Positions 1 through 45,971 of a stretch of DNA of 45,971 nucleotides are shown one piece after another. The notes under the pieces are model-generated. The model saw nothing but the letters and a program-made list of their open reading frames with translations, was not told the DNA's origin and searched no databases. The translations under genes were made by a program, and so were the position numbers. How positions within the stretch are numbered: position 1 is the first letter of the stretch; every line of letters starts with the position of its first letter. The DNA lies in the IMG/VR virus record IMGVR_UViG_3300005518_000008, positions 1 through 45,971 of that record, one strand, 5' to 3'. The DNA comes from a virus.

Positions 1-80
1 TTATTACCGCAAGCAGAAGGCGCCTGCGATGAGCATGGCGACCGGCGCGGTGACCACAACTTCCAACCTGCTGAGGGCCT
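1..80. repeat. Terminal direct repeat, left copy
   Basis: Positions 1-80 are identical, base for base, to positions 45892-45971. A single exact repeat at the two ends of a phage contig normally means that an assembler walked around a circular or terminally redundant molecule. The gene entering at the right end continues in frame here, which supports the join. It could be a true short terminal repeat of the packaged DNA, but 80 bp that fall inside a coding region look more like an assembly overlap. Confidence 0.95.
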
Positions 81-82
81 GA
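1..82 (+). CDS. 3' end of the junction-spanning structural gene
   Basis: These bases hold the last codons of the gene that starts at 45521. Read from position 2 the frame gives YYRKQKAPAMSMATGAVTTT and further residues, ending at the stop TGA at 80-82. The stop shares its last base with the ATG of the next gene at 82, a TGATG coupling. With this piece the whole protein is about 150 residues. It lies between the capsid gene and the head-tail genes, so a virion role is likely, but no family was recognised. Confidence 0.85.
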   Translation, partial: YYRKQKAPAMSMATGAVTTTSNLLRA

Positions 83-504
83 TGACCGATCCTGTGGTGC
101 CTACGCCGTCGATCGGCATCTCCTACACGGTCCAACTGCCTAACCAAAAAGGGTTGGTCATGCAGTCCTTCGTGGAGCGCGATTGCGATCCGAAGGATCT
201 GGACCAAATTCTAGATAAGCTGCGCGTAGCTTCGTTTCGGCAGTGCGCGGTAGAAATGGTGGACCAGCTTGAACGTGAACTCCTAGCGCAGAAAAAGCAG
301 GCGTCTAATCACGCGCTGCGGATGGCGCAGGTGGATGAGAATGTGCGGCGCAATTGGACGCGCACGGGGCGTAAGGGCGATCCGCAGCTCGACAGCAAGG
401 AACGGCAGGAACAGGAAAAGTCGTACACAATCGCTCGAGATATCCAGGAGCGTATTGCCGTTGTAAACGATGAGCTAGAAAAGTTTCGCGCACTGGTCAG
501 GTAG
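82..504 (+). CDS. Conserved hypothetical phage protein, 140 aa, coiled-coil C-terminal half
   Basis: A 140-residue protein. The N-terminal 30 residues resemble a short beta-strand region (SIGISYTVQLP), and from about residue 60 the sequence is rich in E, R, Q and K with long runs predicted to be helical, probably coiled coil. There is no signal peptide or membrane segment. Its ATG overlaps the stop of the gene before it, and the next gene starts six bases after its stop, so it is one step in the head-completion block between capsid and tail genes. A head-tail or packaging-associated role is inferred from position only. Confidence 0.75.
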   Translation: MTDPVVPTPSIGISYTVQLPNQKGLVMQSFVERDCDPKDLDQILDKLRVASFRQCAVEMVDQLERELLAQKKQASNHALRMAQVDENVRRNWTRTGRKGDPQLDSKERQEQEKSYTIARDIQERIAVVNDELEKFRALVR

Positions 505-509
505 CGGAT

Positions 510-1247
510 GTGGCTCTCAACGCAGCGCAGATCATCGATATCGCGACCCAGCAGGCGAAGTGCCCCGGCTTCACTGCGCAAGCGCTCGCGCTGCTGAATA
601 CGATCCTGCAGGAGCTGGCGCAGGACTACGACTTCAACGTTATCCGCAAGTCGGCCTACTTCAATTTCGACACCACGGCATCAGGCAACGGCTATGCGGT
701 CGGCTCCGGCCCGAACCCGATGCCGTCCGACTTTTTGCGCCTGCACCGCAAGGGCTGTTTTTACTACATCAGCCAGGTGCCCTATCCACTGATCGGCGTC
801 GAGCAGGAGCAGTTCGACACCTTCGTCCAGCAGCCTGGTTTGCAGAGTTACCCGTATCTGGCCTACGTCGACGTGACCGGTGTGTCCGGTGAGGAGCCGG
901 GACTGTACGTGTGGCCACCGGCCTCCGGCGCGTACCCCGTGACCATCCGGTACAATCCGCAGATGCCGGACATCACGGAGCAGACCGAGGTTCCTTGGTT
1001 TCCCAACACGAACTACCTGATCCGTCGGCTGGCCGGTGAGCTGATGGGGCTCACCAATGACGACCGGATGCCGGCATTCCTCGGCGATAACGAGGACACG
1101 GCCCCGATGGGCGCGGGCGTACTGCTGCGCAAGTACCTGCAGATGAAAGACGACCCCGAGACCGCGGTGAAGACCGTGACACTCGATCGCCGGCACTTTG
1201 GTCAAGCTTGGAATAACCTCCCTTCGACCAAAACAATTGGGTGGTGA
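510..1247 (+). CDS. Probable head-tail adaptor or tail accessory protein (P22 gp4-like position)
   Basis: A 245-residue protein starting with GTG. The N-terminal pattern, a short helix then a long helix ending in LQELAQDYDF, followed by FNFDTTASG and a PSDFLRLHRKG segment, is the layout I associate with phage adaptor or tail accessory proteins that sit between portal and tail. No catalytic motif or signal peptide is seen. The stop TGA lies just before the candidate GTG starts of the next gene. The family assignment is by general resemblance and gene position after the capsid, so the exact role (adaptor versus tail tube-like) is uncertain. Confidence 0.6.
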   Translation: MALNAAQIIDIATQQAKCPGFTAQALALLNTILQELAQDYDFNVIRKSAYFNFDTTASGNGYAVGSGPNPMPSDFLRLHRKGCFYYISQVPYPLIGVEQEQFDTFVQQPGLQSYPYLAYVDVTGVSGEEPGLYVWPPASGAYPVTIRYNPQMPDITEQTEVPWFPNTNYLIRRLAGELMGLTNDDRMPAFLGDNEDTAPMGAGVLLRKYLQMKDDPETAVKTVTLDRRHFGQAWNNLPSTKTIGW

Positions 1248-1249
1248 CG

Positions 1250-2782
1250 GTGAAACGAATGCTATGCGCGTTCTCGTTGGCCTTCGCCCTATGCGGAGCC
1301 TTCTCCGTAGCGTTCGGACCAACGCTCTACGCGCAGCAGACCAAATCGCAGCTCAATACCGAGGTCACTACCAATCTGCCCGATAATACGACCGGTTTGA
1401 TCACACCCGCGATCCTGCGTACGACGATCAATGACATCATCGCGTCGTTCCAGCAGGCTCCCGCGACGATCACCCGCGCGAGCGCGACCGACACCATTCT
1501 GGTCGGCGACTTTGGCCAACTGATCTCCTACACCGCCAGTCCGGTGGCCGTGACGCTGCCACAGGCGACGGGGTCGTTCGCCAACTTCAACGTCTTTATC
1601 AAGGCGTCGAACGGCCCGGTGACGGTCACGCCGACAACGTCCACGATCGATGGCAACGCCAGCCTTCTGATCAGCGCCAGCAGCGGCGCCTGGATTGTCT
1701 CGAACAGCGGCAACTACACCAGTTACACCTCCGGTTCCGGCGGCGGTGGAGGCGGCACCGGCACTGTGACCAGCGTGACCGCGGGAGCCGGTCTCGTTAC
1801 CAGCACGGGCAACCCGATCACTGCGACGGGCACCCTGTTTGCCCAGACTGCCGTGCCTGGTGGTCGGCTTACCCTCACGTCAGGCGTGGCTGTGTCGGGA
1901 GACGTGGCCGGCGCAACCAACATCTACTACGCGCCTTATACCAGCCCCTACGTTCCGATCTACAACGGGACGGTGATGCGGCTCTACCAGTTTACGTCGA
2001 CCAACACCGACATCGTCGGGCTGACGATCACACTTGGCAGCAACTGGACCGCCAGCAGCCTGTACGACGTGTTCATCGGGCTGGACGGCAGCACCGTGCG
2101 CGCCTGCACCGGACCAGCGTGGTCGAGCAGCGGCAACGGTAGCAGTAGCCGAGGATCGGGTGCCGGCACGACCGAGTTGCAGTATTTCTTGGGGCTGTGG
2201 ACCAACAAGAACTCGATGACGTGTCGCTATAACAACACGACCACGTTAACCTGTGCGGCCAACCAATGCACACTGGTCGGTACGGCCAAGCTGAACAGCT
2301 CCAAGCAGGCCGACGACACTGTTGCGTTCCGACACGTCTCGAACGCCTACAATGCCGTGCGTCGGCCGATGCGGGTTATCGACTCGACGGCAACTTGGTC
2401 CTACGGGTCGGCTGCGGTCTACGCCCAGGCCAACAACAGCGCTGCCAACCAGCTGTCGTTCGTCCAGTCCCTGGCCGGCGGTGCTGTCGATGCTGTCGTG
2501 CAGTCGAATATGTCCAATGGAGCAGCTAACGTTTTTGGTTCTGTCGGCATCGATTTGAATACGCTCAACACGACAGTTCTAAGCAACAACATCAACTTCC
2601 TGCAGTACAGCTCGGCCGGTGGCATCGTCGGACAGGCCGCACAGTATGCTGGTGTTCCAGCTGTCGAGGGCAGCAATGTTCTGATTTGGAAAGAAATGTC
2701 TGCGGCGACTAGCACGACCTGGTACGGCGCTGCTGGCGGCACGATCCTTCAGTCCGGCATCTTCGGCGGGGTGAATAATTGA
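1250..2782 (+). CDS. Secreted-type tail fibre or virion surface protein with signal peptide
   Basis: About 510 residues. Three in-frame GTG codons (1241, 1244, 1250) could start it; 1250 is preferred because it gives a textbook Sec signal, KRMLCAFSLAFALCGAFSVA, with probable cleavage after YAQ. The mature part is Ser/Thr/Gly-rich and beta-prone. A Gly-rich linker near residues 165-175 is followed by a GTVTSVTAGAGL segment of the kind repeated in phage fibres and adhesins. The next gene overlaps by four bases. A phage fibre with a cleavable signal peptide is unusual; alternatively it is a protein made to be shown on the host surface. Confidence 0.65.
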   Translation: MKRMLCAFSLAFALCGAFSVAFGPTLYAQQTKSQLNTEVTTNLPDNTTGLITPAILRTTINDIIASFQQAPATITRASATDTILVGDFGQLISYTASPVAVTLPQATGSFANFNVFIKASNGPVTVTPTTSTIDGNASLLISASSGAWIVSNSGNYTSYTSGSGGGGGGTGTVTSVTAGAGLVTSTGNPITATGTLFAQTAVPGGRLTLTSGVAVSGDVAGATNIYYAPYTSPYVPIYNGTVMRLYQFTSTNTDIVGLTITLGSNWTASSLYDVFIGLDGSTVRACTGPAWSSSGNGSSSRGSGAGTTELQYFLGLWTNKNSMTCRYNNTTTLTCAANQCTLVGTAKLNSSKQADDTVAFRHVSNAYNAVRRPMRVIDSTATWSYGSAAVYAQANNSAANQLSFVQSLAGGAVDAVVQSNMSNGAANVFGSVGIDLNTLNTTVLSNNINFLQYSSAGGIVGQAAQYAGVPAVEGSNVLIWKEMSAATSTTWYGAAGGTILQSGIFGGVNN

Positions 2783-3711
2783 AGGCGTTTGTTGTCGGGT
2801 TCCTGCTGCTGATCCTTGGGATCACGGCACTTGCGCAGCGCGGTCCGATCGTCGCTGGATCGTCTGCCCCGGACCCGTTTGCGTTGTCAGTCGGCAACGG
2901 TGAGCTGGCCGAGGCAATTCCTGGCTTTACCAGTACGAACGGCAAGGTCCAGAAATCGTCGGTCATCAGCGCACCGACCACGACCGCGGTCATCCTCACG
3001 ATTGGCCAGTCGCTGATTGCGACGTCGTCGCTTGGCACCTACACGACGGTTAATGGGGCCTCCGACAATTTCAACATCTATGACGGTGGAATTTACGGAT
3101 GTTCGAACATTATCCTTGGGGCGGCATGGGCGCCGGCCACAGGGTCTAACAGTCCGAACTGCGTCATTGCCGATAGCCTGATCACGGCGGGCACCTATAC
3201 TCGTGTGATCATGGCCTCGATCGGGATCGGCGGCACGCCTTGCGCGGTTTGGGATACCGGTGGGGCGCTGCGCAATCGCATCACCGTTCTGATGCGCCGA
3301 TTGCAGGCAAAGAGCCTGACCCCGGCTACTGGATTTGTAGGTGACGTTTGGGTTTTACTGCACTACGGCGAGACCGATGCAGTTATTGGTACTACGCAAG
3401 CAGCGATGGCCACCTGCATCCGCAACATGGATACGGCGTTTACAGCGGATGGCCTGACCAACTACCGCCTGTTCGTCCCGACTGAGAGCTTCATCCTCAA
3501 CACCACTCACGCCGATATCCAGAACGGGCAAGCCGATGCCGTGGCCTCGGGCTGCTCAAAGTGTCGGCAGGGGGCTAACTGGGACAGTCTCCTGACAGCA
3601 ACAAACCGCCAAGGTGGTGGGACCGACGCGCATTTAACCCAGACTGGTAACCTGAACGCAGCTGCGCTAGATGTAACGGTCATCCAGAACTGCAAGAACA
3701 CGGCCTGCTGA
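2779..3711 (+). CDS. Secreted SGNH-type carbohydrate esterase (acetylesterase-like)
   Basis: A 310-residue protein starting with TTG inside the stop of the upstream gene. The first 20 residues (LKAFVVGFLLLILGITALAQ) form a Sec signal peptide. The SGNH/GDSL hydrolase blocks are visible in order: GQS near 76-78 with the nucleophile Ser78, a GIGGTP glycine block near 149-154, GETD near 197-200, and DAH near 283-285 supplying Asp and His. This GQS...GETD...D-H arrangement is typical of the sialate or xylan acetylesterase branch, which removes O-acetyl groups from sugars. Several cysteines fit an exported protein. A role in trimming acetyl groups from host surface polysaccharide is inferred. Confidence 0.7.
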   Translation: MKAFVVGFLLLILGITALAQRGPIVAGSSAPDPFALSVGNGELAEAIPGFTSTNGKVQKSSVISAPTTTAVILTIGQSLIATSSLGTYTTVNGASDNFNIYDGGIYGCSNIILGAAWAPATGSNSPNCVIADSLITAGTYTRVIMASIGIGGTPCAVWDTGGALRNRITVLMRRLQAKSLTPATGFVGDVWVLLHYGETDAVIGTTQAAMATCIRNMDTAFTADGLTNYRLFVPTESFILNTTHADIQNGQADAVASGCSKCRQGANWDSLLTATNRQGGGTDAHLTQTGNLNAAALDVTVIQNCKNTAC

Positions 3712-5414
3712 TGAGCCTCCGACGCACTACACCGCTGACGTTGAATTCTTCCGGGCTGTCGGATGCGCTGGATGCCTCTAACGTTTTTGCCGGCGCCATG
3801 GCGTCGCTGGCCAACCTGATCCCAGACCCGTCGACCGCCAAACTATGGCAGTGTCGTCCGGCCAGCTTGGAGCTGGTTGACTTCGCCCGTGCCGGTAGTC
3901 CGTTCAGCTCAGGGTTTAGCTCCGGCTTCGCGGGGTCGACTTTCACGACGCCGATCGGGCCGATCTCATGCCTAAAGATTATCGGCAACGTGGCCTTCGG
4001 CATGGTGGACATCGAAGGCAACCCGAACGATCAGCCATTTGCCTATGATCTCGTGAACAACGCGTTCTTGCCTGTCACTGGCGCAGTAGCGGCTAATACA
4101 CCTGCTACACAAGCCGCGACCGGTGCCTGGACCACGCCAACCATGGACTTGGTTGGGACCAACTTGCTGGTTACCCATCCCGGCTTCAACGGTGCTGGCA
4201 ACGGCTACTTCGGCTGGTTCGATATTGCCAACCTCGCGGCGATCACTTGGAACAGCGGCAATCTGACGGGCGCGGTGACGTTTACGACCCCACCGGCTGC
4301 GGTGAAGAATTTCAACGGGCGGGCATACTGGATCACCAACCCGCCGACCGGCCAGCCGGCCTTGATTTACTCCGACGTGCTGGTGCCACGGAACGTGACC
4401 AACGCTAACCAGATCCTGACGTTCGATGACAACGTGCCGCTGACCGCGCTCGCCGCCTTGGCGTTGCAGAACCAGCTTGGTGGCATTATCCAGGCCCTGA
4501 TTGTGTTCAAGGGCATCACCAATATGTACCAGATCACGGGTGATGCCGCGACCAGCAACCTCGCGCGCAACGCCCTCAACGTAGCGACTGGGACGCTCGC
4601 GCCGAACTCAATCACCCAGACGCCGAAGGGGATTTTGTTCGTCGCGCCGGATGGTTTGCGGCTGATCGACTTCACGGCGACAGTCAGCGATCCGATCGGT
4701 GTGGACGGCATGGGCAAAACGCTGCCGTTCCTTTACTCGACTGTGCCGACGCGTATGTATGGTGCGGCGAACGGCTCGATTTATCGGATCACCGTACAGG
4801 ATGGGTCGCTGCCGGCGGCACCGTTCGTGGAATACTGGTTTGACTGGACTCGCGGTGGACCGGGCCAGAAAGGCGTCTGGTCGGGGCCGCACACATTCCC
4901 GGCGCGCTGCATCGCTGCCTACAACAACACGTTCATCGTGGCGCCGCAGGCCACCAACGGCAAGCTGTTTCAGTCCGATTACGTGCAGACTTCGACGTCC
5001 ACCTTCACCGAGAACGGCACACCGCTGTCGTTCACCTGGACGACGAGCATGCTGCCCGACACCGACCAGATGTGTGAGAACGCCATGGTCGAGACCACGC
5101 TCTACATGGCTCTGGTAGCTGGCGGGACCTACGCGATCACAGCCCTTAACCAGGACGGCGCGGTGCTGAACTCGGCATTGATCGTTGGTGGCGGTACGCC
5201 GACAATCTGGGGGCAGTTCAACTGGGGGCAGGCGGTATGGGGTGGCGCTGCCAACGCGCTGTACCCGCGGCAACCCTTGTGGACAGCTCAGGTTATTTTT
5301 CGACGCATGCAGATCTCCGCGACCGGCCTCAGTGGTGCTGCGGTGCGGATCGGCAAGCTCCATATGCGTTATGAGCAGCTTGGTTACCTCCAACAGAGCG
5401 CGTCAGCAGCATGA
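3711..5414 (+). CDS. Tail hub / stabilisation-like protein (P22 gp10-type, beta-propeller-like)
   Basis: A 567-residue protein without a signal peptide, in contrast to its neighbours. It is beta-rich with repeated aromatic turn motifs (NGRAYWI, NNTFIVAP, GSIYRITV, WGQFNWGQAVWGG) in the manner of propeller blades. The start MSLRRTTPLTLNSSGLSD and overall length resemble the tail-hub or DNA-stabilisation proteins of short-tailed phages. It follows the esterase gene with the ATG inside the upstream stop, and its own stop overlaps the next ATG. The role, plugging or closing the tail tube and carrying fibres, is inferred from this resemblance and from context. Confidence 0.55.
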   Translation: MSLRRTTPLTLNSSGLSDALDASNVFAGAMASLANLIPDPSTAKLWQCRPASLELVDFARAGSPFSSGFSSGFAGSTFTTPIGPISCLKIIGNVAFGMVDIEGNPNDQPFAYDLVNNAFLPVTGAVAANTPATQAATGAWTTPTMDLVGTNLLVTHPGFNGAGNGYFGWFDIANLAAITWNSGNLTGAVTFTTPPAAVKNFNGRAYWITNPPTGQPALIYSDVLVPRNVTNANQILTFDDNVPLTALAALALQNQLGGIIQALIVFKGITNMYQITGDAATSNLARNALNVATGTLAPNSITQTPKGILFVAPDGLRLIDFTATVSDPIGVDGMGKTLPFLYSTVPTRMYGAANGSIYRITVQDGSLPAAPFVEYWFDWTRGGPGQKGVWSGPHTFPARCIAAYNNTFIVAPQATNGKLFQSDYVQTSTSTFTENGTPLSFTWTTSMLPDTDQMCENAMVETTLYMALVAGGTYAITALNQDGAVLNSALIVGGGTPTIWGQFNWGQAVWGGAANALYPRQPLWTAQVIFRRMQISATGLSGAAVRIGKLHMRYEQLGYLQQSASAA

Positions 5415-6454
5415 AGAAATCAGCTATCGGACTGATTTTAGCTCTTGGGCTAAGCGGGTCGGTGCAAGCGGGTGTCTCCTGCTCGGTGCCGTTTCAGCTG
5501 CAGAACAACACCGTGGCCGATGCCACGCAGGTGATGGCGAATTACAACGCCCTGATCACTTGCCTTGGCAACGCGGCTTCGGCCGGTGCCAACAACGACA
5601 TCACATCGTTGAATGCGCTCTCAACGCCTATCCCACTCTCGGAGGGGGGATCGACCATCTACATCGGCGGTACGTCGACCGGCAGCGCCAATGCGCAGCT
5701 TATCGCCAGCACCACGCCGACTGGCTTTTCACTGACAGCGGGCAAGCGGGTGACGTTCATCGCCGGGTTCTCCAACACCGGAGCGACCACACTCAACGTT
5801 AATAGCCTCGGTGCAATCAATCTTTATCGCCGTACACAGCTAGGCATCTCGTCTGTCGTTGGTGGGGAGTTGGTGGTCGGCCAGCTGGTCGAGGCGGTCT
5901 ATGATGGCTCCCAGTTCCAGCTGCTCAACCAGGCCCTGGTCGGCGAGGGGCGCGATTGGTTCACGCTTACAGCGCCTACAGGCTGGCTGTTCCGTGATGG
6001 TTCGTCGCTCCTGCGCACCGATTATCCAGACTTGTTTGCGGTCATCGGGACCACCTACGGCGCGGTGGATGGGACGCACTTCAGCCTTCCCGACGAACGT
6101 GGGCGACTGTCGGCCATGCGCGACACCGTTGGCCGGATGACCACGACTTGCCCAGCGGCTGCTACGCTTGGAACCGGCTGCGGCGGGCAGACGACTGCGC
6201 TTGGAACAACGAATTTGCCTGCTTACACGCCTAGCGGCAGCATTGCTACGGGGGTGCGAGGTGACGCCATCGTTATTGGAACGCCGGGTGCTGGGCAATC
6301 CAATTATACGGGCGGCGTAGCGGTGCCTCAGGCAAGCAAGACGGGCGACGACGGTACCTTGGCAGTCTTTACCGGAACAGCGCAGGGAGGTGTCGCAACT
6401 CCGTTCGCGATCCTGGATCCATCCCTGATCGTCAACAAGATCATCAAGTATTGA
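5411..6454 (+). CDS. Tail fibre with phage tail collar domain and N-terminal signal peptide
   Basis: A 347-residue protein. Residues 1-20 (MKKSAIGLILALGLSGSVQA) are a strong Sec signal with an AxA-type cleavage site. The middle is a fibre-like region (GANNDITSLNALSTPIPLSE, then ASTTPTGFSLTAGKRVTF). From about residue 185 the sequence WLFRDGSSLLRTDYPDLFAVIGTTYG followed by HFSLPDERGRL matches the phage tail collar domain (Pfam Collar, PF07484), which caps fibres and binds the receptor. The combination of collar domain and export signal is odd. The ATG sits in the overlapping stop of the hub gene. Confidence 0.75.
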   Translation: MKKSAIGLILALGLSGSVQAGVSCSVPFQLQNNTVADATQVMANYNALITCLGNAASAGANNDITSLNALSTPIPLSEGGSTIYIGGTSTGSANAQLIASTTPTGFSLTAGKRVTFIAGFSNTGATTLNVNSLGAINLYRRTQLGISSVVGGELVVGQLVEAVYDGSQFQLLNQALVGEGRDWFTLTAPTGWLFRDGSSLLRTDYPDLFAVIGTTYGAVDGTHFSLPDERGRLSAMRDTVGRMTTTCPAAATLGTGCGGQTTALGTTNLPAYTPSGSIATGVRGDAIVIGTPGAGQSNYTGGVAVPQASKTGDDGTLAVFTGTAQGGVATPFAILDPSLIVNKIIKY

Positions 6455-6509
6455 ACGCCAAGGGGTTAGGTGTTAGGCTTAAACTGACTTCTCAAGGCTG
6501 GAGGGTGCG

Positions 6510-7109
6510 ATGCTCAAGCGTCTGTTCGCGGTGCTAGCCGCGGTTGCGTGCTCCGGGGCCATCGCCCTGTCCGCCAATCTTTCGCTGACGACCGGCCCGC
6601 AGCCGGCTTCGGACCTGGCGTCTATCCTCAACACATTGATTCAAAACATCAATGGGGCAGTGGGTCGGATCAGTGTGTCGACCACGGCGGCGTCGACCAC
6701 AGCCTCTACCGGTGAAATCACGCTGCATCAATACACTTTGCCCGCCAACTACTTGAACGTGGCCGGAGACTCGCTGCGGGTCACCTGCTGGGGCACCACA
6801 GGCGCCGACGCCAACAACAAGACGACCAAGCTGTATTTTGGCTCCTCGGTGATCTCGACCGCGACCGAAGCGTCCAACGCCCAGAAATGGTGGTTGGACT
6901 TCATCGTGACGCGTCGCACCGCGACCACCCAGGCGATCGTGATGCGCGGGCAGGCTGGCACCGGGTCCGTGACCCCGCTCGCGCCGGTCACGGCCGACGC
7001 CGCGGAGACCCTGACGGCGGCAGTCACTATCAAATGCACGGGGACCAACGGCACTGCGTCGGCGGGCGACATCACCGCGCAGGGCATGATCGTGGAGGCG
7101 CTGCGATGA
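6510..7109 (+). CDS. Secreted virion or surface protein with signal peptide, 199 aa
   Basis: The first 22 residues (MLKRLFAVLAAVACSGAIAL then SA) are a Sec signal. The mature part looks like a beta-sandwich, with segments such as GEITLHQYTLPANYLNVAGD and LRVTCWGTTGADANNKT that recur in phage proteins of unknown role. A good Shine-Dalgarno (GGAGGG) precedes the ATG. This is the only gene of the segment not overlapping its upstream neighbour: a 55-base gap (6455-6509) lies before it, holding TTAAACTGAC but no convincing promoter. Function unknown; probably a tail-associated or exported decoration protein. Confidence 0.65.
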   Translation: MLKRLFAVLAAVACSGAIALSANLSLTTGPQPASDLASILNTLIQNINGAVGRISVSTTAASTTASTGEITLHQYTLPANYLNVAGDSLRVTCWGTTGADANNKTTKLYFGSSVISTATEASNAQKWWLDFIVTRRTATTQAIVMRGQAGTGSVTPLAPVTADAAETLTAAVTIKCTGTNGTASAGDITAQGMIVEALR

Positions 7110-7267
7110 GTGAGTCCAAGCACGAAGCCTGTCTTGACCAGAAGGGCATGAGCAATTCGAGCCCGTCGGCGGTCGAGCCGAAGCCCTCGGGCAAGTCGGT
7201 CAACTCGGAGGCCACCCGGTCCAGCGTGGGCGGCCAGCCTCCCACGATCGGGCCGCGTAACGCCTAG
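7106..7267 (+). CDS. Small hydrophilic protein, 53 aa
   Basis: Begins MSESKHEACLDQKGMSNSSP and ends GPRNA. The ATG overlaps the stop of the 199-residue gene (ATGA). The whole protein is polar and low in complexity, with no hydrophobic stretch. It is kept as a gene because of the coupled start and because it fills an otherwise empty interval before 7279; there is no family match. Confidence 0.55.
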   Translation: MSESKHEACLDQKGMSNSSPSAVEPKPSGKSVNSEATRSSVGGQPPTIGPRNA

Positions 7268-7278
7268 CGGGCGTTTGA

Positions 7279-8211
7279 ATGTCCTGGTTCAGCGATCTCT
7301 TTAGCCCGCCGGCCGCCAACGTCCAGGCGCCGACTATGCAGACCTACAATCCCACCGGCATGGGCGGTGCGGAGAGTAATCTGCTGGGTGGGATCTCGAA
7401 CTTGGGGCAGTTCAATCTCTACGGCCAGAATATCCCGGAGGCGAGCGCGATCACGCGCGGTATAATCGACAACCCCGGCGCGCCCGGCTGGCTCTCGGGT
7501 GCCCAGTACGCCGGTGGCATGGCGCAGCAAGGCGCCAATAACGCCTTCAACGCGGGGGGTGGGCTCTACAGTCTCGGTGCTAACGTGGCCGGGACGGCGT
7601 TCGATCCGCAGAACGCGCTCTACGCCCGCACGGTACAGCAGCTGCAGGACCAGACGCGAGCCGGGCAGGCCGCGCGCGGCATCCAGACGACGCCCTACGG
7701 CGCCGGGCTGGAAGACCAGCAGATGCGGAACTTCAATATTGACTGGCAGAACCAGCAGCTGCAGCGCCAGTTACAGGGACTCTCAGGAGTCGGGTCTGCC
7801 TTCGGACAGGCTAACCAAATGCAGAGCCAGGCTCCGGGGCAGTACCTTCAGGGCTCGGCGATGCCGTATCAGGTCGGCCAGCAGATCGGGCAGAACCAGC
7901 TCGGTGCGCTCAGCACGCTCGGCGGGTTCGGCCAACAGGCCAGCCAGATCCCGCAGCAGCAGATCCAGGACTACTACAACTATCTGGGCTGGGGGAATCA
8001 GGCGAACCAGGGCGCGAACACGGCAAATAACCAATTGTTTCAGAATCAGCTGCGGCAGTCTGAGTTGGGTTGGAACCAACAAGCTGGTATGTTTGGGGGC
8101 CTTGGTCGGTTGGCTGGTGCGGCGTTGCCGTTCATTCCCGGTGTTGGTAGCGCCCTCGGTGGGCTCGGAATGGGTAGCTTTATGGGCTCTGGCAGCTTTA
8201 ACAGAGGGTGA
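7279..8211 (+). CDS. Gln/Gly/Asn-rich virion protein, candidate DNA-ejection protein
   Basis: A 310-residue protein beginning MSWFSDLFSPPAANVQAP. The centre (residues about 110-250) is strikingly rich in Gln (QQMRNFNIDWQNQQLQRQLQ, IPQQQIQDYYNY) and predicted helical. The C-terminus (GGLGRLAGAALPFIPGVGSA) is a Gly/Ala hydrophobic tail able to insert in a membrane. Together with the next two genes it forms a block downstream of the tail hub where short-tailed phages keep their internal head proteins, which are ejected before the DNA. That role is inferred from position and composition; no domain is recognised. Confidence 0.55.
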   Translation: MSWFSDLFSPPAANVQAPTMQTYNPTGMGGAESNLLGGISNLGQFNLYGQNIPEASAITRGIIDNPGAPGWLSGAQYAGGMAQQGANNAFNAGGGLYSLGANVAGTAFDPQNALYARTVQQLQDQTRAGQAARGIQTTPYGAGLEDQQMRNFNIDWQNQQLQRQLQGLSGVGSAFGQANQMQSQAPGQYLQGSAMPYQVGQQIGQNQLGALSTLGGFGQQASQIPQQQIQDYYNYLGWGNQANQGANTANNQLFQNQLRQSELGWNQQAGMFGGLGRLAGAALPFIPGVGSALGGLGMGSFMGSGSFNRG

Positions 8212-8214
8212 CCG

Positions 8215-8994
8215 ATGTTTGCTCCTCTCGGCGCGCTCGGAGCCTTTGGCGGCGGGGCGGTTGAAGGCTATACGCGCGACTCCCCCCTGATCTTCCAGCA
8301 GATGGGCCTCGCCGCGCTCGGGCGCGCATTCCAACCACAGCAAGGACCGATCGACCAGCTCTCCGCGCGCGGCCCGCAGCCGCCGATGCCGGGGCAGGCG
8401 TCTATGCCGGCGCCGCGCATGGAGGAGCTGAACCAGCCGGCGGCAAACCTTAACGACCGGTTCGGATCCTATCAATCCGCGCAGTCTCCGGCCGGGCTCC
8501 CCGCTTGGCAGCCTGAGCAACCCGCTAGTCCCGCCCCGCCCGCTGGTAGGACTGGAGCACCCCCTCCCACCTCGCAACAGCCTCCCGGCATGGCGCAGGG
8601 AGGGGGTGGCCTTCCTTTCGAGGCGATCGCGGCCCGGATCCAGGCGGCCAACCCCGGTCTGCCGCCGCGCGCGATGATCAGTGCACTGGTGCAGGCGATC
8701 CCGCTGATGAACGCCGATGCACGGGCCCGGCTGACGGACATCCGCCGGCAGGCTTATGGGCTATCCAGTGGACTACGCCAGCAGACCCAGAGCCGGCTAC
8801 AGCAACGCGAGGACCGGCTCAGTGGTAAAGGCGGAACTGCGGCTGCTCCCGAGGCGGCTACGCCAGCTTCCCATGAGGCCGTGAACCCGACCACGGGCCA
8901 AGTCATTTTCTTCGACCAGGCGCGCAATGCGTGGGTCGACAAGGACACCGGGCAGCTCCTGCAGGCTGAAGGTAGCGCAGCGCCAACGCCCTAG
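8215..8994 (+). CDS. Pro/Gln-rich virion-associated protein, 259 aa
   Basis: The start MFAPLGALGAFGGGAVEGYT is hydrophobic and glycine-rich. Residues 40-140 are a long disordered Pro/Ala/Gln segment, followed by a helical part (PFEAIAARIQAANPGLPPRA) and a short C-terminal module with VNPTTGQVIFFDQARNAWVD. The gene starts four bases after the previous stop. Its make-up resembles disordered linkers in ejection-protein sets, so a structural role beside the 988-residue protein is likely, without a clear homologue. Confidence 0.55.
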   Translation: MFAPLGALGAFGGGAVEGYTRDSPLIFQQMGLAALGRAFQPQQGPIDQLSARGPQPPMPGQASMPAPRMEELNQPAANLNDRFGSYQSAQSPAGLPAWQPEQPASPAPPAGRTGAPPPTSQQPPGMAQGGGGLPFEAIAARIQAANPGLPPRAMISALVQAIPLMNADARARLTDIRRQAYGLSSGLRQQTQSRLQQREDRLSGKGGTAAAPEAATPASHEAVNPTTGQVIFFDQARNAWVDKDTGQLLQAEGSAAPTP

Positions 8995-9008
8995 TGTAGG
9001 CTGCTGGC

Positions 9009-11975
9009 ATGGCCGAAGAAGACGATCTCCTCGAAGCCAAGAAGCGTGGCATCGATATCCGTCTCCGCAACCCGGCAGAGGCGGAAGCAGACGTTGCGCA
9101 AGCTGGTCAGGGCACGATCAATCTGCCCGGCGTCGACGTGCGTCCTCCGGGGATCCCGGCGCCCCCGCCTGGCTTCGTGCCGCACGGCGTCGACACACTG
9201 GCACCTCCTGCCGAGAGGCCGCCCGCGGCGCCCGCCGGCTTCCAGCTTGCCGAGTTCAAGGGAGGTGGCGGTGATTTCCGCGGTGACGCTACACCTGCTC
9301 CCGAAGCACCAGAACCCCCGCCCGGCTTCACATATAACGACATCCGCGACTATCCGGCCGACTATTCCCAGATGGTCGGTGAGGGCGTGGAGAGCATGGC
9401 GAAGGGGGCCAAGCAGTTCAAGGAAGGCAAGGTCTTCCGCGGCGCCGGTAACGCGGCTCTGGGCGCCCTGGAGTACACGACAGCGCCAATCCAGGCCGGT
9501 ATCCGCTCAGCAGTCGGCCGTCCGGTGGAGAAGCGTACCGGGATTCCGAAGCAGTACACGGAGTTCGCGACCGCACTGGCGTTGCCGGGGTATGGCCTTG
9601 CACCGATCAAGGCATTGGCGGCTACGCCCGAAGCCAAGGCTGCCGCGCGCGTGCTCAAGCAGATGTTCGTGCCGGAGGCAGTCTCGCCGACAGCCGAGCG
9701 CGCGGCCGGGTTGATCCGCGAAAAGAGTGGCACGGCCGCGCGCGACACCATGGCTACGGAGAAGGCGTTCAGCTCCGATCCGAGCCAAGGGTTCTTCGGC
9801 AACTGGTTTGGCAACTTCGAGAAGCAAGTCAACCAGATGAAGCCGCAGGACCAGCTGGGGCTGCTGGGTTACATCGAGGGGCGCAGCAAAGGCGTCACGA
9901 TCCCGGATCTGAACCTGCAAGCGGTGGCCGACGTCTTCCGTGACGCCATGCAGTCGCGCGCGCAGAAGATCGGCGCCACCAAGTCGACCATGCACACCCA
10001 GATGCTGGACGACTATGCCACTCATTACTGGGTCGACCCGATCAAGGCCAAGGCGTTCATCGCGAGCTGGACCGGCAAGCAGGGCAGCACGGCCACACTC
10101 AAGCAGCGCTCGATCCCGACGATCGCGGACGGCATCGCTGCCGGGCTCCAGCCGGTTACGACCAACCCGGTCGAGATTGCGATGCGCTACGTCGAGAACA
10201 TGGACAAGGTCATCGCTGCCAACCAGGTAATCGACACCGCGCGCAAGCTCAAGGACGTCAAGTACTTCAAGCGGGGCTCGCGCAACATCCCGTTGGGTTG
10301 GGTGCCGTTGAAGGGGCGACTGAGCGAAAAGCTGACGCCGGCCGGTCCGATGCAGGCGCACGCACCGGAGGACTGGGCGCTCGTCTACAACAACTACATC
10401 TCGCAGGGCGTGCACGCTTGGGCTCCCGGCGGCAAAGCCTACGACGCCTACATGCGGGCATCCAACAACACGACAGCCCTGTTGCTTGGTCTCTCCGGCT
10501 ATCATGCCTTCACCATGGCCACCGAGGGGTTCCTGTCGTCCCTGGCCAACGGCGTGTCGCAAATTTACACCAGCATCCCCAAGCTCGATCCCAAAATGCT
10601 GACCTCGGGGGTCAAGGACATCGTGACGGCGCCTGCTGCGCCGGTCAGCCTCGCGGTCAAGGGCAAGCAGGTGCAGAACGTCTATCTCAAGAAGACGCCC
10701 GGCACGCCTGACATGCAGAAGATCGTCGGTCTGTTGGAGAAGGCAGGCGGCCGCGCGGCCGGCAGCAAGCATGCGCAGGACTACCAGTTCTCGCAGCGCG
10801 GGTCGTATTTCAAGGCATGGCGGCGTGGTGCGATCAAGACCGAGATCCTGACTGACCTGAAGGATATCCGTGGACGGCCGATCGCTGGGACAGCCAAGGC
10901 TGTGACCAACCATATCGGGCGGATCATGGCCACAATCGCCGGGCCGCTGTTCGACCACTACATCCCGTTGATGAAGAACGGCGCGTTCTATGAGACCATG
11001 GCGACGTGGCTGAAGGCCAACCCGACAGCGTCGCGCGAGCAGAGCCTGGCAGCTGCGCGCAAAATCTGGGACTCGGTCGACAACCGTCTGGGTGAGACGG
11101 TGCAGGACAACATCTTCTGGAACAAGGTCGCGAAGCAGGCGGCGCAGGCGTCCTTGTTGTCATACTCCTGGAACCTAGGCACGTTCCGCGAGATCGGCGG
11201 TGGCACGCTCAATCTGGTGCGCAGCCGGACGAAGGCACTCGACCTGACGTCCAAGGAGTACTCCCCGACTGCGGCCTACGTGGTGGCGTTCCCGGCAGGC
11301 ATCGCGGCCGTGCACTCGCTCTACCAATATCTCAAGACCGGCGATCTTCCTGACTCGGTGCAGGACCTTATGGCGCCGATGACCGGCGGCATGGCGCCGC
11401 CACTGGGTGGCGAGTACGAGCCGCGTTTGACCAAGAAAGGGACGGTCTACAAATCGGACGCTGGACGCCCGCCAGCCTTGCCCGTGGACGAGCGTGCGTT
11501 GTTGCCGGGTTATCAGAAAGATGTGTTTGGCTGGTACATGCATCCGGGACAAGAGGCTTCCAACAAGGTGGCGCCGCTGGCTAAAATCTTGTGGCACACT
11601 GCGCAAAATGCTAATTGGGCCGGTAAGCCGATCGTCAATTTCCAGGAGCCGCCGCCGATGTGGCTGGAGCGCTACCTGCAGTTCGTACAGGAGAGCATTC
11701 AGCCCATCACCATGCAACAGATTGGCAAGATGCCGAACCCGGACAGTAATATCAGCTTGGCTGAGAAGTTGACAGGTGTGCGTGCAGCTCCGGCTTATTT
11801 GCAGGACCCGGAAGGGTACAAGCGGTTCGAGCACTATCGCGAGGGCAAAGCATGGCAGGAACGGATGCGGTTTGAAGACCCGGACAAGTACAAGCTGCGT
11901 GCCGAGGAAGCCGCCAAACGTCGCGCCAAGAACAAAGAGATCAAGGACAAACTTCGCTATCAGGGTCCACAATGA
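9009..11975 (+). CDS. Large internal virion / polyvalent-type protein, 988 aa
   Basis: The longest gene of the genome. Residues 1-110 are acidic then Pro-rich (PPGIPAPPPGFVPHGVD). The middle is mostly helical, with hydrophobic stretches near 495-520 (TALLLGLSGYHAFTMATEGF) and 755-775 (VVAFPAGIAAVHSLYQYLKT). The last 100 residues, from FVQESIQPITMQQIGKMPNP to a highly charged tail, resemble the C-terminal associated domains (LPD38 type) of large polyvalent phage proteins. Such proteins are packed in the capsid and injected with the DNA. No lytic transglycosylase motif was seen. The injected-protein role is inferred. Confidence 0.6.
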   Translation: MAEEDDLLEAKKRGIDIRLRNPAEAEADVAQAGQGTINLPGVDVRPPGIPAPPPGFVPHGVDTLAPPAERPPAAPAGFQLAEFKGGGGDFRGDATPAPEAPEPPPGFTYNDIRDYPADYSQMVGEGVESMAKGAKQFKEGKVFRGAGNAALGALEYTTAPIQAGIRSAVGRPVEKRTGIPKQYTEFATALALPGYGLAPIKALAATPEAKAAARVLKQMFVPEAVSPTAERAAGLIREKSGTAARDTMATEKAFSSDPSQGFFGNWFGNFEKQVNQMKPQDQLGLLGYIEGRSKGVTIPDLNLQAVADVFRDAMQSRAQKIGATKSTMHTQMLDDYATHYWVDPIKAKAFIASWTGKQGSTATLKQRSIPTIADGIAAGLQPVTTNPVEIAMRYVENMDKVIAANQVIDTARKLKDVKYFKRGSRNIPLGWVPLKGRLSEKLTPAGPMQAHAPEDWALVYNNYISQGVHAWAPGGKAYDAYMRASNNTTALLLGLSGYHAFTMATEGFLSSLANGVSQIYTSIPKLDPKMLTSGVKDIVTAPAAPVSLAVKGKQVQNVYLKKTPGTPDMQKIVGLLEKAGGRAAGSKHAQDYQFSQRGSYFKAWRRGAIKTEILTDLKDIRGRPIAGTAKAVTNHIGRIMATIAGPLFDHYIPLMKNGAFYETMATWLKANPTASREQSLAAARKIWDSVDNRLGETVQDNIFWNKVAKQAAQASLLSYSWNLGTFREIGGGTLNLVRSRTKALDLTSKEYSPTAAYVVAFPAGIAAVHSLYQYLKTGDLPDSVQDLMAPMTGGMAPPLGGEYEPRLTKKGTVYKSDAGRPPALPVDERALLPGYQKDVFGWYMHPGQEASNKVAPLAKILWHTAQNANWAGKPIVNFQEPPPMWLERYLQFVQESIQPITMQQIGKMPNPDSNISLAEKLTGVRAAPAYLQDPEGYKRFEHYREGKAWQERMRFEDPDKYKLRAEEAAKRRAKNKEIKDKLRYQGPQ

Positions 11976-12394
11976 GCAAGGACGAAGCCCGTCGCCGTCT
12001 CGCTAGTCTGCTTCCGCCGGAGATCCCGTCGCTGGACAATCTTGACCGAGCCGTGCTTCCGCCTGTGTTGCACACTACACGGGCGGCAGTCGTACCCGTG
12101 GTTTTCGACGCGCCCGTCGAGGCCACGGGTACAGGCAAACTCACCCATCTGGTTCACAAGTCGCTCGATACGCTGGAAGAGTGTTTGGACTGTCGAGACA
12201 CTGATCCCGATACTGTGCGCTTGATGTCCATGCGCAAGGAGACGGCTCTGGGCGTGCTCAACACCCAGGCCAAGGTAGACGACACCGCGCTGCGTCACAA
12301 GCAAACGGACATGCTGCCCAAACTGCTGGAGATCATCGCGCGCGAGGAGAAGAGATTGCCGGCAGTGGTCATTGACCACGTGTTGGGAGGTTAG
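11972..12394 (+). CDS. Helical protein, 140 aa, possible small terminase or packaging factor
   Basis: The ATG overlaps the stop of the 988-residue gene. Residues 65-135 are strongly helical with a conserved look (LTHLVHKSLDTLEECLDCRD, then MRKETALGVLNTQAKVDDTA). Terminase small subunits are short helical proteins, and none was identified beside the large subunit at 31110, so this last gene of the rightward unit is a candidate. That is only a guess from size and fold; it could equally be a minor virion protein. It ends eight bases before the first gene of the opposing unit. Confidence 0.5.
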   Translation: MSKDEARRRLASLLPPEIPSLDNLDRAVLPPVLHTTRAAVVPVVFDAPVEATGTGKLTHLVHKSLDTLEECLDCRDTDPDTVRLMSMRKETALGVLNTQAKVDDTALRHKQTDMLPKLLEIIAREEKRLPAVVIDHVLGG

Positions 12395-12402
12395 TAGGTC
12401 AT

Positions 12403-12567
12403 CTATGAGTGGAGCGTCAGCTCCATCCTCTCCGGATGGTCCAGAACGTAATCATAGCAGACGTGTCCTCGGCTATCTTTAGCGCAAAAGGCATCTGCAT
12501 TCTCCTGCGTTGAGAAAATGTGCACAATCTCGGACTCACCAAGACAAAGCACGCAGTAGACGATCAT
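12403..12567 (-). CDS. Small protein, 54 aa, last gene of the leftward operon
   Basis: Begins MIVYCVLCLGESEIVHIFST and ends LTLHS. The C-x2-C pair near the start (CVLC) and the short beta-alpha-beta pattern resemble the one-domain phage peptides common in early operons. The start codon ATG overlaps the stop of the upstream gene (ATGA), as throughout this operon, which is the main reason to accept it. Its stop lies eight bases from the opposing gene's stop. Function unknown. Confidence 0.6.
   Translation of the reverse strand: MIVYCVLCLGESEIVHIFSTQENADAFCAKDSRGHVCYDYVLDHPERMELTLHS
12409..12426. terminator. Hairpin at the convergent gene ends (weak terminator candidate)
   Basis: TGGAGC-GTCA-GCTCCA is a perfect 6-bp inverted repeat, extendable by a G-T pair, inside the last codons of the leftward unit and just past the end of the rightward unit at 12394. 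It sits where a bidirectional terminator would be expected, but no run of T follows on either strand. Confidence 0.35.
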
Positions 12568-12899
12568 TTCATCTCCCCAGATTGCTCAAGTGCTTCGCGC
12601 GCCCGATAGCAATCCTGCATGATCAATTGCTTGCGCGCCAGCGGTGACCCGACTGTGATCTGGAACGATGGCGGAACGCCGTTGCGTGGGTCCGCATAGG
12701 CCGCGAATGGCTGGAGCGCCGCCCGCAGCACCACGCTCTCCTTTGCCCGTTCGTCGGCAATGGCCAGCGCGCGGCGCTTGGCGGCCTGTAGCCGCTCGAT
12801 CTCGGCGAGAGCCCATCGCGCTTGGTGTGCGGCTGATTTCTCCCCGCGCTGTTCTAGCCCGATGGCCAGACCTTCAAGCTTGGCAAGCTGTTGGTCCAT
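12564..12899 (-). CDS. Phage coiled-coil protein, 111 aa
   Basis: Residues 1-60 form a continuous helix rich in A, E, R and Q (LAKLEGLAIGLEQRGEKSAA, ALAEIERLQAAKRRALAIAD), probably a coiled coil. The C-terminal part, with ITVGSPLARKQLIMQDCYRA, is a motif I recognise as recurring in small phage proteins of unknown function in early operons. Its stop overlaps the start of the 54-residue gene. A 14-base gap separates it from the gene upstream. Confidence 0.65.
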   Translation of the reverse strand: MDQQLAKLEGLAIGLEQRGEKSAAHQARWALAEIERLQAAKRRALAIADERAKESVVLRAALQPFAAYADPRNGVPPSFQITVGSPLARKQLIMQDCYRAREALEQSGEMK

Positions 12900-12913
12900 G
12901 ATCGCTCCATAAG

Positions 12914-13117
12914 TCAGGTATCTGCTTGTCGATATGGATTGCGCCCGGCAATTCTAAGCGCCCTTCCAAGGTCCTCCTCCAAAAACATGAACAGCTTGGA
13001 GTAGGTGTGTTCGAGATTGGCTCGCTCGGTTGGGTCTTTCAATCGACCGATCTCGTGATAAAGCTGCTCACGCTTGAGTCTTGCTCCCTCGCCGGCAACT
13101 GCTTGCCAGTTGGTCAT
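12914..13117 (-). CDS. Small helical protein, 67 aa
   Basis: Begins MTNWQAVAGEGARLKREQLY. The ATG overlaps the stop of the upstream Cys-rich gene (ATGA). The body is helical and charged (REQLYHEIGRLKDPTERANL). No domain is recognised; it is accepted for its translational coupling and for its place in the run of small leftward genes. Confidence 0.6.
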   Translation of the reverse strand: MTNWQAVAGEGARLKREQLYHEIGRLKDPTERANLEHTYSKLFMFLEEDLGRALRIAGRNPYRQADT

Positions 13118-13284
13118 TTCTGCTCCCCACTCTCACCGTCTGCTGACTTGGCCTCTTCGTTGCGCCGGCCAACACAATTCGGCGGGCAGTCTGGATAGTG
13201 ACAGCCGCCGTGCATCGAATTGTACGGGCACTTGCGGATGACTCTGATCCGCCGCTCGAAGGCTTCAGCAAATCGCAAAGTCAT
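13114..13284 (-). CDS. Cys/His-rich small protein, 56 aa, probable zinc knuckle
   Basis: Begins MTLRFAEAFERRIRVIRKCP and contains the dense motif C-x7-C-x4-C-x3-C spread over residues 19-37, with HGG and HYPD between (CP, GGCHYPDCPPNC). A metal-binding knuckle is likely. Its start overlaps the stop of the gene upstream and its stop overlaps the ATG of the 67-residue gene. The longer reading in another frame over the same bases (13068-13271) lacks such features and was discarded. Confidence 0.6.
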   Translation of the reverse strand: MTLRFAEAFERRIRVIRKCPYNSMHGGCHYPDCPPNCVGRRNEEAKSADGESGEQK

Positions 13285-13478
13285 CGTGTGCTCGCTGAGT
13301 TTCGCAAGGCCCGCACGATCATGTCCCGCACGTTACGGTCCATGACGATTGTTCTCTGCCAATTACGCGCCGCAGTGAAGATCATGCTTTGCAGTGCATT
13401 GGCAACGTCGCCACGGCTCATCAAATCATCGAGCACGACCGGGCATGCGGGTGCGCGCTTGGGTTTATCTTCGGCCAT
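13281..13478 (-). CDS. Small helical protein, 65 aa
   Basis: Begins MAEDKPKRAPACPVVLDDLM. The chosen ATG is preceded by a strong Shine-Dalgarno (GAGAGGA), while upstream in-frame Met codons have none and would run across the next gene. The rest is amphipathic helix (GDVANALQSMIFTAARNWQR) ending in a basic tail. No domain recognised. Confidence 0.6.
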   Translation of the reverse strand: MAEDKPKRAPACPVVLDDLMSRGDVANALQSMIFTAARNWQRTIVMDRNVRDMIVRALRNSASTR

Positions 13479-13519
13479 TTTGATCCTCTCCACTCCGCCG
13501 CTGTGATGTCTGTGGTGCG

Positions 13520-13843
13520 TCAGCGCCCTACGCCGGGCTTGCCGCTCAGTAGCTCGCTCAAGTCCTCGCGCTCGCTGTTCGCCAAGCGATCTTCGATATC
13601 CGCCAACGCTCGGAAACGCCAAGAGGCATACGACCATTCCTTTTCCTCGTTGTCGCTCCAGATCACGGATGGGTTCTGAAGTTCTTCGAGGCGCACACCG
13701 TACCCGGACAGATGGGGCTCGGTATGAAGGGACCGAACGGTATAGACCGCGTTCGCTGTGAGCTTGAGCGGCATGGCCGCCGCGCAGTCGGATCGCGCCG
13801 GGGACGCGTCTATGCAAACAACCTTTTCGCCGATCTGGAACAT
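13520..13843 (-). CDS. Conserved phage protein with an SH3-like N-terminal part, 107 aa
   Basis: Starts MFQIGEKVVCIDASPARSDC, followed by LTANAVYTVRSLHTEP and GVRLEELQNPS. The pattern of a KVVCID strand, a spacer, a VYTVR strand and an LEEL strand is a frequent small phage protein with an SH3-like barrel, of unknown job. The tail (ALADIEDRLANSEREDLSEL) is helical. It overlaps the end of the possible short peptide gene at 13810-13917 in another frame. Confidence 0.65.
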   Translation of the reverse strand: MFQIGEKVVCIDASPARSDCAAAMPLKLTANAVYTVRSLHTEPHLSGYGVRLEELQNPSVIWSDNEEKEWSYASWRFRALADIEDRLANSEREDLSELLSGKPGVGR

Positions 13844-13917
13844 GGTTCTTCTCCACCGCGAAGAATGCGGCCTTCGGAGCCGCAGTGCTCGCAGAGTACT
13901 ATGCGGGGATCATTCAT
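13810..13917 (-). CDS. Possible 35-aa peptide with zinc-ribbon start, perhaps a truncated gene
   Basis: Reads MNDPRIVLCEHCGSEGRILR then GGEEPCSRSAKRLFA. The CEHCGSEGRI part is the beginning of a known kind of short phage zinc-ribbon protein, which usually continues to a second CPxCxG pair. Here that second pair is missing and the frame runs into the next gene. It is either a degraded copy or a very short functional peptide; kept at low confidence. Confidence 0.35.
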   Translation of the reverse strand: MNDPRIVLCEHCGSEGRILRGGEEPCSRSAKRLFA

Positions 13918-13942
13918 CGCTGTTTGCTCCGCAATCGACGCA

Positions 13943-16828
13943 TCAGCGTGCCGTGAAGTTCTCAACCCGCTGCTCCCGCGTATTGTGCACCCCTTTCGGA
14001 ATGATCTGCTCGACAGCCACGGCGACGCCGGAGATGGCGGGATGATTCATATTCACCTCGATCGTGGTCACTTGTCCCGAAGCCAGATCGGTCCCGGCAC
14101 CGAGCGTGTTGCGCCGGCTGCTGTCGGCCACCACGTTGCGATCGCGTAGTTCCTTGAGGAACGCGGTGCGATTGACCCCGCGTTTGACCAGATACTTCCG
14201 CAGCTCCGACTCAAGAATCCAGAGACGCCCACTGTCCAGCTCGTAGCGCATCAGCAATCCCTGCTTCGGCATCATCCGGGGCTGAATCGTGTTGTGCGGG
14301 CGCCACGCCACCGGCATGACCAGCATGGCGTTGATGTTGGCGTTTATGAACTCGGAGAGGACGTCGGTTGAGCGTCGGGTGTTGGTGACGGATGGGTCAC
14401 CAGCTCGTGAAGCAAGCTGCTCAACAGCCCAATCCAGAATGCGTTGGACACTAAAGTCAAGAATACCAGCGTGACGAACAATAACTCCGGCAGCGACGAC
14501 GCTTGCGAGAGTGCGTACCCAAAAACGATGTTCATTGCGAAGACCGGTACGCTTCCAAATAGAATCAGTCCACTCCGGTAGAGCTTTCTTGACATAGGCC
14601 AGGGTCTCCGGTTGCAGCAGGACTTTCAGATAGGCATCGGCAGCAAAGCCGCTGTTGGCAGCCAGCTCGCGCTTCAGCTCGTCGCCTTTTTTCTCCATCG
14701 AGTCAGGAAAGGACGTGATAAACTCAAGGACACGAAAAGCAGGAGCATCAGTACCATCCAGGGAACCAAGAATATCAACAATAGAATTGTTACTCGCCAG
14801 GACAAGGATGGTCTGCCATTCCGCCTTGGAGTGTCTGAGCTGACCATCGACGGTGCCTCGCATTTTGTCGCGCCCGTTGGTGAACGCCAGGACGAACTTG
14901 CGCACCTCTTCGGGGTCGCGATTGTAGAGTTCATCGAACACACAGGGGATGTTGCCTAGCACTCCGAGCGTCAGCCCTTTCGCGACACGGGTGTCGTCGT
15001 CGGTGAGCTGCGTACCCTTCAGACGGCCCCACGCTGAGGCGACGGCTTCGAGGGCAGTTGTCTTGCCAGAGCCTGATTGATCACTGACAAGGCTGATAAT
15101 AGCTCCTCCTTCTCCTGCGGTGTGAAAGCGCATGAGAGGTGCTGCAAAAGCTGCAAGCAGAGCAAAGGACTGTGGCTCACATCCTCTAGTAAAGAGTGCG
15201 TTAGCAGCAGCTGACCAGCGATCAAGTGATCCCGTTCGGTTTGGTCCAAGGTACTGACTCCTGAGTTTGATCTCATCCGATCCCGCGATCGGCTGCACGC
15301 CGCTGGCAGTGTAGAGCTTGTCACCGTAAAGGAACGAAGCCTCCTGGTCTTTCCACCCGAACTGGTCGTAACGCATCTGCAGCCTGTTTGCCCTGTGCCA
15401 GTTGTCCATGGCTTCTCTCGTATATTTGCGGAACAGCTCGGGATCGTGGATCACTGCGCCGCGACCGGCCATCTCCGACATGCCCCCGGAGGAGAAAAAT
15501 GTGCGCGTGGACAACGAGATGTCCCGCATTTCCTCACGTGGCAGATGAAGCTTGAAGCATAAACTGAAGTCATCACTGGTTATTTCACCCGTCTGGATGC
15601 TGTCGAGGTAGATCGGCTGCGCGCTGATCGTCTCTTGGGTCTGGTTGCCTTTGTTCTCGCTAAGGAAGAAGAGGCCGCTGTGCGTGAGCGCGAAGCTTTC
15701 GGGGACGGAGGGGAAGCCGTTGACCCTTTCCAACGGCGTAACGGCGGATCCCACTTCAAATTGTTTATCTCTTTGTTGATTTCTGCCAAGTTGGATTGGC
15801 GACGAGATTGACCCTTTGTGCGAGCAACCTTCACACCCTTTCGGATTGATGTTCTCGAAGTGGGCGCAGGTCGTGGGGCCGAAGGTGCGGGCGCGTTCGA
15901 GTCGGGATTGAGTTTCCGCGTGGGAATAGGTTGGGTGTCCACCACTCCATTCGTGAGCAAGAATTTCACCGCGTTTACATGCTCCGACAACTGCGACACC
16001 TGCGTACCAAGCAGGTTCAGGAAGACACCCATGCGATCGGCGAAAGTCTGCAAGTTGTTTACATTGGTCAGCGATAATGTTCGCATCGCTGTCTTCGTCT
16101 CCATAAATGTTTCCGGCAGCGGCGAAAAGTGATGCGGGGGGTCTAAACAGCGGGCGCCCAGCGCCGTTCCTTCCTGCCACAGCAACTGGCACTTGCTGCA
16201 CTTCCACATCTTTGGCGGAAACAACATCTATAAACTCGCGAAGGGTGGTCGGGGCCTGGAGATCACCGGCTTCCACGAGCCGTCCGGCATCTTTTTTACG
16301 GTTATGTGTTCCGGGCGTACGTAGTATTGACGACGCATCAGCAGTGCGAACCTGGTCGACGTCCAGCCCTTCTCTAGCGCATAGACGTTTGAGCCGGAGG
16401 GCCACGGCTTTCCACGATACAAGGTCCACAGCCTCAGCCAGCGTCCAATACGCGTGTAGACCGTAACCCGAACTAACGTAGGTAGGATCGGGCAGGCCAA
16501 GTCGGCTGCAGAAAGATTCAACGGCCGCATGAGCGGCAGTGGCGTTAGAATAGACTGCTGTGTCGGGATGACTTTGCTGGGTGTCGCAGTCAATCCAGAA
16601 CGCGCGGACCGCCAGAACATTTTCCTGTTTCCTGCTTTCGTTTGTCTTGTACGATGCGCAAGCGTGGTACACCGTCTCGCCACGGGCGTCGGTAGTCGTA
16701 ATAAATTCGGCTAAGTCTTCGCAGCTCGAAAAGTGCTTGTTGTATTTCTTCGTCGGTGAGAAAACCGTTGCGCATTTGAGACCTTCAGCCGGCAGAATGT
16801 GCCGCAGGAACTCCAGGGCGCTGACCAT
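13943..16828 (-). CDS. Primase-helicase (RepA/AEP-like primase with DUF927-like helicase domain)
   Basis: A 961-residue replication protein. Residues 1-220 are an archaeo-eukaryotic/RepB-like primase: FWIDCDTQ with paired Asp near 77-79, the GYGLHAYW segment near 120 with the conserved His, and RTADASSILRTPGTHNRK near 160-175. A Cys cluster (CAHF...GCEGCSHKG, about 320-342) is a probable zinc site. The C-terminal half is a P-loop helicase: Walker A SDQSGSGKTT near 582 and an acidic FDELYN near 627. The start at 16828 gives the family-like beginning SALEFLRHILPAEG and overlaps the upstream HTH gene by 44 bases. It would prime and unwind DNA for the phage polymerase. Confidence 0.8.
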   Translation of the reverse strand: MVSALEFLRHILPAEGLKCATVFSPTKKYNKHFSSCEDLAEFITTTDARGETVYHACASYKTNESRKQENVLAVRAFWIDCDTQQSHPDTAVYSNATAAHAAVESFCSRLGLPDPTYVSSGYGLHAYWTLAEAVDLVSWKAVALRLKRLCAREGLDVDQVRTADASSILRTPGTHNRKKDAGRLVEAGDLQAPTTLREFIDVVSAKDVEVQQVPVAVAGRNGAGRPLFRPPASLFAAAGNIYGDEDSDANIIADQCKQLADFRRSHGCLPEPAWYAGVAVVGACKRGEILAHEWSGGHPTYSHAETQSRLERARTFGPTTCAHFENINPKGCEGCSHKGSISSPIQLGRNQQRDKQFEVGSAVTPLERVNGFPSVPESFALTHSGLFFLSENKGNQTQETISAQPIYLDSIQTGEITSDDFSLCFKLHLPREEMRDISLSTRTFFSSGGMSEMAGRGAVIHDPELFRKYTREAMDNWHRANRLQMRYDQFGWKDQEASFLYGDKLYTASGVQPIAGSDEIKLRSQYLGPNRTGSLDRWSAAANALFTRGCEPQSFALLAAFAAPLMRFHTAGEGGAIISLVSDQSGSGKTTALEAVASAWGRLKGTQLTDDDTRVAKGLTLGVLGNIPCVFDELYNRDPEEVRKFVLAFTNGRDKMRGTVDGQLRHSKAEWQTILVLASNNSIVDILGSLDGTDAPAFRVLEFITSFPDSMEKKGDELKRELAANSGFAADAYLKVLLQPETLAYVKKALPEWTDSIWKRTGLRNEHRFWVRTLASVVAAGVIVRHAGILDFSVQRILDWAVEQLASRAGDPSVTNTRRSTDVLSEFINANINAMLVMPVAWRPHNTIQPRMMPKQGLLMRYELDSGRLWILESELRKYLVKRGVNRTAFLKELRDRNVVADSSRRNTLGAGTDLASGQVTTIEVNMNHPAISGVAVAVEQIIPKGVHNTREQRVENFTAR

Positions 16829-17084
16829 TGCGAAGTCTCTTCATGTAGGTGGGGCGATCCTGCAACGATAATGACGATGGTATGACAAGGCCAGCCTTGA
16901 TTTTTTTCTCCAGTTGCAGGAGCAACTTGTCGGCATCACTGCCCGATGGGCCGCGCGGCTCCCGCGGCTCCATCACCCACATGCGGACGGTCGGGTACGG
17001 CCGATCAAACCAGTGCTGCAGATCGGCCACCGTCATGCGCCCGTGCTTGAGGCACCAGCGTAGACGGGCTTGAAAGCTACTCAT
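16785..17084 (-). CDS. Small HTH-like DNA-binding protein, 99 aa
   Basis: Begins MSSFQARLRWCLKHGRMTVA; the ATG overlaps the stop of the upstream gene (ATGAGTAG), which favours it over the longer in-frame start. The segment MTVADLQHWFDRPYPTVRMW has helix-turn-helix spacing, and the rest is a charged helix. Its end overlaps the start of the primase by 44 bases. A regulator or replication accessory is possible; this is weakly supported. Confidence 0.55.
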   Translation of the reverse strand: MSSFQARLRWCLKHGRMTVADLQHWFDRPYPTVRMWVMEPREPRGPSGSDADKLLLQLEKKIKAGLVIPSSLSLQDRPTYMKRLRNGQRPGVPAAHSAG

Positions 17085-17337
17085 CGACGGGCTCGTAGGT
17101 TGCCTCAAAGATATCGGACTTGCAGGAGTAGATCTCACCCTTGACCCCCTTGATGACCCAATCGCCCAAATCAGCGCGCATCTCGCCTTCTAGGGTTTGG
17201 ATAAAGAGTGGAGGCATTCCTCCGCTGCCACGGATGGACTTGCCGAGTTCATCCGTGAGCCACTTCGGGCAGGTACCCATATCTGGCTGATTTTGCCACG
17301 CCTCGATCACCACCGGCTTCTTACGATACTTAGCCAT
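17077..17337 (-). CDS. Conserved phage protein MAKYRKKPVVIEA family, 86 aa
   Basis: The start MAKYRKKPVVIEAWQN and the closing GDWVIKGVKGEIYSCKSDIF with ATYEPV are the two conserved ends of a very widespread small phage protein of unknown function. The much longer in-frame reading (to 17499) lies over the neighbouring gene in the wrong frame and is ignored. It starts one base after the upstream stop. Confidence 0.8.
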   Translation of the reverse strand: MAKYRKKPVVIEAWQNQPDMGTCPKWLTDELGKSIRGSGGMPPLFIQTLEGEMRADLGDWVIKGVKGEIYSCKSDIFEATYEPVDE

Positions 17338-17338
17338 C

Positions 17339-18562
17339 TCACTTCCCCACCGGCAGGCTGAATGCCGCCTTGAGGGCAGCCTGGATGTCCGGGTTCGGAG
17401 CCGGCGGCGAAGCCACCGTGCCGAACTGCCCATTTTGCGGGTTAGCGGGCGCCGCTGGTGCTGCGCGCCGCAGGAACGGCGGGATATCAGGGTCGGCAAC
17501 CGGCGCGCCCTGTGGCGCCTGCTGTAGCCCGCTGACGAAGGTGTCCTGCGGAGCGAAGGGGTTGGCTTGGTTGGTCGGAACCTGCTGAGCCTTCACAGCG
17601 TTATCCGCCTCGATCTGCGCCTTGGTGCGGCGGGTGCGCTTGGGCGCCTCCTGAATCGGAGAGGGGCCGCTCAATGCCCCAGGATTATTCAGCTGGCCAT
17701 ACTGCTGGGAGGCATATTGCTGGCCGATCTGGGCGTGGGGCTGAGTTTGGCCAGCCGAAGACATCTGCTGCGGAGGCGGTGGCAAAGGGCGTTGGTCGAC
17801 TTGCAGCACTTGCTGCTGGTTAACCAGCATCGGGTCGATCGGCTGATCCTTCGCCCCGACCAGCTCCTCGCCAGCCTTGCTCTCCCAGGCCCGGTTGATC
17901 CGGTCAACCAGCTCGGCATTACCCTCGGTCACCGCTATCGGCTTGAACACCAGCACGCCCATGGTGTTGGGGACAAACGTGATGCGGGTCACGACGTCAA
18001 ACAGCTCCTTGCCGTATCCTTTCAAGGTCTTGAGGTACCACGTCCAGCCACCCTCCTGCGGGTCATGCTCGGGCTGGCCCGAGAAGCTGCCCGGCGGCAC
18101 GCGGAACTCGTAGGCGAGCCCGCTGTCGTCACCAATGACCAGCACGGCCACCTTCTTGCCGATCTGGCAGGCCGGGATCTTGGCGCCGGTTGGGCTGATC
18201 TTGGAGCCCCACACCGCGTTGGGACAGACCGCACAGGTGGCGGACTGCGGGTTGCGCGCCTGCTTGGACGGGCCGATGCCGTTGTCCGAGAAGCAGTCCG
18301 GCGGATCGCTGTTGTCTCGGGAATACTCCCCTGCGAAAAACATCCGGTTTGGATGCTGCGACGCATCAAAAATGATGACGTCCATGTAGATGCGACCGGC
18401 CTGGTCCATCAGCGCGAGCGGGCGGCTGTTGCCGGCGCCGTCAATCAGGGCGAACCGATTGCCCGCGCGCGAGACCATGGGGTGGCGGGCGAAGCCTAGC
18501 CCCGACATGGCGTTGTCGATAAGTGTGCGGCCTTGGCGGTTTAGCGTGGGAAGCGTATTCAT
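17339..18562 (-). CDS. Phage protein with Cys cluster and Gln/Pro-rich tail, candidate ssDNA-binding protein
   Basis: A 407-residue protein. The N-terminal 220 residues look globular and beta-rich, with a metal-site-like Cys set (PDCFSDN, then CAVCPNAVWGS and PACQIGKK, about residues 89-135). Residues 240-400 are disordered and Gln/Pro/Ala-rich with a KRTRRTKAQIE patch, and it ends in SLPVGK. A folded core with a long disordered tail in a replication operon fits a single-stranded DNA-binding protein, but the usual acidic tip is absent and no family could be named. That role is inference only. Confidence 0.5.
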   Translation of the reverse strand: MNTLPTLNRQGRTLIDNAMSGLGFARHPMVSRAGNRFALIDGAGNSRPLALMDQAGRIYMDVIIFDASQHPNRMFFAGEYSRDNSDPPDCFSDNGIGPSKQARNPQSATCAVCPNAVWGSKISPTGAKIPACQIGKKVAVLVIGDDSGLAYEFRVPPGSFSGQPEHDPQEGGWTWYLKTLKGYGKELFDVVTRITFVPNTMGVLVFKPIAVTEGNAELVDRINRAWESKAGEELVGAKDQPIDPMLVNQQQVLQVDQRPLPPPPQQMSSAGQTQPHAQIGQQYASQQYGQLNNPGALSGPSPIQEAPKRTRRTKAQIEADNAVKAQQVPTNQANPFAPQDTFVSGLQQAPQGAPVADPDIPPFLRRAAPAAPANPQNGQFGTVASPPAPNPDIQAALKAAFSLPVGK

Positions 18563-18565
18563 TTT

Positions 18566-18958
18566 CTAAGCTCTCCTGAATAAGGTCTTGTAGCCTCTGG
18601 TGAAGTCCAGTCCCGGCGGGACCTGCCCGTTGTGGGCGTCGATGAATTCTTTCACCGCCTCTTTCGACGTCGCGTTGGTGATAAACCCCTCGTGGCGCCC
18701 GGCGAACACGAAGTCGAGGAACGTCTCTCTATCCGCGACTTTAACCGCGGTCCACTCGGAGCGGTAGGCGGTGCCCTGCTCCGTTTTGACAGATTGGCCA
18801 TCCAACCTGTTTATTTCTTCAGTAACCGCACCTTCGATCGCTTGCAGCGCTTCCTGGTACGGCTTGAGGGACTCCTCGTGTTGCTTCGTCATCGCCGCGA
18901 TGTGGTCGCGGATCTGGATGTACCGGCCAATCAGGTCGGCTGTGGTGAGCCCGCTCAT
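18566..18958 (-). CDS. Conserved early phage protein, 130 aa, Gam-like helical N-terminus
   Basis: Begins MSGLTTADLIGRYIQIRDHI; the ATG overlaps the stop of the upstream zinc-ribbon gene. Residues 1-55 form a long helix (IAAMTKQHEESLKPYQEALQ), then comes a VKTEQGTAYRSEWTAVKVAD strand-turn and a FLDFVFAG helix. This arrangement is recurrent in phage replication operons and recalls Gam-like host-nuclease inhibitors, but the resemblance is general and the role is not established. Confidence 0.6.
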   Translation of the reverse strand: MSGLTTADLIGRYIQIRDHIAAMTKQHEESLKPYQEALQAIEGAVTEEINRLDGQSVKTEQGTAYRSEWTAVKVADRETFLDFVFAGRHEGFITNATSKEAVKEFIDAHNGQVPPGLDFTRGYKTLFRRA

Positions 18959-19125
18959 GTTTCGTCCGCCGACTTGCTGGTCACGACCTGGCATTTTTCG
19001 CAGAAAGTGTAAGGACCGTAGCCACCTCCGGCCAGCCCGAAACCAACGACCGTAGGTCCACCGCAGTGTGGACAGGGCTCCCCTTCCGAGAACCCCTTAT
19101 GGTCTTGAATACGTTTTTCAGCCAT
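18955..19125 (-). CDS. Zinc-ribbon small protein, 56 aa
   Basis: Begins MAEKRIQDHKGFSEGEPCPH. Two Cys pairs, CPHC near 18-21 and CEKC near 42-45, separated by a Gly-rich hairpin (GFGLAGGGYGPYTF), form a classic zinc ribbon. The stop overlaps the ATG of the next gene and the helicase gene ends three bases after its start, both signs of a real gene. Such ribbons often bind nucleic acid or transcription proteins; the target is unknown. Confidence 0.7.
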   Translation of the reverse strand: MAEKRIQDHKGFSEGEPCPHCGGPTVVGFGLAGGGYGPYTFCEKCQVVTSKSADET

Positions 19126-19127
19126 TT

Positions 19128-20669
19128 TCAACTCCCATTGATCTCACCCTTCGCCAGCGCGAGGACTAGACCTTGCAGCGTTTCGTTGGCATCGAGCCTG
19201 CGATAAATTTCCCGCTCAACCGGCGACCCAATGAGCTGTACGATCGTCGTCGGCTTAGTTTGACCAGGCCGATGAGTGCGAGCATTTGCCTGCAGGTAGG
19301 CTTCCGTTGAATCGGTAGGTGTAAACCAGATCGAGCATGTTGCTCGTACCAAAGTGAGGCCATGCGACGCCGTTCGAGGATGCGCAATAAGGACGCGGGG
19401 CGCATCCGCATTCTGGAACGCCGTAATGGCCTGGTTGCGATCAGCAGGGGAAACAGACCCATCGATCACCACCCTTGTGTAGTCCTTCAGCTCCTCATAT
19501 AGCATTTGTATCACAGATGTCAATGACGCCCAGATAATAATTTTATCGTTGCATTGCTCCATCACCTCACGCAGGACTTTAAGCCGCGGCAGGCAGCTGA
19601 TGCGGTGAATGGTCGAGTCGTTGCCGTAGATGGCACCCGCACTGATCTGAATCAGCTTCCAGCGCAGCACGCCCTCGTTGACTGCAGTGATCGGCTTGCC
19701 TTCCTTCACCGTGATCTGCAGCTGGCGCTTCATGTCCTTGTACGCTTTCGCCTGCTCTACCGATAAATCCACATCGCGTGCCTGAGTAGTGCAAGGAGGC
19801 AGATCAACACAATCGCCGATAGCGAATCGGATAGAAGGCTGCATAAGCCGGTGAGCTGCATTGTGCGCTCCTGGTCGCGGCACCCACTTCCACATGCCCA
19901 GCTTGGTCATCACCCGATTCTGGTAGGACATGAACGACTCGCCAAACGCATTGTTCACGAGCTTGGCCATGCCGTAGGCATCGGTGGGCCCGTTCGGCGT
20001 CGGCGTGCCGGTCATCAGCCAGAGGTAGTCGCGCTTGGCGAGGAGGGTGCGGGCGAGCTTGTGTCGCTTGGTGCGGAAGTCGCGGTAGGCACTGGCTTCA
20101 TCGATAATAACCATGCGGATATCTGGTCGCGCAGCAAGGTCATCTCTGAGCGTGTGAACTCCATCGTAATTAACGATGTAGAAGTCCGCACTTCGAGATA
20201 ACAGCGTTCGTCGTCGACCGGCGTCACCGTGCAGGACCACGCATGATCGTCGGTTAAGAAAGTTCTGGAAGACGGCATCGGCCCATACCCTCTGTAAGGT
20301 GCTCAGCGGAGCAACAATCAGACAACGAAAAGAGTTGCTGCGTTGCATAATATAATCAGCGGCCCAAAGCGCAGCGAGAGTCTTACCGGTGCCCATGTCA
20401 CTAAGAACAAAAGCCCGAGGGTGAACAGCAAGGAAGTTAGCAGTAGTTCGCTGAGCAATGAAGGGTCGGAACCTTCCAGGCCAGTCATAATCCACCATCG
20501 GTTCGGGTACGGTGAATCCCAGCCAGCGCATGAGCTGGCAGTTGTGCAGCGTGTTGGGCACGGCCACATATCCATTCTGGATATGGCGCGCCTCCTGCAC
20601 CACCGACGTGATCTTGCCGACGTCCGGGACGTCGTAGACTATCGTATTAGTTTGCGGATCCAACCACAT
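19128..20669 (-). CDS. SNF2-type DNA helicase/translocase (superfamily 2)
   Basis: A 513-residue ATPase. Motif I LSDMGTGKT (89-97), motif II DEAS (190-193) and motif III LMTGTPTPNG (218-227) are clear. The C-terminal half carries motif V ASHGLTL and motif VI QANARTHRPGQ, the arginine-finger segment of SNF2 helicases. The ATG at 20669 is preferred over the TTG just upstream because it forms a TGATG coupling with the previous stop. Phage members of this family remodel replication or recombination intermediates, fitting its place between primase and polymerase. Confidence 0.85.
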   Translation of the reverse strand: MWLDPQTNTIVYDVPDVGKITSVVQEARHIQNGYVAVPNTLHNCQLMRWLGFTVPEPMVDYDWPGRFRPFIAQRTTANFLAVHPRAFVLSDMGTGKTLAALWAADYIMQRSNSFRCLIVAPLSTLQRVWADAVFQNFLNRRSCVVLHGDAGRRRTLLSRSADFYIVNYDGVHTLRDDLAARPDIRMVIIDEASAYRDFRTKRHKLARTLLAKRDYLWLMTGTPTPNGPTDAYGMAKLVNNAFGESFMSYQNRVMTKLGMWKWVPRPGAHNAAHRLMQPSIRFAIGDCVDLPPCTTQARDVDLSVEQAKAYKDMKRQLQITVKEGKPITAVNEGVLRWKLIQISAGAIYGNDSTIHRISCLPRLKVLREVMEQCNDKIIIWASLTSVIQMLYEELKDYTRVVIDGSVSPADRNQAITAFQNADAPRVLIAHPRTASHGLTLVRATCSIWFTPTDSTEAYLQANARTHRPGQTKPTTIVQLIGSPVEREIYRRLDANETLQGLVLALAKGEINGS

Positions 20670-20926
20670 CAACCAACGCCCAGCGCTTTCAGTTTTGTGA
20701 TCCCATCAAAGATAGCCTGCTCGGTCTTTGGCCCGAGCCAGCCATCCGCCACCAATGGAGGATTGAGCACAAGGGCTGTGTTGAGAAACAGCTGCAAGCT
20801 CTTGATGGCTTCACTGGGATGCGCGATCACCGGCTCTGGCTTGGGGGTCCCAAGGTCGGTGATGGTGTTCTGAGCCAGCTGAATAAGCATTGGGCCAGCC
20901 AGCTTGATGATCAAGTTCCAGTCCAT
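20669..20926 (-). CDS. Small peptidoglycan-binding protein, 85 aa, lysis-associated
   Basis: The N-terminus (WNLIIKLAGPMLIQLAQ) is hydrophobic, perhaps membrane-touching. The C-terminal half (SLQLFLNTALVL, then LVADGWLGPKTEQAIFDGIT) matches the PG_binding_1 fold with its conserved DGWxGPKT turn. It directly follows the endolysin gene, so it may supply a separate wall-binding domain for the enzyme, which itself has none. Confidence 0.65.
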   Translation of the reverse strand: MDWNLIIKLAGPMLIQLAQNTITDLGTPKPEPVIAHPSEAIKSLQLFLNTALVLNPPLVADGWLGPKTEQAIFDGITKLKALGVG

Positions 20927-20927
20927 G

Positions 20928-21542
20928 TCAGGTCTCCCTTACCAACTTGATTGTTGGATCCAGTTTCGCCAGCGCCCAGATCAGCGCTGCAACGCCGATC
21001 TGCGTATCCCAGGTCGTCGATGAGAATTTCCCATCGGCCACGTACTTCCCTTTGGTCTGGATGTTGGTCGCGCCCCAGATATACGGGCTTGGCATCTTGT
21101 TGTGATATTGATAGTAGCCCCAACCGTTGTACTTCTCGGAGTAGTACAGGATCTTCTCCAGTCGCCAGTCCACGATCCGATCATAGCGCTTCCCTTCCGC
21201 CTTCAGCGCAGCTACCGCGCTCTCCTCCCAGGTCGCGTATGGCCCGGTGTAAGGCACCCACTTCGATTTTGAGCTGAGCGGCCAGCCTTGCGCCAGCTGC
21301 TTGGTGAAGCTCGCGTTCGATTCCCGCCAGTGCAGCGCAGCGATCATGTACCAGGGCACACCGGTCAGCTCCTCGATCCGCTGATACCGTTCTTTGTGCT
21401 TGAGCAGTCCTTCCGCCGTCTTCATAACTGTCTTGTCGCTCGGACGCGGATCCTTGGGATCGGGGGGCAACAGCTCCATCCGGCTCCACTGCTCTGCTAG
21501 GACTGGCCAATAGCTTCCGTACTTCGGAACTGCGTAGCTCAT
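20928..21542 (-). CDS. Endolysin (lysozyme-family muramidase)
   Basis: A 204-residue protein starting MSYAVPKYGSYWPVLAEQWS; the ATG overlaps the stop of the holin-like gene. The GVPWYMIAALHWRESNASF segment (61-79), with Glu74 in RES, is the catalytic-helix motif of the lysozyme-family proteins (COG5526 type) in Rhizobiales phages, and KMPSPYIWGATN follows as the substrate-side loop. It has no signal peptide, so it needs a holin. Its placement inside the replication operon with the holin-like gene upstream is unusual, since lysis genes usually sit in a late unit. Confidence 0.75.
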   Translation of the reverse strand: MSYAVPKYGSYWPVLAEQWSRMELLPPDPKDPRPSDKTVMKTAEGLLKHKERYQRIEELTGVPWYMIAALHWRESNASFTKQLAQGWPLSSKSKWVPYTGPYATWEESAVAALKAEGKRYDRIVDWRLEKILYYSEKYNGWGYYQYHNKMPSPYIWGATNIQTKGKYVADGKFSSTTWDTQIGVAALIWALAKLDPTIKLVRET

Positions 21543-21730
21543 GGCGTGGATTCCTTCGGGCCGCACTGGGTGATCAGGGTCTCGATGATCTGCTGGCTGC
21601 GTTCCGCTTGCTTCTGCACGCCAAGATAAACCATCCCTAGGACCAACAGATTGCACACGACGACCGTCGTCCCAAGCGGCTGCAACTTCATCGCTTCGGA
21701 GATGGAGGCGACTATCTGTGTGACGGTCAT
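21539..21730 (-). CDS. Holin-like single-pass membrane protein, 63 aa
   Basis: Starts MTVTQIVASISEAMKLQPLG with the ATG inside the stop of the upstream nuclease gene. One hydrophobic segment, TVVVCNLLVLGMVYLGV, is followed by a charged helix (QKQAERSQQIIETLITQ). The size, single span and place immediately before the endolysin gene suggest a holin or anti-holin, though no sequence family was identified. A second holin candidate lies at 41752. Confidence 0.55.
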   Translation of the reverse strand: MTVTQIVASISEAMKLQPLGTTVVVCNLLVLGMVYLGVQKQAERSQQIIETLITQCGPKESTP

Positions 21731-22005
21731 TGACGCCACCAAACCAGATTATCTTTCTCGTCCAAAGTTACGACGTAGGCTTCGCCCTTCGCTTGCTTGA
21801 TCTGCTTCATGGTCATCGCCTGGCGCTTCGTCGGGGTCTTTACGCCTTTCTTTTTTGTCTCGATCCCGATGAACCTGCCATTGGCGCAAACGAGACAGTC
21901 AACGGTTGCGGCGCCGAGCCCTGTCTGTACGGGGAAGAAGTAGTAGGCTCCCCACTCCTTGAGGAATGCCTTGAGCCGATCCTTGGTCTTGCCTTCGGGG
22001 GTCAT
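21727..22005 (-). CDS. VRR-NUC domain nuclease, 92 aa
   Basis: The PD-(D/E)XK-type VRR-NUC signature is complete: GAATVDCLV with Asp36, GIETKKKG with Glu49 and Lys51, and PTKRQAMTMKQI with the conserved Gln. Stand-alone VRR-NUC proteins of this length are common in phages and are thought to act as structure-specific (Holliday-junction-type) nucleases. It lies between two small genes with 4-base overlaps. Confidence 0.85.
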   Translation of the reverse strand: MTPEGKTKDRLKAFLKEWGAYYFFPVQTGLGAATVDCLVCANGRFIGIETKKKGVKTPTKRQAMTMKQIKQAKGEAYVVTLDEKDNLVWWRQ

Positions 22006-22277
22006 GTGAACACATACCCTTTTTTAGTGGCGTAGGGGCGTGCGGGCCAATGAAATTTTAGCCCATAGTACTCCAGCTCCATCCAAGCTGAGCCATCAGG
22101 GTGTGCAACCGGTCGGATATCTGAACTTGGCTGCATGTAGCGAGCTATTCCGATGGCGCTAAGCAAACGCATACCGTCTTCGTGCGAACCAAGCACGATA
22201 GCCATAGGCGGCACTAAATTCAGCCGTTTGAATTCAGCAATTATCTTTGGCGCTAGATACGCAATATCGTCGGTCAT
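22002..22277 (-). CDS. Small phage protein, 91 aa
   Basis: Begins MTDDIAYLAPKIIAEFKRLN. The ATG overlaps the upstream stop (ATGA) and its own stop overlaps the next ATG. Contains VPPMAIVLGSHEDGMRLLSA and ends WPARPYATKKGYVFT. The alternation of helix and strand suggests a small alpha/beta fold; no family recognised. Confidence 0.65.
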   Translation of the reverse strand: MTDDIAYLAPKIIAEFKRLNLVPPMAIVLGSHEDGMRLLSAIGIARYMQPSSDIRPVAHPDGSAWMELEYYGLKFHWPARPYATKKGYVFT

Positions 22278-22513
22278 CGTTTCACCAGTCGGTAGCAGCT
22301 GATTGGGCCACGCTTGCCGCGGATAACGTAGTCGGTCTCTTCCAGCATGATATTGATCTGGAAGATGTGCATCTTGAGCGAGTCGCGTGAGCAATCAAAT
22401 GCGCTGTAAGGCACACCCTCATTCCCACTGCGCTTGATCTTGTCGAAGATCGCCACCTTCTTAGGTGTCAACCAAATGCCGAGCCGTTCCTCTGCTCCGC
22501 AGTTCGGGCACAT
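22274..22513 (-). CDS. Winged-helix protein with N-terminal zinc pair, 79 aa
   Basis: The chosen start MCPNCGAEERLGIWLTPKKV begins with a CPNC pair and forms a TGATG coupling with the upstream stop; the long upstream in-frame extension is a wrong-frame reading. The middle (VAIFDKIKRSGNEGVPYSAF, then SLKMHIFQINIMLEETDYVI, RGKRG) has the helix-helix-wing layout of a winged helix. A small DNA-binding regulator of the early operon is likely. Confidence 0.6.
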   Translation of the reverse strand: MCPNCGAEERLGIWLTPKKVAIFDKIKRSGNEGVPYSAFDCSRDSLKMHIFQINIMLEETDYVIRGKRGPISCYRLVKR

Positions 22514-22740
22514 CACTGCTTCGTCTCCGTGCTTGGCGCGGTCGGCTGCGGGTACTGCACGACCAGCCCCTCGCTGATCCCGATCGCCTGGATCTCGGAG
22601 TGCGGGATGTAGATGTCGTTGGCGATGAAGTAGCCGTCGGAACGGATGGCCTTGCACATGAACATGAAGTTGAATGTAGTGGGATCGGGAACCGTCCACT
22701 CCACCAGCGCGGGGCCATGCAAGAAGAATTTTATTTTCAC
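22513..22740 (-). CDS. Small beta-rich phage protein, 75 aa
   Basis: Starts with GTG (MKIKFFLHGPALVEWTVPDP), coupled to the upstream stop (GTGA). Strand-rich with FNFMFMCKAIRSDGYFIAND and SEIQAIGISE, and a disordered C-terminus. The pattern is a compact beta fold of unknown function; accepted because of the tight overlaps on both sides. Confidence 0.65.
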   Translation of the reverse strand: MKIKFFLHGPALVEWTVPDPTTFNFMFMCKAIRSDGYFIANDIYIPHSEIQAIGISEGLVVQYPQPTAPSTETKQ

Positions 22741-22958
22741 TCGGGGCTCCGTACAGATGCGGTTTGTGGTGGCTCAGGTAATGGCATCCAAAGCGTTGGG
22801 CTGACGACATAGCCGCCGTTGATTACCCAGCATGGCCTTTGCGGATGACGCATATCGTGATGATGCTCTTGCCACCCGCCGATGTTTCTACGGCCGTGCC
22901 ATAGCAGAATCTCCGAACCATCCTTCGGCGCCGTTTCGATCGGTTGCCACTCGTTCAT
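22737..22958 (-). CDS. DUF551-type phage protein, 73 aa (copy 1)
   Basis: MNEWQPIETAPKDGSEILLW, a central HH-DM segment and a final TLWMPLPEPP are the hallmarks of the DUF551 family of small phage proteins. The ATG overlaps the stop of a second, diverged family member immediately upstream, so the pair looks like a tandem duplication. Function unknown. Confidence 0.75.
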   Translation of the reverse strand: MNEWQPIETAPKDGSEILLWHGRRNIGGWQEHHHDMRHPQRPCWVINGGYVVSPTLWMPLPEPPQTASVRSPE

Positions 22959-23206
22959 TTGTCCTCGCTCCCCAAAGCGGTGGTCTGCGGCACTGCTGGC
23001 CAAGTCGGCGCTTCGGCCCATCGCTCGAAGTCTTCGTAAGCCCAATCGTCGAATAGGTCGCCAGATGGATGGATCAACTCGCCATCCACGAGCGCCAAAT
23101 AATGGACTTCAAACCAGCAGTGGCCGCGATTGTGCTGGACCTGTAGGCCGTAAAGACGGAACGCCCCATCTTGAGGCGCGGTTACAATCGGCTGCCACTC
23201 GCTCAT
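22955..23206 (-). CDS. DUF551-like phage protein, 83 aa (copy 2)
   Basis: Starts MSEWQPIVTAPQDGAFRLYG, matching the WQPIxTAPxDG opening of its neighbour, but then diverges (CWFEVHYLALVDGELIHPSG, ERWAEAPTWPAVP) and lacks the WMPLPEPP close. It probably arose by duplication followed by change of use. Overlaps the gene on each side by four bases. Confidence 0.65.
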   Translation of the reverse strand: MSEWQPIVTAPQDGAFRLYGLQVQHNRGHCWFEVHYLALVDGELIHPSGDLFDDWAYEDFERWAEAPTWPAVPQTTALGSEDK

Positions 23207-23433
23207 TGGTCGCCGCTCCGCACAGGAGGGGTGTACTCGGCGCGCGCTCGTCTCTCGCCGAGACTCCGCGCGTCCTCAATGGCATGGCTAATTTCATCGA
23301 CCAAAACAGTGCCATATCTGCGGTAGCGATGCACAATCCGTTCCGCAATCGTTCGACACGGTTCGACATTGTTCTCATGGTCAAAGGCCATGCGCCGTTT
23401 GTCAGCTTCAGTCAGGACAACTCGATCGCTCAT
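23203..23433 (-). CDS. Small charged phage protein, 76 aa
   Basis: MSDRVVLTEADKRRMAFDHE opens a largely helical, Arg/Glu-rich protein (RTIAERIVHRYRRYGTVLVD, IEDARSLGERRARAE). Its start overlaps the stop of the nuclease upstream. No family recognised; a protein-binding or DNA-binding role is possible from its charge. Confidence 0.6.
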   Translation of the reverse strand: MSDRVVLTEADKRRMAFDHENNVEPCRTIAERIVHRYRRYGTVLVDEISHAIEDARSLGERRARAEYTPPVRSGDQ

Positions 23434-24098
23434 TTGCTGTCGCTCCGCACTGGATGGGTTTGCGCCCTGTTGAACTCACAACTCTTGACCGGACACCAAC
23501 CACAGAGAGGATTCTGTCGCGGAGGAAACGCATCGCGACCGTGCTTAAATGCGTGCTCAACTTCTTTCCGCACCTTCCGCTCACGCTCCAGCGTCGCTTG
23601 CGTGCCCGACAGATCGTGCAGCTGGCCGACTCGCATCTCTTGGAGCCACACATAGGATCCTGATCGCCTAGCTTCACTTGAAGGTATGAGCGCAGCGTGC
23701 AGCTCCAGTTCACCCGGTTCCTCGCGCACCTTCCCGGTCTTCCAGTCGAAGATCATCAGCGCGTCCACCCCGCACACCACCACATCTGCTTTTCCTCTCG
23801 CCCAGACGTCGGAGTCGAAGAACCCGCAAGGCTGACCGTTCTCACGAATGCCCAGCATCACCTCGGCTTTGTGGATGAAGTTGCCGAAGTGGCAGAACGG
23901 CTCGTACTTCTCCATGCCAGCAGGCAACGGTGTGCCCTTGTTGATCCGAGCTTCCATCGCAGAGTGAACTTGGTTACCCCAACGTAGTGCCTCTGAGTCT
24001 TCCTTCGGGAGATCACGGGCAATGTTGACATGCCACGCCTTGCGCGGACAGTTCTCGTAGTTGCGGTGAAACGTGTAGGTGACTGGGGGGAGCTTCAT
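23430..24098 (-). CDS. PD-(D/E)XK nuclease with Cas4/AddB-like Fe-S cysteine pattern
   Basis: A 222-residue RecB-family nuclease. Visible motifs: NYENCPRKAW with Cys17, GNQVH (41-45), Glu79 in KAEV, GKAD with Asp105, and DWKTGK with Asp118 and Lys120. Three more cysteines close the protein (CGWCPVKSC, 199, 202, 207). One N-terminal plus three C-terminal cysteines around a RecB nuclease core is the [4Fe-4S] signature of Cas4 and AddB. The expected Gln-x-x-x-Tyr motif is altered (ELELHAAL). No cas genes are nearby, so a role in phage recombination or end processing is most likely. Confidence 0.8.
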   Translation of the reverse strand: MKLPPVTYTFHRNYENCPRKAWHVNIARDLPKEDSEALRWGNQVHSAMEARINKGTPLPAGMEKYEPFCHFGNFIHKAEVMLGIRENGQPCGFFDSDVWARGKADVVVCGVDALMIFDWKTGKVREEPGELELHAALIPSSEARRSGSYVWLQEMRVGQLHDLSGTQATLERERKVRKEVEHAFKHGRDAFPPRQNPLCGWCPVKSCEFNRAQTHPVRSDSK

Positions 24099-24223
24099 TT
24101 ATTCCACCAATAGACCAGCGACACAACCAGCCACGAGCCGACCACACCGACAAAAAGATAGCCGACGAGCGCTACCAACGCACTGAACAGCGTCAGGTCC
24201 GCAACATCGGGAGGGTCCATCAT
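24095..24223 (-). CDS. Tiny membrane protein, 42 aa
   Basis: MMDPPDVADLTLFSALVALV continues as one long hydrophobic span (GYLFVGVVGSWLVVSLVYW) ending in WNK. The ATG overlaps the upstream stop and its TGA overlaps the nuclease ATG. A one-pass inner-membrane peptide, of unknown function; it could be a second holin-type or host-takeover peptide. Confidence 0.65.
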   Translation of the reverse strand: MMDPPDVADLTLFSALVALVGYLFVGVVGSWLVVSLVYWWNK

Positions 24224-24387
24224 CAGAACTTCTTGTTCTTCAGCCGCTCCTCGCGCTTGCGCTGCTCCGACAGGCCGATCGCTACCGCTTGCTTTCTTTT
24301 GGTGACCACCGGTCCGGTCTTGCTGCCGGAGTGCAGCTGGCCACGCTTGAACTCGCCCATCACTTTTCCGACTTTGTCTTTAGCCAT
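24223..24387 (-). CDS. DUF6496-type phage protein, 54 aa
   Basis: MAKDKVGKVMGEFKRGQLHS then GSKTGPVVTKRKQAVAIGLS is the conserved body of a very common small basic phage protein (DUF6496). The internal ATG (24387) rather than the upstream one is used because the family begins MAKDKVGK. The tail is basic (KREERLKNKKF), so it may bind DNA. Confidence 0.8.
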   Translation of the reverse strand: MAKDKVGKVMGEFKRGQLHSGSKTGPVVTKRKQAVAIGLSEQRKREERLKNKKF

Positions 24388-24388
24388 A

Positions 24389-24586
24389 TCAGTAGCCCTT
24401 TCCATAGTCGTAAATTGCCAGCAGTTCTTCGTTGGTCAGTGGCGGATCGAAGTCGTCAGTATCCACAACTTCCCGCTTGCGCGGATCGGCCAGCATCCGA
24501 TTAGACGGGTTCATTGAGTCGGTCCAGATTTCGTAGACCTCACCGCGCAGTTCGAAATCGGGACATAGAAGCCGCTCATCAGCCAT
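24389..24586 (-). CDS. Small acidic protein, 65 aa
   Basis: MADERLLCPDFELRGEVYEI opens a short, acidic protein (REVVDTDDFDPPLTNEELLA). The ATG lies in the end of the polymerase gene. No recognised family; it follows the polymerase and precedes the basic DUF6496 gene. Confidence 0.6.
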   Translation of the reverse strand: MADERLLCPDFELRGEVYEIWTDSMNPSNRMLADPRKREVVDTDDFDPPLTNEELLAIYDYGKGY

Positions 24587-26384
24587 AGCGTTCTCCTACG
24601 TGCACCTCGCAGTCCAGTGGGATATCAGGCAGCCAAGCCGGTGCCCTGCAAAACTCTTCGTACACCACTTCCTTGGCACGTTCAACATCTTTGTTACTAA
24701 CAACGTAGTAGGCGGCGTCGTGCTCAAGGTTCACCAGCTTCGCCTCCGGCAAGCGCGCGCGGATGCGCAACAGGGTCTGACTCATGTCGATCCGGGCCAG
24801 TCCTTGAATCAAGTTCTCCACAAGCTTCGCGCCGTAGAGCTTAGCCCACCCCTTCCGGTTACGGTACCGCCAATACTGCTCGCCGGTCTCCAGGTCGTCA
24901 AAATAATTCAGGTCCGGATACAGCATCGGGCACCCGTTTGGGAGGATCAGCCTCCCCGTCTCGACCCGGACCACGTTCCAATCTGATGGACGGCCTCCTG
25001 CCAGGTTGGAAATGACTCGGCCGGCAGCTCGCCAGAGGTTGACGACTTCGGGGTGTGTAGCTCGATACAAATCCCGCCATTGAAGTCCGGTCGCAAGTTC
25101 GATACGGACGGGTGGGCCATAAGTACCCTTAGCAGCTGTGCGCACGATAGTCTCGGCACCCGCTCCATAACCGCAAGAAAGTTCAAGTTGCTTTCCAGTT
25201 CCTCGCTCAGTCTCGTCGGCACGGGTGATAGGCCGGCCGTAGGCTTTGCTGGCAATTCCGACATATGGATCCTCCTTGTTGGCGAAGCGCTGGATGACAT
25301 CCCATTGCTCCGCGACCATGTTCAGGAATCTGCATTCTACTTGCGATTTGTCAGCTTTGATTATCTGGTGTCCATCAGGCGCTTGAATTGCTCGTCTGAT
25401 TCCACCAGCTCGTCGAAAGTTCTGCCAATTGAGCTTATCGCCACCACCCCATCGTGTGGTATGGGCCGCAGCGTATCCGAGATAAACAGGCAGGGCGCCC
25501 CGTCCAGCCATAAAGCCCAGCCGTTCGGCTCTAGTCTGATCAATCGTAGATCGGACCCCGAGGCGAGCCTCAGCGAGAGTTCGTACCCTGTCGTTTTCAT
25601 CTTCAAGCAAGTCCTTCATGAACTGGTCGGTCTTAGCAAACGCAAAAATTGAGCCGTTTTTACCTGCTTTGATCTCGGGTTCAACGCCTTCGGCTCGGAG
25701 GAGGGCTGCAAATTTGTCCGGGGATTGGAGGCTCGCAGCATCCGTGCCGAGCGAAGCAATGATCTCGCGCTTTTTCTGAGCTTCATCGGTCCACACCTTT
25801 CCCAAAGCCTCGACGTCACCGACCAGCGTCGGCTCGGTGAACAAGCGGATCGTAGCGTCCACCACAGCCAGTTCCTCCGGTGGAAAATCTACAATCAACT
25901 TGTTAAAAATTTCCCACGTCAAGGCGACGTCACGCAACGCTCCGTCTGCGACGGCTTGCTGAACCCCGAGTGATAGCTCGCTCCAGCGTCGTCCTTTGAA
26001 CAGCTCATAGGGGACGGTCTTAGCAGCCAGCCCATAATGAGCACTAAGAGCCCCAAGGCCGACGCTAAGATGATTCCCGAGAAGAAGCCGCGCCATCGAT
26101 AGGGTGTCCAACCAGGCATGGGGTTTCACTCCGTAGTGGTGTGACAGGATGAGGCCGTCGAAGTGGGCGTGATGGCAGAGGATAGCAATGTCGGACCAGT
26201 CCACCTTGCCGATGTGCTCCGCGAATTTATCTCCGGGGCACCAGTACGTTTGCCCGTCCAGCCATCGGATCCCACAGCCCAACGCTTCGAAGCGCGGATC
26301 ACGGACATACGCCTCCGTCGTCATCTTGGACAACGTGTAGTCGCTACCAAAATAAGTTTCTAGATCAAGCGTGACGATGTTCAT
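24579..26384 (-). CDS. Family A DNA polymerase with 3'-5' exonuclease domain
   Basis: A 601-residue replicative polymerase of the phage pol I type. Exonuclease motif I is DLETYF (7-12), exo II is HAHFDGLIL (72-80) and exo III is near DVALTWEIF (152-160). In the polymerase domain, motif A is KADKSQVECR with catalytic Asp345, motif B is RGTGKQLELSCGYG with Lys398, and motif C is NLEHDAAYYV with Asp556. Motif C is normally HDE; here the Glu is Ala (residue 557). The start MNIVTLDLETYFG overlaps the upstream stop; the longer in-frame start is not supported. Confidence 0.9.
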   Translation of the reverse strand: MNIVTLDLETYFGSDYTLSKMTTEAYVRDPRFEALGCGIRWLDGQTYWCPGDKFAEHIGKVDWSDIAILCHHAHFDGLILSHHYGVKPHAWLDTLSMARLLLGNHLSVGLGALSAHYGLAAKTVPYELFKGRRWSELSLGVQQAVADGALRDVALTWEIFNKLIVDFPPEELAVVDATIRLFTEPTLVGDVEALGKVWTDEAQKKREIIASLGTDAASLQSPDKFAALLRAEGVEPEIKAGKNGSIFAFAKTDQFMKDLLEDENDRVRTLAEARLGVRSTIDQTRAERLGFMAGRGALPVYLGYAAAHTTRWGGGDKLNWQNFRRAGGIRRAIQAPDGHQIIKADKSQVECRFLNMVAEQWDVIQRFANKEDPYVGIASKAYGRPITRADETERGTGKQLELSCGYGAGAETIVRTAAKGTYGPPVRIELATGLQWRDLYRATHPEVVNLWRAAGRVISNLAGGRPSDWNVVRVETGRLILPNGCPMLYPDLNYFDDLETGEQYWRYRNRKGWAKLYGAKLVENLIQGLARIDMSQTLLRIRARLPEAKLVNLEHDAAYYVVSNKDVERAKEVVYEEFCRAPAWLPDIPLDCEVHVGERYG

Positions 26385-26665
26385 TCGACGGATGCTTTTT
26401 GGATCGCGGCCAGCAACGCTTCGCTCGGGTCCTGCTCGGCATTGCAAGCTTCAAGCAGGCATTCAAACTTGAATTTGTAGGCGTCGCGCTCCTCCTCCGC
26501 GTCATACAGCTGCGTGCCTAGCTCCTCAATTTCCGCTTCGAGCTTGTCCGCATCTTGCAATGCGTCCACCTTGTCGATCACCAACTGGTGCGCGTTGGCA
26601 CCAATCAAGACGTACCGAAGCTGGTCGATGAATTCACGGGTCGTCGTGCTGCTGTAGACACGCAT
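26381..26665 (-). CDS. Coiled-coil phage protein, 94 aa
   Basis: MRVYSSTTTREFIDQLRYVL, followed by a heptad-rich helix (DALQDADKLEAEIEELGTQL, YDAEEERDAYKFKFECLLEA). The C-terminus is acidic and overlaps the polymerase start. The gene begins inside the end of the upstream XRE-like gene by 61 bases, a longer overlap than usual here. Function unknown. Confidence 0.65.
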   Translation of the reverse strand: MRVYSSTTTREFIDQLRYVLIGANAHQLVIDKVDALQDADKLEAEIEELGTQLYDAEEERDAYKFKFECLLEACNAEQDPSEALLAAIQKASVE

Positions 26666-26889
26666 TTGGTATGCTCCCAGTCAAAGTGGTGAACTCCAAG
26701 ATGCACGGCCGCGCATGCGAGCCGGTATTTCTTCCACGCGTTCTCGGTCGCGTCGACGTCCAGCCAATTCCGGCCACGCTCAAAGATCTGGATCGCGGTC
26801 ACGCTGTAGCCGGTTCGCTTGGCCAGCTGCTCGCGCGTGAGCTTGACCACGTGCTTGCGCCAGTAGAGGGCGCGTTCAGATTCGTTCAC
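26605..26889 (-). CDS. XRE-type helix-turn-helix protein, 94 aa
   Basis: Starts with GTG inside the end of the gene upstream (MNESERALYWRKHVVKLTRE). The segment TREQLAKRTGYSVTAIQIFE (18-37) is a textbook XRE/Cro HTH with its Q-x3-A...S-x2-I-x3-E pattern, and ALYWRKHVV precedes it as in related phage regulators. The end of the protein (residues 71-94) overlaps the next gene and may be unstructured. Probably an early-gene regulator. Confidence 0.7.
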   Translation of the reverse strand: MNESERALYWRKHVVKLTREQLAKRTGYSVTAIQIFERGRNWLDVDATENAWKKYRLACAAVHLGVHHFDWEHTKCVSTAARRPVNSSTSFGTS

Positions 26890-27298
26890 TATCGGCCCCG
26901 TACTTTGCTCCGATCTCTTCCGCCTTGATCTCTGGCGTAGGAATGGCCAGCGAAGGCACCTTCTCCGCCATGTTCTTCTCGATATTAAGGAACGTATCAA
27001 TGAACTCGCCCGCTTCTCTGGCCTGCACCCGCGCCTTCTCACGGGCCACAGCTGCCGCCTTGTAGTAGTCGGCCTTGCGCCGCTGGCCTTGCGCCTCGCA
27101 GGCATCGCCGGCCACTTCCATTGCTTTCGCAATGTTCTCGCCCATGTCCAGGAACGCCTGGACAACCGAGTCACTTGAGTTTGGTATGGGTCGTGTGGCG
27201 TTGTCCACAGCTGCGAGACCAAGGCTGGCCACGTTCTGTTGCGCCAGCGCTTGCAGCGTTGGCCCGTTCACCGGCTTGCGCTTGGGGAAGTCGATCAT
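26876..27298 (-). CDS. Phage helical protein, 140 aa
   Basis: MIDFPKRKPVNGPTLQALAQ opens a mostly helical protein (DMGENIAKAMEVAGDACEAQ, YYKAAAVAREKARVQAREAG, EFIDTFLNIEKNMAEK). The ATG overlaps the stop of the 58-residue gene; longer in-frame readings upstream are wrong-frame sequence. No family recognised. Confidence 0.65.
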   Translation of the reverse strand: MIDFPKRKPVNGPTLQALAQQNVASLGLAAVDNATRPIPNSSDSVVQAFLDMGENIAKAMEVAGDACEAQGQRRKADYYKAAAVAREKARVQAREAGEFIDTFLNIEKNMAEKVPSLAIPTPEIKAEEIGAKYGADSERI

Positions 27299-27471
27299 TT
27301 GGTTTGCTCCGCTAGGATTTCGCGCAGGATGCGCTGTAGCTTCATTGCTACCGGGCAACTGTACAACTCGATCATACCCGGTAGGCCACCGACTTCGCCG
27401 GTCCATAGGATGTATGGCTTTCGGCCGCTCACAAAGATGGTCTCGGCTAGATATTTTTCCTTTTTGGTCAT
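27295..27471 (-). CDS. Small phage protein, 58 aa
   Basis: MTKKEKYLAETIFVSGRKPY then ILWTGEVGGLPGMIELYSCP. A compact alpha/beta peptide. The ATG overlaps the stop of the methyltransferase-like gene, and both genes end in the same EQTK. Function unknown. Confidence 0.65.
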   Translation of the reverse strand: MTKKEKYLAETIFVSGRKPYILWTGEVGGLPGMIELYSCPVAMKLQRILREILAEQTK

Positions 27472-28088
27472 TTGGTTTGCTCCCGCGCATTCGCCATTGC
27501 CAGCAACACATCCCGGAATGCGACGGGTGTTGCGTTGCGAATCTGTTTCTTGAACTTGCCGCCGACCATGGCCACCATGCCGATGCGACGCGCCTTTGCG
27601 TAGCCGTATCGGGCCAGCGCTGTCGGATGCAGACGCTGCTCGCCACGTCCCCACGCCAGTCGCGGTAGCTTGACGCCATTGGCGTACAACCATGTTGCCT
27701 TGTTGGCCATGTGGCCGTAATGTCCCTGCTCGACACAGCACGTCCACCCGCCCCAATCGTCGGCCTTTATCCAGCCACCATCACGCGGAGGCGCTACAAG
27801 ACCAAAAGCGCGCCATGCGTGGCTGTCCTTCGGGTGCTCAAGCACGCCACCGAATTGGCGCACGGCCGCAAGCGCGGCGGCAAAGCACCCACCATCGTCA
27901 CCTAGCCTGTACTGATGCGGCCTGGCTGTTGAGCCATGCCAGAACCTTCCCCAACGTTCGCAAGGCGGGTGCGCCACAACCGGCCACGGCCCGCTGTACT
28001 GCCGCGCGTCGCGTGCTTCGTCCCACGGGTCAACATCCGGCAAGCCGAAGTAGACGCCATTGGTCTCGATGTACAGAGCCGCGATCAT
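27468..28088 (-). CDS. Methyltransferase-like protein with PPC motif, 206 aa
   Basis: The protein carries VVAHPPCERWGRFW (37-50), which recalls motif IV PPC of DNA cytosine methyltransferases, and GGVLEHP (80-86), which recalls motif VI ENV. The beginning AALYIETNGVYFGLPDVDP would be the first strand-turn. No clear S-adenosyl-methionine FxGxG loop is seen, so the assignment rests on the PPC/EHP pair. The family occurs in phages as hypothetical protein; a DNA or nucleotide modification role is inferred. It ends with the stop overlapped by the next ATG. Confidence 0.5.
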   Translation of the reverse strand: MIAALYIETNGVYFGLPDVDPWDEARDARQYSGPWPVVAHPPCERWGRFWHGSTARPHQYRLGDDGGCFAAALAAVRQFGGVLEHPKDSHAWRAFGLVAPPRDGGWIKADDWGGWTCCVEQGHYGHMANKATWLYANGVKLPRLAWGRGEQRLHPTALARYGYAKARRIGMVAMVGGKFKKQIRNATPVAFRDVLLAMANAREQTK

Positions 28089-28125
28089 GACTCTTAACCC
28101 CCGCTCGTTTGGTGCTCCATCCCTA

Positions 28126-28148
28126 AGCCCGCGTTACCCCCACGGGCT
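28126..28148 (-). other. GC stem-loop upstream of the methyltransferase-like gene
   Basis: AGCCCG and CGGGCT form a 6-bp stem around an 11-base loop in the 76-base gap 28089-28164, between the 73-residue gene and the methyltransferase-like gene. There is no T run on either side, so it is an unlikely terminator; it may protect or pace the messenger. Confidence 0.4.
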
Positions 28149-28164
28149 CAAGGCTGGTCACCTC

Positions 28165-28386
28165 CTAGGCTGCTTTGCGGGATCGCACGTTGGCACCGGG
28201 CATGCAAGCACGCTCAAACCGGGCCACGTCAAATCGGCTGTTGTGACGAAGAAACAGGTTCACCATGGCTGCCCGCGTAGCGTACCACTGCCGAGCAGAG
28301 AGATTCATAACCGCATCCAAGTGCGCGCCCGGATGCGTCTCTTGCATCATTTGGGCGATCGCTTCGAAGTGTCTTTGCTGGAACAT
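28165..28386 (-). CDS. Conserved early phage protein, 73 aa
   Basis: MFQQRHFEAIAQMMQETHPG opens a helical protein (LSARQWYATRAAMVNLFLRH, then NSRFDVARFERACMPG). The MFxxRHxEAIA opening is one I associate with a recurring short phage protein of unknown function in early operons. It is separated from its neighbours by short gaps instead of the usual overlaps. Confidence 0.65.
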   Translation of the reverse strand: MFQQRHFEAIAQMMQETHPGAHLDAVMNLSARQWYATRAAMVNLFLRHNSRFDVARFERACMPGANVRSRKAA

Positions 28387-28414
28387 TTGCTTGACTCCCG
28401 TTTGGTGTTTTGGT

Positions 28415-28574
28415 TTAGCAGCCTAGGTAGAAGTACCATCGGCCATTGTCGCCTTTGCCCAAGCGCCCGGAGCATTGGCCATCTTTGCAAGCACGCTCAT
28501 ACTCTTCTGGCGTGGCAACGCCGCTTGACGGCGCGACCGGCCAAGAGCGTGCGCGACTTGGCCGGTTTCGACCT
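28415..28574 (-). other. Possible short gene without a clear start codon
   Basis: One frame encodes VATPEEYERACKDGQCSGRL followed by GKGDNGRWYFYLGC and a stop at 28415-28417. The composition, including two Cys and the WYFYLG strand, looks like a real protein. However, no ATG, GTG or TTG lies in this frame after the stop of the secreted gene, although an excellent Shine-Dalgarno (AAGGAGG) is present there. It may use a rare start, be the remains of a gene, or be read through. Confidence 0.35.
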
Positions 28575-28576
28575 CC

Positions 28577-28819
28577 TTAGTTGCTGGCGGTCTTTGACAG
28601 ACACTCGGCCATGAAGCCGAAATAGGCTGGCGAAGAGCGGGACACACCGACGTGCGTCTTGAGCCAATCGAGCTTACAGGTGGCCATAGCCACGGACTGC
28701 TCGGCTTTGGCAATGGCGCGGCCGTTGGTCTCGATCTGCTTTGCGGTCTGGCCAAAGACCGTTTGGCTGGCCAGCGCGGAAGAGAGGAGGAAGGAAGAGA
28801 GAATGAAGAGCTTGCGCAT
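28577..28819 (-). CDS. Small exported protein with signal peptide, 80 aa
   Basis: MRKLFILSSFLLSSALASQT is a Sec signal, likely cleaved near FGQ. The mature 55 residues hold two cysteines (MATCKLDWLK and FMAECLSK) able to form one disulfide in the periplasm. The GGGAG sequence before the ATG and the absence of one before the upstream Met settle the start. As one of the first genes of the leftward unit it should be made early; a periplasmic role such as superinfection exclusion is a guess. Confidence 0.7.
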   Translation of the reverse strand: MRKLFILSSFLLSSALASQTVFGQTAKQIETNGRAIAKAEQSVAMATCKLDWLKTHVGVSRSSPAYFGFMAECLSKTASN

Positions 28820-28862
28820 TTTTAACTCCCGTTCGGTTGTCTGGCCCTTAGCCAGTATGTTA

Positions 28863-28891
28863 TCTCTAGCACGTCGCCGGCCACGTGTCAA
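28863..28891 (-). promoter_or_regulatory. Probable promoter for the exported protein gene
   Basis: On the minus strand a perfect TTGACA (28886-28891) is followed, after 17 bases, by TAGAGA (28863-28868). The -10 is weak (three of six), but the -35 and spacing are ideal. It lies 44 bases upstream of the signal-peptide gene start at 28819. Confidence 0.45.
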
Positions 28892-28905
28892 CTAGTGATT
28901 AGTAA

Positions 28906-29139
28906 TTATTTTTGGGCGGGCAATTGAGCCTGATCGAAGTGGCGAGCGGGGCGCAAAGCCAGATAGCCAGCCGCCCATGCGGCTAACCACAGCGGGGCAT
29001 GGCCAGTAGCCTCCCAACGGTAGACGGTGCCCACGGCCACGCCTAGCTCTTTGGCCATGGCGTGCTGTGTCAGGTTTAGTGTCATGCGGAGCAAGGCAAC
29101 GTTGCAGGGTTGCCTAGCGTGGGTTCTAGTCGAGTTCAT
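28906..29139 (-). CDS. Cro/XRE-type regulator, 77 aa, first gene of the leftward unit
   Basis: MNSTRTHARQPCNVALLRMT is followed by a clear HTH: LTQHAMAKELGVAVGTVYRW, with Q-x3-A and a V-G-T-V-Y-R-W recognition helix, then a helical hydrophobic tail. The upstream in-frame Met at 29172 lies within the -10 of the promoter, so 29139 is the start, with AAGGAA as ribosome site. As the first leftward gene beside the divergent promoters it is the best candidate to control them, binding the inverted repeats there. Confidence 0.75.
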   Translation of the reverse strand: MNSTRTHARQPCNVALLRMTLNLTQHAMAKELGVAVGTVYRWEATGHAPLWLAAWAAGYLALRPARHFDQAQLPAQK

Positions 29140-29159
29140 AGCGCGGTTTCCTTCGGTGA

Positions 29160-29178
29160 TTACACCACGCAAGTGTAA
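29160..29178. promoter_or_regulatory. Inverted repeat overlapping the leftward -10 (operator candidate)
   Basis: TTACAC (29160-29165) and GTGTAA (29173-29178) form a perfect 6-bp inverted repeat with a 7-base centre, covering the -10 and start region of the leftward promoter. Its position, size and symmetry are those of a Cro-like operator; the partner is probably the HTH protein encoded at 28906-29139. Confidence 0.5.
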
Positions 29179-29200
29179 AACAACATGTATGGCTAGTCAA
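29172..29200 (-). promoter_or_regulatory. Leftward sigma70-type promoter
   Basis: On the minus strand, TTGACT (29195-29200) and TACACT (29172-29177) are separated by 17 bases. Transcription would begin near 29165, just ahead of the regulator gene start at 29139. Probably drives the whole leftward replication-lysis unit. Confidence 0.6.
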
Positions 29201-29672
29201 TATGGTCTGTTGTGCAAGACAAAAAATTACTCTTCAATGTTATCAAGGGGTTAGCGGTTAGTATTAGCAAGTTTTGAAAATGACATACCTTGGCCGTCGG
29301 CGATTTGGCCTTATGCTCACTTTGAGCATAAGGGTCGCGCGCGCTGGGTGTATTGATTCGATTCCTTAGAATAATAATAATAGATAGATGAGAGAGATTA
29401 GCCTTTTCAATGGCATGGCCGTCTTTGTTACTATCGGACGCGATGAGTACAAACCAAGAACTAACTATTTAAGCTAGTCGTGCTAAGTAGCAGAGGTGCG
29501 GGCATACCACGCTCGGCGCCTAGTGTGTGGTATCCGGGTAGGTTATACTCAATTCGAGCACAACCAGAACTCGGGCTTTTAGCCCCCACCAACCCGTTTT
29601 ATTTAATTTTATGCCTCTCCACTCGGGGCGCGGCTAATTTTTGGAATCATTCTGCTCTAATAAGCTACACAC
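29201..29672. other. Non-coding AT-rich control region, possible replication origin
   Basis: About 470 bases without a convincing gene between the divergent promoters. It is much richer in A and T than the flanking genes, with low-complexity runs near 29360-29400 (AATAATAATAATAGATAGA) and 29596-29612, several inverted repeats (29309-29333; ATACCAC/GTGGTAT at 29504-29533; GGGCT-TTT-AGCCC at 29573-29585), and repeated GGTTAG near 29248-29260. Position at the point of divergence and composition suggest an origin as well as regulation, by inference. Confidence 0.45.
29309..29333. promoter_or_regulatory. Perfect 11-bp inverted repeat in the control region
   Basis: CCTTATGCTCA-CTT-TGAGCATAAGG: two perfect 11-base arms around a 3-base centre. 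In DNA this is a good binding site for a dimeric regulator; as RNA it would form a stable hairpin, though without a T run. It is the longest perfect inverted repeat I noticed in the window. Confidence 0.6.
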
Positions 29673-29700
29673 TTGACACCCAAAACAAACCTATTATACT
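29673..29700 (+). promoter_or_regulatory. Rightward sigma70-type promoter
   Basis: A perfect TTGACA (29673-29678) and TATACT (29695-29700, five of six) with 16 bases between. Transcription would start near 29707 and reach the ATG at 29740, preceded by GAAAGGGG. This is the strongest promoter-like sequence seen and would serve the terminase-portal side. Confidence 0.65.
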
Positions 29701-29739
29701 TCAAACACTACCCATACTGTTACCAGAAAGGGGTGTAAA

Positions 29740-29994
29740 ATGGTTACACAAGTAGAGTTATCTGAGGAAATCCAGAAGCTGAATGCCCTCTACAAGCAAC
29801 GAGAACGTCTGCGTTCTGATATCAAAGCGCAGCAAGTTCGCGTGCAGTATATGAAAAAACTGGGTGTAGATTTTACACCGGAGATAAAAAATAACGTGGT
29901 GGACGATCGCCCACCGTTCCTACGTTCTAAGCCGGAAGCCCCTCCCGTGGAGGACGGCAGCTACGAGCATTGGCCCGACCCGGAAAAGGATTGA
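29740..29994 (+). CDS. Small coiled-coil protein, 84 aa, first rightward gene
   Basis: MVTQVELSEEIQKLNALYKQ then RERLRSDIKAQQVRVQYMKK is a helical, heptad-like region; the C-terminal third is disordered, Pro-rich and acidic (PPFLRSKPEAPPVEDGSYEH). It immediately follows the strong rightward promoter and is cut off from the next gene by a structured, terminator-like segment, so it may be made separately as an early protein. Function unknown. Confidence 0.65.
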   Translation: MVTQVELSEEIQKLNALYKQRERLRSDIKAQQVRVQYMKKLGVDFTPEIKNNVVDDRPPFLRSKPEAPPVEDGSYEHWPDPEKD

Positions 29995-30027
29995 CTTCAC
30001 CCTCGTTACCTGTACTACTTCCCTCCG

Positions 30028-30130
30028 CGCAGGTGGGTTACGGTTCTTTGACGCCTGCGTTAACTCCCAAACTTAAACCGGAGCGCTAGGGATGTCCGTC
30101 GCAAGCTCCCACTGCCCTCCGGTTATTTTT
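30028..30130 (+). terminator. Structured intergenic segment with terminator-like stem and T run
   Basis: The 152-base gap 29995-30146 holds two stems. CGCAGG/CCTGCG (30028-30033 with 30054-30059) closes a 20-base loop. AACCGGAG/CTCCGGTT (30076-30083 with 30117-30124) closes a 33-base interior that can fold again through GGGA/TCCC (30089-30092 with 30107-30110), and it is followed by ATTTTTATTT. The last stem plus T run acts like an intrinsic terminator or attenuator; the whole could also be a small RNA. Confidence 0.5.
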
Positions 30131-30146
30131 ATTTAGAGAAGCTTTA

Positions 30147-30449
30147 ATGCCCGGCGCATCTGGCAAGTGGGATCCACCTTCTGACCAGCCCTTCCGTGGT
30201 GGTGGAGCGACCGGCTCCTGGGACGCCCCCTCCGAGCCTGCTCAAATCGAGACCCACCAACTTCAGTCTTCCAACCTGTCCTCTTACTCCTACGATCCCG
30301 ACAGCGAGACCCTCCGCATCACTTTTAAGTCCGGCCGGACCTACACCTACTCCTCTGTCCCACCCTCGGTGGCCGACGGTCTGGGAACTGCCTCTTCCCC
30401 TGGCCGCTACTTCAACGCTACAATCAGGAATCAGTACTCTTTCAAATAG
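30147..30449 (+). CDS. KTSC-domain protein, 100 aa
   Basis: After a disordered start (MPGASGKWDPPSDQPFRGGG), residues 40-98 match the KTSC domain (PF13619): SSNLSSYSYDPDSETLRITF, SGRTYTYSSVPPSVADGL, and SPGRYFNATIRNQYSFK. The domain, first noted at the ends of lysyl-tRNA synthetases, is also a common small phage protein of unknown function. Confidence 0.8.
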   Translation: MPGASGKWDPPSDQPFRGGGATGSWDAPSEPAQIETHQLQSSNLSSYSYDPDSETLRITFKSGRTYTYSSVPPSVADGLGTASSPGRYFNATIRNQYSFK

Positions 30450-30455
30450 ACGTCG

Positions 30456-30851
30456 ATGGCTAACGACTTTTTTGATCGCAACCAAGCTTACGTGTTGCCG
30501 GGCAAGCATGTCTTCAACACGCCTTTGCCGCCGGAGCAGGAGACCCAGTTTCGATCATGGGTGGCCGACCGCGGCGTGCCGTTCGACGTGGAGGCGCCAG
30601 TCAGCGACTACGACATGCGGGGGTTCTGGCAGGCGCTGCAGGCCAAGGACCCGCGCGCGTGGCAGTCGCTGAACGTGAACGATGCCTCCATGCACTTCCC
30701 TGACTATTGGAAGACGCCGTACCACGAGACGTTTTCCAATGAGAGCCAGTGGGCGACGCAGGATGCACCGACCTGGGACGCGCTCGACCGTCTGGTGGAC
30801 AGAGAGGGGAATGTGGTGTTTGATGAGCGATCTCAACTAAAACGACGGTAG
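30456..30851 (+). CDS. Conserved phage protein near the packaging genes, 131 aa
   Basis: The core VEAPVSDYDMRGFWQALQAK and MHFPDYWKTPYHETFSNESQ, ending GNVVFDERSQ, is a well-conserved phage protein that regularly lies just upstream of terminase or portal genes, usually without named function. No signal peptide or catalytic motif is visible. A structural or packaging-related role is inferred from its usual location. Confidence 0.7.
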   Translation: MANDFFDRNQAYVLPGKHVFNTPLPPEQETQFRSWVADRGVPFDVEAPVSDYDMRGFWQALQAKDPRAWQSLNVNDASMHFPDYWKTPYHETFSNESQWATQDAPTWDALDRLVDREGNVVFDERSQLKRR

Positions 30852-30860
30852 GAGGCTCCC

Positions 30861-31109
30861 ATGCCGATGGTCGATAAGGACAACCCGGACATAGTGGCAG
30901 TTTTGTCTTGCGTGGACAGGTATCTCAACCAACTTACCTCTGCCCCGCTCGGCGACACCGCGACGCACCAAGGCTTCATCAGCCAAATCAAGGCTGAGTT
31001 GGCGAAGCTGACGGCTGAGCCCGAGCCAACCAAGGAAGAAGCGCCGGCTTACATGCCTCCACCTGCGCCGGTCTCTAAGAAGAAGGGATCAGCTGATCCT
31101 GTTTTCTGA
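30861..31109 (+). CDS. Small protein preceding the terminase, 82 aa
   Basis: A strong GGAGG site precedes the ATG. MPMVDKDNPDIVAVLSCVDR and YLNQLTSAPLGDTATHQGFI form two helices, and the last 30 residues are disordered (EPTKEEAPAYMPPPAPVSKK). Its stop is adjacent to the GTG start of the large terminase. A small terminase is possible from position, but there is no recognisable HTH. Confidence 0.6.
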   Translation: MPMVDKDNPDIVAVLSCVDRYLNQLTSAPLGDTATHQGFISQIKAELAKLTAEPEPTKEEAPAYMPPPAPVSKKKGSADPVF

Positions 31110-33119
31110 GTGGACGACACTGTCCAGGAGGTGATTCTCAAGCTGGGGCGGGACCCGCGTCTCGCCCATCAGGCTCTGTTCGCGCACCGGCATCCCAACC
31201 TGACGCCCCAGTTTCACTGGGAGATCATCCGGCTCTGGCACTCCACGCATCCGCGCGTACTCATTCAAGCCTTTAGAGGCGCTGCCAAGTCTAGCATCGC
31301 GGAAGAGGCGATTATCGTGCAGGCGTGCCTGCGTAAATTCAAGAACGCGATCGTGTTGGGCGAAACGTATGAGCGCGCGGTGGAGCGCTTGCGAGCAATT
31401 AAACATGAGTTCGAAACATCCTCTTTTATCGAGCACCTGTTTGGAGACCTGGTCGGCAGTACTTGGTCGGAAGGCAAGATCATTCTGGCGAACGGAGTTA
31501 TCATACAAGCATTTGGCCGTGGCCAGTCATTGCGTGGCTCGAAGCATCTGGACTTCCGCCCTGATCGGGCGTTCGGTGACGATATCGAGAACGAGGAGAG
31601 TGTTGCGTCCGACGAGGCGATAGAGAAGTGCATGCGTTGGCTGATGGCGGTGGTCATGCCGGCGCTCGACCCATCGGCTCTGGTCCGCATCAACGGCACC
31701 CCTTTGCATCCAAACTCGGTGATCAACCAGCTGGAGCGGGTGACCGACCCCGTGACCGGGCAGAAGGACTGGGTGACGCGCGTCTACCCCATAAAACACA
31801 GGGGTCCGGAGGGGGAGTGGCTTGCCACTTGGCCGGATCGGCGTACGTTGGAGTGGTGTGATGGCGAGGAGGCACGGCTTCGCCGCCTTGGTCTCGGTAA
31901 CTCATGGATGCAGGAGTATATGTGCGTAGCCGAGGACCCCGCCTCCAAGCCCTTTACGAGCGACCTGTTCCGTGTCGAGTCCATCGTGCGCACTTGGCAA
32001 GCGGTATACGCGATGTACGATCCTGCCCGGACTGTCAAAACTACCTCGGCATCTACTGGAGTGGCGATCTGGTCGTGGCAGAACAATCGATTGATCGTCT
32101 GGGACGCCTACGCGGGGATGTGGAAACCCGATGAGATCATTTCCGATATGTTTGCCGTGGACGACGCCTATCGTCCCGTTGTTCTCGGGGTGGAGGAAGA
32201 CGGTCTCCATGAGTTTATTTTGCAACCGCTGCGCCAAGAGCAGATCCGACGTGCTTATGCGATACCGATTCGTCCCCTCAAGGCGCCGAAGGGCAAGCTC
32301 GACTTCATTCGGGGGCTTCAGCCGTTCTTTAAAGCGAAAGAAGTGATATTTGCAAAGCCGCTGTCGGAGGCGACAGCCCAGTTCTTGGGGTTCCCGACCG
32401 GCCGGATCGACATTCCCAACGCGCTGGCGTACGCTCTCAAATTGAGGCCCGGACAGGCGATCTTTGATGGGTTCAACGTCAACCACATCGTCGAGGAGTT
32501 GCCTCGGGTTGCCCGGCAGCCCTGCTATCTCGCGGTCAACACCGATGGGGCATCGACGGCCGCCGTGCTTGTGCAAGTGATTGATGGAGGGCTGCATGTC
32601 CTTGGAGATTGGGTCAGGGAAGGCGATGCCGGAACCAACCTCGATGCCGTTGTCCGGGAAGCTCGCCTCACCGCCGGAGAAGCCAAGCTTCGTCTCTTCG
32701 CTGGACCAGCGCATTTCCGTGACTATGACACTCTCGGACTTCGAGCGGCTGCGCGCCAACTACCCGCAGATGTTGGTTGTGGTGGAGAAGAGTCGATCGG
32801 GCGCGAGGAGCTACGAAGTCTTTTTGGACGCGCTACCAAGGGTCGTCCAGCCATCCAGGTCGCTTCCTCTGCTCGGTGGACCCTCAACGCTCTGAGCGGG
32901 GGGTACGCCAAGGAGATCAGCAAGCTCGGGATCCTGATGGACGTGGCCAACCCTGGTCCCTACCGGGTGCTGATGGAGGGGCTGGAGAGTTTTGCGGCGC
33001 TCTTAAAATCCAGTTCCATTCGTGACGACGAACCCGTAAACTGGGCGGTGGCGCCGGACGGCCGGCGTTACATCTCGTCGCGAGCAACCGGTGGCGGACA
33101 AGTTCAGACCAAACGATAA
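31110..33119 (+). CDS. terL: Terminase large subunit with an extra C-terminal segment
   Basis: A 669-residue packaging motor. Walker A is FRGAAKSS (about 55-62) and Walker B is AFGDDIENEE (about 154-163). The RNase H-like nuclease domain begins at MYDPARTVKTTSASTG (about 302) and continues through GVEEDGLHEF and the DIPNALAYALKL segment. From about 471 a further 200 residues start LAVNTDGASTAAVLVQVIDG, which again looks like the first strands of an RNase H-like fold and is absent from ordinary terminases. Starts with GTG directly after the previous stop. It cuts and pumps DNA into the procapsid through the portal. Confidence 0.9.
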   Translation: MDDTVQEVILKLGRDPRLAHQALFAHRHPNLTPQFHWEIIRLWHSTHPRVLIQAFRGAAKSSIAEEAIIVQACLRKFKNAIVLGETYERAVERLRAIKHEFETSSFIEHLFGDLVGSTWSEGKIILANGVIIQAFGRGQSLRGSKHLDFRPDRAFGDDIENEESVASDEAIEKCMRWLMAVVMPALDPSALVRINGTPLHPNSVINQLERVTDPVTGQKDWVTRVYPIKHRGPEGEWLATWPDRRTLEWCDGEEARLRRLGLGNSWMQEYMCVAEDPASKPFTSDLFRVESIVRTWQAVYAMYDPARTVKTTSASTGVAIWSWQNNRLIVWDAYAGMWKPDEIISDMFAVDDAYRPVVLGVEEDGLHEFILQPLRQEQIRRAYAIPIRPLKAPKGKLDFIRGLQPFFKAKEVIFAKPLSEATAQFLGFPTGRIDIPNALAYALKLRPGQAIFDGFNVNHIVEELPRVARQPCYLAVNTDGASTAAVLVQVIDGGLHVLGDWVREGDAGTNLDAVVREARLTAGEAKLRLFAGPAHFRDYDTLGLRAAARQLPADVGCGGEESIGREELRSLFGRATKGRPAIQVASSARWTLNALSGGYAKEISKLGILMDVANPGPYRVLMEGLESFAALLKSSSIRDDEPVNWAVAPDGRRYISSRATGGGQVQTKR

Positions 33120-33273
33120 GGTGATGGCTCAGTTCCGCACCGGCGAGCCGGACGCGCAGATGCGCCTGATCCCTGCCGTCGTGATCCAGCAGGAAGATCC
33201 CGGCTGGTACCGCTGCCGGACCCACATGGGCGTCGCGATCTTGTTCGCAGAGGAAGCCTTGTCCAATGGATAA
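33091..33273 (+). CDS. Small SH3/KOW-like protein, 60 aa
   Basis: MADKFRPNDKVMAQFRTGEP then IPAVVIQQEDPGWYRCRTHM. The NDKVMA strand and the GWYRCRT strand suggest a small barrel. It is read from a GTG at 33091 inside the terminase end; an ATG at 33124 is the alternative and gives 49 residues. Its end overlaps the start of the next small gene. Confidence 0.55.
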   Translation: MADKFRPNDKVMAQFRTGEPDAQMRLIPAVVIQQEDPGWYRCRTHMGVAILFAEEALSNG

Positions 33274-33439
33274 TGAGCCGGTTTTTGTGCGTACACCGAT
33301 GCTCACCAAGCCGTATTTGGTGTTATTGCCCGAGCACATCAGCGATTGGGATCTCGTTTGCAGGGCGCGATCCATGTTTCCGTGGGTGCAGCTTGTTGTG
33401 CAGGAACGTCTGCCTACTGAGACGGATTTGGGGTGGTGA
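33266..33439 (+). CDS. Small protein before the portal, 57 aa
   Basis: MDNEPVFVRTPMLTKPYLVL followed by LPEHISDWDLVCRARSMFPW and VQLVVQERLPTETDLGW. The start overlaps the stop of the upstream small gene and the stop TGA ends two bases before the portal ATG. It fills the gap between terminase and portal exactly; its role is unknown. Confidence 0.65.
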   Translation: MDNEPVFVRTPMLTKPYLVLLPEHISDWDLVCRARSMFPWVQLVVQERLPTETDLGW

Positions 33440-33441
33440 GT

Positions 33442-35646
33442 ATGGCTGAAGACCTAGATGACGATCTGGACGAGGACGAAGAGGATCCCAAGATCTCCGC
33501 GCGCAAGGAGGACTTGTCCGGCAAAAAGCGGATCAAGGAGGATCTGCTCGACCTGTTCGCCGAGATTGACAAGGGGTTCCAGCAGCAGTGGGAGCGGTCT
33601 AATGGGCAGATGGACTACTGGGACATCTACAATTGCAAGCTCACGTCCAAGCAGTTCTACTCGGGTAACTCTAAGATATTCGTCCCCATCGTCCACAACG
33701 CCATCAACGCCCGCAAGACGCGTTTTACCAATCAGATTTTCCCGCAGTCCGGGCGTTATGTCGAGGTTACTTCGTCAGATGGTACGCAGCCTGACGCGCT
33801 GACTGCGCTGTTGGAGCACTATGTGCGCAGGGCGCAGCTGCGGACGAAGGTGATGCCGGCGCTGGTGCGCAACGGCGACGTCGAGGGGCAGTACAATCTC
33901 TATGTCTCCTGGTGCGAGCGCACGCGCAACGTGACGTGGCGCAGCAAGTCCTTGCCGCTCATGCAGGACGACAGCGGCGAGCATGTTCCAAACCCGGCTG
34001 CCGAGGAGGTGGAGGACATCGAGGAAGAGGAGATTGAGATCGCCCACCCCGAGGTGGAGGTGATCCCGGACTCCGATATCTTAGTTTTGCCGTCGACTGC
34101 CGACACGCTGGAAGAGGCGATCGCCTGCGGCGGGTCGGTGACGATCATCCGGCGCTGGGGTAAGGCCAAGATTCGGCAGATGGTCCGCGACGGGGTGATT
34201 CGCAAGGACGTTGCGGAGGAGCTGATCGAGCAGCTCTCGACCAAGGACCCTCCGGCTTATGTCAACGCAAAGGGGCACCATGTCGATGCAGCGGGTATCC
34301 AGGAGAAGACGGACAGCTCTCCCAGACATCTACTCGTCTATGAGACCTTCACCGAGCTTAAGATCCGGCGTGGCGAGCGACGAGTATGCCAGGCGTTTTA
34401 CGGTGGCGAGCAGAAAATTCTTGGGTGTCGACGTAACCCCATCTGGAGTGACCGCTTGCCTCTGCTTTCGGTGCCTGTCGAGAAGGTATCAGGAGCTTTC
34501 AAAGGCCAAAGCAAAGTACAGCCCTGTGCCGACCTCCAGTACGCCGCGAATGATGCGGTGAACGAAGCCTGGGACAGTGCTGCTTACGCATTGATGCCGG
34601 TGGTCATGACCGACCCGATGAAGAACCCGCGGGTGGGGTCGATGATCCTGTCGATGGCCGCGGTGTGGGAGACCTCGCCTGCGGACACCAAGATCCTGGA
34701 GTTCCCGCAGCTGTGGCAGCACGGGTTCGAGATGGTGGCGCAGTGTACCAGCGTGATTTCCCAGACCCTCAGTGTCTCTCCCGCGGCAATTACTTCCGGG
34801 GGGCATGGGCGCCTTGGTGGGGAAAAGCCTACTCAGGCAGAAGTGGCCCAGGAGCAGCAGGTCGATATTCTCTCGACGGCGGATGCGGTGACTGTGATCG
34901 AGGAGGGGATCCTGACTCCGATGCTGGCACTGTTTATCGAGCTGGACCACCAATATCGGGAAGAGGACTTGACTGTGCGCCAGTACGGCGAGATGGGCGT
35001 GCGGGCCAACATGGAGAAGATCCCGCCGATTCAGATGGACAAGAGGTTTGACTTCCGATGGTTTGGTGTCGAGCAAGCGCGATCGGCGCAGCAGATCCAG
35101 CAGCAGATCGCGGGGATGAACGTGATCCGCGGCATACCGCCGCAGCAGCTCAACGGCTACCAGATCAACCTGGTGCCGGTGATAACGCAGCTCGTAGAGA
35201 ACACCTTTGGGCCAAGGCTTGCACCGCTTATTTTTGTATCTCCAGAAGAACAAATGCCTGTTCCTGTCGACCAGGAGAATGCGCTCTTGATGTCTGGGTT
35301 TGAGGCGCCTACGCACCAGATGGACGACGACACGGCGCACATCCAGGGGCACCAGGCGGCGCTTCAGCAGATGGAGATGGCCGGTGAAAACAAAAACAAG
35401 AAGAAATTCCTCACACACATCTGGCGTCACGTCCAGCAAGCGCAGGCGAAGCCGCAAGCCGCGCTCGCGGCGCAGAACCCGATGCAAGGCGGTGAGCCGG
35501 GAGTACCTGGAGGCGCGGGTCCGGGTGTGGCAGGAACTCCGCGGATTGGTGCACAGCCTATGGGTCCAAGAACGCAAGGCCCTGCGGGGATGATCCACAA
35601 GGATCAGATGCAGGATCCAGCAGCGATGCCGCGGAAGATCGCGTAG
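33442..35646 (+). CDS. Portal protein (head-tail connector)
   Basis: A 734-residue protein. An acidic N-terminus (AEDLDDDLDEDEEDP) leads into a portal-like body: GQMDYWDIYNCKLTSKQFYS, KIFVPIVHNAINARKTRFTN, EVIPDSDILVLPS (the wing region), QCTSVISQTLSVSPAAITSG, and a Gln-rich C-terminus (QQIQQQIAGMNVIRGIPPQQ) ending in a Pro/Gly tail. Size and place right after the terminase fit a short-tailed phage portal, the dodecameric ring through which DNA passes. ATG 33442 is preferred over GTGs just upstream. Confidence 0.85.
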   Translation: MAEDLDDDLDEDEEDPKISARKEDLSGKKRIKEDLLDLFAEIDKGFQQQWERSNGQMDYWDIYNCKLTSKQFYSGNSKIFVPIVHNAINARKTRFTNQIFPQSGRYVEVTSSDGTQPDALTALLEHYVRRAQLRTKVMPALVRNGDVEGQYNLYVSWCERTRNVTWRSKSLPLMQDDSGEHVPNPAAEEVEDIEEEEIEIAHPEVEVIPDSDILVLPSTADTLEEAIACGGSVTIIRRWGKAKIRQMVRDGVIRKDVAEELIEQLSTKDPPAYVNAKGHHVDAAGIQEKTDSSPRHLLVYETFTELKIRRGERRVCQAFYGGEQKILGCRRNPIWSDRLPLLSVPVEKVSGAFKGQSKVQPCADLQYAANDAVNEAWDSAAYALMPVVMTDPMKNPRVGSMILSMAAVWETSPADTKILEFPQLWQHGFEMVAQCTSVISQTLSVSPAAITSGGHGRLGGEKPTQAEVAQEQQVDILSTADAVTVIEEGILTPMLALFIELDHQYREEDLTVRQYGEMGVRANMEKIPPIQMDKRFDFRWFGVEQARSAQQIQQQIAGMNVIRGIPPQQLNGYQINLVPVITQLVENTFGPRLAPLIFVSPEEQMPVPVDQENALLMSGFEAPTHQMDDDTAHIQGHQAALQQMEMAGENKNKKKFLTHIWRHVQQAQAKPQAALAAQNPMQGGEPGVPGGAGPGVAGTPRIGAQPMGPRTQGPAGMIHKDQMQDPAAMPRKIA

Positions 35647-36767
35647 TGGGGACCCTTGCTTTCCTTGTCACGATTGCTTTTGTCTCCCCGTTTCCTGATG
35701 GCGCTCTTGCACCACGTTGGGTGGTGCTGTCGATCGCGGTGCCCGGACTGCTACTATGTCTTCCTCGGCTCCCTCGTCTGTGTTTTGGGCATTGGCTGTT
35801 TGGTGCTTTTTGGTGTGTTTGTGGGCTATCCATCCTGTGGACGCCCGACGTCTTCGATGGTCTCTATATTTATTGGGGATTCACTCTGTTTGGCGGGTTG
35901 TTGCTGACCGCACCGAGCGATTTGCGGCCTATTTTCATTGGTGCCGGCTGCGCGCTGGCAATCAACAGCGTGTTTGTGCTGCTCCAGGTCTTGGGCTACG
36001 AACCGGTGACGCAGGCGGTGCCGCCCGCGGGGCTGTTTTTCAACAAAAATGTTGGCGCTGAGGCGACAGCTCTGGTTATAGTGGGGTTGCTCTGCTCTCG
36101 TCCAGCAGAGGTGCGCGGACCTGGATGGAGAGGGATGCTGCTTGCAGGTGCCGGCAGCGTCCCTCTTCTCGTTCCGCCACACAGTCGAGGGGCAATTCTT
36201 GCATTTTGCGTTGCTGTGACCGGCTGGCTCTGGTCAAAACACCGCTTTATTGGGATTTTGGTTGCAATCCTCGCTGTAGGTCTCCTTTCAAGACTTGCTT
36301 TCGACATTTCGCGCTGGGAAAGCTCGTCTTCCAGGCTTGCTTTCTGGGTGAACGCACTGGGAACGTCCAATTTTTGGGGGCACGGGCTCGGTTCGTTCCG
36401 CTGGACCTATCCATGGTTCGAATATGCCCACAACGATCTGATTCAGCTGCTGTTTGAGGTGGGCGTGCCCGGCTTGTTGCTGTTTTGCCTATTTCTCGGT
36501 TACTGTTTGCGTCATGGTGCGCTGTCGGAGCGACTCGTGCTGACGGCATTCATCGTGGAGGGGTTCTTTGGCTTCCCGCTCTACAGCCCAGTCACCACTT
36601 TCCTTGTGGCTTGTACCGCAGGTAGCGTTCTGCGTCGTCGGTGTGCTGTACGCGTTCCTCTCGATCGGGGCGAACGTCCAAGCGATGCGTGCTTCCTGGA
36701 TACGCGATCAGCAGAGCGCGCAGACGCTTATTTTCTACCAGCACGCAGGCGCTCTTTTTCCCTTTAA
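35646..36767 (+). CDS. O-antigen ligase/polymerase-like membrane protein, probably frameshifted
   Basis: A 373-residue protein starting with GTG inside the portal stop. About ten hydrophobic spans are visible (GTLAFLVTIAFVSPF, VVLSIAVPGLLLCL, IYWGFTLFGGLLLTA, and so on). The motif YAHNDLIQLLFEVGVPGLLL near 260-280 and the earlier PPHSRGAILAF near 177 are hallmarks of the O-antigen ligase (Wzy_C/WaaL) family, which joins or polymerises surface sugar chains at the periplasmic face. After about residue 325 (SPVTTFLVACTAG) the frame becomes charged, while the next frame (36568-36930) continues with a membrane span, so the true protein is probably split by a frameshift. Such a gene in a phage suggests serotype change. 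Confidence 0.75.
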   Translation: MGTLAFLVTIAFVSPFPDGALAPRWVVLSIAVPGLLLCLPRLPRLCFGHWLFGAFWCVCGLSILWTPDVFDGLYIYWGFTLFGGLLLTAPSDLRPIFIGAGCALAINSVFVLLQVLGYEPVTQAVPPAGLFFNKNVGAEATALVIVGLLCSRPAEVRGPGWRGMLLAGAGSVPLLVPPHSRGAILAFCVAVTGWLWSKHRFIGILVAILAVGLLSRLAFDISRWESSSSRLAFWVNALGTSNFWGHGLGSFRWTYPWFEYAHNDLIQLLFEVGVPGLLLFCLFLGYCLRHGALSERLVLTAFIVEGFFGFPLYSPVTTFLVACTAGSVLRRRCAVRVPLDRGERPSDACFLDTRSAERADAYFLPARRRSFSL

Positions 36768-36930
36768 GAGCAGCTTTCGCGACGTGGCGGCGATCTACGC
36801 GACCTACGCAGTTTCGCGCGGGATGTTGTCTTCCGACGTTGCTTTAGCCGAAGTTGAGAAAGCATTGATCTTCCATCCCAATTATGCGATTTTGCGGGTT
36901 ATGGCTGAGCGTTTGAGGAGGGCGGAATGA
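36568..36930 (+). CDS. Out-of-frame C-terminal part of the O-antigen-ligase-like protein
   Basis: This +1 frame has no good start: only a TTG at 36568, and the first ATG lies well inside. It overlaps the ligase-like frame by 200 bases. It contributes VAFCVVGVLYAFLSIGANVQ, a membrane span exactly where the other frame turns hydrophilic, then a soluble tail (RDVAAIYATYAVSRGMLSSD, VEKALIFHPNYAILRVMAER) like the ends of ligase-family proteins. Most simply, both are one gene disrupted between about 36595 and 36640. A programmed shift or an independent small gene is possible. Confidence 0.55.
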   Translation: MASRSTAQSPLSLWLVPQVAFCVVGVLYAFLSIGANVQAMRASWIRDQQSAQTLIFYQHAGALFPFKSSFRDVAAIYATYAVSRGMLSSDVALAEVEKALIFHPNYAILRVMAERLRRAE

Positions 36931-37118
36931 GGCAAGTCCTTTGGATGGCGCTTGGCGCGGCGATCGCCGCGGCGGTGGGAGCTGCAGTGGCTCAGAACCC
37001 GACGCCTAACGTCCTTCCGGGCTGTGTCTACAACCTCACGCCACCGACGCTGTCCAACGGGCAGCAGTCCGTGTTGCAGTGCGATAGCACAGGTGCTTTG
37101 CGGGTGACGACGTCGTGA
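36927..37118 (+). CDS. Small exported protein, 63 aa (paralogue 1)
   Basis: RQVLWMALGAAIAAAVGAAV, with an AQ cleavage site, is a signal peptide. The mature part CVYNLTPPTLSNGQQSVLQC then DSTGALRVTTS shares its pattern (YNLxPPxLSxxQ...DSxG.xR) with the next gene, so the two are tandem paralogues. The ATG overlaps the end of the preceding frame and its stop overlaps the next GTG. A short secreted beta-type peptide of unknown function. Confidence 0.65.
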   Translation: MRQVLWMALGAAIAAAVGAAVAQNPTPNVLPGCVYNLTPPTLSNGQQSVLQCDSTGALRVTTS

Positions 37119-37360
37119 AACGCTGGATTTTCCTTGCAGTTTTGGTCTTTGCGGGATCTGCGGTTGCGCAAAATCCGCAGCAGCTGTGGGGGCTCATCTA
37201 CAACCTAGTTCCACCGATGCTGTCCGACCGCCAGACGACGGTTTGGCAAGGCGATTCGAGCGGCAAGGTGCGCATGAACGGGCTCGGACCGCCTCCTGCT
37301 TGCGACGGCACTATCGATCTTTCAACCGGCTGTGTCTTGCCGACGTTTAGAGGGCTCTAG
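37115..37360 (+). CDS. Small exported protein, 81 aa (paralogue 2)
   Basis: Starts with GTG; KRWIFLAVLVFAGSAVAQN is a signal peptide. It repeats the mature motif of paralogue 1 (IYNLVPPMLSDRQTTVWQGD) and adds a tail with two cysteines (PPACDGTIDLSTGCVLP). Similar short modules with QxDSxG occur at the start of larger phage fibre proteins, so these two may be detached N-terminal modules. Confidence 0.65.
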   Translation: MKRWIFLAVLVFAGSAVAQNPQQLWGLIYNLVPPMLSDRQTTVWQGDSSGKVRMNGLGPPPACDGTIDLSTGCVLPTFRGL

Positions 37361-37362
37361 CG

Positions 37363-38316
37363 ATGCAGAGGATATTGCTGGCAATCTCACTGATGGTCGG
37401 CATGTGTGCCGCAGGAGCCATCGCAAACTACACCGCAACGGTCGGATCCGGGACCAACTTTTTGTCCTTTGACAGCGGTGGCGTGAAATCGCCTGCTGCG
37501 ACCCTGGCCAACAGCTCGGGTACGGAGGTTGGGACAGCTGCAGCGCCATTCCAAGTGACGGGAGCGAACGGGACCTTTCCAGTCAGCGGGACAGTCACAG
37601 CGATCCAGTCCGGTACATGGACAATGCAGCCCGGCAACACGGCAAACACGACGCCGTGGCTCGCGACGGTCAACCAGGGGGGTAACAGTGCAGTTGTCAC
37701 GACGGCCGGCGCTGATGGGGTGTCGAACACGCTCTCGGCGCTCGCGACCTATAGTCGGATGCAGATGTACAATGGTACGACCTGGGACCGTGTGCTCGGT
37801 GACACGACCAACGGTCTCTGGGTCAACGTCAAGTCGGCGACAGGGTTGGCGCAGGGTGCGACGGCGTCCGGGACGACCGGCAGCGGGATCATGGGCGAGG
37901 GACGCGCCACTGAGGCGACGGCGGTCACCTCCGGGCAGATGGCGCGCATCGTCACCGACCTTGTGGGCAAGCTGATCACGCTGCCTTACGCCAATCCCGA
38001 GAATTACATCAACCCAACACCGACCGCATCGATCACCGACACGACCTTGACGCAGGTGATGCCGGCAATCGCATCGTTTCGGAATTATGTAACCTACTGC
38101 AAGGTCACTAATTCGCACGCGACGGTTGGGACTTACGTCGGTATTTTTGATGGATCTACCAGGGTTGATAGCGGATTTGCAGCCGCAGCCGGCGGGGGGT
38201 TTGTCACGACCTACGTGACGCCGATCCGCGGCACGACCAATACGGCCATCAACTGTCAGGCCGAGACAACCGGCGCCAGCTTCAAATGCTCTTGCGGCGG
38301 CTATAAGGGGATTTGA
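37363..38316 (+). CDS. Exported fibre-like protein, 317 aa
   Basis: MQRILLAISLMVGMCAAGAI is a signal peptide. The mature part is Thr/Gly/Ala-rich, with a VSGTVTAIQSGTWTMQPGNT then ANTTPWLATVNQGGNSAVV segment, a motif that recurs widely in phage structural proteins. The C-terminus (ATVGTYVGIFDGSTRVDSGF) is beta-rich and Cys-containing (CQAETTGASFKCSCGGY). Probably a virion surface protein or adhesin; the signal peptide is at odds with cytoplasmic assembly. Confidence 0.65.
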   Translation: MQRILLAISLMVGMCAAGAIANYTATVGSGTNFLSFDSGGVKSPAATLANSSGTEVGTAAAPFQVTGANGTFPVSGTVTAIQSGTWTMQPGNTANTTPWLATVNQGGNSAVVTTAGADGVSNTLSALATYSRMQMYNGTTWDRVLGDTTNGLWVNVKSATGLAQGATASGTTGSGIMGEGRATEATAVTSGQMARIVTDLVGKLITLPYANPENYINPTPTASITDTTLTQVMPAIASFRNYVTYCKVTNSHATVGTYVGIFDGSTRVDSGFAAAAGGGFVTTYVTPIRGTTNTAINCQAETTGASFKCSCGGYKGI

Positions 38317-38318
38317 GC

Positions 38319-39194
38319 ATGAGATTTTTTCTTGCTCTATGCTTTTTGATTGCGGCGTTGGTGCAAGCGAATGCGGCGTCGCGTTTTTGGGTTGGTGGGA
38401 CCGGCACATGGGACGCCAGTGATACCACGCACTGGTCAGCTACGTCCGGTGGCGCCGGTGGTGTGTCGGTTCCTGGGTCGGGTGACACCGTTACACTTGA
38501 CGCATCTTCGGGCGGAGGAACGGTAACAGTCAACACCACTGTCACAGTAACATCGATTACGGCCGGTGCCTTTACTGGTACGCTGGACTTTGCAGCCAAT
38601 AATAACAACGTAACTGCATCCACAGTAAGCTTTAGCGGAACTGGTACCCGCACGATCAATATGGGCAGTGGCACCTGGACGGTGACTGGAACCTCAGCCA
38701 CACCGTTTGACTGCACGACGGTTACGAATTTGACGGCTTCATTTGCTAGTGCCAATCTTGTTTATAGCGCGAATGCGGCATTCCGGCAGTTCCAAGGCGG
38801 CGGCCAAAGTTATGGAGCATTGACGGTCAATAGTAATAGCACAAAAGGGAGTGTAAACGTAGCTGGCACCAATACATTTGGAGCAGTTACGATAAATGAT
38901 GGAAATTTCTTGTATTTTCCACAAGGTGTAACCACTACTATTTCTGGCGCTCTGAATGGGACTGGTACCTCTTCGGCTCAAATAGGGGTTATGTCAAATT
39001 CGGCAACTGCTGTTGCAACTTTATCAGTTGGATCCGCGTCAACTCTCACATGGGCCGGCGTTTCGCGTATCACTAAAGCTGGCGCAGGCTCCATCACTGC
39101 TACAAATTCCTTTGATCTTGGCAATAATACTACTGTAACGATCACAGTTCCAAGTACGGGCGGCGGTGGGCATGTGATTGGTGGTGGGATCTGA
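38319..39194 (+). CDS. Exported beta-helix or adhesin-like protein, 291 aa
   Basis: The start ATG at 38319 gives MRFFLALCFLIAALVQANAA, a signal peptide. The mature protein opens with RFWVGGTGTWDASDTTHWSA and is then a run of short Thr/Ser/Gly/Asn-rich strands (GTVTVNTTVTVTSITAGAFT, TLDFAANNNNVTASTVSFSG), the appearance of a right-handed beta-helix or passenger-like repeat. Its second half has lower GC than most neighbours. Overlaps the tailspike gene by one base. Confidence 0.65.
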   Translation: MRFFLALCFLIAALVQANAASRFWVGGTGTWDASDTTHWSATSGGAGGVSVPGSGDTVTLDASSGGGTVTVNTTVTVTSITAGAFTGTLDFAANNNNVTASTVSFSGTGTRTINMGSGTWTVTGTSATPFDCTTVTNLTASFASANLVYSANAAFRQFQGGGQSYGALTVNSNSTKGSVNVAGTNTFGAVTINDGNFLYFPQGVTTTISGALNGTGTSSAQIGVMSNSATAVATLSVGSASTLTWAGVSRITKAGAGSITATNSFDLGNNTTVTITVPSTGGGGHVIGGGI

Positions 39195-41698
39195 TGCTAC
39201 GATGGCTCGTTGCTGCAACCATTTTGGTTTTAGGTTCGCAAGCAGGGAATACCCAGCTTGGGACATTGCCGTTCAGTGGTGCTCAGTCACAGCTTCCTTA
39301 TAATATTGTCACCGACTTTGGTGCGGCCTGCAATGGTGACATGCAGCAGGTCACAGCTACGCTGACGATCGGCGCCGGTAGTAACAGCTTGACATCATCT
39401 ACTTCGTTGTGGGTTCCTGGTGATCAGGGGAAGCCAATTTGGGTTACCGGGATTGGTACCGCCGGCGCAACGCTGCAGGGCACCATTACGTATGTCAGTG
39501 CGACGAATGTGACGATCGGCACCAACGCAATCACGGCCCTTTCGGGATCGTCGCAGACAGTAACGTGGGGGACAAACGATGCCGCAGCATTCACCGGGCC
39601 TAGCGGATTTAGAGCGACGGCTGTCGCAAATCAGGGAAATAAGCAAGTTGTTCTGACGTTTCCGAGTGGGGCTAATTGTCAATTTGCCGGTTCGGCTGGA
39701 GACGGCATCTATACGTTTGCCGGCGTCAACAATTTGATTGTGTCGGGTTATGGGGCATCGTTGACGAACATGAGCCAAACGCAGCCGATGCTGTTTGGTG
39801 GGAAAGGCCAGTATCAGGACAATCTGCATAGTGCTCGTACCGAGACTGTCGCATCTGGGGCTTCCTGCGTCACGCTCAAGACGCAACCGCAAACCAATAT
39901 ATCGAACATATCGAGTAGTGGTGGGACAATCCGCTACACTGTTGCTTCGACAGCTGGTTATGCTGATGGTGATACTGTCTATGTACGCAACGTCACAGGA
40001 ACCACCGGGCTGACAAATGTGGCGACTGGCTTACGGTGGACTAGGTTGATTGACGGTACAACTCTCGACGCATTCCAATCTCCGGGGTTTGCTGGTACGT
40101 ATACTAGTGGAGGTACGGTTGGCGGCGATTTGACTTTTCTATTTGTCGTCGGCCAGCCGGTTGTGATGACCGGCTACATGCTGCAGAATTATTGGGACAT
40201 CAAAACCGGCTACGGATTTCCTAGCAACCAGCACTGGTTCGAATTTCTGACTGTTGCGAGCGTTAATTCGGCAACGCAAGAAGTGTGCTTCACGACGCCG
40301 CTGGTCAATTCCTACAAGTCGACGTGGCCGCAGTTCAACACTGGGTGGGCCTTTGAAATTGATCCGGGCGGGCCTGCTACGCTCTACGCGCTTAAATCAG
40401 AATGGGAGACGACCCAAGAGTATCGGGGGTTCACCTTAAATCCTGGGACTGCCCAAGTCATCGCGAATGGCCGTTCCATCAAATACAAGGACATGATTAT
40501 TACTGGAGCGGCTTGTGCAGCCCCATCGCAGAACGTCACGCATTCTTATGAGAATGTGGACATGACGAGCTGCAATATCGAGATAGATAAACTGATTGGT
40601 ACTCTCAACGTAACAGGGGGGACGACTCGATTTTGGAAATTTCAATCGTCGTCGACCAACACTATGAACGCAACCGATCATACAGTCGTGGTGTCAATGA
40701 ACGGTACGCCGAAAGTTTTCAATGGCGACAACGTCACTTTCCAGTGCTCCGGGTGTTCCGGTTCGGCTGGGGGGTTTCAGCCAGGCGCTTACGCCTACGG
40801 CCGTTCAGATGAGACAATTTGTCTAAACTGCTCAATTACCAGAGGCATCCAGCAGGGTGGTTTAGCGCAAGCAGTCGACAATTCAGGCCACACGCTGTGC
40901 TCGATGGCGAGTGGGATCATTACGTGCCCTAACGATATCAACACCCAGATCAACGAAAGCGTCATCCGAGTTGTAGTTCCCGGATCAAACAATTTCTTTA
41001 GTGGCTTACTTAGTTCGTCCAGCCATTTTTCTGTTGTCGACGTGACACAGGATCTAACGAACATCTACATCCAAACAAATCTAGCTGGCGGCTTTCCGTC
41101 TCCTGCGAGCGGGGGTGGCGTGCGAAACATCGTCACGCATCCTGCGCCCAAGCTGACTATGACGGGCAGCACTGGAACTGGAGTTGCGGCACAGACCATT
41201 GATCCTGACAATGTTGCAAATTGCCCCGCACAAAGACCTATTTATTCTTGCCATATTGCCACTTACACCGGGGGCGCTTCGGGAACCACGGCGGCAGACA
41301 CGTTTCCGATGTGGGGGATCCTGGAGAGTTTGCAGATGGCAAACGTTACGCCGTACGGGGGCGCGGGATCGCTGTCTGGCAACTTGTCGAGGTTTGCTAA
41401 CTGGAATGTTCTTACGACGGGCGGATCGCTTGTTTCGTTCGGAACAGCGCCAAATGGCGAGGCAGCTATCAATATCAAACTGCCGGCTTCTTGCGCCGTT
41501 ATTGCTGATTGTACGCGAGAGCTTACGCCGTCAGGAGCTACTAATACACAAGTTGGCGACGCGCTTTCGGCTCCCCCGTCTGGAGCTTGGTTTGGCGGTT
41601 TTTCCAACAGCGGACCAAACTTCAGCGCGAATACACCGTCTGATAGCCCACAATTTTCGATTCGGATGCTGACAGACCAAGGTGTTGTCTATCCATAA
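39194..41698 (+). CDS. Tailspike-like beta-helix protein with signal peptide, 834 aa
   Basis: MLRWLVAATILVLGSQAGNT is a signal peptide or anchor. The mature start YNIVTDFGAACNGDMQQVTA is the entry strand typical of pectate-lyase-type beta-helix tailspikes, and a block of short strands follows (IYTFAGVNNLIVSGYGASLT, TRTETVASGA). Many cysteines (CSGCSGSAGG, ETICLNCS, CAAPSQN) suggest disulfides in an exported protein. Depolymerase activity on host capsule or O-antigen is plausible but no catalytic site was identified. The largest member of the secreted cassette. Confidence 0.65.
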   Translation: MLRWLVAATILVLGSQAGNTQLGTLPFSGAQSQLPYNIVTDFGAACNGDMQQVTATLTIGAGSNSLTSSTSLWVPGDQGKPIWVTGIGTAGATLQGTITYVSATNVTIGTNAITALSGSSQTVTWGTNDAAAFTGPSGFRATAVANQGNKQVVLTFPSGANCQFAGSAGDGIYTFAGVNNLIVSGYGASLTNMSQTQPMLFGGKGQYQDNLHSARTETVASGASCVTLKTQPQTNISNISSSGGTIRYTVASTAGYADGDTVYVRNVTGTTGLTNVATGLRWTRLIDGTTLDAFQSPGFAGTYTSGGTVGGDLTFLFVVGQPVVMTGYMLQNYWDIKTGYGFPSNQHWFEFLTVASVNSATQEVCFTTPLVNSYKSTWPQFNTGWAFEIDPGGPATLYALKSEWETTQEYRGFTLNPGTAQVIANGRSIKYKDMIITGAACAAPSQNVTHSYENVDMTSCNIEIDKLIGTLNVTGGTTRFWKFQSSSTNTMNATDHTVVVSMNGTPKVFNGDNVTFQCSGCSGSAGGFQPGAYAYGRSDETICLNCSITRGIQQGGLAQAVDNSGHTLCSMASGIITCPNDINTQINESVIRVVVPGSNNFFSGLLSSSSHFSVVDVTQDLTNIYIQTNLAGGFPSPASGGGVRNIVTHPAPKLTMTGSTGTGVAAQTIDPDNVANCPAQRPIYSCHIATYTGGASGTTAADTFPMWGILESLQMANVTPYGGAGSLSGNLSRFANWNVLTTGGSLVSFGTAPNGEAAINIKLPASCAVIADCTRELTPSGATNTQVGDALSAPPSGAWFGGFSNSGPNFSANTPSDSPQFSIRMLTDQGVVYP

Positions 41699-41751
41699 AT
41701 ATTGGAATACCATACACTTAGAACGAACCGCTAAACCGGAAAGGCAGCAAA

Positions 41752-42075
41752 ATGACAAAAGACCAGCTCATGGGCTTGCTGCGACAGGTGCTCCCGCTGA
41801 TTGCTGGGATCGCGGTTGGCAAAGGCTGGCTGACGGTAGACCAGGCCGGTACGGTCACCACGCTGATCTTGCAGATTATTGGTCCGCTCGGTGCTCTTGG
41901 TGGTATGATCTGGGCGGCCATGGCCAACAGCAAATCGTCGATCATACAGTCGGTGGCGGCAATGCCCGAGACCAAGGTGATCAGCACTGGGGTCGGCGGC
42001 GTAACGTCCATTGAGATTCACAGCCCAGATTTAGCCAGCAAAGCCTCGGAAGCGGCTACTCCTCTGACAAAGTAG
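41752..42075 (+). CDS. Holin of the Pam3-gp28 type, 107 aa
   Basis: TKDQLMGLLRQVLPLIAGIA and VGKGWLTVDQAGTVTTLILQ then IIGPLGALGGMIWAAMANSK: the DQ...LR...GG opening, a GW between two hydrophobic parts and a MIWAAMANSK end are the features of Pam3-gp28-like putative phage holins. Soluble C-terminal 45 residues follow. It would open the inner membrane to release the endolysin, whose gene lies in the leftward unit. A 53-base gap (41699-41751) precedes it. Confidence 0.7.
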   Translation: MTKDQLMGLLRQVLPLIAGIAVGKGWLTVDQAGTVTTLILQIIGPLGALGGMIWAAMANSKSSIIQSVAAMPETKVISTGVGGVTSIEIHSPDLASKASEAATPLTK

Positions 42076-42084
42076 GTTTGCTAA

Positions 42085-42288
42085 GTGCCGGAGTGGTTGG
42101 CTCTTTTAAATACGGCTGGTCTCCTCCTGGTGGCGATCGTAACCTGGGTGGGAAATAAGAAGACGCACGATCTTGTTAATAGCCGGATGACGGAGTTGCT
42201 TGATCTGACGCGAACAAGCGTAAGGGCGGAAGAACGGCGAATCGCTGAGGACAAAGCCCGCGCGCTGAAGGAGAAAAACCATGAGTAG
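42085..42288 (+). CDS. Small membrane protein, possible spanin-like partner, 67 aa
   Basis: GTG start. One N-terminal span (LALLNTAGLLLVAIVTWV) followed by a charged helix (TSVRAEERRIAEDKARALKE). One-pass topology with a long periplasmic or cytoplasmic helix beside a holin is the layout of i-spanins, but the order and missing lipoprotein partner leave this open. Confidence 0.6.
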   Translation: MPEWLALLNTAGLLLVAIVTWVGNKKTHDLVNSRMTELLDLTRTSVRAEERRIAEDKARALKEKNHE

Positions 42289-42451
42289 AGGGCTTATTTT
42301 TTGGATCCTCATGCTGATCTGGTTTGTGTTTCAGCTCGCCGTCTTCGGTGGTTACGCGGGTCAATGGGGTGCCCGGGGCAGTGTGCTGCTCGATTTCATT
42401 CTGTTCCTTCTTTTGGGTTGGCAGGTGTACGGGCCTCCCGTGCGAGCGTAG
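42281..42451 (+). CDS. Small two-span membrane protein, 56 aa
   Basis: MSRGLIFWILMLIWFVFQLA is the first span; a polar loop (GGYAGQWGARG) leads to the second (VLLDFILFLLLGWQVYG), then PPVRA. The start overlaps the end of the preceding gene by 8 bases. Very similar short proteins occur in many phage late regions with unknown function; a lysis accessory is possible. Confidence 0.7.
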   Translation: MSRGLIFWILMLIWFVFQLAVFGGYAGQWGARGSVLLDFILFLLLGWQVYGPPVRA

Positions 42452-42481
42452 TTGACTATCCGCATAACTAAGAGCTAAACT
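42452..42481 (+). promoter_or_regulatory. Probable promoter for the scaffold-capsid genes
   Basis: TTGACT (42452-42457) and TAAACT (42476-42481) with an 18-base spacer. Transcription would begin near 42488, at the edge of the three-hairpin leader. The -10 matches four of six. Together with the 119-base gap (42452-42570) it suggests separate high expression of the capsid genes. Confidence 0.5.
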
Positions 42482-42488
42482 GAAACAT

Positions 42489-42560
42489 CGACTTGTGCCC
42501 GTAAGGCACTGATCCGACTGGCGACCGTAAGCCGCCTTCGACTAGTGGCCGTAAGTCACG
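42489..42560 (+). ncRNA. Three tandem hairpins with CGTAA loops in the capsid leader RNA
   Basis: Each unit begins CGACT (42489, 42515, 42539; spacing 26 and 24) and then forms a stem capped by the same loop CGTAA. Stem 1 is GTGCC/GGCAC (42495-42509). Stem 2 is GGCG...CGCC with an A/C mismatch and a closing C-G pair (42520-42536). Stem 3 is GTGGC/GTCAC with one G-U pair (42545-42559). The stem sequences differ while pairing is kept, which points to selection on RNA structure. The last hairpin lies just upstream of the GGAGAGAG ribosome site of the scaffold gene, so binding of a protein here could control capsid synthesis. Confidence 0.6.
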
Positions 42561-42570
42561 GAGAGAGCAG

Positions 42571-43332
42571 ATGGCGATCGGAGACGAAGATGAAGTCCAG
42601 CAACCCGGCGCAGAGGAAGTCAGCACCTCCAGTGAAGGAACTGAGCGGCCGGAAGGTGGTGACGGGCAAGAAGACCCCGAGCTTTCCGCCGACGACGCTG
42701 ACGACCCAACCGACGATGGGGAGCCCGAAGGGCAAGAAGTAGACGAACCAGTCGAACGCCCGACCCGAGGATCGGCTCGTTTTCAGCGGCTGGCGAACGA
42801 AACGAAGGAGGCTAGAGAGCGCGCCGAGCGCGCCGAGCGTGAAGTCCAGGAGCTTCGGAGAGCACAGCTCGCACGCGACCATGTGCTGAGCGAGCGCGAA
42901 GAGGCCGAACGACTTGCGCTGATGACGCCGGAGGAGAGAGCAAACCACCGGATCACGAAATTTGAACGCGAAGCACTCCAACGGGAGCAGCAACGCGAGT
43001 TTAGGCTGCAAAACGAGGTGGATCGAGCGAAGTTCGAGGCCAAGGCCACGCTGAACCCGGTCTACGCAAAGTACCAGGACGAAGTCGAGGAGCGATTTCA
43101 GTCTCTGGCGAGTAAGGGACAGGCGACCGAGCGCGAGGTGATCTTGAAGTTCATTCTGGGCGAGCGAGCCCTCAGCGGCGCGGCGGCTTCGACCCGGAAG
43201 GCTCAGGTTGCCGGCAAGAAGCGGGTCGAGGCACAGCGGGTTTCAAACGGTAGCGCCAAGGGCGATACCAAGTCGCAACGCGGGAAGACCGGGTCGACCC
43301 CGGAGGAGAGACTCAAAGGAGTCTTCATCTAA
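42571..43332 (+). CDS. Capsid scaffold / assembly protein
   Basis: A 253-residue, extremely charged protein. The acidic disordered start (EDEVQQPGAEEVSTSSEGTE) is followed by a long coiled coil (residues about 75-170: NETKEARERAERAEREVQEL, EREEAERLALMTPEERANHR) and a basic C-terminal tail (RKAQVAGKKRVEAQR). This, and its position right before the major capsid gene, is the hallmark of scaffold proteins, which shape the procapsid and leave before packaging. Strong ribosome site. Confidence 0.8.
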   Translation: MAIGDEDEVQQPGAEEVSTSSEGTERPEGGDGQEDPELSADDADDPTDDGEPEGQEVDEPVERPTRGSARFQRLANETKEARERAERAEREVQELRRAQLARDHVLSEREEAERLALMTPEERANHRITKFEREALQREQQREFRLQNEVDRAKFEAKATLNPVYAKYQDEVEERFQSLASKGQATEREVILKFILGERALSGAAASTRKAQVAGKKRVEAQRVSNGSAKGDTKSQRGKTGSTPEERLKGVFI

Positions 43333-43347
43333 CGGAGAGGGGCTACA

Positions 43348-44697
43348 ATGCCGACCAATACCGCTTCAAATTTCTCTTCCGACATCGTAGCCTATATCGC
43401 GGACAAGACGCTTCCGCTCACCCGCAAGCAGTTGGTGGCCTATCAGTTCGGAGATCCCCTCCGGCTCCCGAAGGGACGTGGCACCACCTACACGGCGACT
43501 CGCTATTTGCGCGTCCCGCTCCCCTTCGCGCCTCTGTCCGAGGGTGTCCCGCCGATCGGCGAGACCATGAGCATCAACCAGGTCTCGGCAACCGCCCAGC
43601 AGTGGGGTGACAAGATCACCCTCACCGACGTGGCGGAGATGACAATCTATCATCCCCTTTTTCAAAAAGCGACGGAGCTGGTAGGCCTGCAAGTCGCTGA
43701 GACGCTTGAGAGAAACACCTTCAACACGCTCAACTCCGGTACTCAGATCAATTACGTCAACAGCCGTGGCTCGCGCGCTTCGCTGGCTATCGGTGACGTG
43801 CTCAATCCGTTCGAGATCCAGCGCGCCTACTCCATGCTGTTCAACCTCGGCGCTCCGCGCTACATGGGCGACGAGATGACCGACACCAAGCTGTCGGCGG
43901 ACGCGGGCGGCGCCAAGGCGTCGAACAACCCCCGGCAGATGCCACACTACACCTCGATCATCCACCCGTTCGTGGCGGCTGATCTGCGGCAGAACAGCCA
44001 GGTGCAGACGGCCTGGTCCTACAGCGATATCAACCGGATCTACAATTACGAGGCCGGCGAGTTCAACGGCATCCGGTTCTGCGAATCGAACATGGTCCCG
44101 TTCTGGACCGGCATCGCGCAGGTGAATGGCACCGCGGGCACCGCGGGCTCGTTGGCGACCGGCACCTACTACATCCAAGTGACCGGCTCCGACACCCAGA
44201 ACCAGTTCGAGAGCCAGGTCTACCAGATCAGCGCATCCATGTCGGTGACCGGCCCGAACGGCTCGATCGCGGTCACGGTGCCGTCGACCGCCGGCTACAC
44301 CTACAACGTCTACGTCTCGACGTCGTCCAGCATGGCGTCGTCCTCGCTTGGTCTGACGACGTCGGGCCCAACCACTGGCCCGTTCCAGGGGCAGGCGACC
44401 CAGATCGCGGCGGGATCCAGCATCGTGATCACCGGGCTCGGTACTGCGCAGCAGCCGCCGGCCGCGCCGGCCACCGGGCTGACGGTCTACCCGACCTACA
44501 TCATCGGTCGTGGCGCCTATGGGCAGGTGATGCTCGACGAGGTGAGCTTCACCTACCTGACGGATGCCGACAAGTCTGATCCGCTCAACCAACTCCGGGT
44601 TGTAGGTTGGAAATGTTTCTACGGGACACTCATCGAGAATCAAAATTTCTTTATGAGAATAGAGAGCGTTAGCGCTTTCTCAGCTACCTTTGGGTAA
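43348..44697 (+). CDS. Major capsid protein, N4-gp56 family, with Ig-like insertion
   Basis: A 449-residue protein. The opening (SDIVAYIADKTLPLTRKQLV), the segment TATRYLRVPLPFAPLSEG, VSATAQQWGDKITLTDVAEM and YTSIIHPFVAADLRQNSQ, and the final IIGRGAYGQVMLDEVSFTYL are typical of the N4-gp56 family of HK97-fold capsid proteins. Between about residues 258 and 378, a Thr/Ser/Gly-rich stretch (TGTYYIQVTGSD, SIAVTVPSTAGYTYNVYVST) looks like an inserted immunoglobulin-like domain, probably exposed on the capsid surface. Built on the scaffold encoded just upstream. Confidence 0.9.
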   Translation: MPTNTASNFSSDIVAYIADKTLPLTRKQLVAYQFGDPLRLPKGRGTTYTATRYLRVPLPFAPLSEGVPPIGETMSINQVSATAQQWGDKITLTDVAEMTIYHPLFQKATELVGLQVAETLERNTFNTLNSGTQINYVNSRGSRASLAIGDVLNPFEIQRAYSMLFNLGAPRYMGDEMTDTKLSADAGGAKASNNPRQMPHYTSIIHPFVAADLRQNSQVQTAWSYSDINRIYNYEAGEFNGIRFCESNMVPFWTGIAQVNGTAGTAGSLATGTYYIQVTGSDTQNQFESQVYQISASMSVTGPNGSIAVTVPSTAGYTYNVYVSTSSSMASSSLGLTTSGPTTGPFQGQATQIAAGSSIVITGLGTAQQPPAAPATGLTVYPTYIIGRGAYGQVMLDEVSFTYLTDADKSDPLNQLRVVGWKCFYGTLIENQNFFMRIESVSAFSATFG

Positions 44698-45171
44698 CAG
44701 CTCAAGGTAGTGTATGGCAGCTTTCAGGAGCTTGATGCTGTGACGAAGGTGCCCAATTCCGACATTGCATCCGTGGCAGAGCAAGCCACGGATGGTGTTG
44801 GTCTCGTGGCAGTGGTCGATGTGAAAATCTCCCCGACCACCAGGGTCCGTTGTTCCGCAGATGGCACATCTTCCTTGTTGGGTGGCCAGCAGTTGTTCGT
44901 AGGTGCCAAGCGGAATGCCGTATGTCGATCGCAGCTTATGGTCTTTCGACAAGCGCGGGTTTTCTTCGCGCCATTTCTTGCTGGCAACGCGCGCTTTGTC
45001 CAAGTTCTGACGTCGCCATTTATCGTGGCGTGCAACCATACACAGGCGGCAGTACACGCTGTAGCCGTGTTTTGTTCCGCTCGATTTGAAGAAAGCATCG
45101 AGCGGTTTTGTTTCCTCACACCGAGGGCAGCGTTTCTGGCCGGACGAAAGATCGAGCGGGTGTCTAGGCAT
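44680..45171 (-). CDS. Endonuclease VII-type HNH nuclease, antisense in the capsid region
   Basis: A 163-residue protein on the minus strand between the capsid and the next rightward gene. Motifs: CPRC and YCRLC (zinc pair), then CAICG, HIDHCHET and LLCHGCNVGIGHLR, the signature of recombination endonuclease VII (PF02945), with the His-Asp-His triad. Its stop overlaps the capsid stop by 18 bases. An HNH nuclease alone, in reverse orientation next to a conserved gene, is typical of a free-standing homing nuclease that spreads at this site; a role in Holliday-junction cleavage is the alternative. The start may be 45207. Confidence 0.75.
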   Translation of the reverse strand: MPRHPLDLSSGQKRCPRCEETKPLDAFFKSSGTKHGYSVYCRLCMVARHDKWRRQNLDKARVASKKWREENPRLSKDHKLRSTYGIPLGTYEQLLATQQGRCAICGTTDPGGRGDFHIDHCHETNTIRGLLCHGCNVGIGHLRHSIKLLKAAIHYLELLPKGS

Positions 45172-45218
45172 AGAAACACTTATAACAGTACTTTTTGCCA
45201 AACGCAAGGGGCTTGCTG

Positions 45219-45512
45219 ATGGCTACCGTTACTCTCGGAACGAACGCCACGACTTCGCTCGTGGCGTTAGCCTGGAACCGGATGTCAGCGATCGCGGACG
45301 TCGCGGCGATCGCGGTGGCGATCAAGGACGATCAGAACGTCAACCACCCGATTTGGCCGGGGGCGTTCGCCAAGAATGGTCGGCTGTACGTCCCGAACCG
45401 CGGGTTCCTGAACATGCTGCCGGGGGACTATGTCGCCGTCGACGCGACCACCGGCTGGCCGATCCTGTTGTCGGCGCGCGCGATCGCGAGCGGTCCTTAC
45501 ACGCACTCATAG
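45219..45512 (+). CDS. Small head protein after the capsid gene, 97 aa
   Basis: MATVTLGTNATTSLVALAWN is preceded by AAGGGG. The body (IKDDQNVNHPIWPGAFAKNG, RLYVPNRGFLNMLPGDYVAV) is strand-rich and compact, ending ALIASGPYTHS-like. Small beta proteins at this place often decorate the head or fix the portal collar, but the family is not identified. The longer in-frame start at 45195 lacks a ribosome site. Confidence 0.65.
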   Translation: MATVTLGTNATTSLVALAWNRMSAIADVAAIAVAIKDDQNVNHPIWPGAFAKNGRLYVPNRGFLNMLPGDYVAVDATTGWPILLSARAIASGPYTHS

Positions 45513-45520
45513 GGTGACAC

Positions 45521-45971
45521 ATGGCAAAAGAGACCAAGAAAGGCCCGCTGGAGTTCATGCCGGTCGCGGACCCGACGCTTCTGTCGGCTGACGAGATCGC
45601 GCAGATTGAGCTTGAAGCAGAGCAGGAAGTTCGAGCGAAGGCCAAGGACGAAGCCAAGGCCGCGCTGAAGGCCAAGCTCGTCGCCAAGAACCGCCAGACC
45701 GTCGGGCTCGACGAGCCGGTCGAGGCAGTGTTCATCGACCTGCCGCTGTATTGCAAGCAGGTGCTGATCGACAACGTGGCATACCTGCAGGGTGTCACCT
45801 ACACCGTGCGCGCGAGCGTCGCGATCGGGCTGCGCGAGGTGATCCAGCGCACCTGGGGGCACCAGTCCATCATCGACGGCAAGTCCGAGAATTATTACCG
45901 CAAGCAGAAGGCGCCTGCGATGAGCATGGCGACCGGCGCGGTGACCACAACTTCCAACCTGCTGAGGGCCT
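45521..45971 (+). CDS. Structural gene cut by the window end (continues at 1-82)
   Basis: Starts MAKETKKGPLEFMPVADPTL. The visible 150 codons include a helical segment (ADEIAQIELEAEQEVRAKAK, DEAKAALKAKLVAKNR) and a beta part (EAVFIDLPLYCKQVLIDNVA). The last 80 bases are the terminal repeat, and the reading frame goes on unbroken to the stop at 80-82. The length and the location between capsid and head-tail genes suggest a head or head-completion protein; no family recognised. Confidence 0.8.
   Translation, partial: MAKETKKGPLEFMPVADPTLLSADEIAQIELEAEQEVRAKAKDEAKAALKAKLVAKNRQTVGLDEPVEAVFIDLPLYCKQVLIDNVAYLQGVTYTVRASVAIGLREVIQRTWGHQSIIDGKSENYYRKQKAPAMSMATGAVTTTSNLLRA
45892..45971. repeat. Terminal direct repeat, right copy
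   Basis: Identical to positions 1-80 (see the left copy). The window is therefore a circular or terminally redundant molecule opened inside a gene, with a unit length of 45,891 bp. Confidence 0.95.

What the first reader, a model, noticed from the sequence alone, without database searches (positions are those of the whole stretch)
35646..36930. O-antigen ligase-like gene directly after the portal, apparently split by a frameshift
The ligase-family motif around YAHNDLIQLLFEVGVPG and about ten membrane spans are clear. After SPVTTFLVACTAG the frame becomes charged, whereas the +1 frame (no proper start codon) supplies a membrane span and the family-like soluble tail. This is either a disrupted gene, an assembly error or a programmed shift. 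Its place in the middle of the structural operon means a surface-polysaccharide enzyme would be made late in infection.
Basis: partly seen in the sequence, partly recalled or inferred. Interest (0 to 1): 0.75.

Follow-up and report, generated by a model that had tools for sequence, protein, structure and literature searches.

The report
Overlapping phage sugar-ligase and partner genes
A soil phage carries an intact bacterial-type enzyme for attaching surface sugars, and overlapping its end, read one base out of step, is a second conserved gene for a small membrane protein; many unrelated phages keep the same layout, so it is a real two-gene unit and not a broken gene.

Summary
The two-frame layout is real and ancient, but it is not a broken gene. 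The frame-0 ORF (35646-36767) is a complete O-antigen-ligase-like (Wzy_C) enzyme: Pfam above cut-off, predicted fold matching WaaL with Z 20.4 over residues 1-334. The +1 ORF (36568-36930) is a conserved membrane helix plus TPR-like domain. About a dozen divergent phage lineages on several backbones carry the pair, with the second ORF always in +1 and the switch at the same codons. Past the switch, +1 is under purifying selection and frame 0 is not, so error or decay is excluded. Between programmed +1 frameshift and overlapping genes, the evidence favours overlapping genes. The +1 frame is free of stops upstream of the switch beyond chance. 12 of 13 loci tested have a ribosome site plus start codon there (window: GGAGGGG, TTG 36568; many relatives: GGAG, ATG embedded in the PE[YF]AHND motif). 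A more distant phage relative encodes two separate proteins, the second starting at a GTG that overlaps the ligase stop. No conserved slip site or RNA structure was found. Function is inferred: surface-glycan change late in infection.

The parts
33433..35646 (+). portal protein, upstream neighbour
   Evidence: PHROG 1216 portal E 1.3e-11; 38 viral relatives
35646..36767 (+). O-antigen-ligase-like (Wzy_C) gene, frame 0; GTG start overlaps the portal stop codon
   Evidence: Pfam PF04932 above gathering cut-off; fold matches WaaL 7TPG, Foldseek E 1.9e-5, VIA-align Z 20.4 over 1-334
36426..36473 (+). ligase motif AHND...EVGVPG; in many relatives the same codons (PE[YF]AHND) also hold GGAG and the ATG of the +1 gene
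   Evidence: sequence, alignments, start scan
36557..36563 (+). Shine-Dalgarno-like GGAGGGG before the +1 gene
   Evidence: sequence; GGAGG or GAGG 6 nt before TTG also in L041, L044, L045
36568..36930 (+). overlapping +1-frame gene: single membrane helix plus TPR-like helices, proposed TTG start
   Evidence: purifying selection on this frame in relatives; AF2 pLDDT 89 for the part from 36604; TPR folds as best Foldseek matches
36621..36635 (+). handover zone: frame 0 last conserved, +1 frame first conserved (codons 16-20 after the FPL motif)
   Evidence: per-codon BLOSUM profile over 11 divergent loci; phase tables
36636..36767 (+). frame-0 extension past the handover; unconserved, predicted disordered passenger
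   Evidence: frame-0 similarity at random level; 5 synonymous against 30 nonsynonymous differences in the overlap, three pairs; pLDDT falls to 44-55
36625..36702 (+). membrane helix of the +1 protein (approximate)
   Evidence: hydrophobic stretch and AF2 helix
36715..36924 (+). four TPR-like helices of the +1 protein
   Evidence: AF2 model, Foldseek

Best explanation
Two overlapping late genes. Gene A (35646-36767) makes a complete WaaL/Wzy_C-type membrane glycosyltransferase. Gene B (36568-36930) starts inside the last part of A at its own ribosome site, is read in the +1 frame, and makes a small membrane-anchored protein with a TPR-like domain. Shown: both reading frames are conserved, with an abrupt handover; B's frame is selected; B's frame is kept open upstream of the handover, with start signals. 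Inferred: B is initiated on its own and accompanies the ligase in the inner membrane, much as some bacterial ligases carry a membrane helix plus TPR domain in one chain; the pair moves lipid-linked glycan onto an acceptor late in infection and so changes the surface of the infected cell, for example to stop progeny or rival phages from binding.
For: Same layout, always +1, in the window, L011/L014, L041, L044/L045, L046, L047/L087/L089, L048/L050, L049/L051, L052-L055, L056, L084 and L127. The part of B cut off in L041 lies at the other end of its contig. Selection in the overlap, three pairs pooled: +1 24 synonymous/11 nonsynonymous, frame 0 5/30, neutral expectation about 0.26 synonymous. 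Codon-randomised null: codons -10..15 have no +1 stop in any of 14 loci (expectations sum to about 12) and codons -46..15 none in the 10 loci with the upstream ATG (about 19 expected), while the upstream control zone is not depleted and the +2 frame only slightly below expectation. 12 of 13 loci have a Shine-Dalgarno 4-mer plus start in the open +1 frame; several have a chance probability of 0.03 or less. Frame-0 synonymous differences are fewer over codons -46..15 (89 of 396) than upstream (474 of 1489). L093, a contig with head-tail genes, has ligase 360-1508 and a separate membrane-helix/TPR-like gene at GTG 1505-1900. The frame-0 product alone covers the WaaL fold.
Against: In the window the start is TTG, and its chance probability alone is only 0.19 (0.39 in L041, 0.29 in L044). 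L056 has no clear ribosome site, and L127 has CCAGAG rather than GGAG. The ATG signal sits 10 nt after GGAG, slightly long. The +1 amino acids between the start and the handover are poorly conserved; distant pairs do not exceed the null. Few lineages are fully independent. Some bacterial relatives have ligase, helix and TPR in one chain, which a fused product would resemble. No expression data.
Confidence: 0.75

Rival explanations
1. Programmed +1 (or -2) ribosomal frameshifting at codons 16-20 after the FPL motif (window 36621-36635) fuses the ligase to the membrane-helix/TPR tail; unshifted ribosomes make the ligase alone.
For: Exact handover at one site in all lineages with almost no overlap of conservation. 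GGN-NNN-NTT recurs there and recalls the spacing of the RF2 signal (RF2 described in PMC5009743). Some bacterial ligases have the same order of parts in one frame. Listeria phages use +1 frameshifting in structural genes (PMC5009743).
Against: No conserved slip codon. No downstream RNA structure: z from -1.5 to +1.75 in ten loci. It gives no reason for the +1 frame to be stop-free upstream of the handover with start signals. A fusion would leave only about 12 residues of the last ligase helix before the next one (reasoning on the model). L093 has separate genes.
Confidence: 0.17
2. The gene is broken by a frameshift mutation or an assembly error.
For: Only the look of the single sequence.
Against: Same arrangement in contigs from many metagenomes and in distant lineages; strong purifying selection on both frames, each in its own part.
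Confidence: 0.02
3. Overlapping genes as proposed, but the two proteins do not work together; B is an unrelated membrane protein (for example in exclusion or lysis) that happens to overlap. This is a variant of the best explanation, so its probability overlaps with it.
For: Profile comparison of B with the bacterial fused TPR tails finds no relation; B is very short in several lineages.
Against: B and the ligase stay together on unrelated phage backbones and again in L093. No B without a ligase was recognised among the tail-search hits, apart from L130, which rests on a 14-residue match and is probably chance.
Confidence: 0.2

Closest known systems
WaaL O-antigen ligase (Pfam Wzy_C PF04932; structure 7TPG)
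   Same: Predicted fold over residues 1-334 (Z 20.4, rmsd 4.0, 312 aligned), Wzy_C domain, conserved Arg and the HN...G..G motif
   Different: 16% identity; phage late-gene setting; followed out of frame by a TPR-like membrane protein; acceptor unknown
Bacterial Wzy_C proteins with a C-terminal helix and TPR domain (L059, L063, L099)
   Same: Ligase core, then a membrane helix, then TPR-like repeats
   Different: One chain, one frame, with a linker between the last core helix and the added helix; sequence relation of the tails not demonstrable
Phage-encoded O-antigen polymerase, P. aeruginosa O16 Wzy-beta (PMC4815439)
   Same: Phage-acquired membrane enzyme acting on O antigen
   Different: Known from its paper abstract only; not compared in sequence here; no overlapping partner known to me
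Out-of-frame overlapping phage genes such as Rz/Rz1 (from memory)
   Same: A second membrane-associated protein read in another frame inside or across the end of the first gene
   Different: Different proteins and function; no lipoprotein signal was seen in B
Programmed +1 frameshifting in Listeria phage PSA structural genes and RF2 (PMC5009743)
   Same: A +1 continuation conserved in relatives
   Different: No conserved slip site; start signals present in the +1 frame

Membership tests
O-antigen ligase / Wzy_C family | Wzy_C profile match above curated cut-off | tested here: met
   33.8 against 31.7 bits; L011, L014 and L093 also above, L041 below the cut-off, L045 no match
O-antigen ligase / Wzy_C family | WaaL-type membrane fold | tested here: met
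   7TPG rank 1: Foldseek E 1.9e-5, Z 20.4 over 312 residues, next family (FtsW/RodA) about 11
O-antigen ligase / Wzy_C family | Conserved Arg residues and H[NSQ]X9GXX[GTY] motif (pattern recalled from memory) | tested here: met
   R181, R230 and H262 invariant in 17 rows; window HN-X9-GVPG fits; equivalence to WaaL catalytic residues not mapped
O-antigen ligase / Wzy_C family | Transfer of lipid-linked glycan to lipid A-core | not testable with these tools
   polymerase, ligase or protein transferase activity cannot be told apart by sequence
Programmed +1 frameshift gene | Conserved coding in the shifted frame after a fixed site | tested here: met
Programmed +1 frameshift gene | Conserved slippery codon or stop at the shift site | tested here: not met
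   codons 16-20 listed for all loci; only GGN-NNN-NTT is common, no shared slip codon
Programmed +1 frameshift gene | Stimulatory downstream RNA structure | tested here: inconclusive
   no stable fold in ten loci; not always required
Overlapping protein-coding genes | Purifying selection on the second frame | tested here: met
   24 synonymous against 11 nonsynonymous differences in +1
Overlapping protein-coding genes | Own start with ribosome site and open frame from there | tested here: met
   12 of 13 loci; weak in L056; L127 has a near-match
TPR domain protein (gene B) | TPR fold | tested here: met
   AF2 pLDDT 89, best PDB matches are TPRs, probability 1.00 though E only 0.02
TPR domain protein (gene B) | TPR sequence profile above cut-off | tested here: not met
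   no Pfam hit in the window; TPR_11 E 0.0013 below cut-off in L056. TPR-like by predicted fold only

The most novel reading that the evidence does not exclude
A widespread but undescribed phage module in which a WaaL-like ligase and a TPR-like membrane partner form one late-made complex, with the partner's start site embedded in the codons of the ligase's AHND motif, and possibly with a small amount of frameshift-fused product as a third form.
Probability: 0.2. Interest if true: 0.7.

Novelty: new variant of a known kind. Interest (0 to 1): 0.55.

Why it matters
Gene callers would report a ligase with a meaningless C-terminal tail and could miss or mis-start the second protein, so a conserved phage membrane unit has probably gone unannotated; no PHROG matched either protein. 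It offers a test of why phages on several unrelated backbones place a surface-sugar enzyme among their structural genes, and a clean case for telling overlapping genes from programmed frameshifts by stop depletion upstream of the junction.

Tried and rejected
First preference was a +1 frameshift, because of the sharp handover and the in-frame bacterial analogues; dropped to second place when the +1 frame proved stop-free upstream of the handover and starts were found. Looked for a shared slip site and an RNA stimulator: none. Profile comparison of B with bacterial fused tails found nothing. The GenBank phage collection gave no ligase relative, and for B only a weak, probably chance match to tortoise microvirus replication genes. 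No viral model matched the ligase fold well (best Arthrobacter phage Faja, E 0.04). Literature searches did not turn up this arrangement, but most subscription papers are not held. Window-specific start evidence alone is weak (P 0.19).

Full report
What is there. The window is a virus record of 45,971 bases with terminase, portal, capsid, tail-fibre, DNA polymerase, helicase and primase genes and no tRNA. Directly after the portal, with a one-base TAGTG overlap, lies a 373-codon frame-0 ORF, 35646-36767, and in the +1 frame an ORF 36568-36930.

The enzyme. Frame 0 matches Wzy_C above its cut-off. An AlphaFold2 model from 17 phage sequences is confident to about residue 334 and then drops to 44-55. 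Its best solved match by far is the WaaL O-antigen ligase 7TPG, Z 20.4 with 312 residues aligned; FtsW and RodA follow at about 11. R181, R230 and H262 are invariant. The frame-0 protein is therefore complete as a ligase core.

The second frame. Relatives were found through the portal, the ligase and the tail. In every phage lineage with a readable 3' end, at 26-48% ligase identity to the window, the continuation lies in +1 and begins at the same codons after the FPL motif. A per-codon comparison of eleven divergent loci shows frame 0 conserved to codon 20 and at random level afterwards, with +1 conserved from about codon 18. Substitution phases flip accordingly, pooled 89/49/248 before and 51/20/23 after, chi-square P 1e-11. 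In three close pairs the overlap holds 24 synonymous and 11 nonsynonymous differences in +1 but 5 and 30 in frame 0, with about 26% synonymous expected under neutrality. Decay and assembly error are ruled out. For L041, cut by its contig end, the rest of the tail was found at the other end of the contig.

What the tail is. The model of the +1 protein (pLDDT 89) is one long helix plus four helices, and its best solved matches are TPR proteins. Sequence profiles for TPR are below cut-off. In several other lineages the tail is short: a helix, ADLISYRG and LFPW or LFPF.

Frameshift or overlapping genes. No slip codon is shared and no RNA structure stands out. The deciding test was whether +1 is open before the handover, which a frameshift does not need. 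Frame-0 codons were redrawn synonymously 2,000 times per gene. Codons -10 to 15 hold no +1 stop in any of 14 loci, where the expectations sum to about 12; codons -46 to 15 hold none in ten loci, where about 19 are expected; the zone upstream shows no such lack, and the +2 frame is only slightly below expectation. Within the open stretch, 12 of 13 loci have a Shine-Dalgarno 4-mer and a start codon: GGAG and ATG inside the PE[YF]AHND codons in most, and GGAGG or GAGG with TTG six bases on in the window, L041 and L044/L045. Frame-0 synonymous differences fall from 474/1489 upstream to 89/396 in this region. Finally L093, a phage contig with head-tail genes, encodes the ligase and, starting at a GTG that overlaps its TGA, a separate 131-residue membrane-helix/TPR-like protein. 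The weak points are that the window's own start has a chance probability of 0.19, that L056 lacks a clear ribosome site, that L127 has CCAGAG in place of GGAG, and that the +1 residues before the handover are little conserved.

Setting and function. In portal relatives the ligase follows the portal (window, L011, L014, L041) or lies between portal and capsid (L045). In other backbones it lies near a T7-type capsid gene (L047, L084), a terminase gene (L056) or a connector gene (L048). Bacterial relatives L059, L063 and L099 have ligase, helix and TPR in one frame, though the tails cannot be shown to be related. I infer that A and B act together in the inner membrane late in infection to alter surface glycan, which could stop re-adsorption or superinfection. 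This step is not shown.

Comparison with the known. The enzyme is a member of the Wzy_C/WaaL fold family by profile and fold; its reaction is untested. The gene arrangement works like other out-of-phase overlapping phage genes. I found no description of this pair in the searchable literature, so I call it a new variant of a known kind.

Noticed in passing
L046:457-459 (same contig as L080): The ligase of this contig has one in-frame stop where relatives have the second Trp of LWWYIP; it could be a mutation, an error or a recoded stop.
   Followed up: no
directly after the portal in L002-L006, L015, L026, L007-L010 and others: Portal relatives without the ligase carry other cargo in the same slot, such as a conserved 89-90-residue membrane protein or an amidase-like gene (L026), so the site looks like an exchange point.
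   Followed up: partly
window 36927-37118 and 37115-37360; also L002, L007, L011, L014, L015: Small tandem genes with a secretion-like N-terminus and a shared motif like AQxPxxLWGxIYNL follow the ligase; no function known.
   Followed up: no
L041 and L040: Two contigs from different metagenomes are cut within the same gene; in L041 the remainder lies at the other end, so the genome is probably circular or circularly permuted.
   Followed up: yes
L093:4697-6420: Next to the separate ligase and TPR-like genes this phage contig also has methyltransferase and glycosyltransferase-like genes.
   Followed up: partly

Follow-up and report, generated by a model that had tools for sequence, protein, structure and literature searches.

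CGNNA-loop hairpins before capsid-operon genes and non-coding RNAs of phages: an apparently undescribed RNA motif family

The boxB hairpin of phage lambda has a GNRNA loop, lies near boxA and is associated with the phage N protein. In phage T4, C(UUCG)G intercistronic hairpins place one loop on many differing stems across the phage transcripts. The CRISPR-repeat hairpin of Cas6f (Csy4) consists of a 5-bp stem and a 5-nt loop and adjoins the RNA that it delimits. The MS2-type coat-protein operator is a single hairpin in an RNA phage genome and contains the start codon. HK022 put RNA is a single fold of ~70 nt with two long stem-loops and a triplex, and it binds the zinc-binding domain of the RNA polymerase beta' subunit (PMC9378689). 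Control signals of late operons are hardly known beyond a few model phages, and leader RNAs of DNA-phage capsid operons even less.

The DNA described here, referred to as the window, is an entire record of 45,971 bases from an uncultivated phage whose closest named relatives are ~28% identical in the capsid. Its portal and terminase match head-and-packaging PHROGs. A sequence-only reading of the window had described three tandem CGTAA-loop hairpins beginning with CGACT in the capsid-operon leader. These are confirmed, with all loops exactly CGTAA and starts at 42489, 42515 and 42539. The features of the leader and of the two genes behind it, with the scores of the covariance model R1, are as follows.

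42452-42481, plus strand: promoter-like pair TTGACT-N18-TAAACT (TTGACT 42452-42457, TAAACT 42476-42481, 18-nt spacer)
42489-42513, plus strand: unit 1, CGACTT-GTGCC-CGTAA-GGCAC, stem 42495-42499 / 42505-42509; R1 33.8 bits, E 3.1e-7
42515-42539, plus strand: unit 2, CGACTG-GCGAC-CGTAA-GCCGC, stem 42521-42525 / 42531-42535; R1 31.1 bits, E 1.7e-6 (21.1 bits when the alignment end differs)
42539-42563, plus strand: unit 3, CGACTA-GTGGC-CGTAA-GTCAC, stem 42545-42549 / 42555-42559; R1 28.3 bits, E 1.0e-5
42560-42565, plus strand: Shine-Dalgarno sequence GGAGAG, adjoining the 3' arm of the third unit
42571-43332, plus strand: scaffold-like ORF of 253 aa, acidic at the N-terminus and charged and coiled-coil-like in its middle part, followed directly by the major capsid gene
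43348-44697, plus strand: major capsid protein of 449 aa (phrog_1357; Pfam Phage_capsid_4)

The three units, of 25 nt each, occupy 42489-42563 between the promoter and the Shine-Dalgarno (SD) sequence of the scaffold-like gene, whose ATG start codon is at 42571, and the expected transcription start (~42488) adjoins unit 1. All positions of the unit 1 hairpin GTGCC-CGTAA-GGCAC are paired. The stem of unit 2 has a single A.C mismatch at the second pair from the loop, with a sixth pair possible, and that of unit 3 a single G.U at the same position, which is the weaker type of last units. Three of the four copies of CCGTAAG in the 46-kb window are inside the leader units. The scaffold-like ORF is preceded by lysis-like genes; it has no match in PHROG or Pfam, and homologues are present in the records of 12 of 12 relatives. 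In a distant relative the gene order is terminase, portal, scaffold-like ORF and capsid, and likewise in P22.

Elsewhere in the window, a weak R1 match (16.1 bits, E 0.029, above the E <= 0.01 level) lies between two ORFs at 12775-12799. The sole other strict TTGAC-N16..19-TANNNT on the plus strand occurs at 29673-29700, upstream of a rightward operon from 29740, and this promoter-like site has no R1 hairpin-unit match. The packaging operon is headed by a KTSC-domain protein (30147-30449; E 8e-22), which is present in 11 of 12 relatives; it was considered as a partner of the units and set aside, as nothing ties the protein to the RNA. Just behind the portal gene, an ORF at 35646-36767 contains a Wzy_C (O-antigen ligase) domain (33.8 bits against a cut-off of 31.7), which is unusual for a structural operon.

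The folding energy of the window leader is no better than that of shuffles (z = 0.32), and units 2 and 3 have a low probability within longer predicted transcripts. Since the folding energy is unremarkable, the case rests on comparison of sequences, which demonstrates the structure, strand, conservation, placement and range of contexts of the unit. The consensus consists of a CGANU flank, a 5-bp stem of free sequence and a CGNNA pentaloop (model R1). Covariation was assessed on 73 distinct units, chosen by the pattern CGA[CG]T-N6-CGNNA with no pairing required. In these units 81.9% of the cells pair as against 59.2% (sd 1.7) with the arms shuffled, double changes number 85 as against 27, and the covariation is 0.600 as against 0.214, a value reached by 0 of 500 shuffles. 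The pairing signal is destroyed when the partner is slid by 1-3 columns. Kinship among the units inflates the shuffle tests; given the slide control and the size of the effect, however, little doubt about the covariation is left. The preserved pairing of dissimilar stems, as proposed earlier for the window, is therefore upheld across the set, although units 2 and 3 are themselves imperfectly paired.

A second test, run on 66 leaders with a simple base shuffle as control, demanded only a hairpin of 5 bp and 5 nt. It gives 117 such hairpins as against a mean of 42 in base-shuffled leaders, and 62 of the 117 have the CGTAA loop. All 55 fully paired hairpins that are preceded by CGA[CG]T carry a CGNNA loop; in the hairpins with the common loops (n = 83) the flank reads C (77), G (76), A (68), N and T (68). 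As the loop is found from the flank and the flank from the loop, the two are conserved independently. The sequences of the stem arms vary even inside one leader. Among stems with one irregular pair, G.U outnumbers A.C by 24 to 7 (p = 0.003), or by 14 to 4 (p = 0.03) when last units are set aside, as expected if the RNA of the coding strand folds. The hairpins thus constitute a well-supported and apparently undescribed RNA motif family with a putative function.

The placement of the units is equally regular. Of 41 leaders, 27 have the pattern TTGAC-N16..19-TANNNT within the 80 nt that precede unit 1, as against 0 of 861 overlapping control windows further upstream. The TTGACT/TAAACT pair, taken by the sequence-only reading to start the RNA at unit 1, is part of the module. 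The distance from the -10 element to unit 1 is 7-41 nt (median 13), and in several leaders, that of the window included, the transcription start is predicted within a few bases of the first unit. Units follow each other mostly at 23-27 nt and the last loop precedes the start codon by a median of 19 nt (IQR 18-22; 51 leaders), these spacing statistics leaving out ~20 loci (automatic start choice), in several of which units are visible by eye.

First and last units differ in strength. Perfect Watson-Crick stems are present in 23 of 43 first units as against 10 of 44 last units (p = 0.004), and the predicted stability has a median of -5.0 kcal/mol in last units as against -7.5 kcal/mol in first units. 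Many of the last, SD-adjacent units have G.U or A.C as the second pair from the loop, or a bulge beside this pair, and the single SD-adjacent units of L027, L029, L038 and L052 are of this irregular type. The weaker SD-proximal units speak for an interaction with translation initiation, which may be either tolerance or control.

Within the family of the window, the unit is widespread. A capsid search of IMG/VR yielded 80 loci, and nearly all those with enough upstream sequence have 1-3 units before the homologous scaffold-like ORF. About 50 distinct relatives carry the 1-3 units at the same place, ahead of the scaffold-like gene, and units before a scaffold-like ORF are also present in two MAG-bin contigs (67% capsid identity). 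When R1 was run on the whole records of 23 relatives (E < 0.01), matches were obtained at the capsid-operon leader only, save one at 14890 in G015 (E 0.003). The motif persists in L132, where capsid identity is 47%, and is missing from L133, where it is 37%. R1 finds nothing at E <= 1 in P22, in Bacillus phage Pascal or in two freshwater phages, and gene 8 of P22 begins 13 nt after gene 1, with no leader in front. The refuting outcome named in the sequence-only reading, a lack of covariation or of conservation upstream of capsid genes, was looked for and did not occur: both covariation and conservation in scaffold/capsid leaders were found.

Pattern scans were also made over all IMG/VR contigs, without use of the capsid gene. 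The strict tandem pattern returned 24 loci, of which 20 have scaffold and capsid downstream and one is cut off but alike; the matches in L089, L097 and L100 were dropped as low-complexity repeats. With a looser tandem pattern, an operon of the window type is downstream in 71 of 92 loci. In L234, two units are located ~150 nt before a distant phrog_1357 capsid.

Other genes are also found behind the unit. The scans for single units demanded GGAG after the unit, so that closeness to the SD is not independent evidence in them, whereas the identity of the gene is; well-paired units make up 26 of 64 matches with the CGTAA loop and 7 of 31 with the CGTTA loop. Single units lie directly before scaffold-like ORFs that are followed by phrog_14242 capsids (L275, L288, L331/L341), ahead of a 59-aa ORF and a phrog_3437 capsid (L339) and ahead of a DNA polymerase gene (L321). 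A few of the remaining single matches (L285, L296, L300, L301, L308, L349) may be due to chance. Three scaffold lineages have no detectable sequence likeness to the scaffold of the window.

A different setting is provided by phage non-coding RNAs. Five units share a 1.2-kb non-coding region of an 89-kb phage (L235) with Proteo-phage-1 RNA and tRNA-Tyr. In the cultured, P2-like Burkholderia phage Mica, two units, both strong (33.7 and 29.8 bits), lie within a non-coding region which ends with a tRNA-like gene; the Mica units occupy 24298-24322 and 24435-24459. The RNAs concerned are located as follows.

L257 (Burkholderia phage Mica) 24298-24806, L235 7840-8914, L267 7600-8400: regions of non-coding RNA c
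L250 (Stenotrophomonas phage Piffle) 1980-2060, L251 (Salmonella virus PAT1) 1500-1610: non-coding RNA c
L235 8369-8490, L257 24435-24550, L267 7768-7890: second RNA, d, with a long closing stem ..CTCACG...CGTGAG..
L235 8590-8672, L267 7600-7679: Proteo-phage-1 RNA (RF03044), in the same non-coding operons as units

RNA c is conserved and structured, with the core GTCTGGATG...TTCAAGACGGACC (also given as GTCTGGATG..TTCAAGACGG(A)CC..AAATGTCC), and recurs in tRNA/non-coding regions of unrelated phages; no part of it reaches the Rfam gathering score. In 4 of 4 distinct unit-bearing cases (Mica, L235, L267, L264/L270) the unit precedes the closing stem of c by exactly 1 nt, and in Mica, L235 and L267 a unit also precedes the stem of d, which lies beside c, by 0-1 nt. 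Carriers of c without the unit are L263, L266, L268, L269 and the examined Stenotrophomonas, Xanthomonas, Salmonella and Klebsiella phages (Pokken, Piffle, RiverRider and PAT1 named). The unit therefore recurs before assembly genes of at least three capsid families, before non-coding RNAs and before a tRNA. Feedback control specific to scaffold or capsid synthesis and RNA packaging had both been suggested as its role; neither is supported as the general function, the unit being also placed 0-1 nt before non-coding RNAs and ahead of a DNA polymerase gene.

As regards the partner of the unit, all ORFs of the window and 12 relatives were compared with those of Mica, the 89-kb phage (L235) and the phage of L234. 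Only tail-fibre-type matches are common, other proteins being matched in just one or two relatives; in this comparison neither a nuclease nor an N-type protein is common to all unit carriers. Since a phage protein binding the units should be common to the carriers, and none is except the tail-fibre type, the comparison points to a host factor, or to the host polymerase or ribosome, as the reader of the unit. Caution is appropriate here, as the comparison could overlook a phage protein that is small and evolves fast, and as the phages could use different proteins. The unit may be a binding platform, more likely for a host factor than for the scaffold protein, and its recurrence ahead of non-coding RNAs as well as of assembly genes from at least three capsid families suggests a common host reader. 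The tandem pattern is present in 0 of 398 Pseudomonadota genomes, where strict filters may lose matches, and a bacterial origin of the unit was rejected on this basis; 3 of the 398 contain a strong single R1 match. One of these three (29.8 bits) is found in an intergenic-looking position at 1501-1525 of L256, a contig of a Pseudomonadota chromosome, and is possibly prophage or chance.

The motif probably marks, protects or controls RNAs that the phage needs in large amounts. How this might be accomplished can be outlined tentatively: the unit may be a modular 5' hairpin, read by a host factor, through which the 5' boundary of abundant phage RNAs is set or shielded and, at the SD, translation is modulated. 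In the family of the window, 1-3 copies would span the leader of the scaffold-capsid transcript, from its 5' end or nearby as far as the SD, and in other phages single copies would precede other SDs or non-coding RNAs. A host RNA-binding factor would recognize the conserved flank and loop, and in its bound state the hairpin would fix or protect the 5' boundary of the downstream RNA, either against 5'-end-dependent decay or as a boundary left after processing of a longer transcript. At the SD, the weaker stem of the last hairpin would keep initiation possible and perhaps adjustable. We infer the existence of the factor, the protective action and any influence on expression. Such a boundary hairpin would explain the proximity to promoters, the way in which units abut the SD or a non-coding RNA stem, the variable copy number and the mixed contexts, and the RNAs downstream (capsid operons of three families, non-coding RNAs, a tRNA) are expected to be abundant. 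However, tandem copies are only loosely explained, as simple protection needs none; protection by 5' hairpins in general needs no conserved loop, so that the loop calls for a reader, and none was found; the DNA polymerase message (L321) is not expected among the most abundant; and, the unit being uncommon in bacterial chromosomes, a host reader would need another natural target. It is also possible, if speculative, that the unit is a general RNA "address tag" of unrelated phages, in which CGANU and CGNNA before capsid-operon messages and non-coding RNAs are read by a host RNA-binding protein, RNA polymerase or the ribosome.

The closeness of the units to promoters and the exposure of untranslated RNA operons to Rho would likewise suit antitermination of the put type, in which nascent hairpins bind host RNA polymerase and termination is resisted along the capsid or non-coding RNA operon; no common phage protein is needed, as HK022 put acts by RNA alone (PMC9378689). 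Put, however, has ~70 nt and two long stem-loops (PMC9378689), whereas the units are 5-bp hairpins, sometimes just one. Moreover, antitermination does not require the 0-1 nt spacing to non-coding RNAs or the fixed SD spacing, and repeats within one non-coding RNA operon would be redundant, which leaves it an unlikely explanation. The fixed distance at which the last hairpin touches the SD, together with its weaker stem and the irregular second pair from the loop as a possible recognition feature, would fit a translational operator, where a protein (scaffold, capsid or other) on the SD-proximal hairpin blocks the ribosome and upstream copies are cooperative. Scaffold feedback of this kind would agree with the irregular single units of L027, L029, L038 and L052 and with the recurrence of the unit before scaffold-like genes of a second capsid family (L275, L288, L331). 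The scaffolding protein of P22 is subject to post-transcriptional autoregulation, which counts in the same direction, but the leader element is absent from P22, where no leader stands before gene 8 and the genome gives no R1 match (E <= 1). The operator appears doubtful as well, given that scaffold feedback is senseless before non-coding RNAs and the DNA polymerase gene and that the three scaffold lineages lack detectable likeness to that of the window. Where successive non-coding RNAs each have one unit immediately 5' of them (L235, L267, Mica), a host or other nuclease might recognize the hairpin, whose size is that of the Cas6f hairpin, and cut beside it to release an RNA with a defined 5' end. 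Yet 2-3 copies before one mRNA are unnecessary for cutting, the capsid-leader units lie at or near the transcription start with little to remove, and no nuclease is common to the carriers; such a site is rather improbable. Inverted repeats with conserved centres, and in tandem, can also be DNA sites, such as the operator of a DNA-binding protein, a single-stranded replication or packaging site or a spreading REP-like element. Against this, G.U exceeds A.C on one strand, arm sequences differ even in one leader, the units keep a constant position and orientation with respect to promoter and SD, and there is usually one place per genome, so that a signal at the DNA level is very improbable.

The consensus, the covariance model and a cultured carrier (Mica) make the element directly testable. 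It would aid the annotation of uncultivated phages, namely of scaffold gene starts and late promoters, and could supply a portable RNA part.

With respect to known systems, the unit is in kind a cis-acting phage leader RNA whose family appears undescribed. To our knowledge, no described family is used across both mRNA and non-coding RNA. In agreement with the earlier statement that no familiar riboswitch or phage RNA is matched, no Rfam 15 family matches the window at the gathering threshold, and at E <= 10 there are just two snoRNA chance matches outside the units; a riboswitch or known RNA was rejected for lack of an Rfam match. A literature search that took in few subscription papers found no description of the motif. 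Proteo-phage-1 RNA shares the same operons in L235 and L267 but is a separate 82-nt structure without the unit. HK022 putL/putR are similar as short structured RNAs just downstream of phage promoters that act in cis without a phage protein; they belong, however, to early operons and have two long stem-loops and no CGNNA units, whereas here 5-bp hairpins occur in 1-3 copies. The MS2-type operator likewise sets a conserved-loop hairpin with an irregular pair next to the ribosome-binding site of an assembly gene, but the units are found in DNA phages, in 1-3 copies upstream of the SD and also before non-coding RNAs, with the start codon outside the hairpin (median 19 nt). The Cas6f hairpin differs by a fixed stem sequence, a GUAUA loop, spacers and cas genes, none of which are features of the unit arrays; indeed, neighbouring stems differ and follow each other mostly at 23-27 nt without spacers, in contrast to CRISPR repeats. 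Lambda nut boxB resembles the units as a phage-leader hairpin with a pentaloop on a 5-bp stem, but the loop of the units is CGNNA (55/55) rather than GNRNA, and the units are in tandem and have the CGANU flank. Finally, the T4 C(UUCG)G hairpins have a hyperstable tetraloop and no conserved 5' flank, whereas the units combine a pentaloop and a flank in tandem arrays at one operon.
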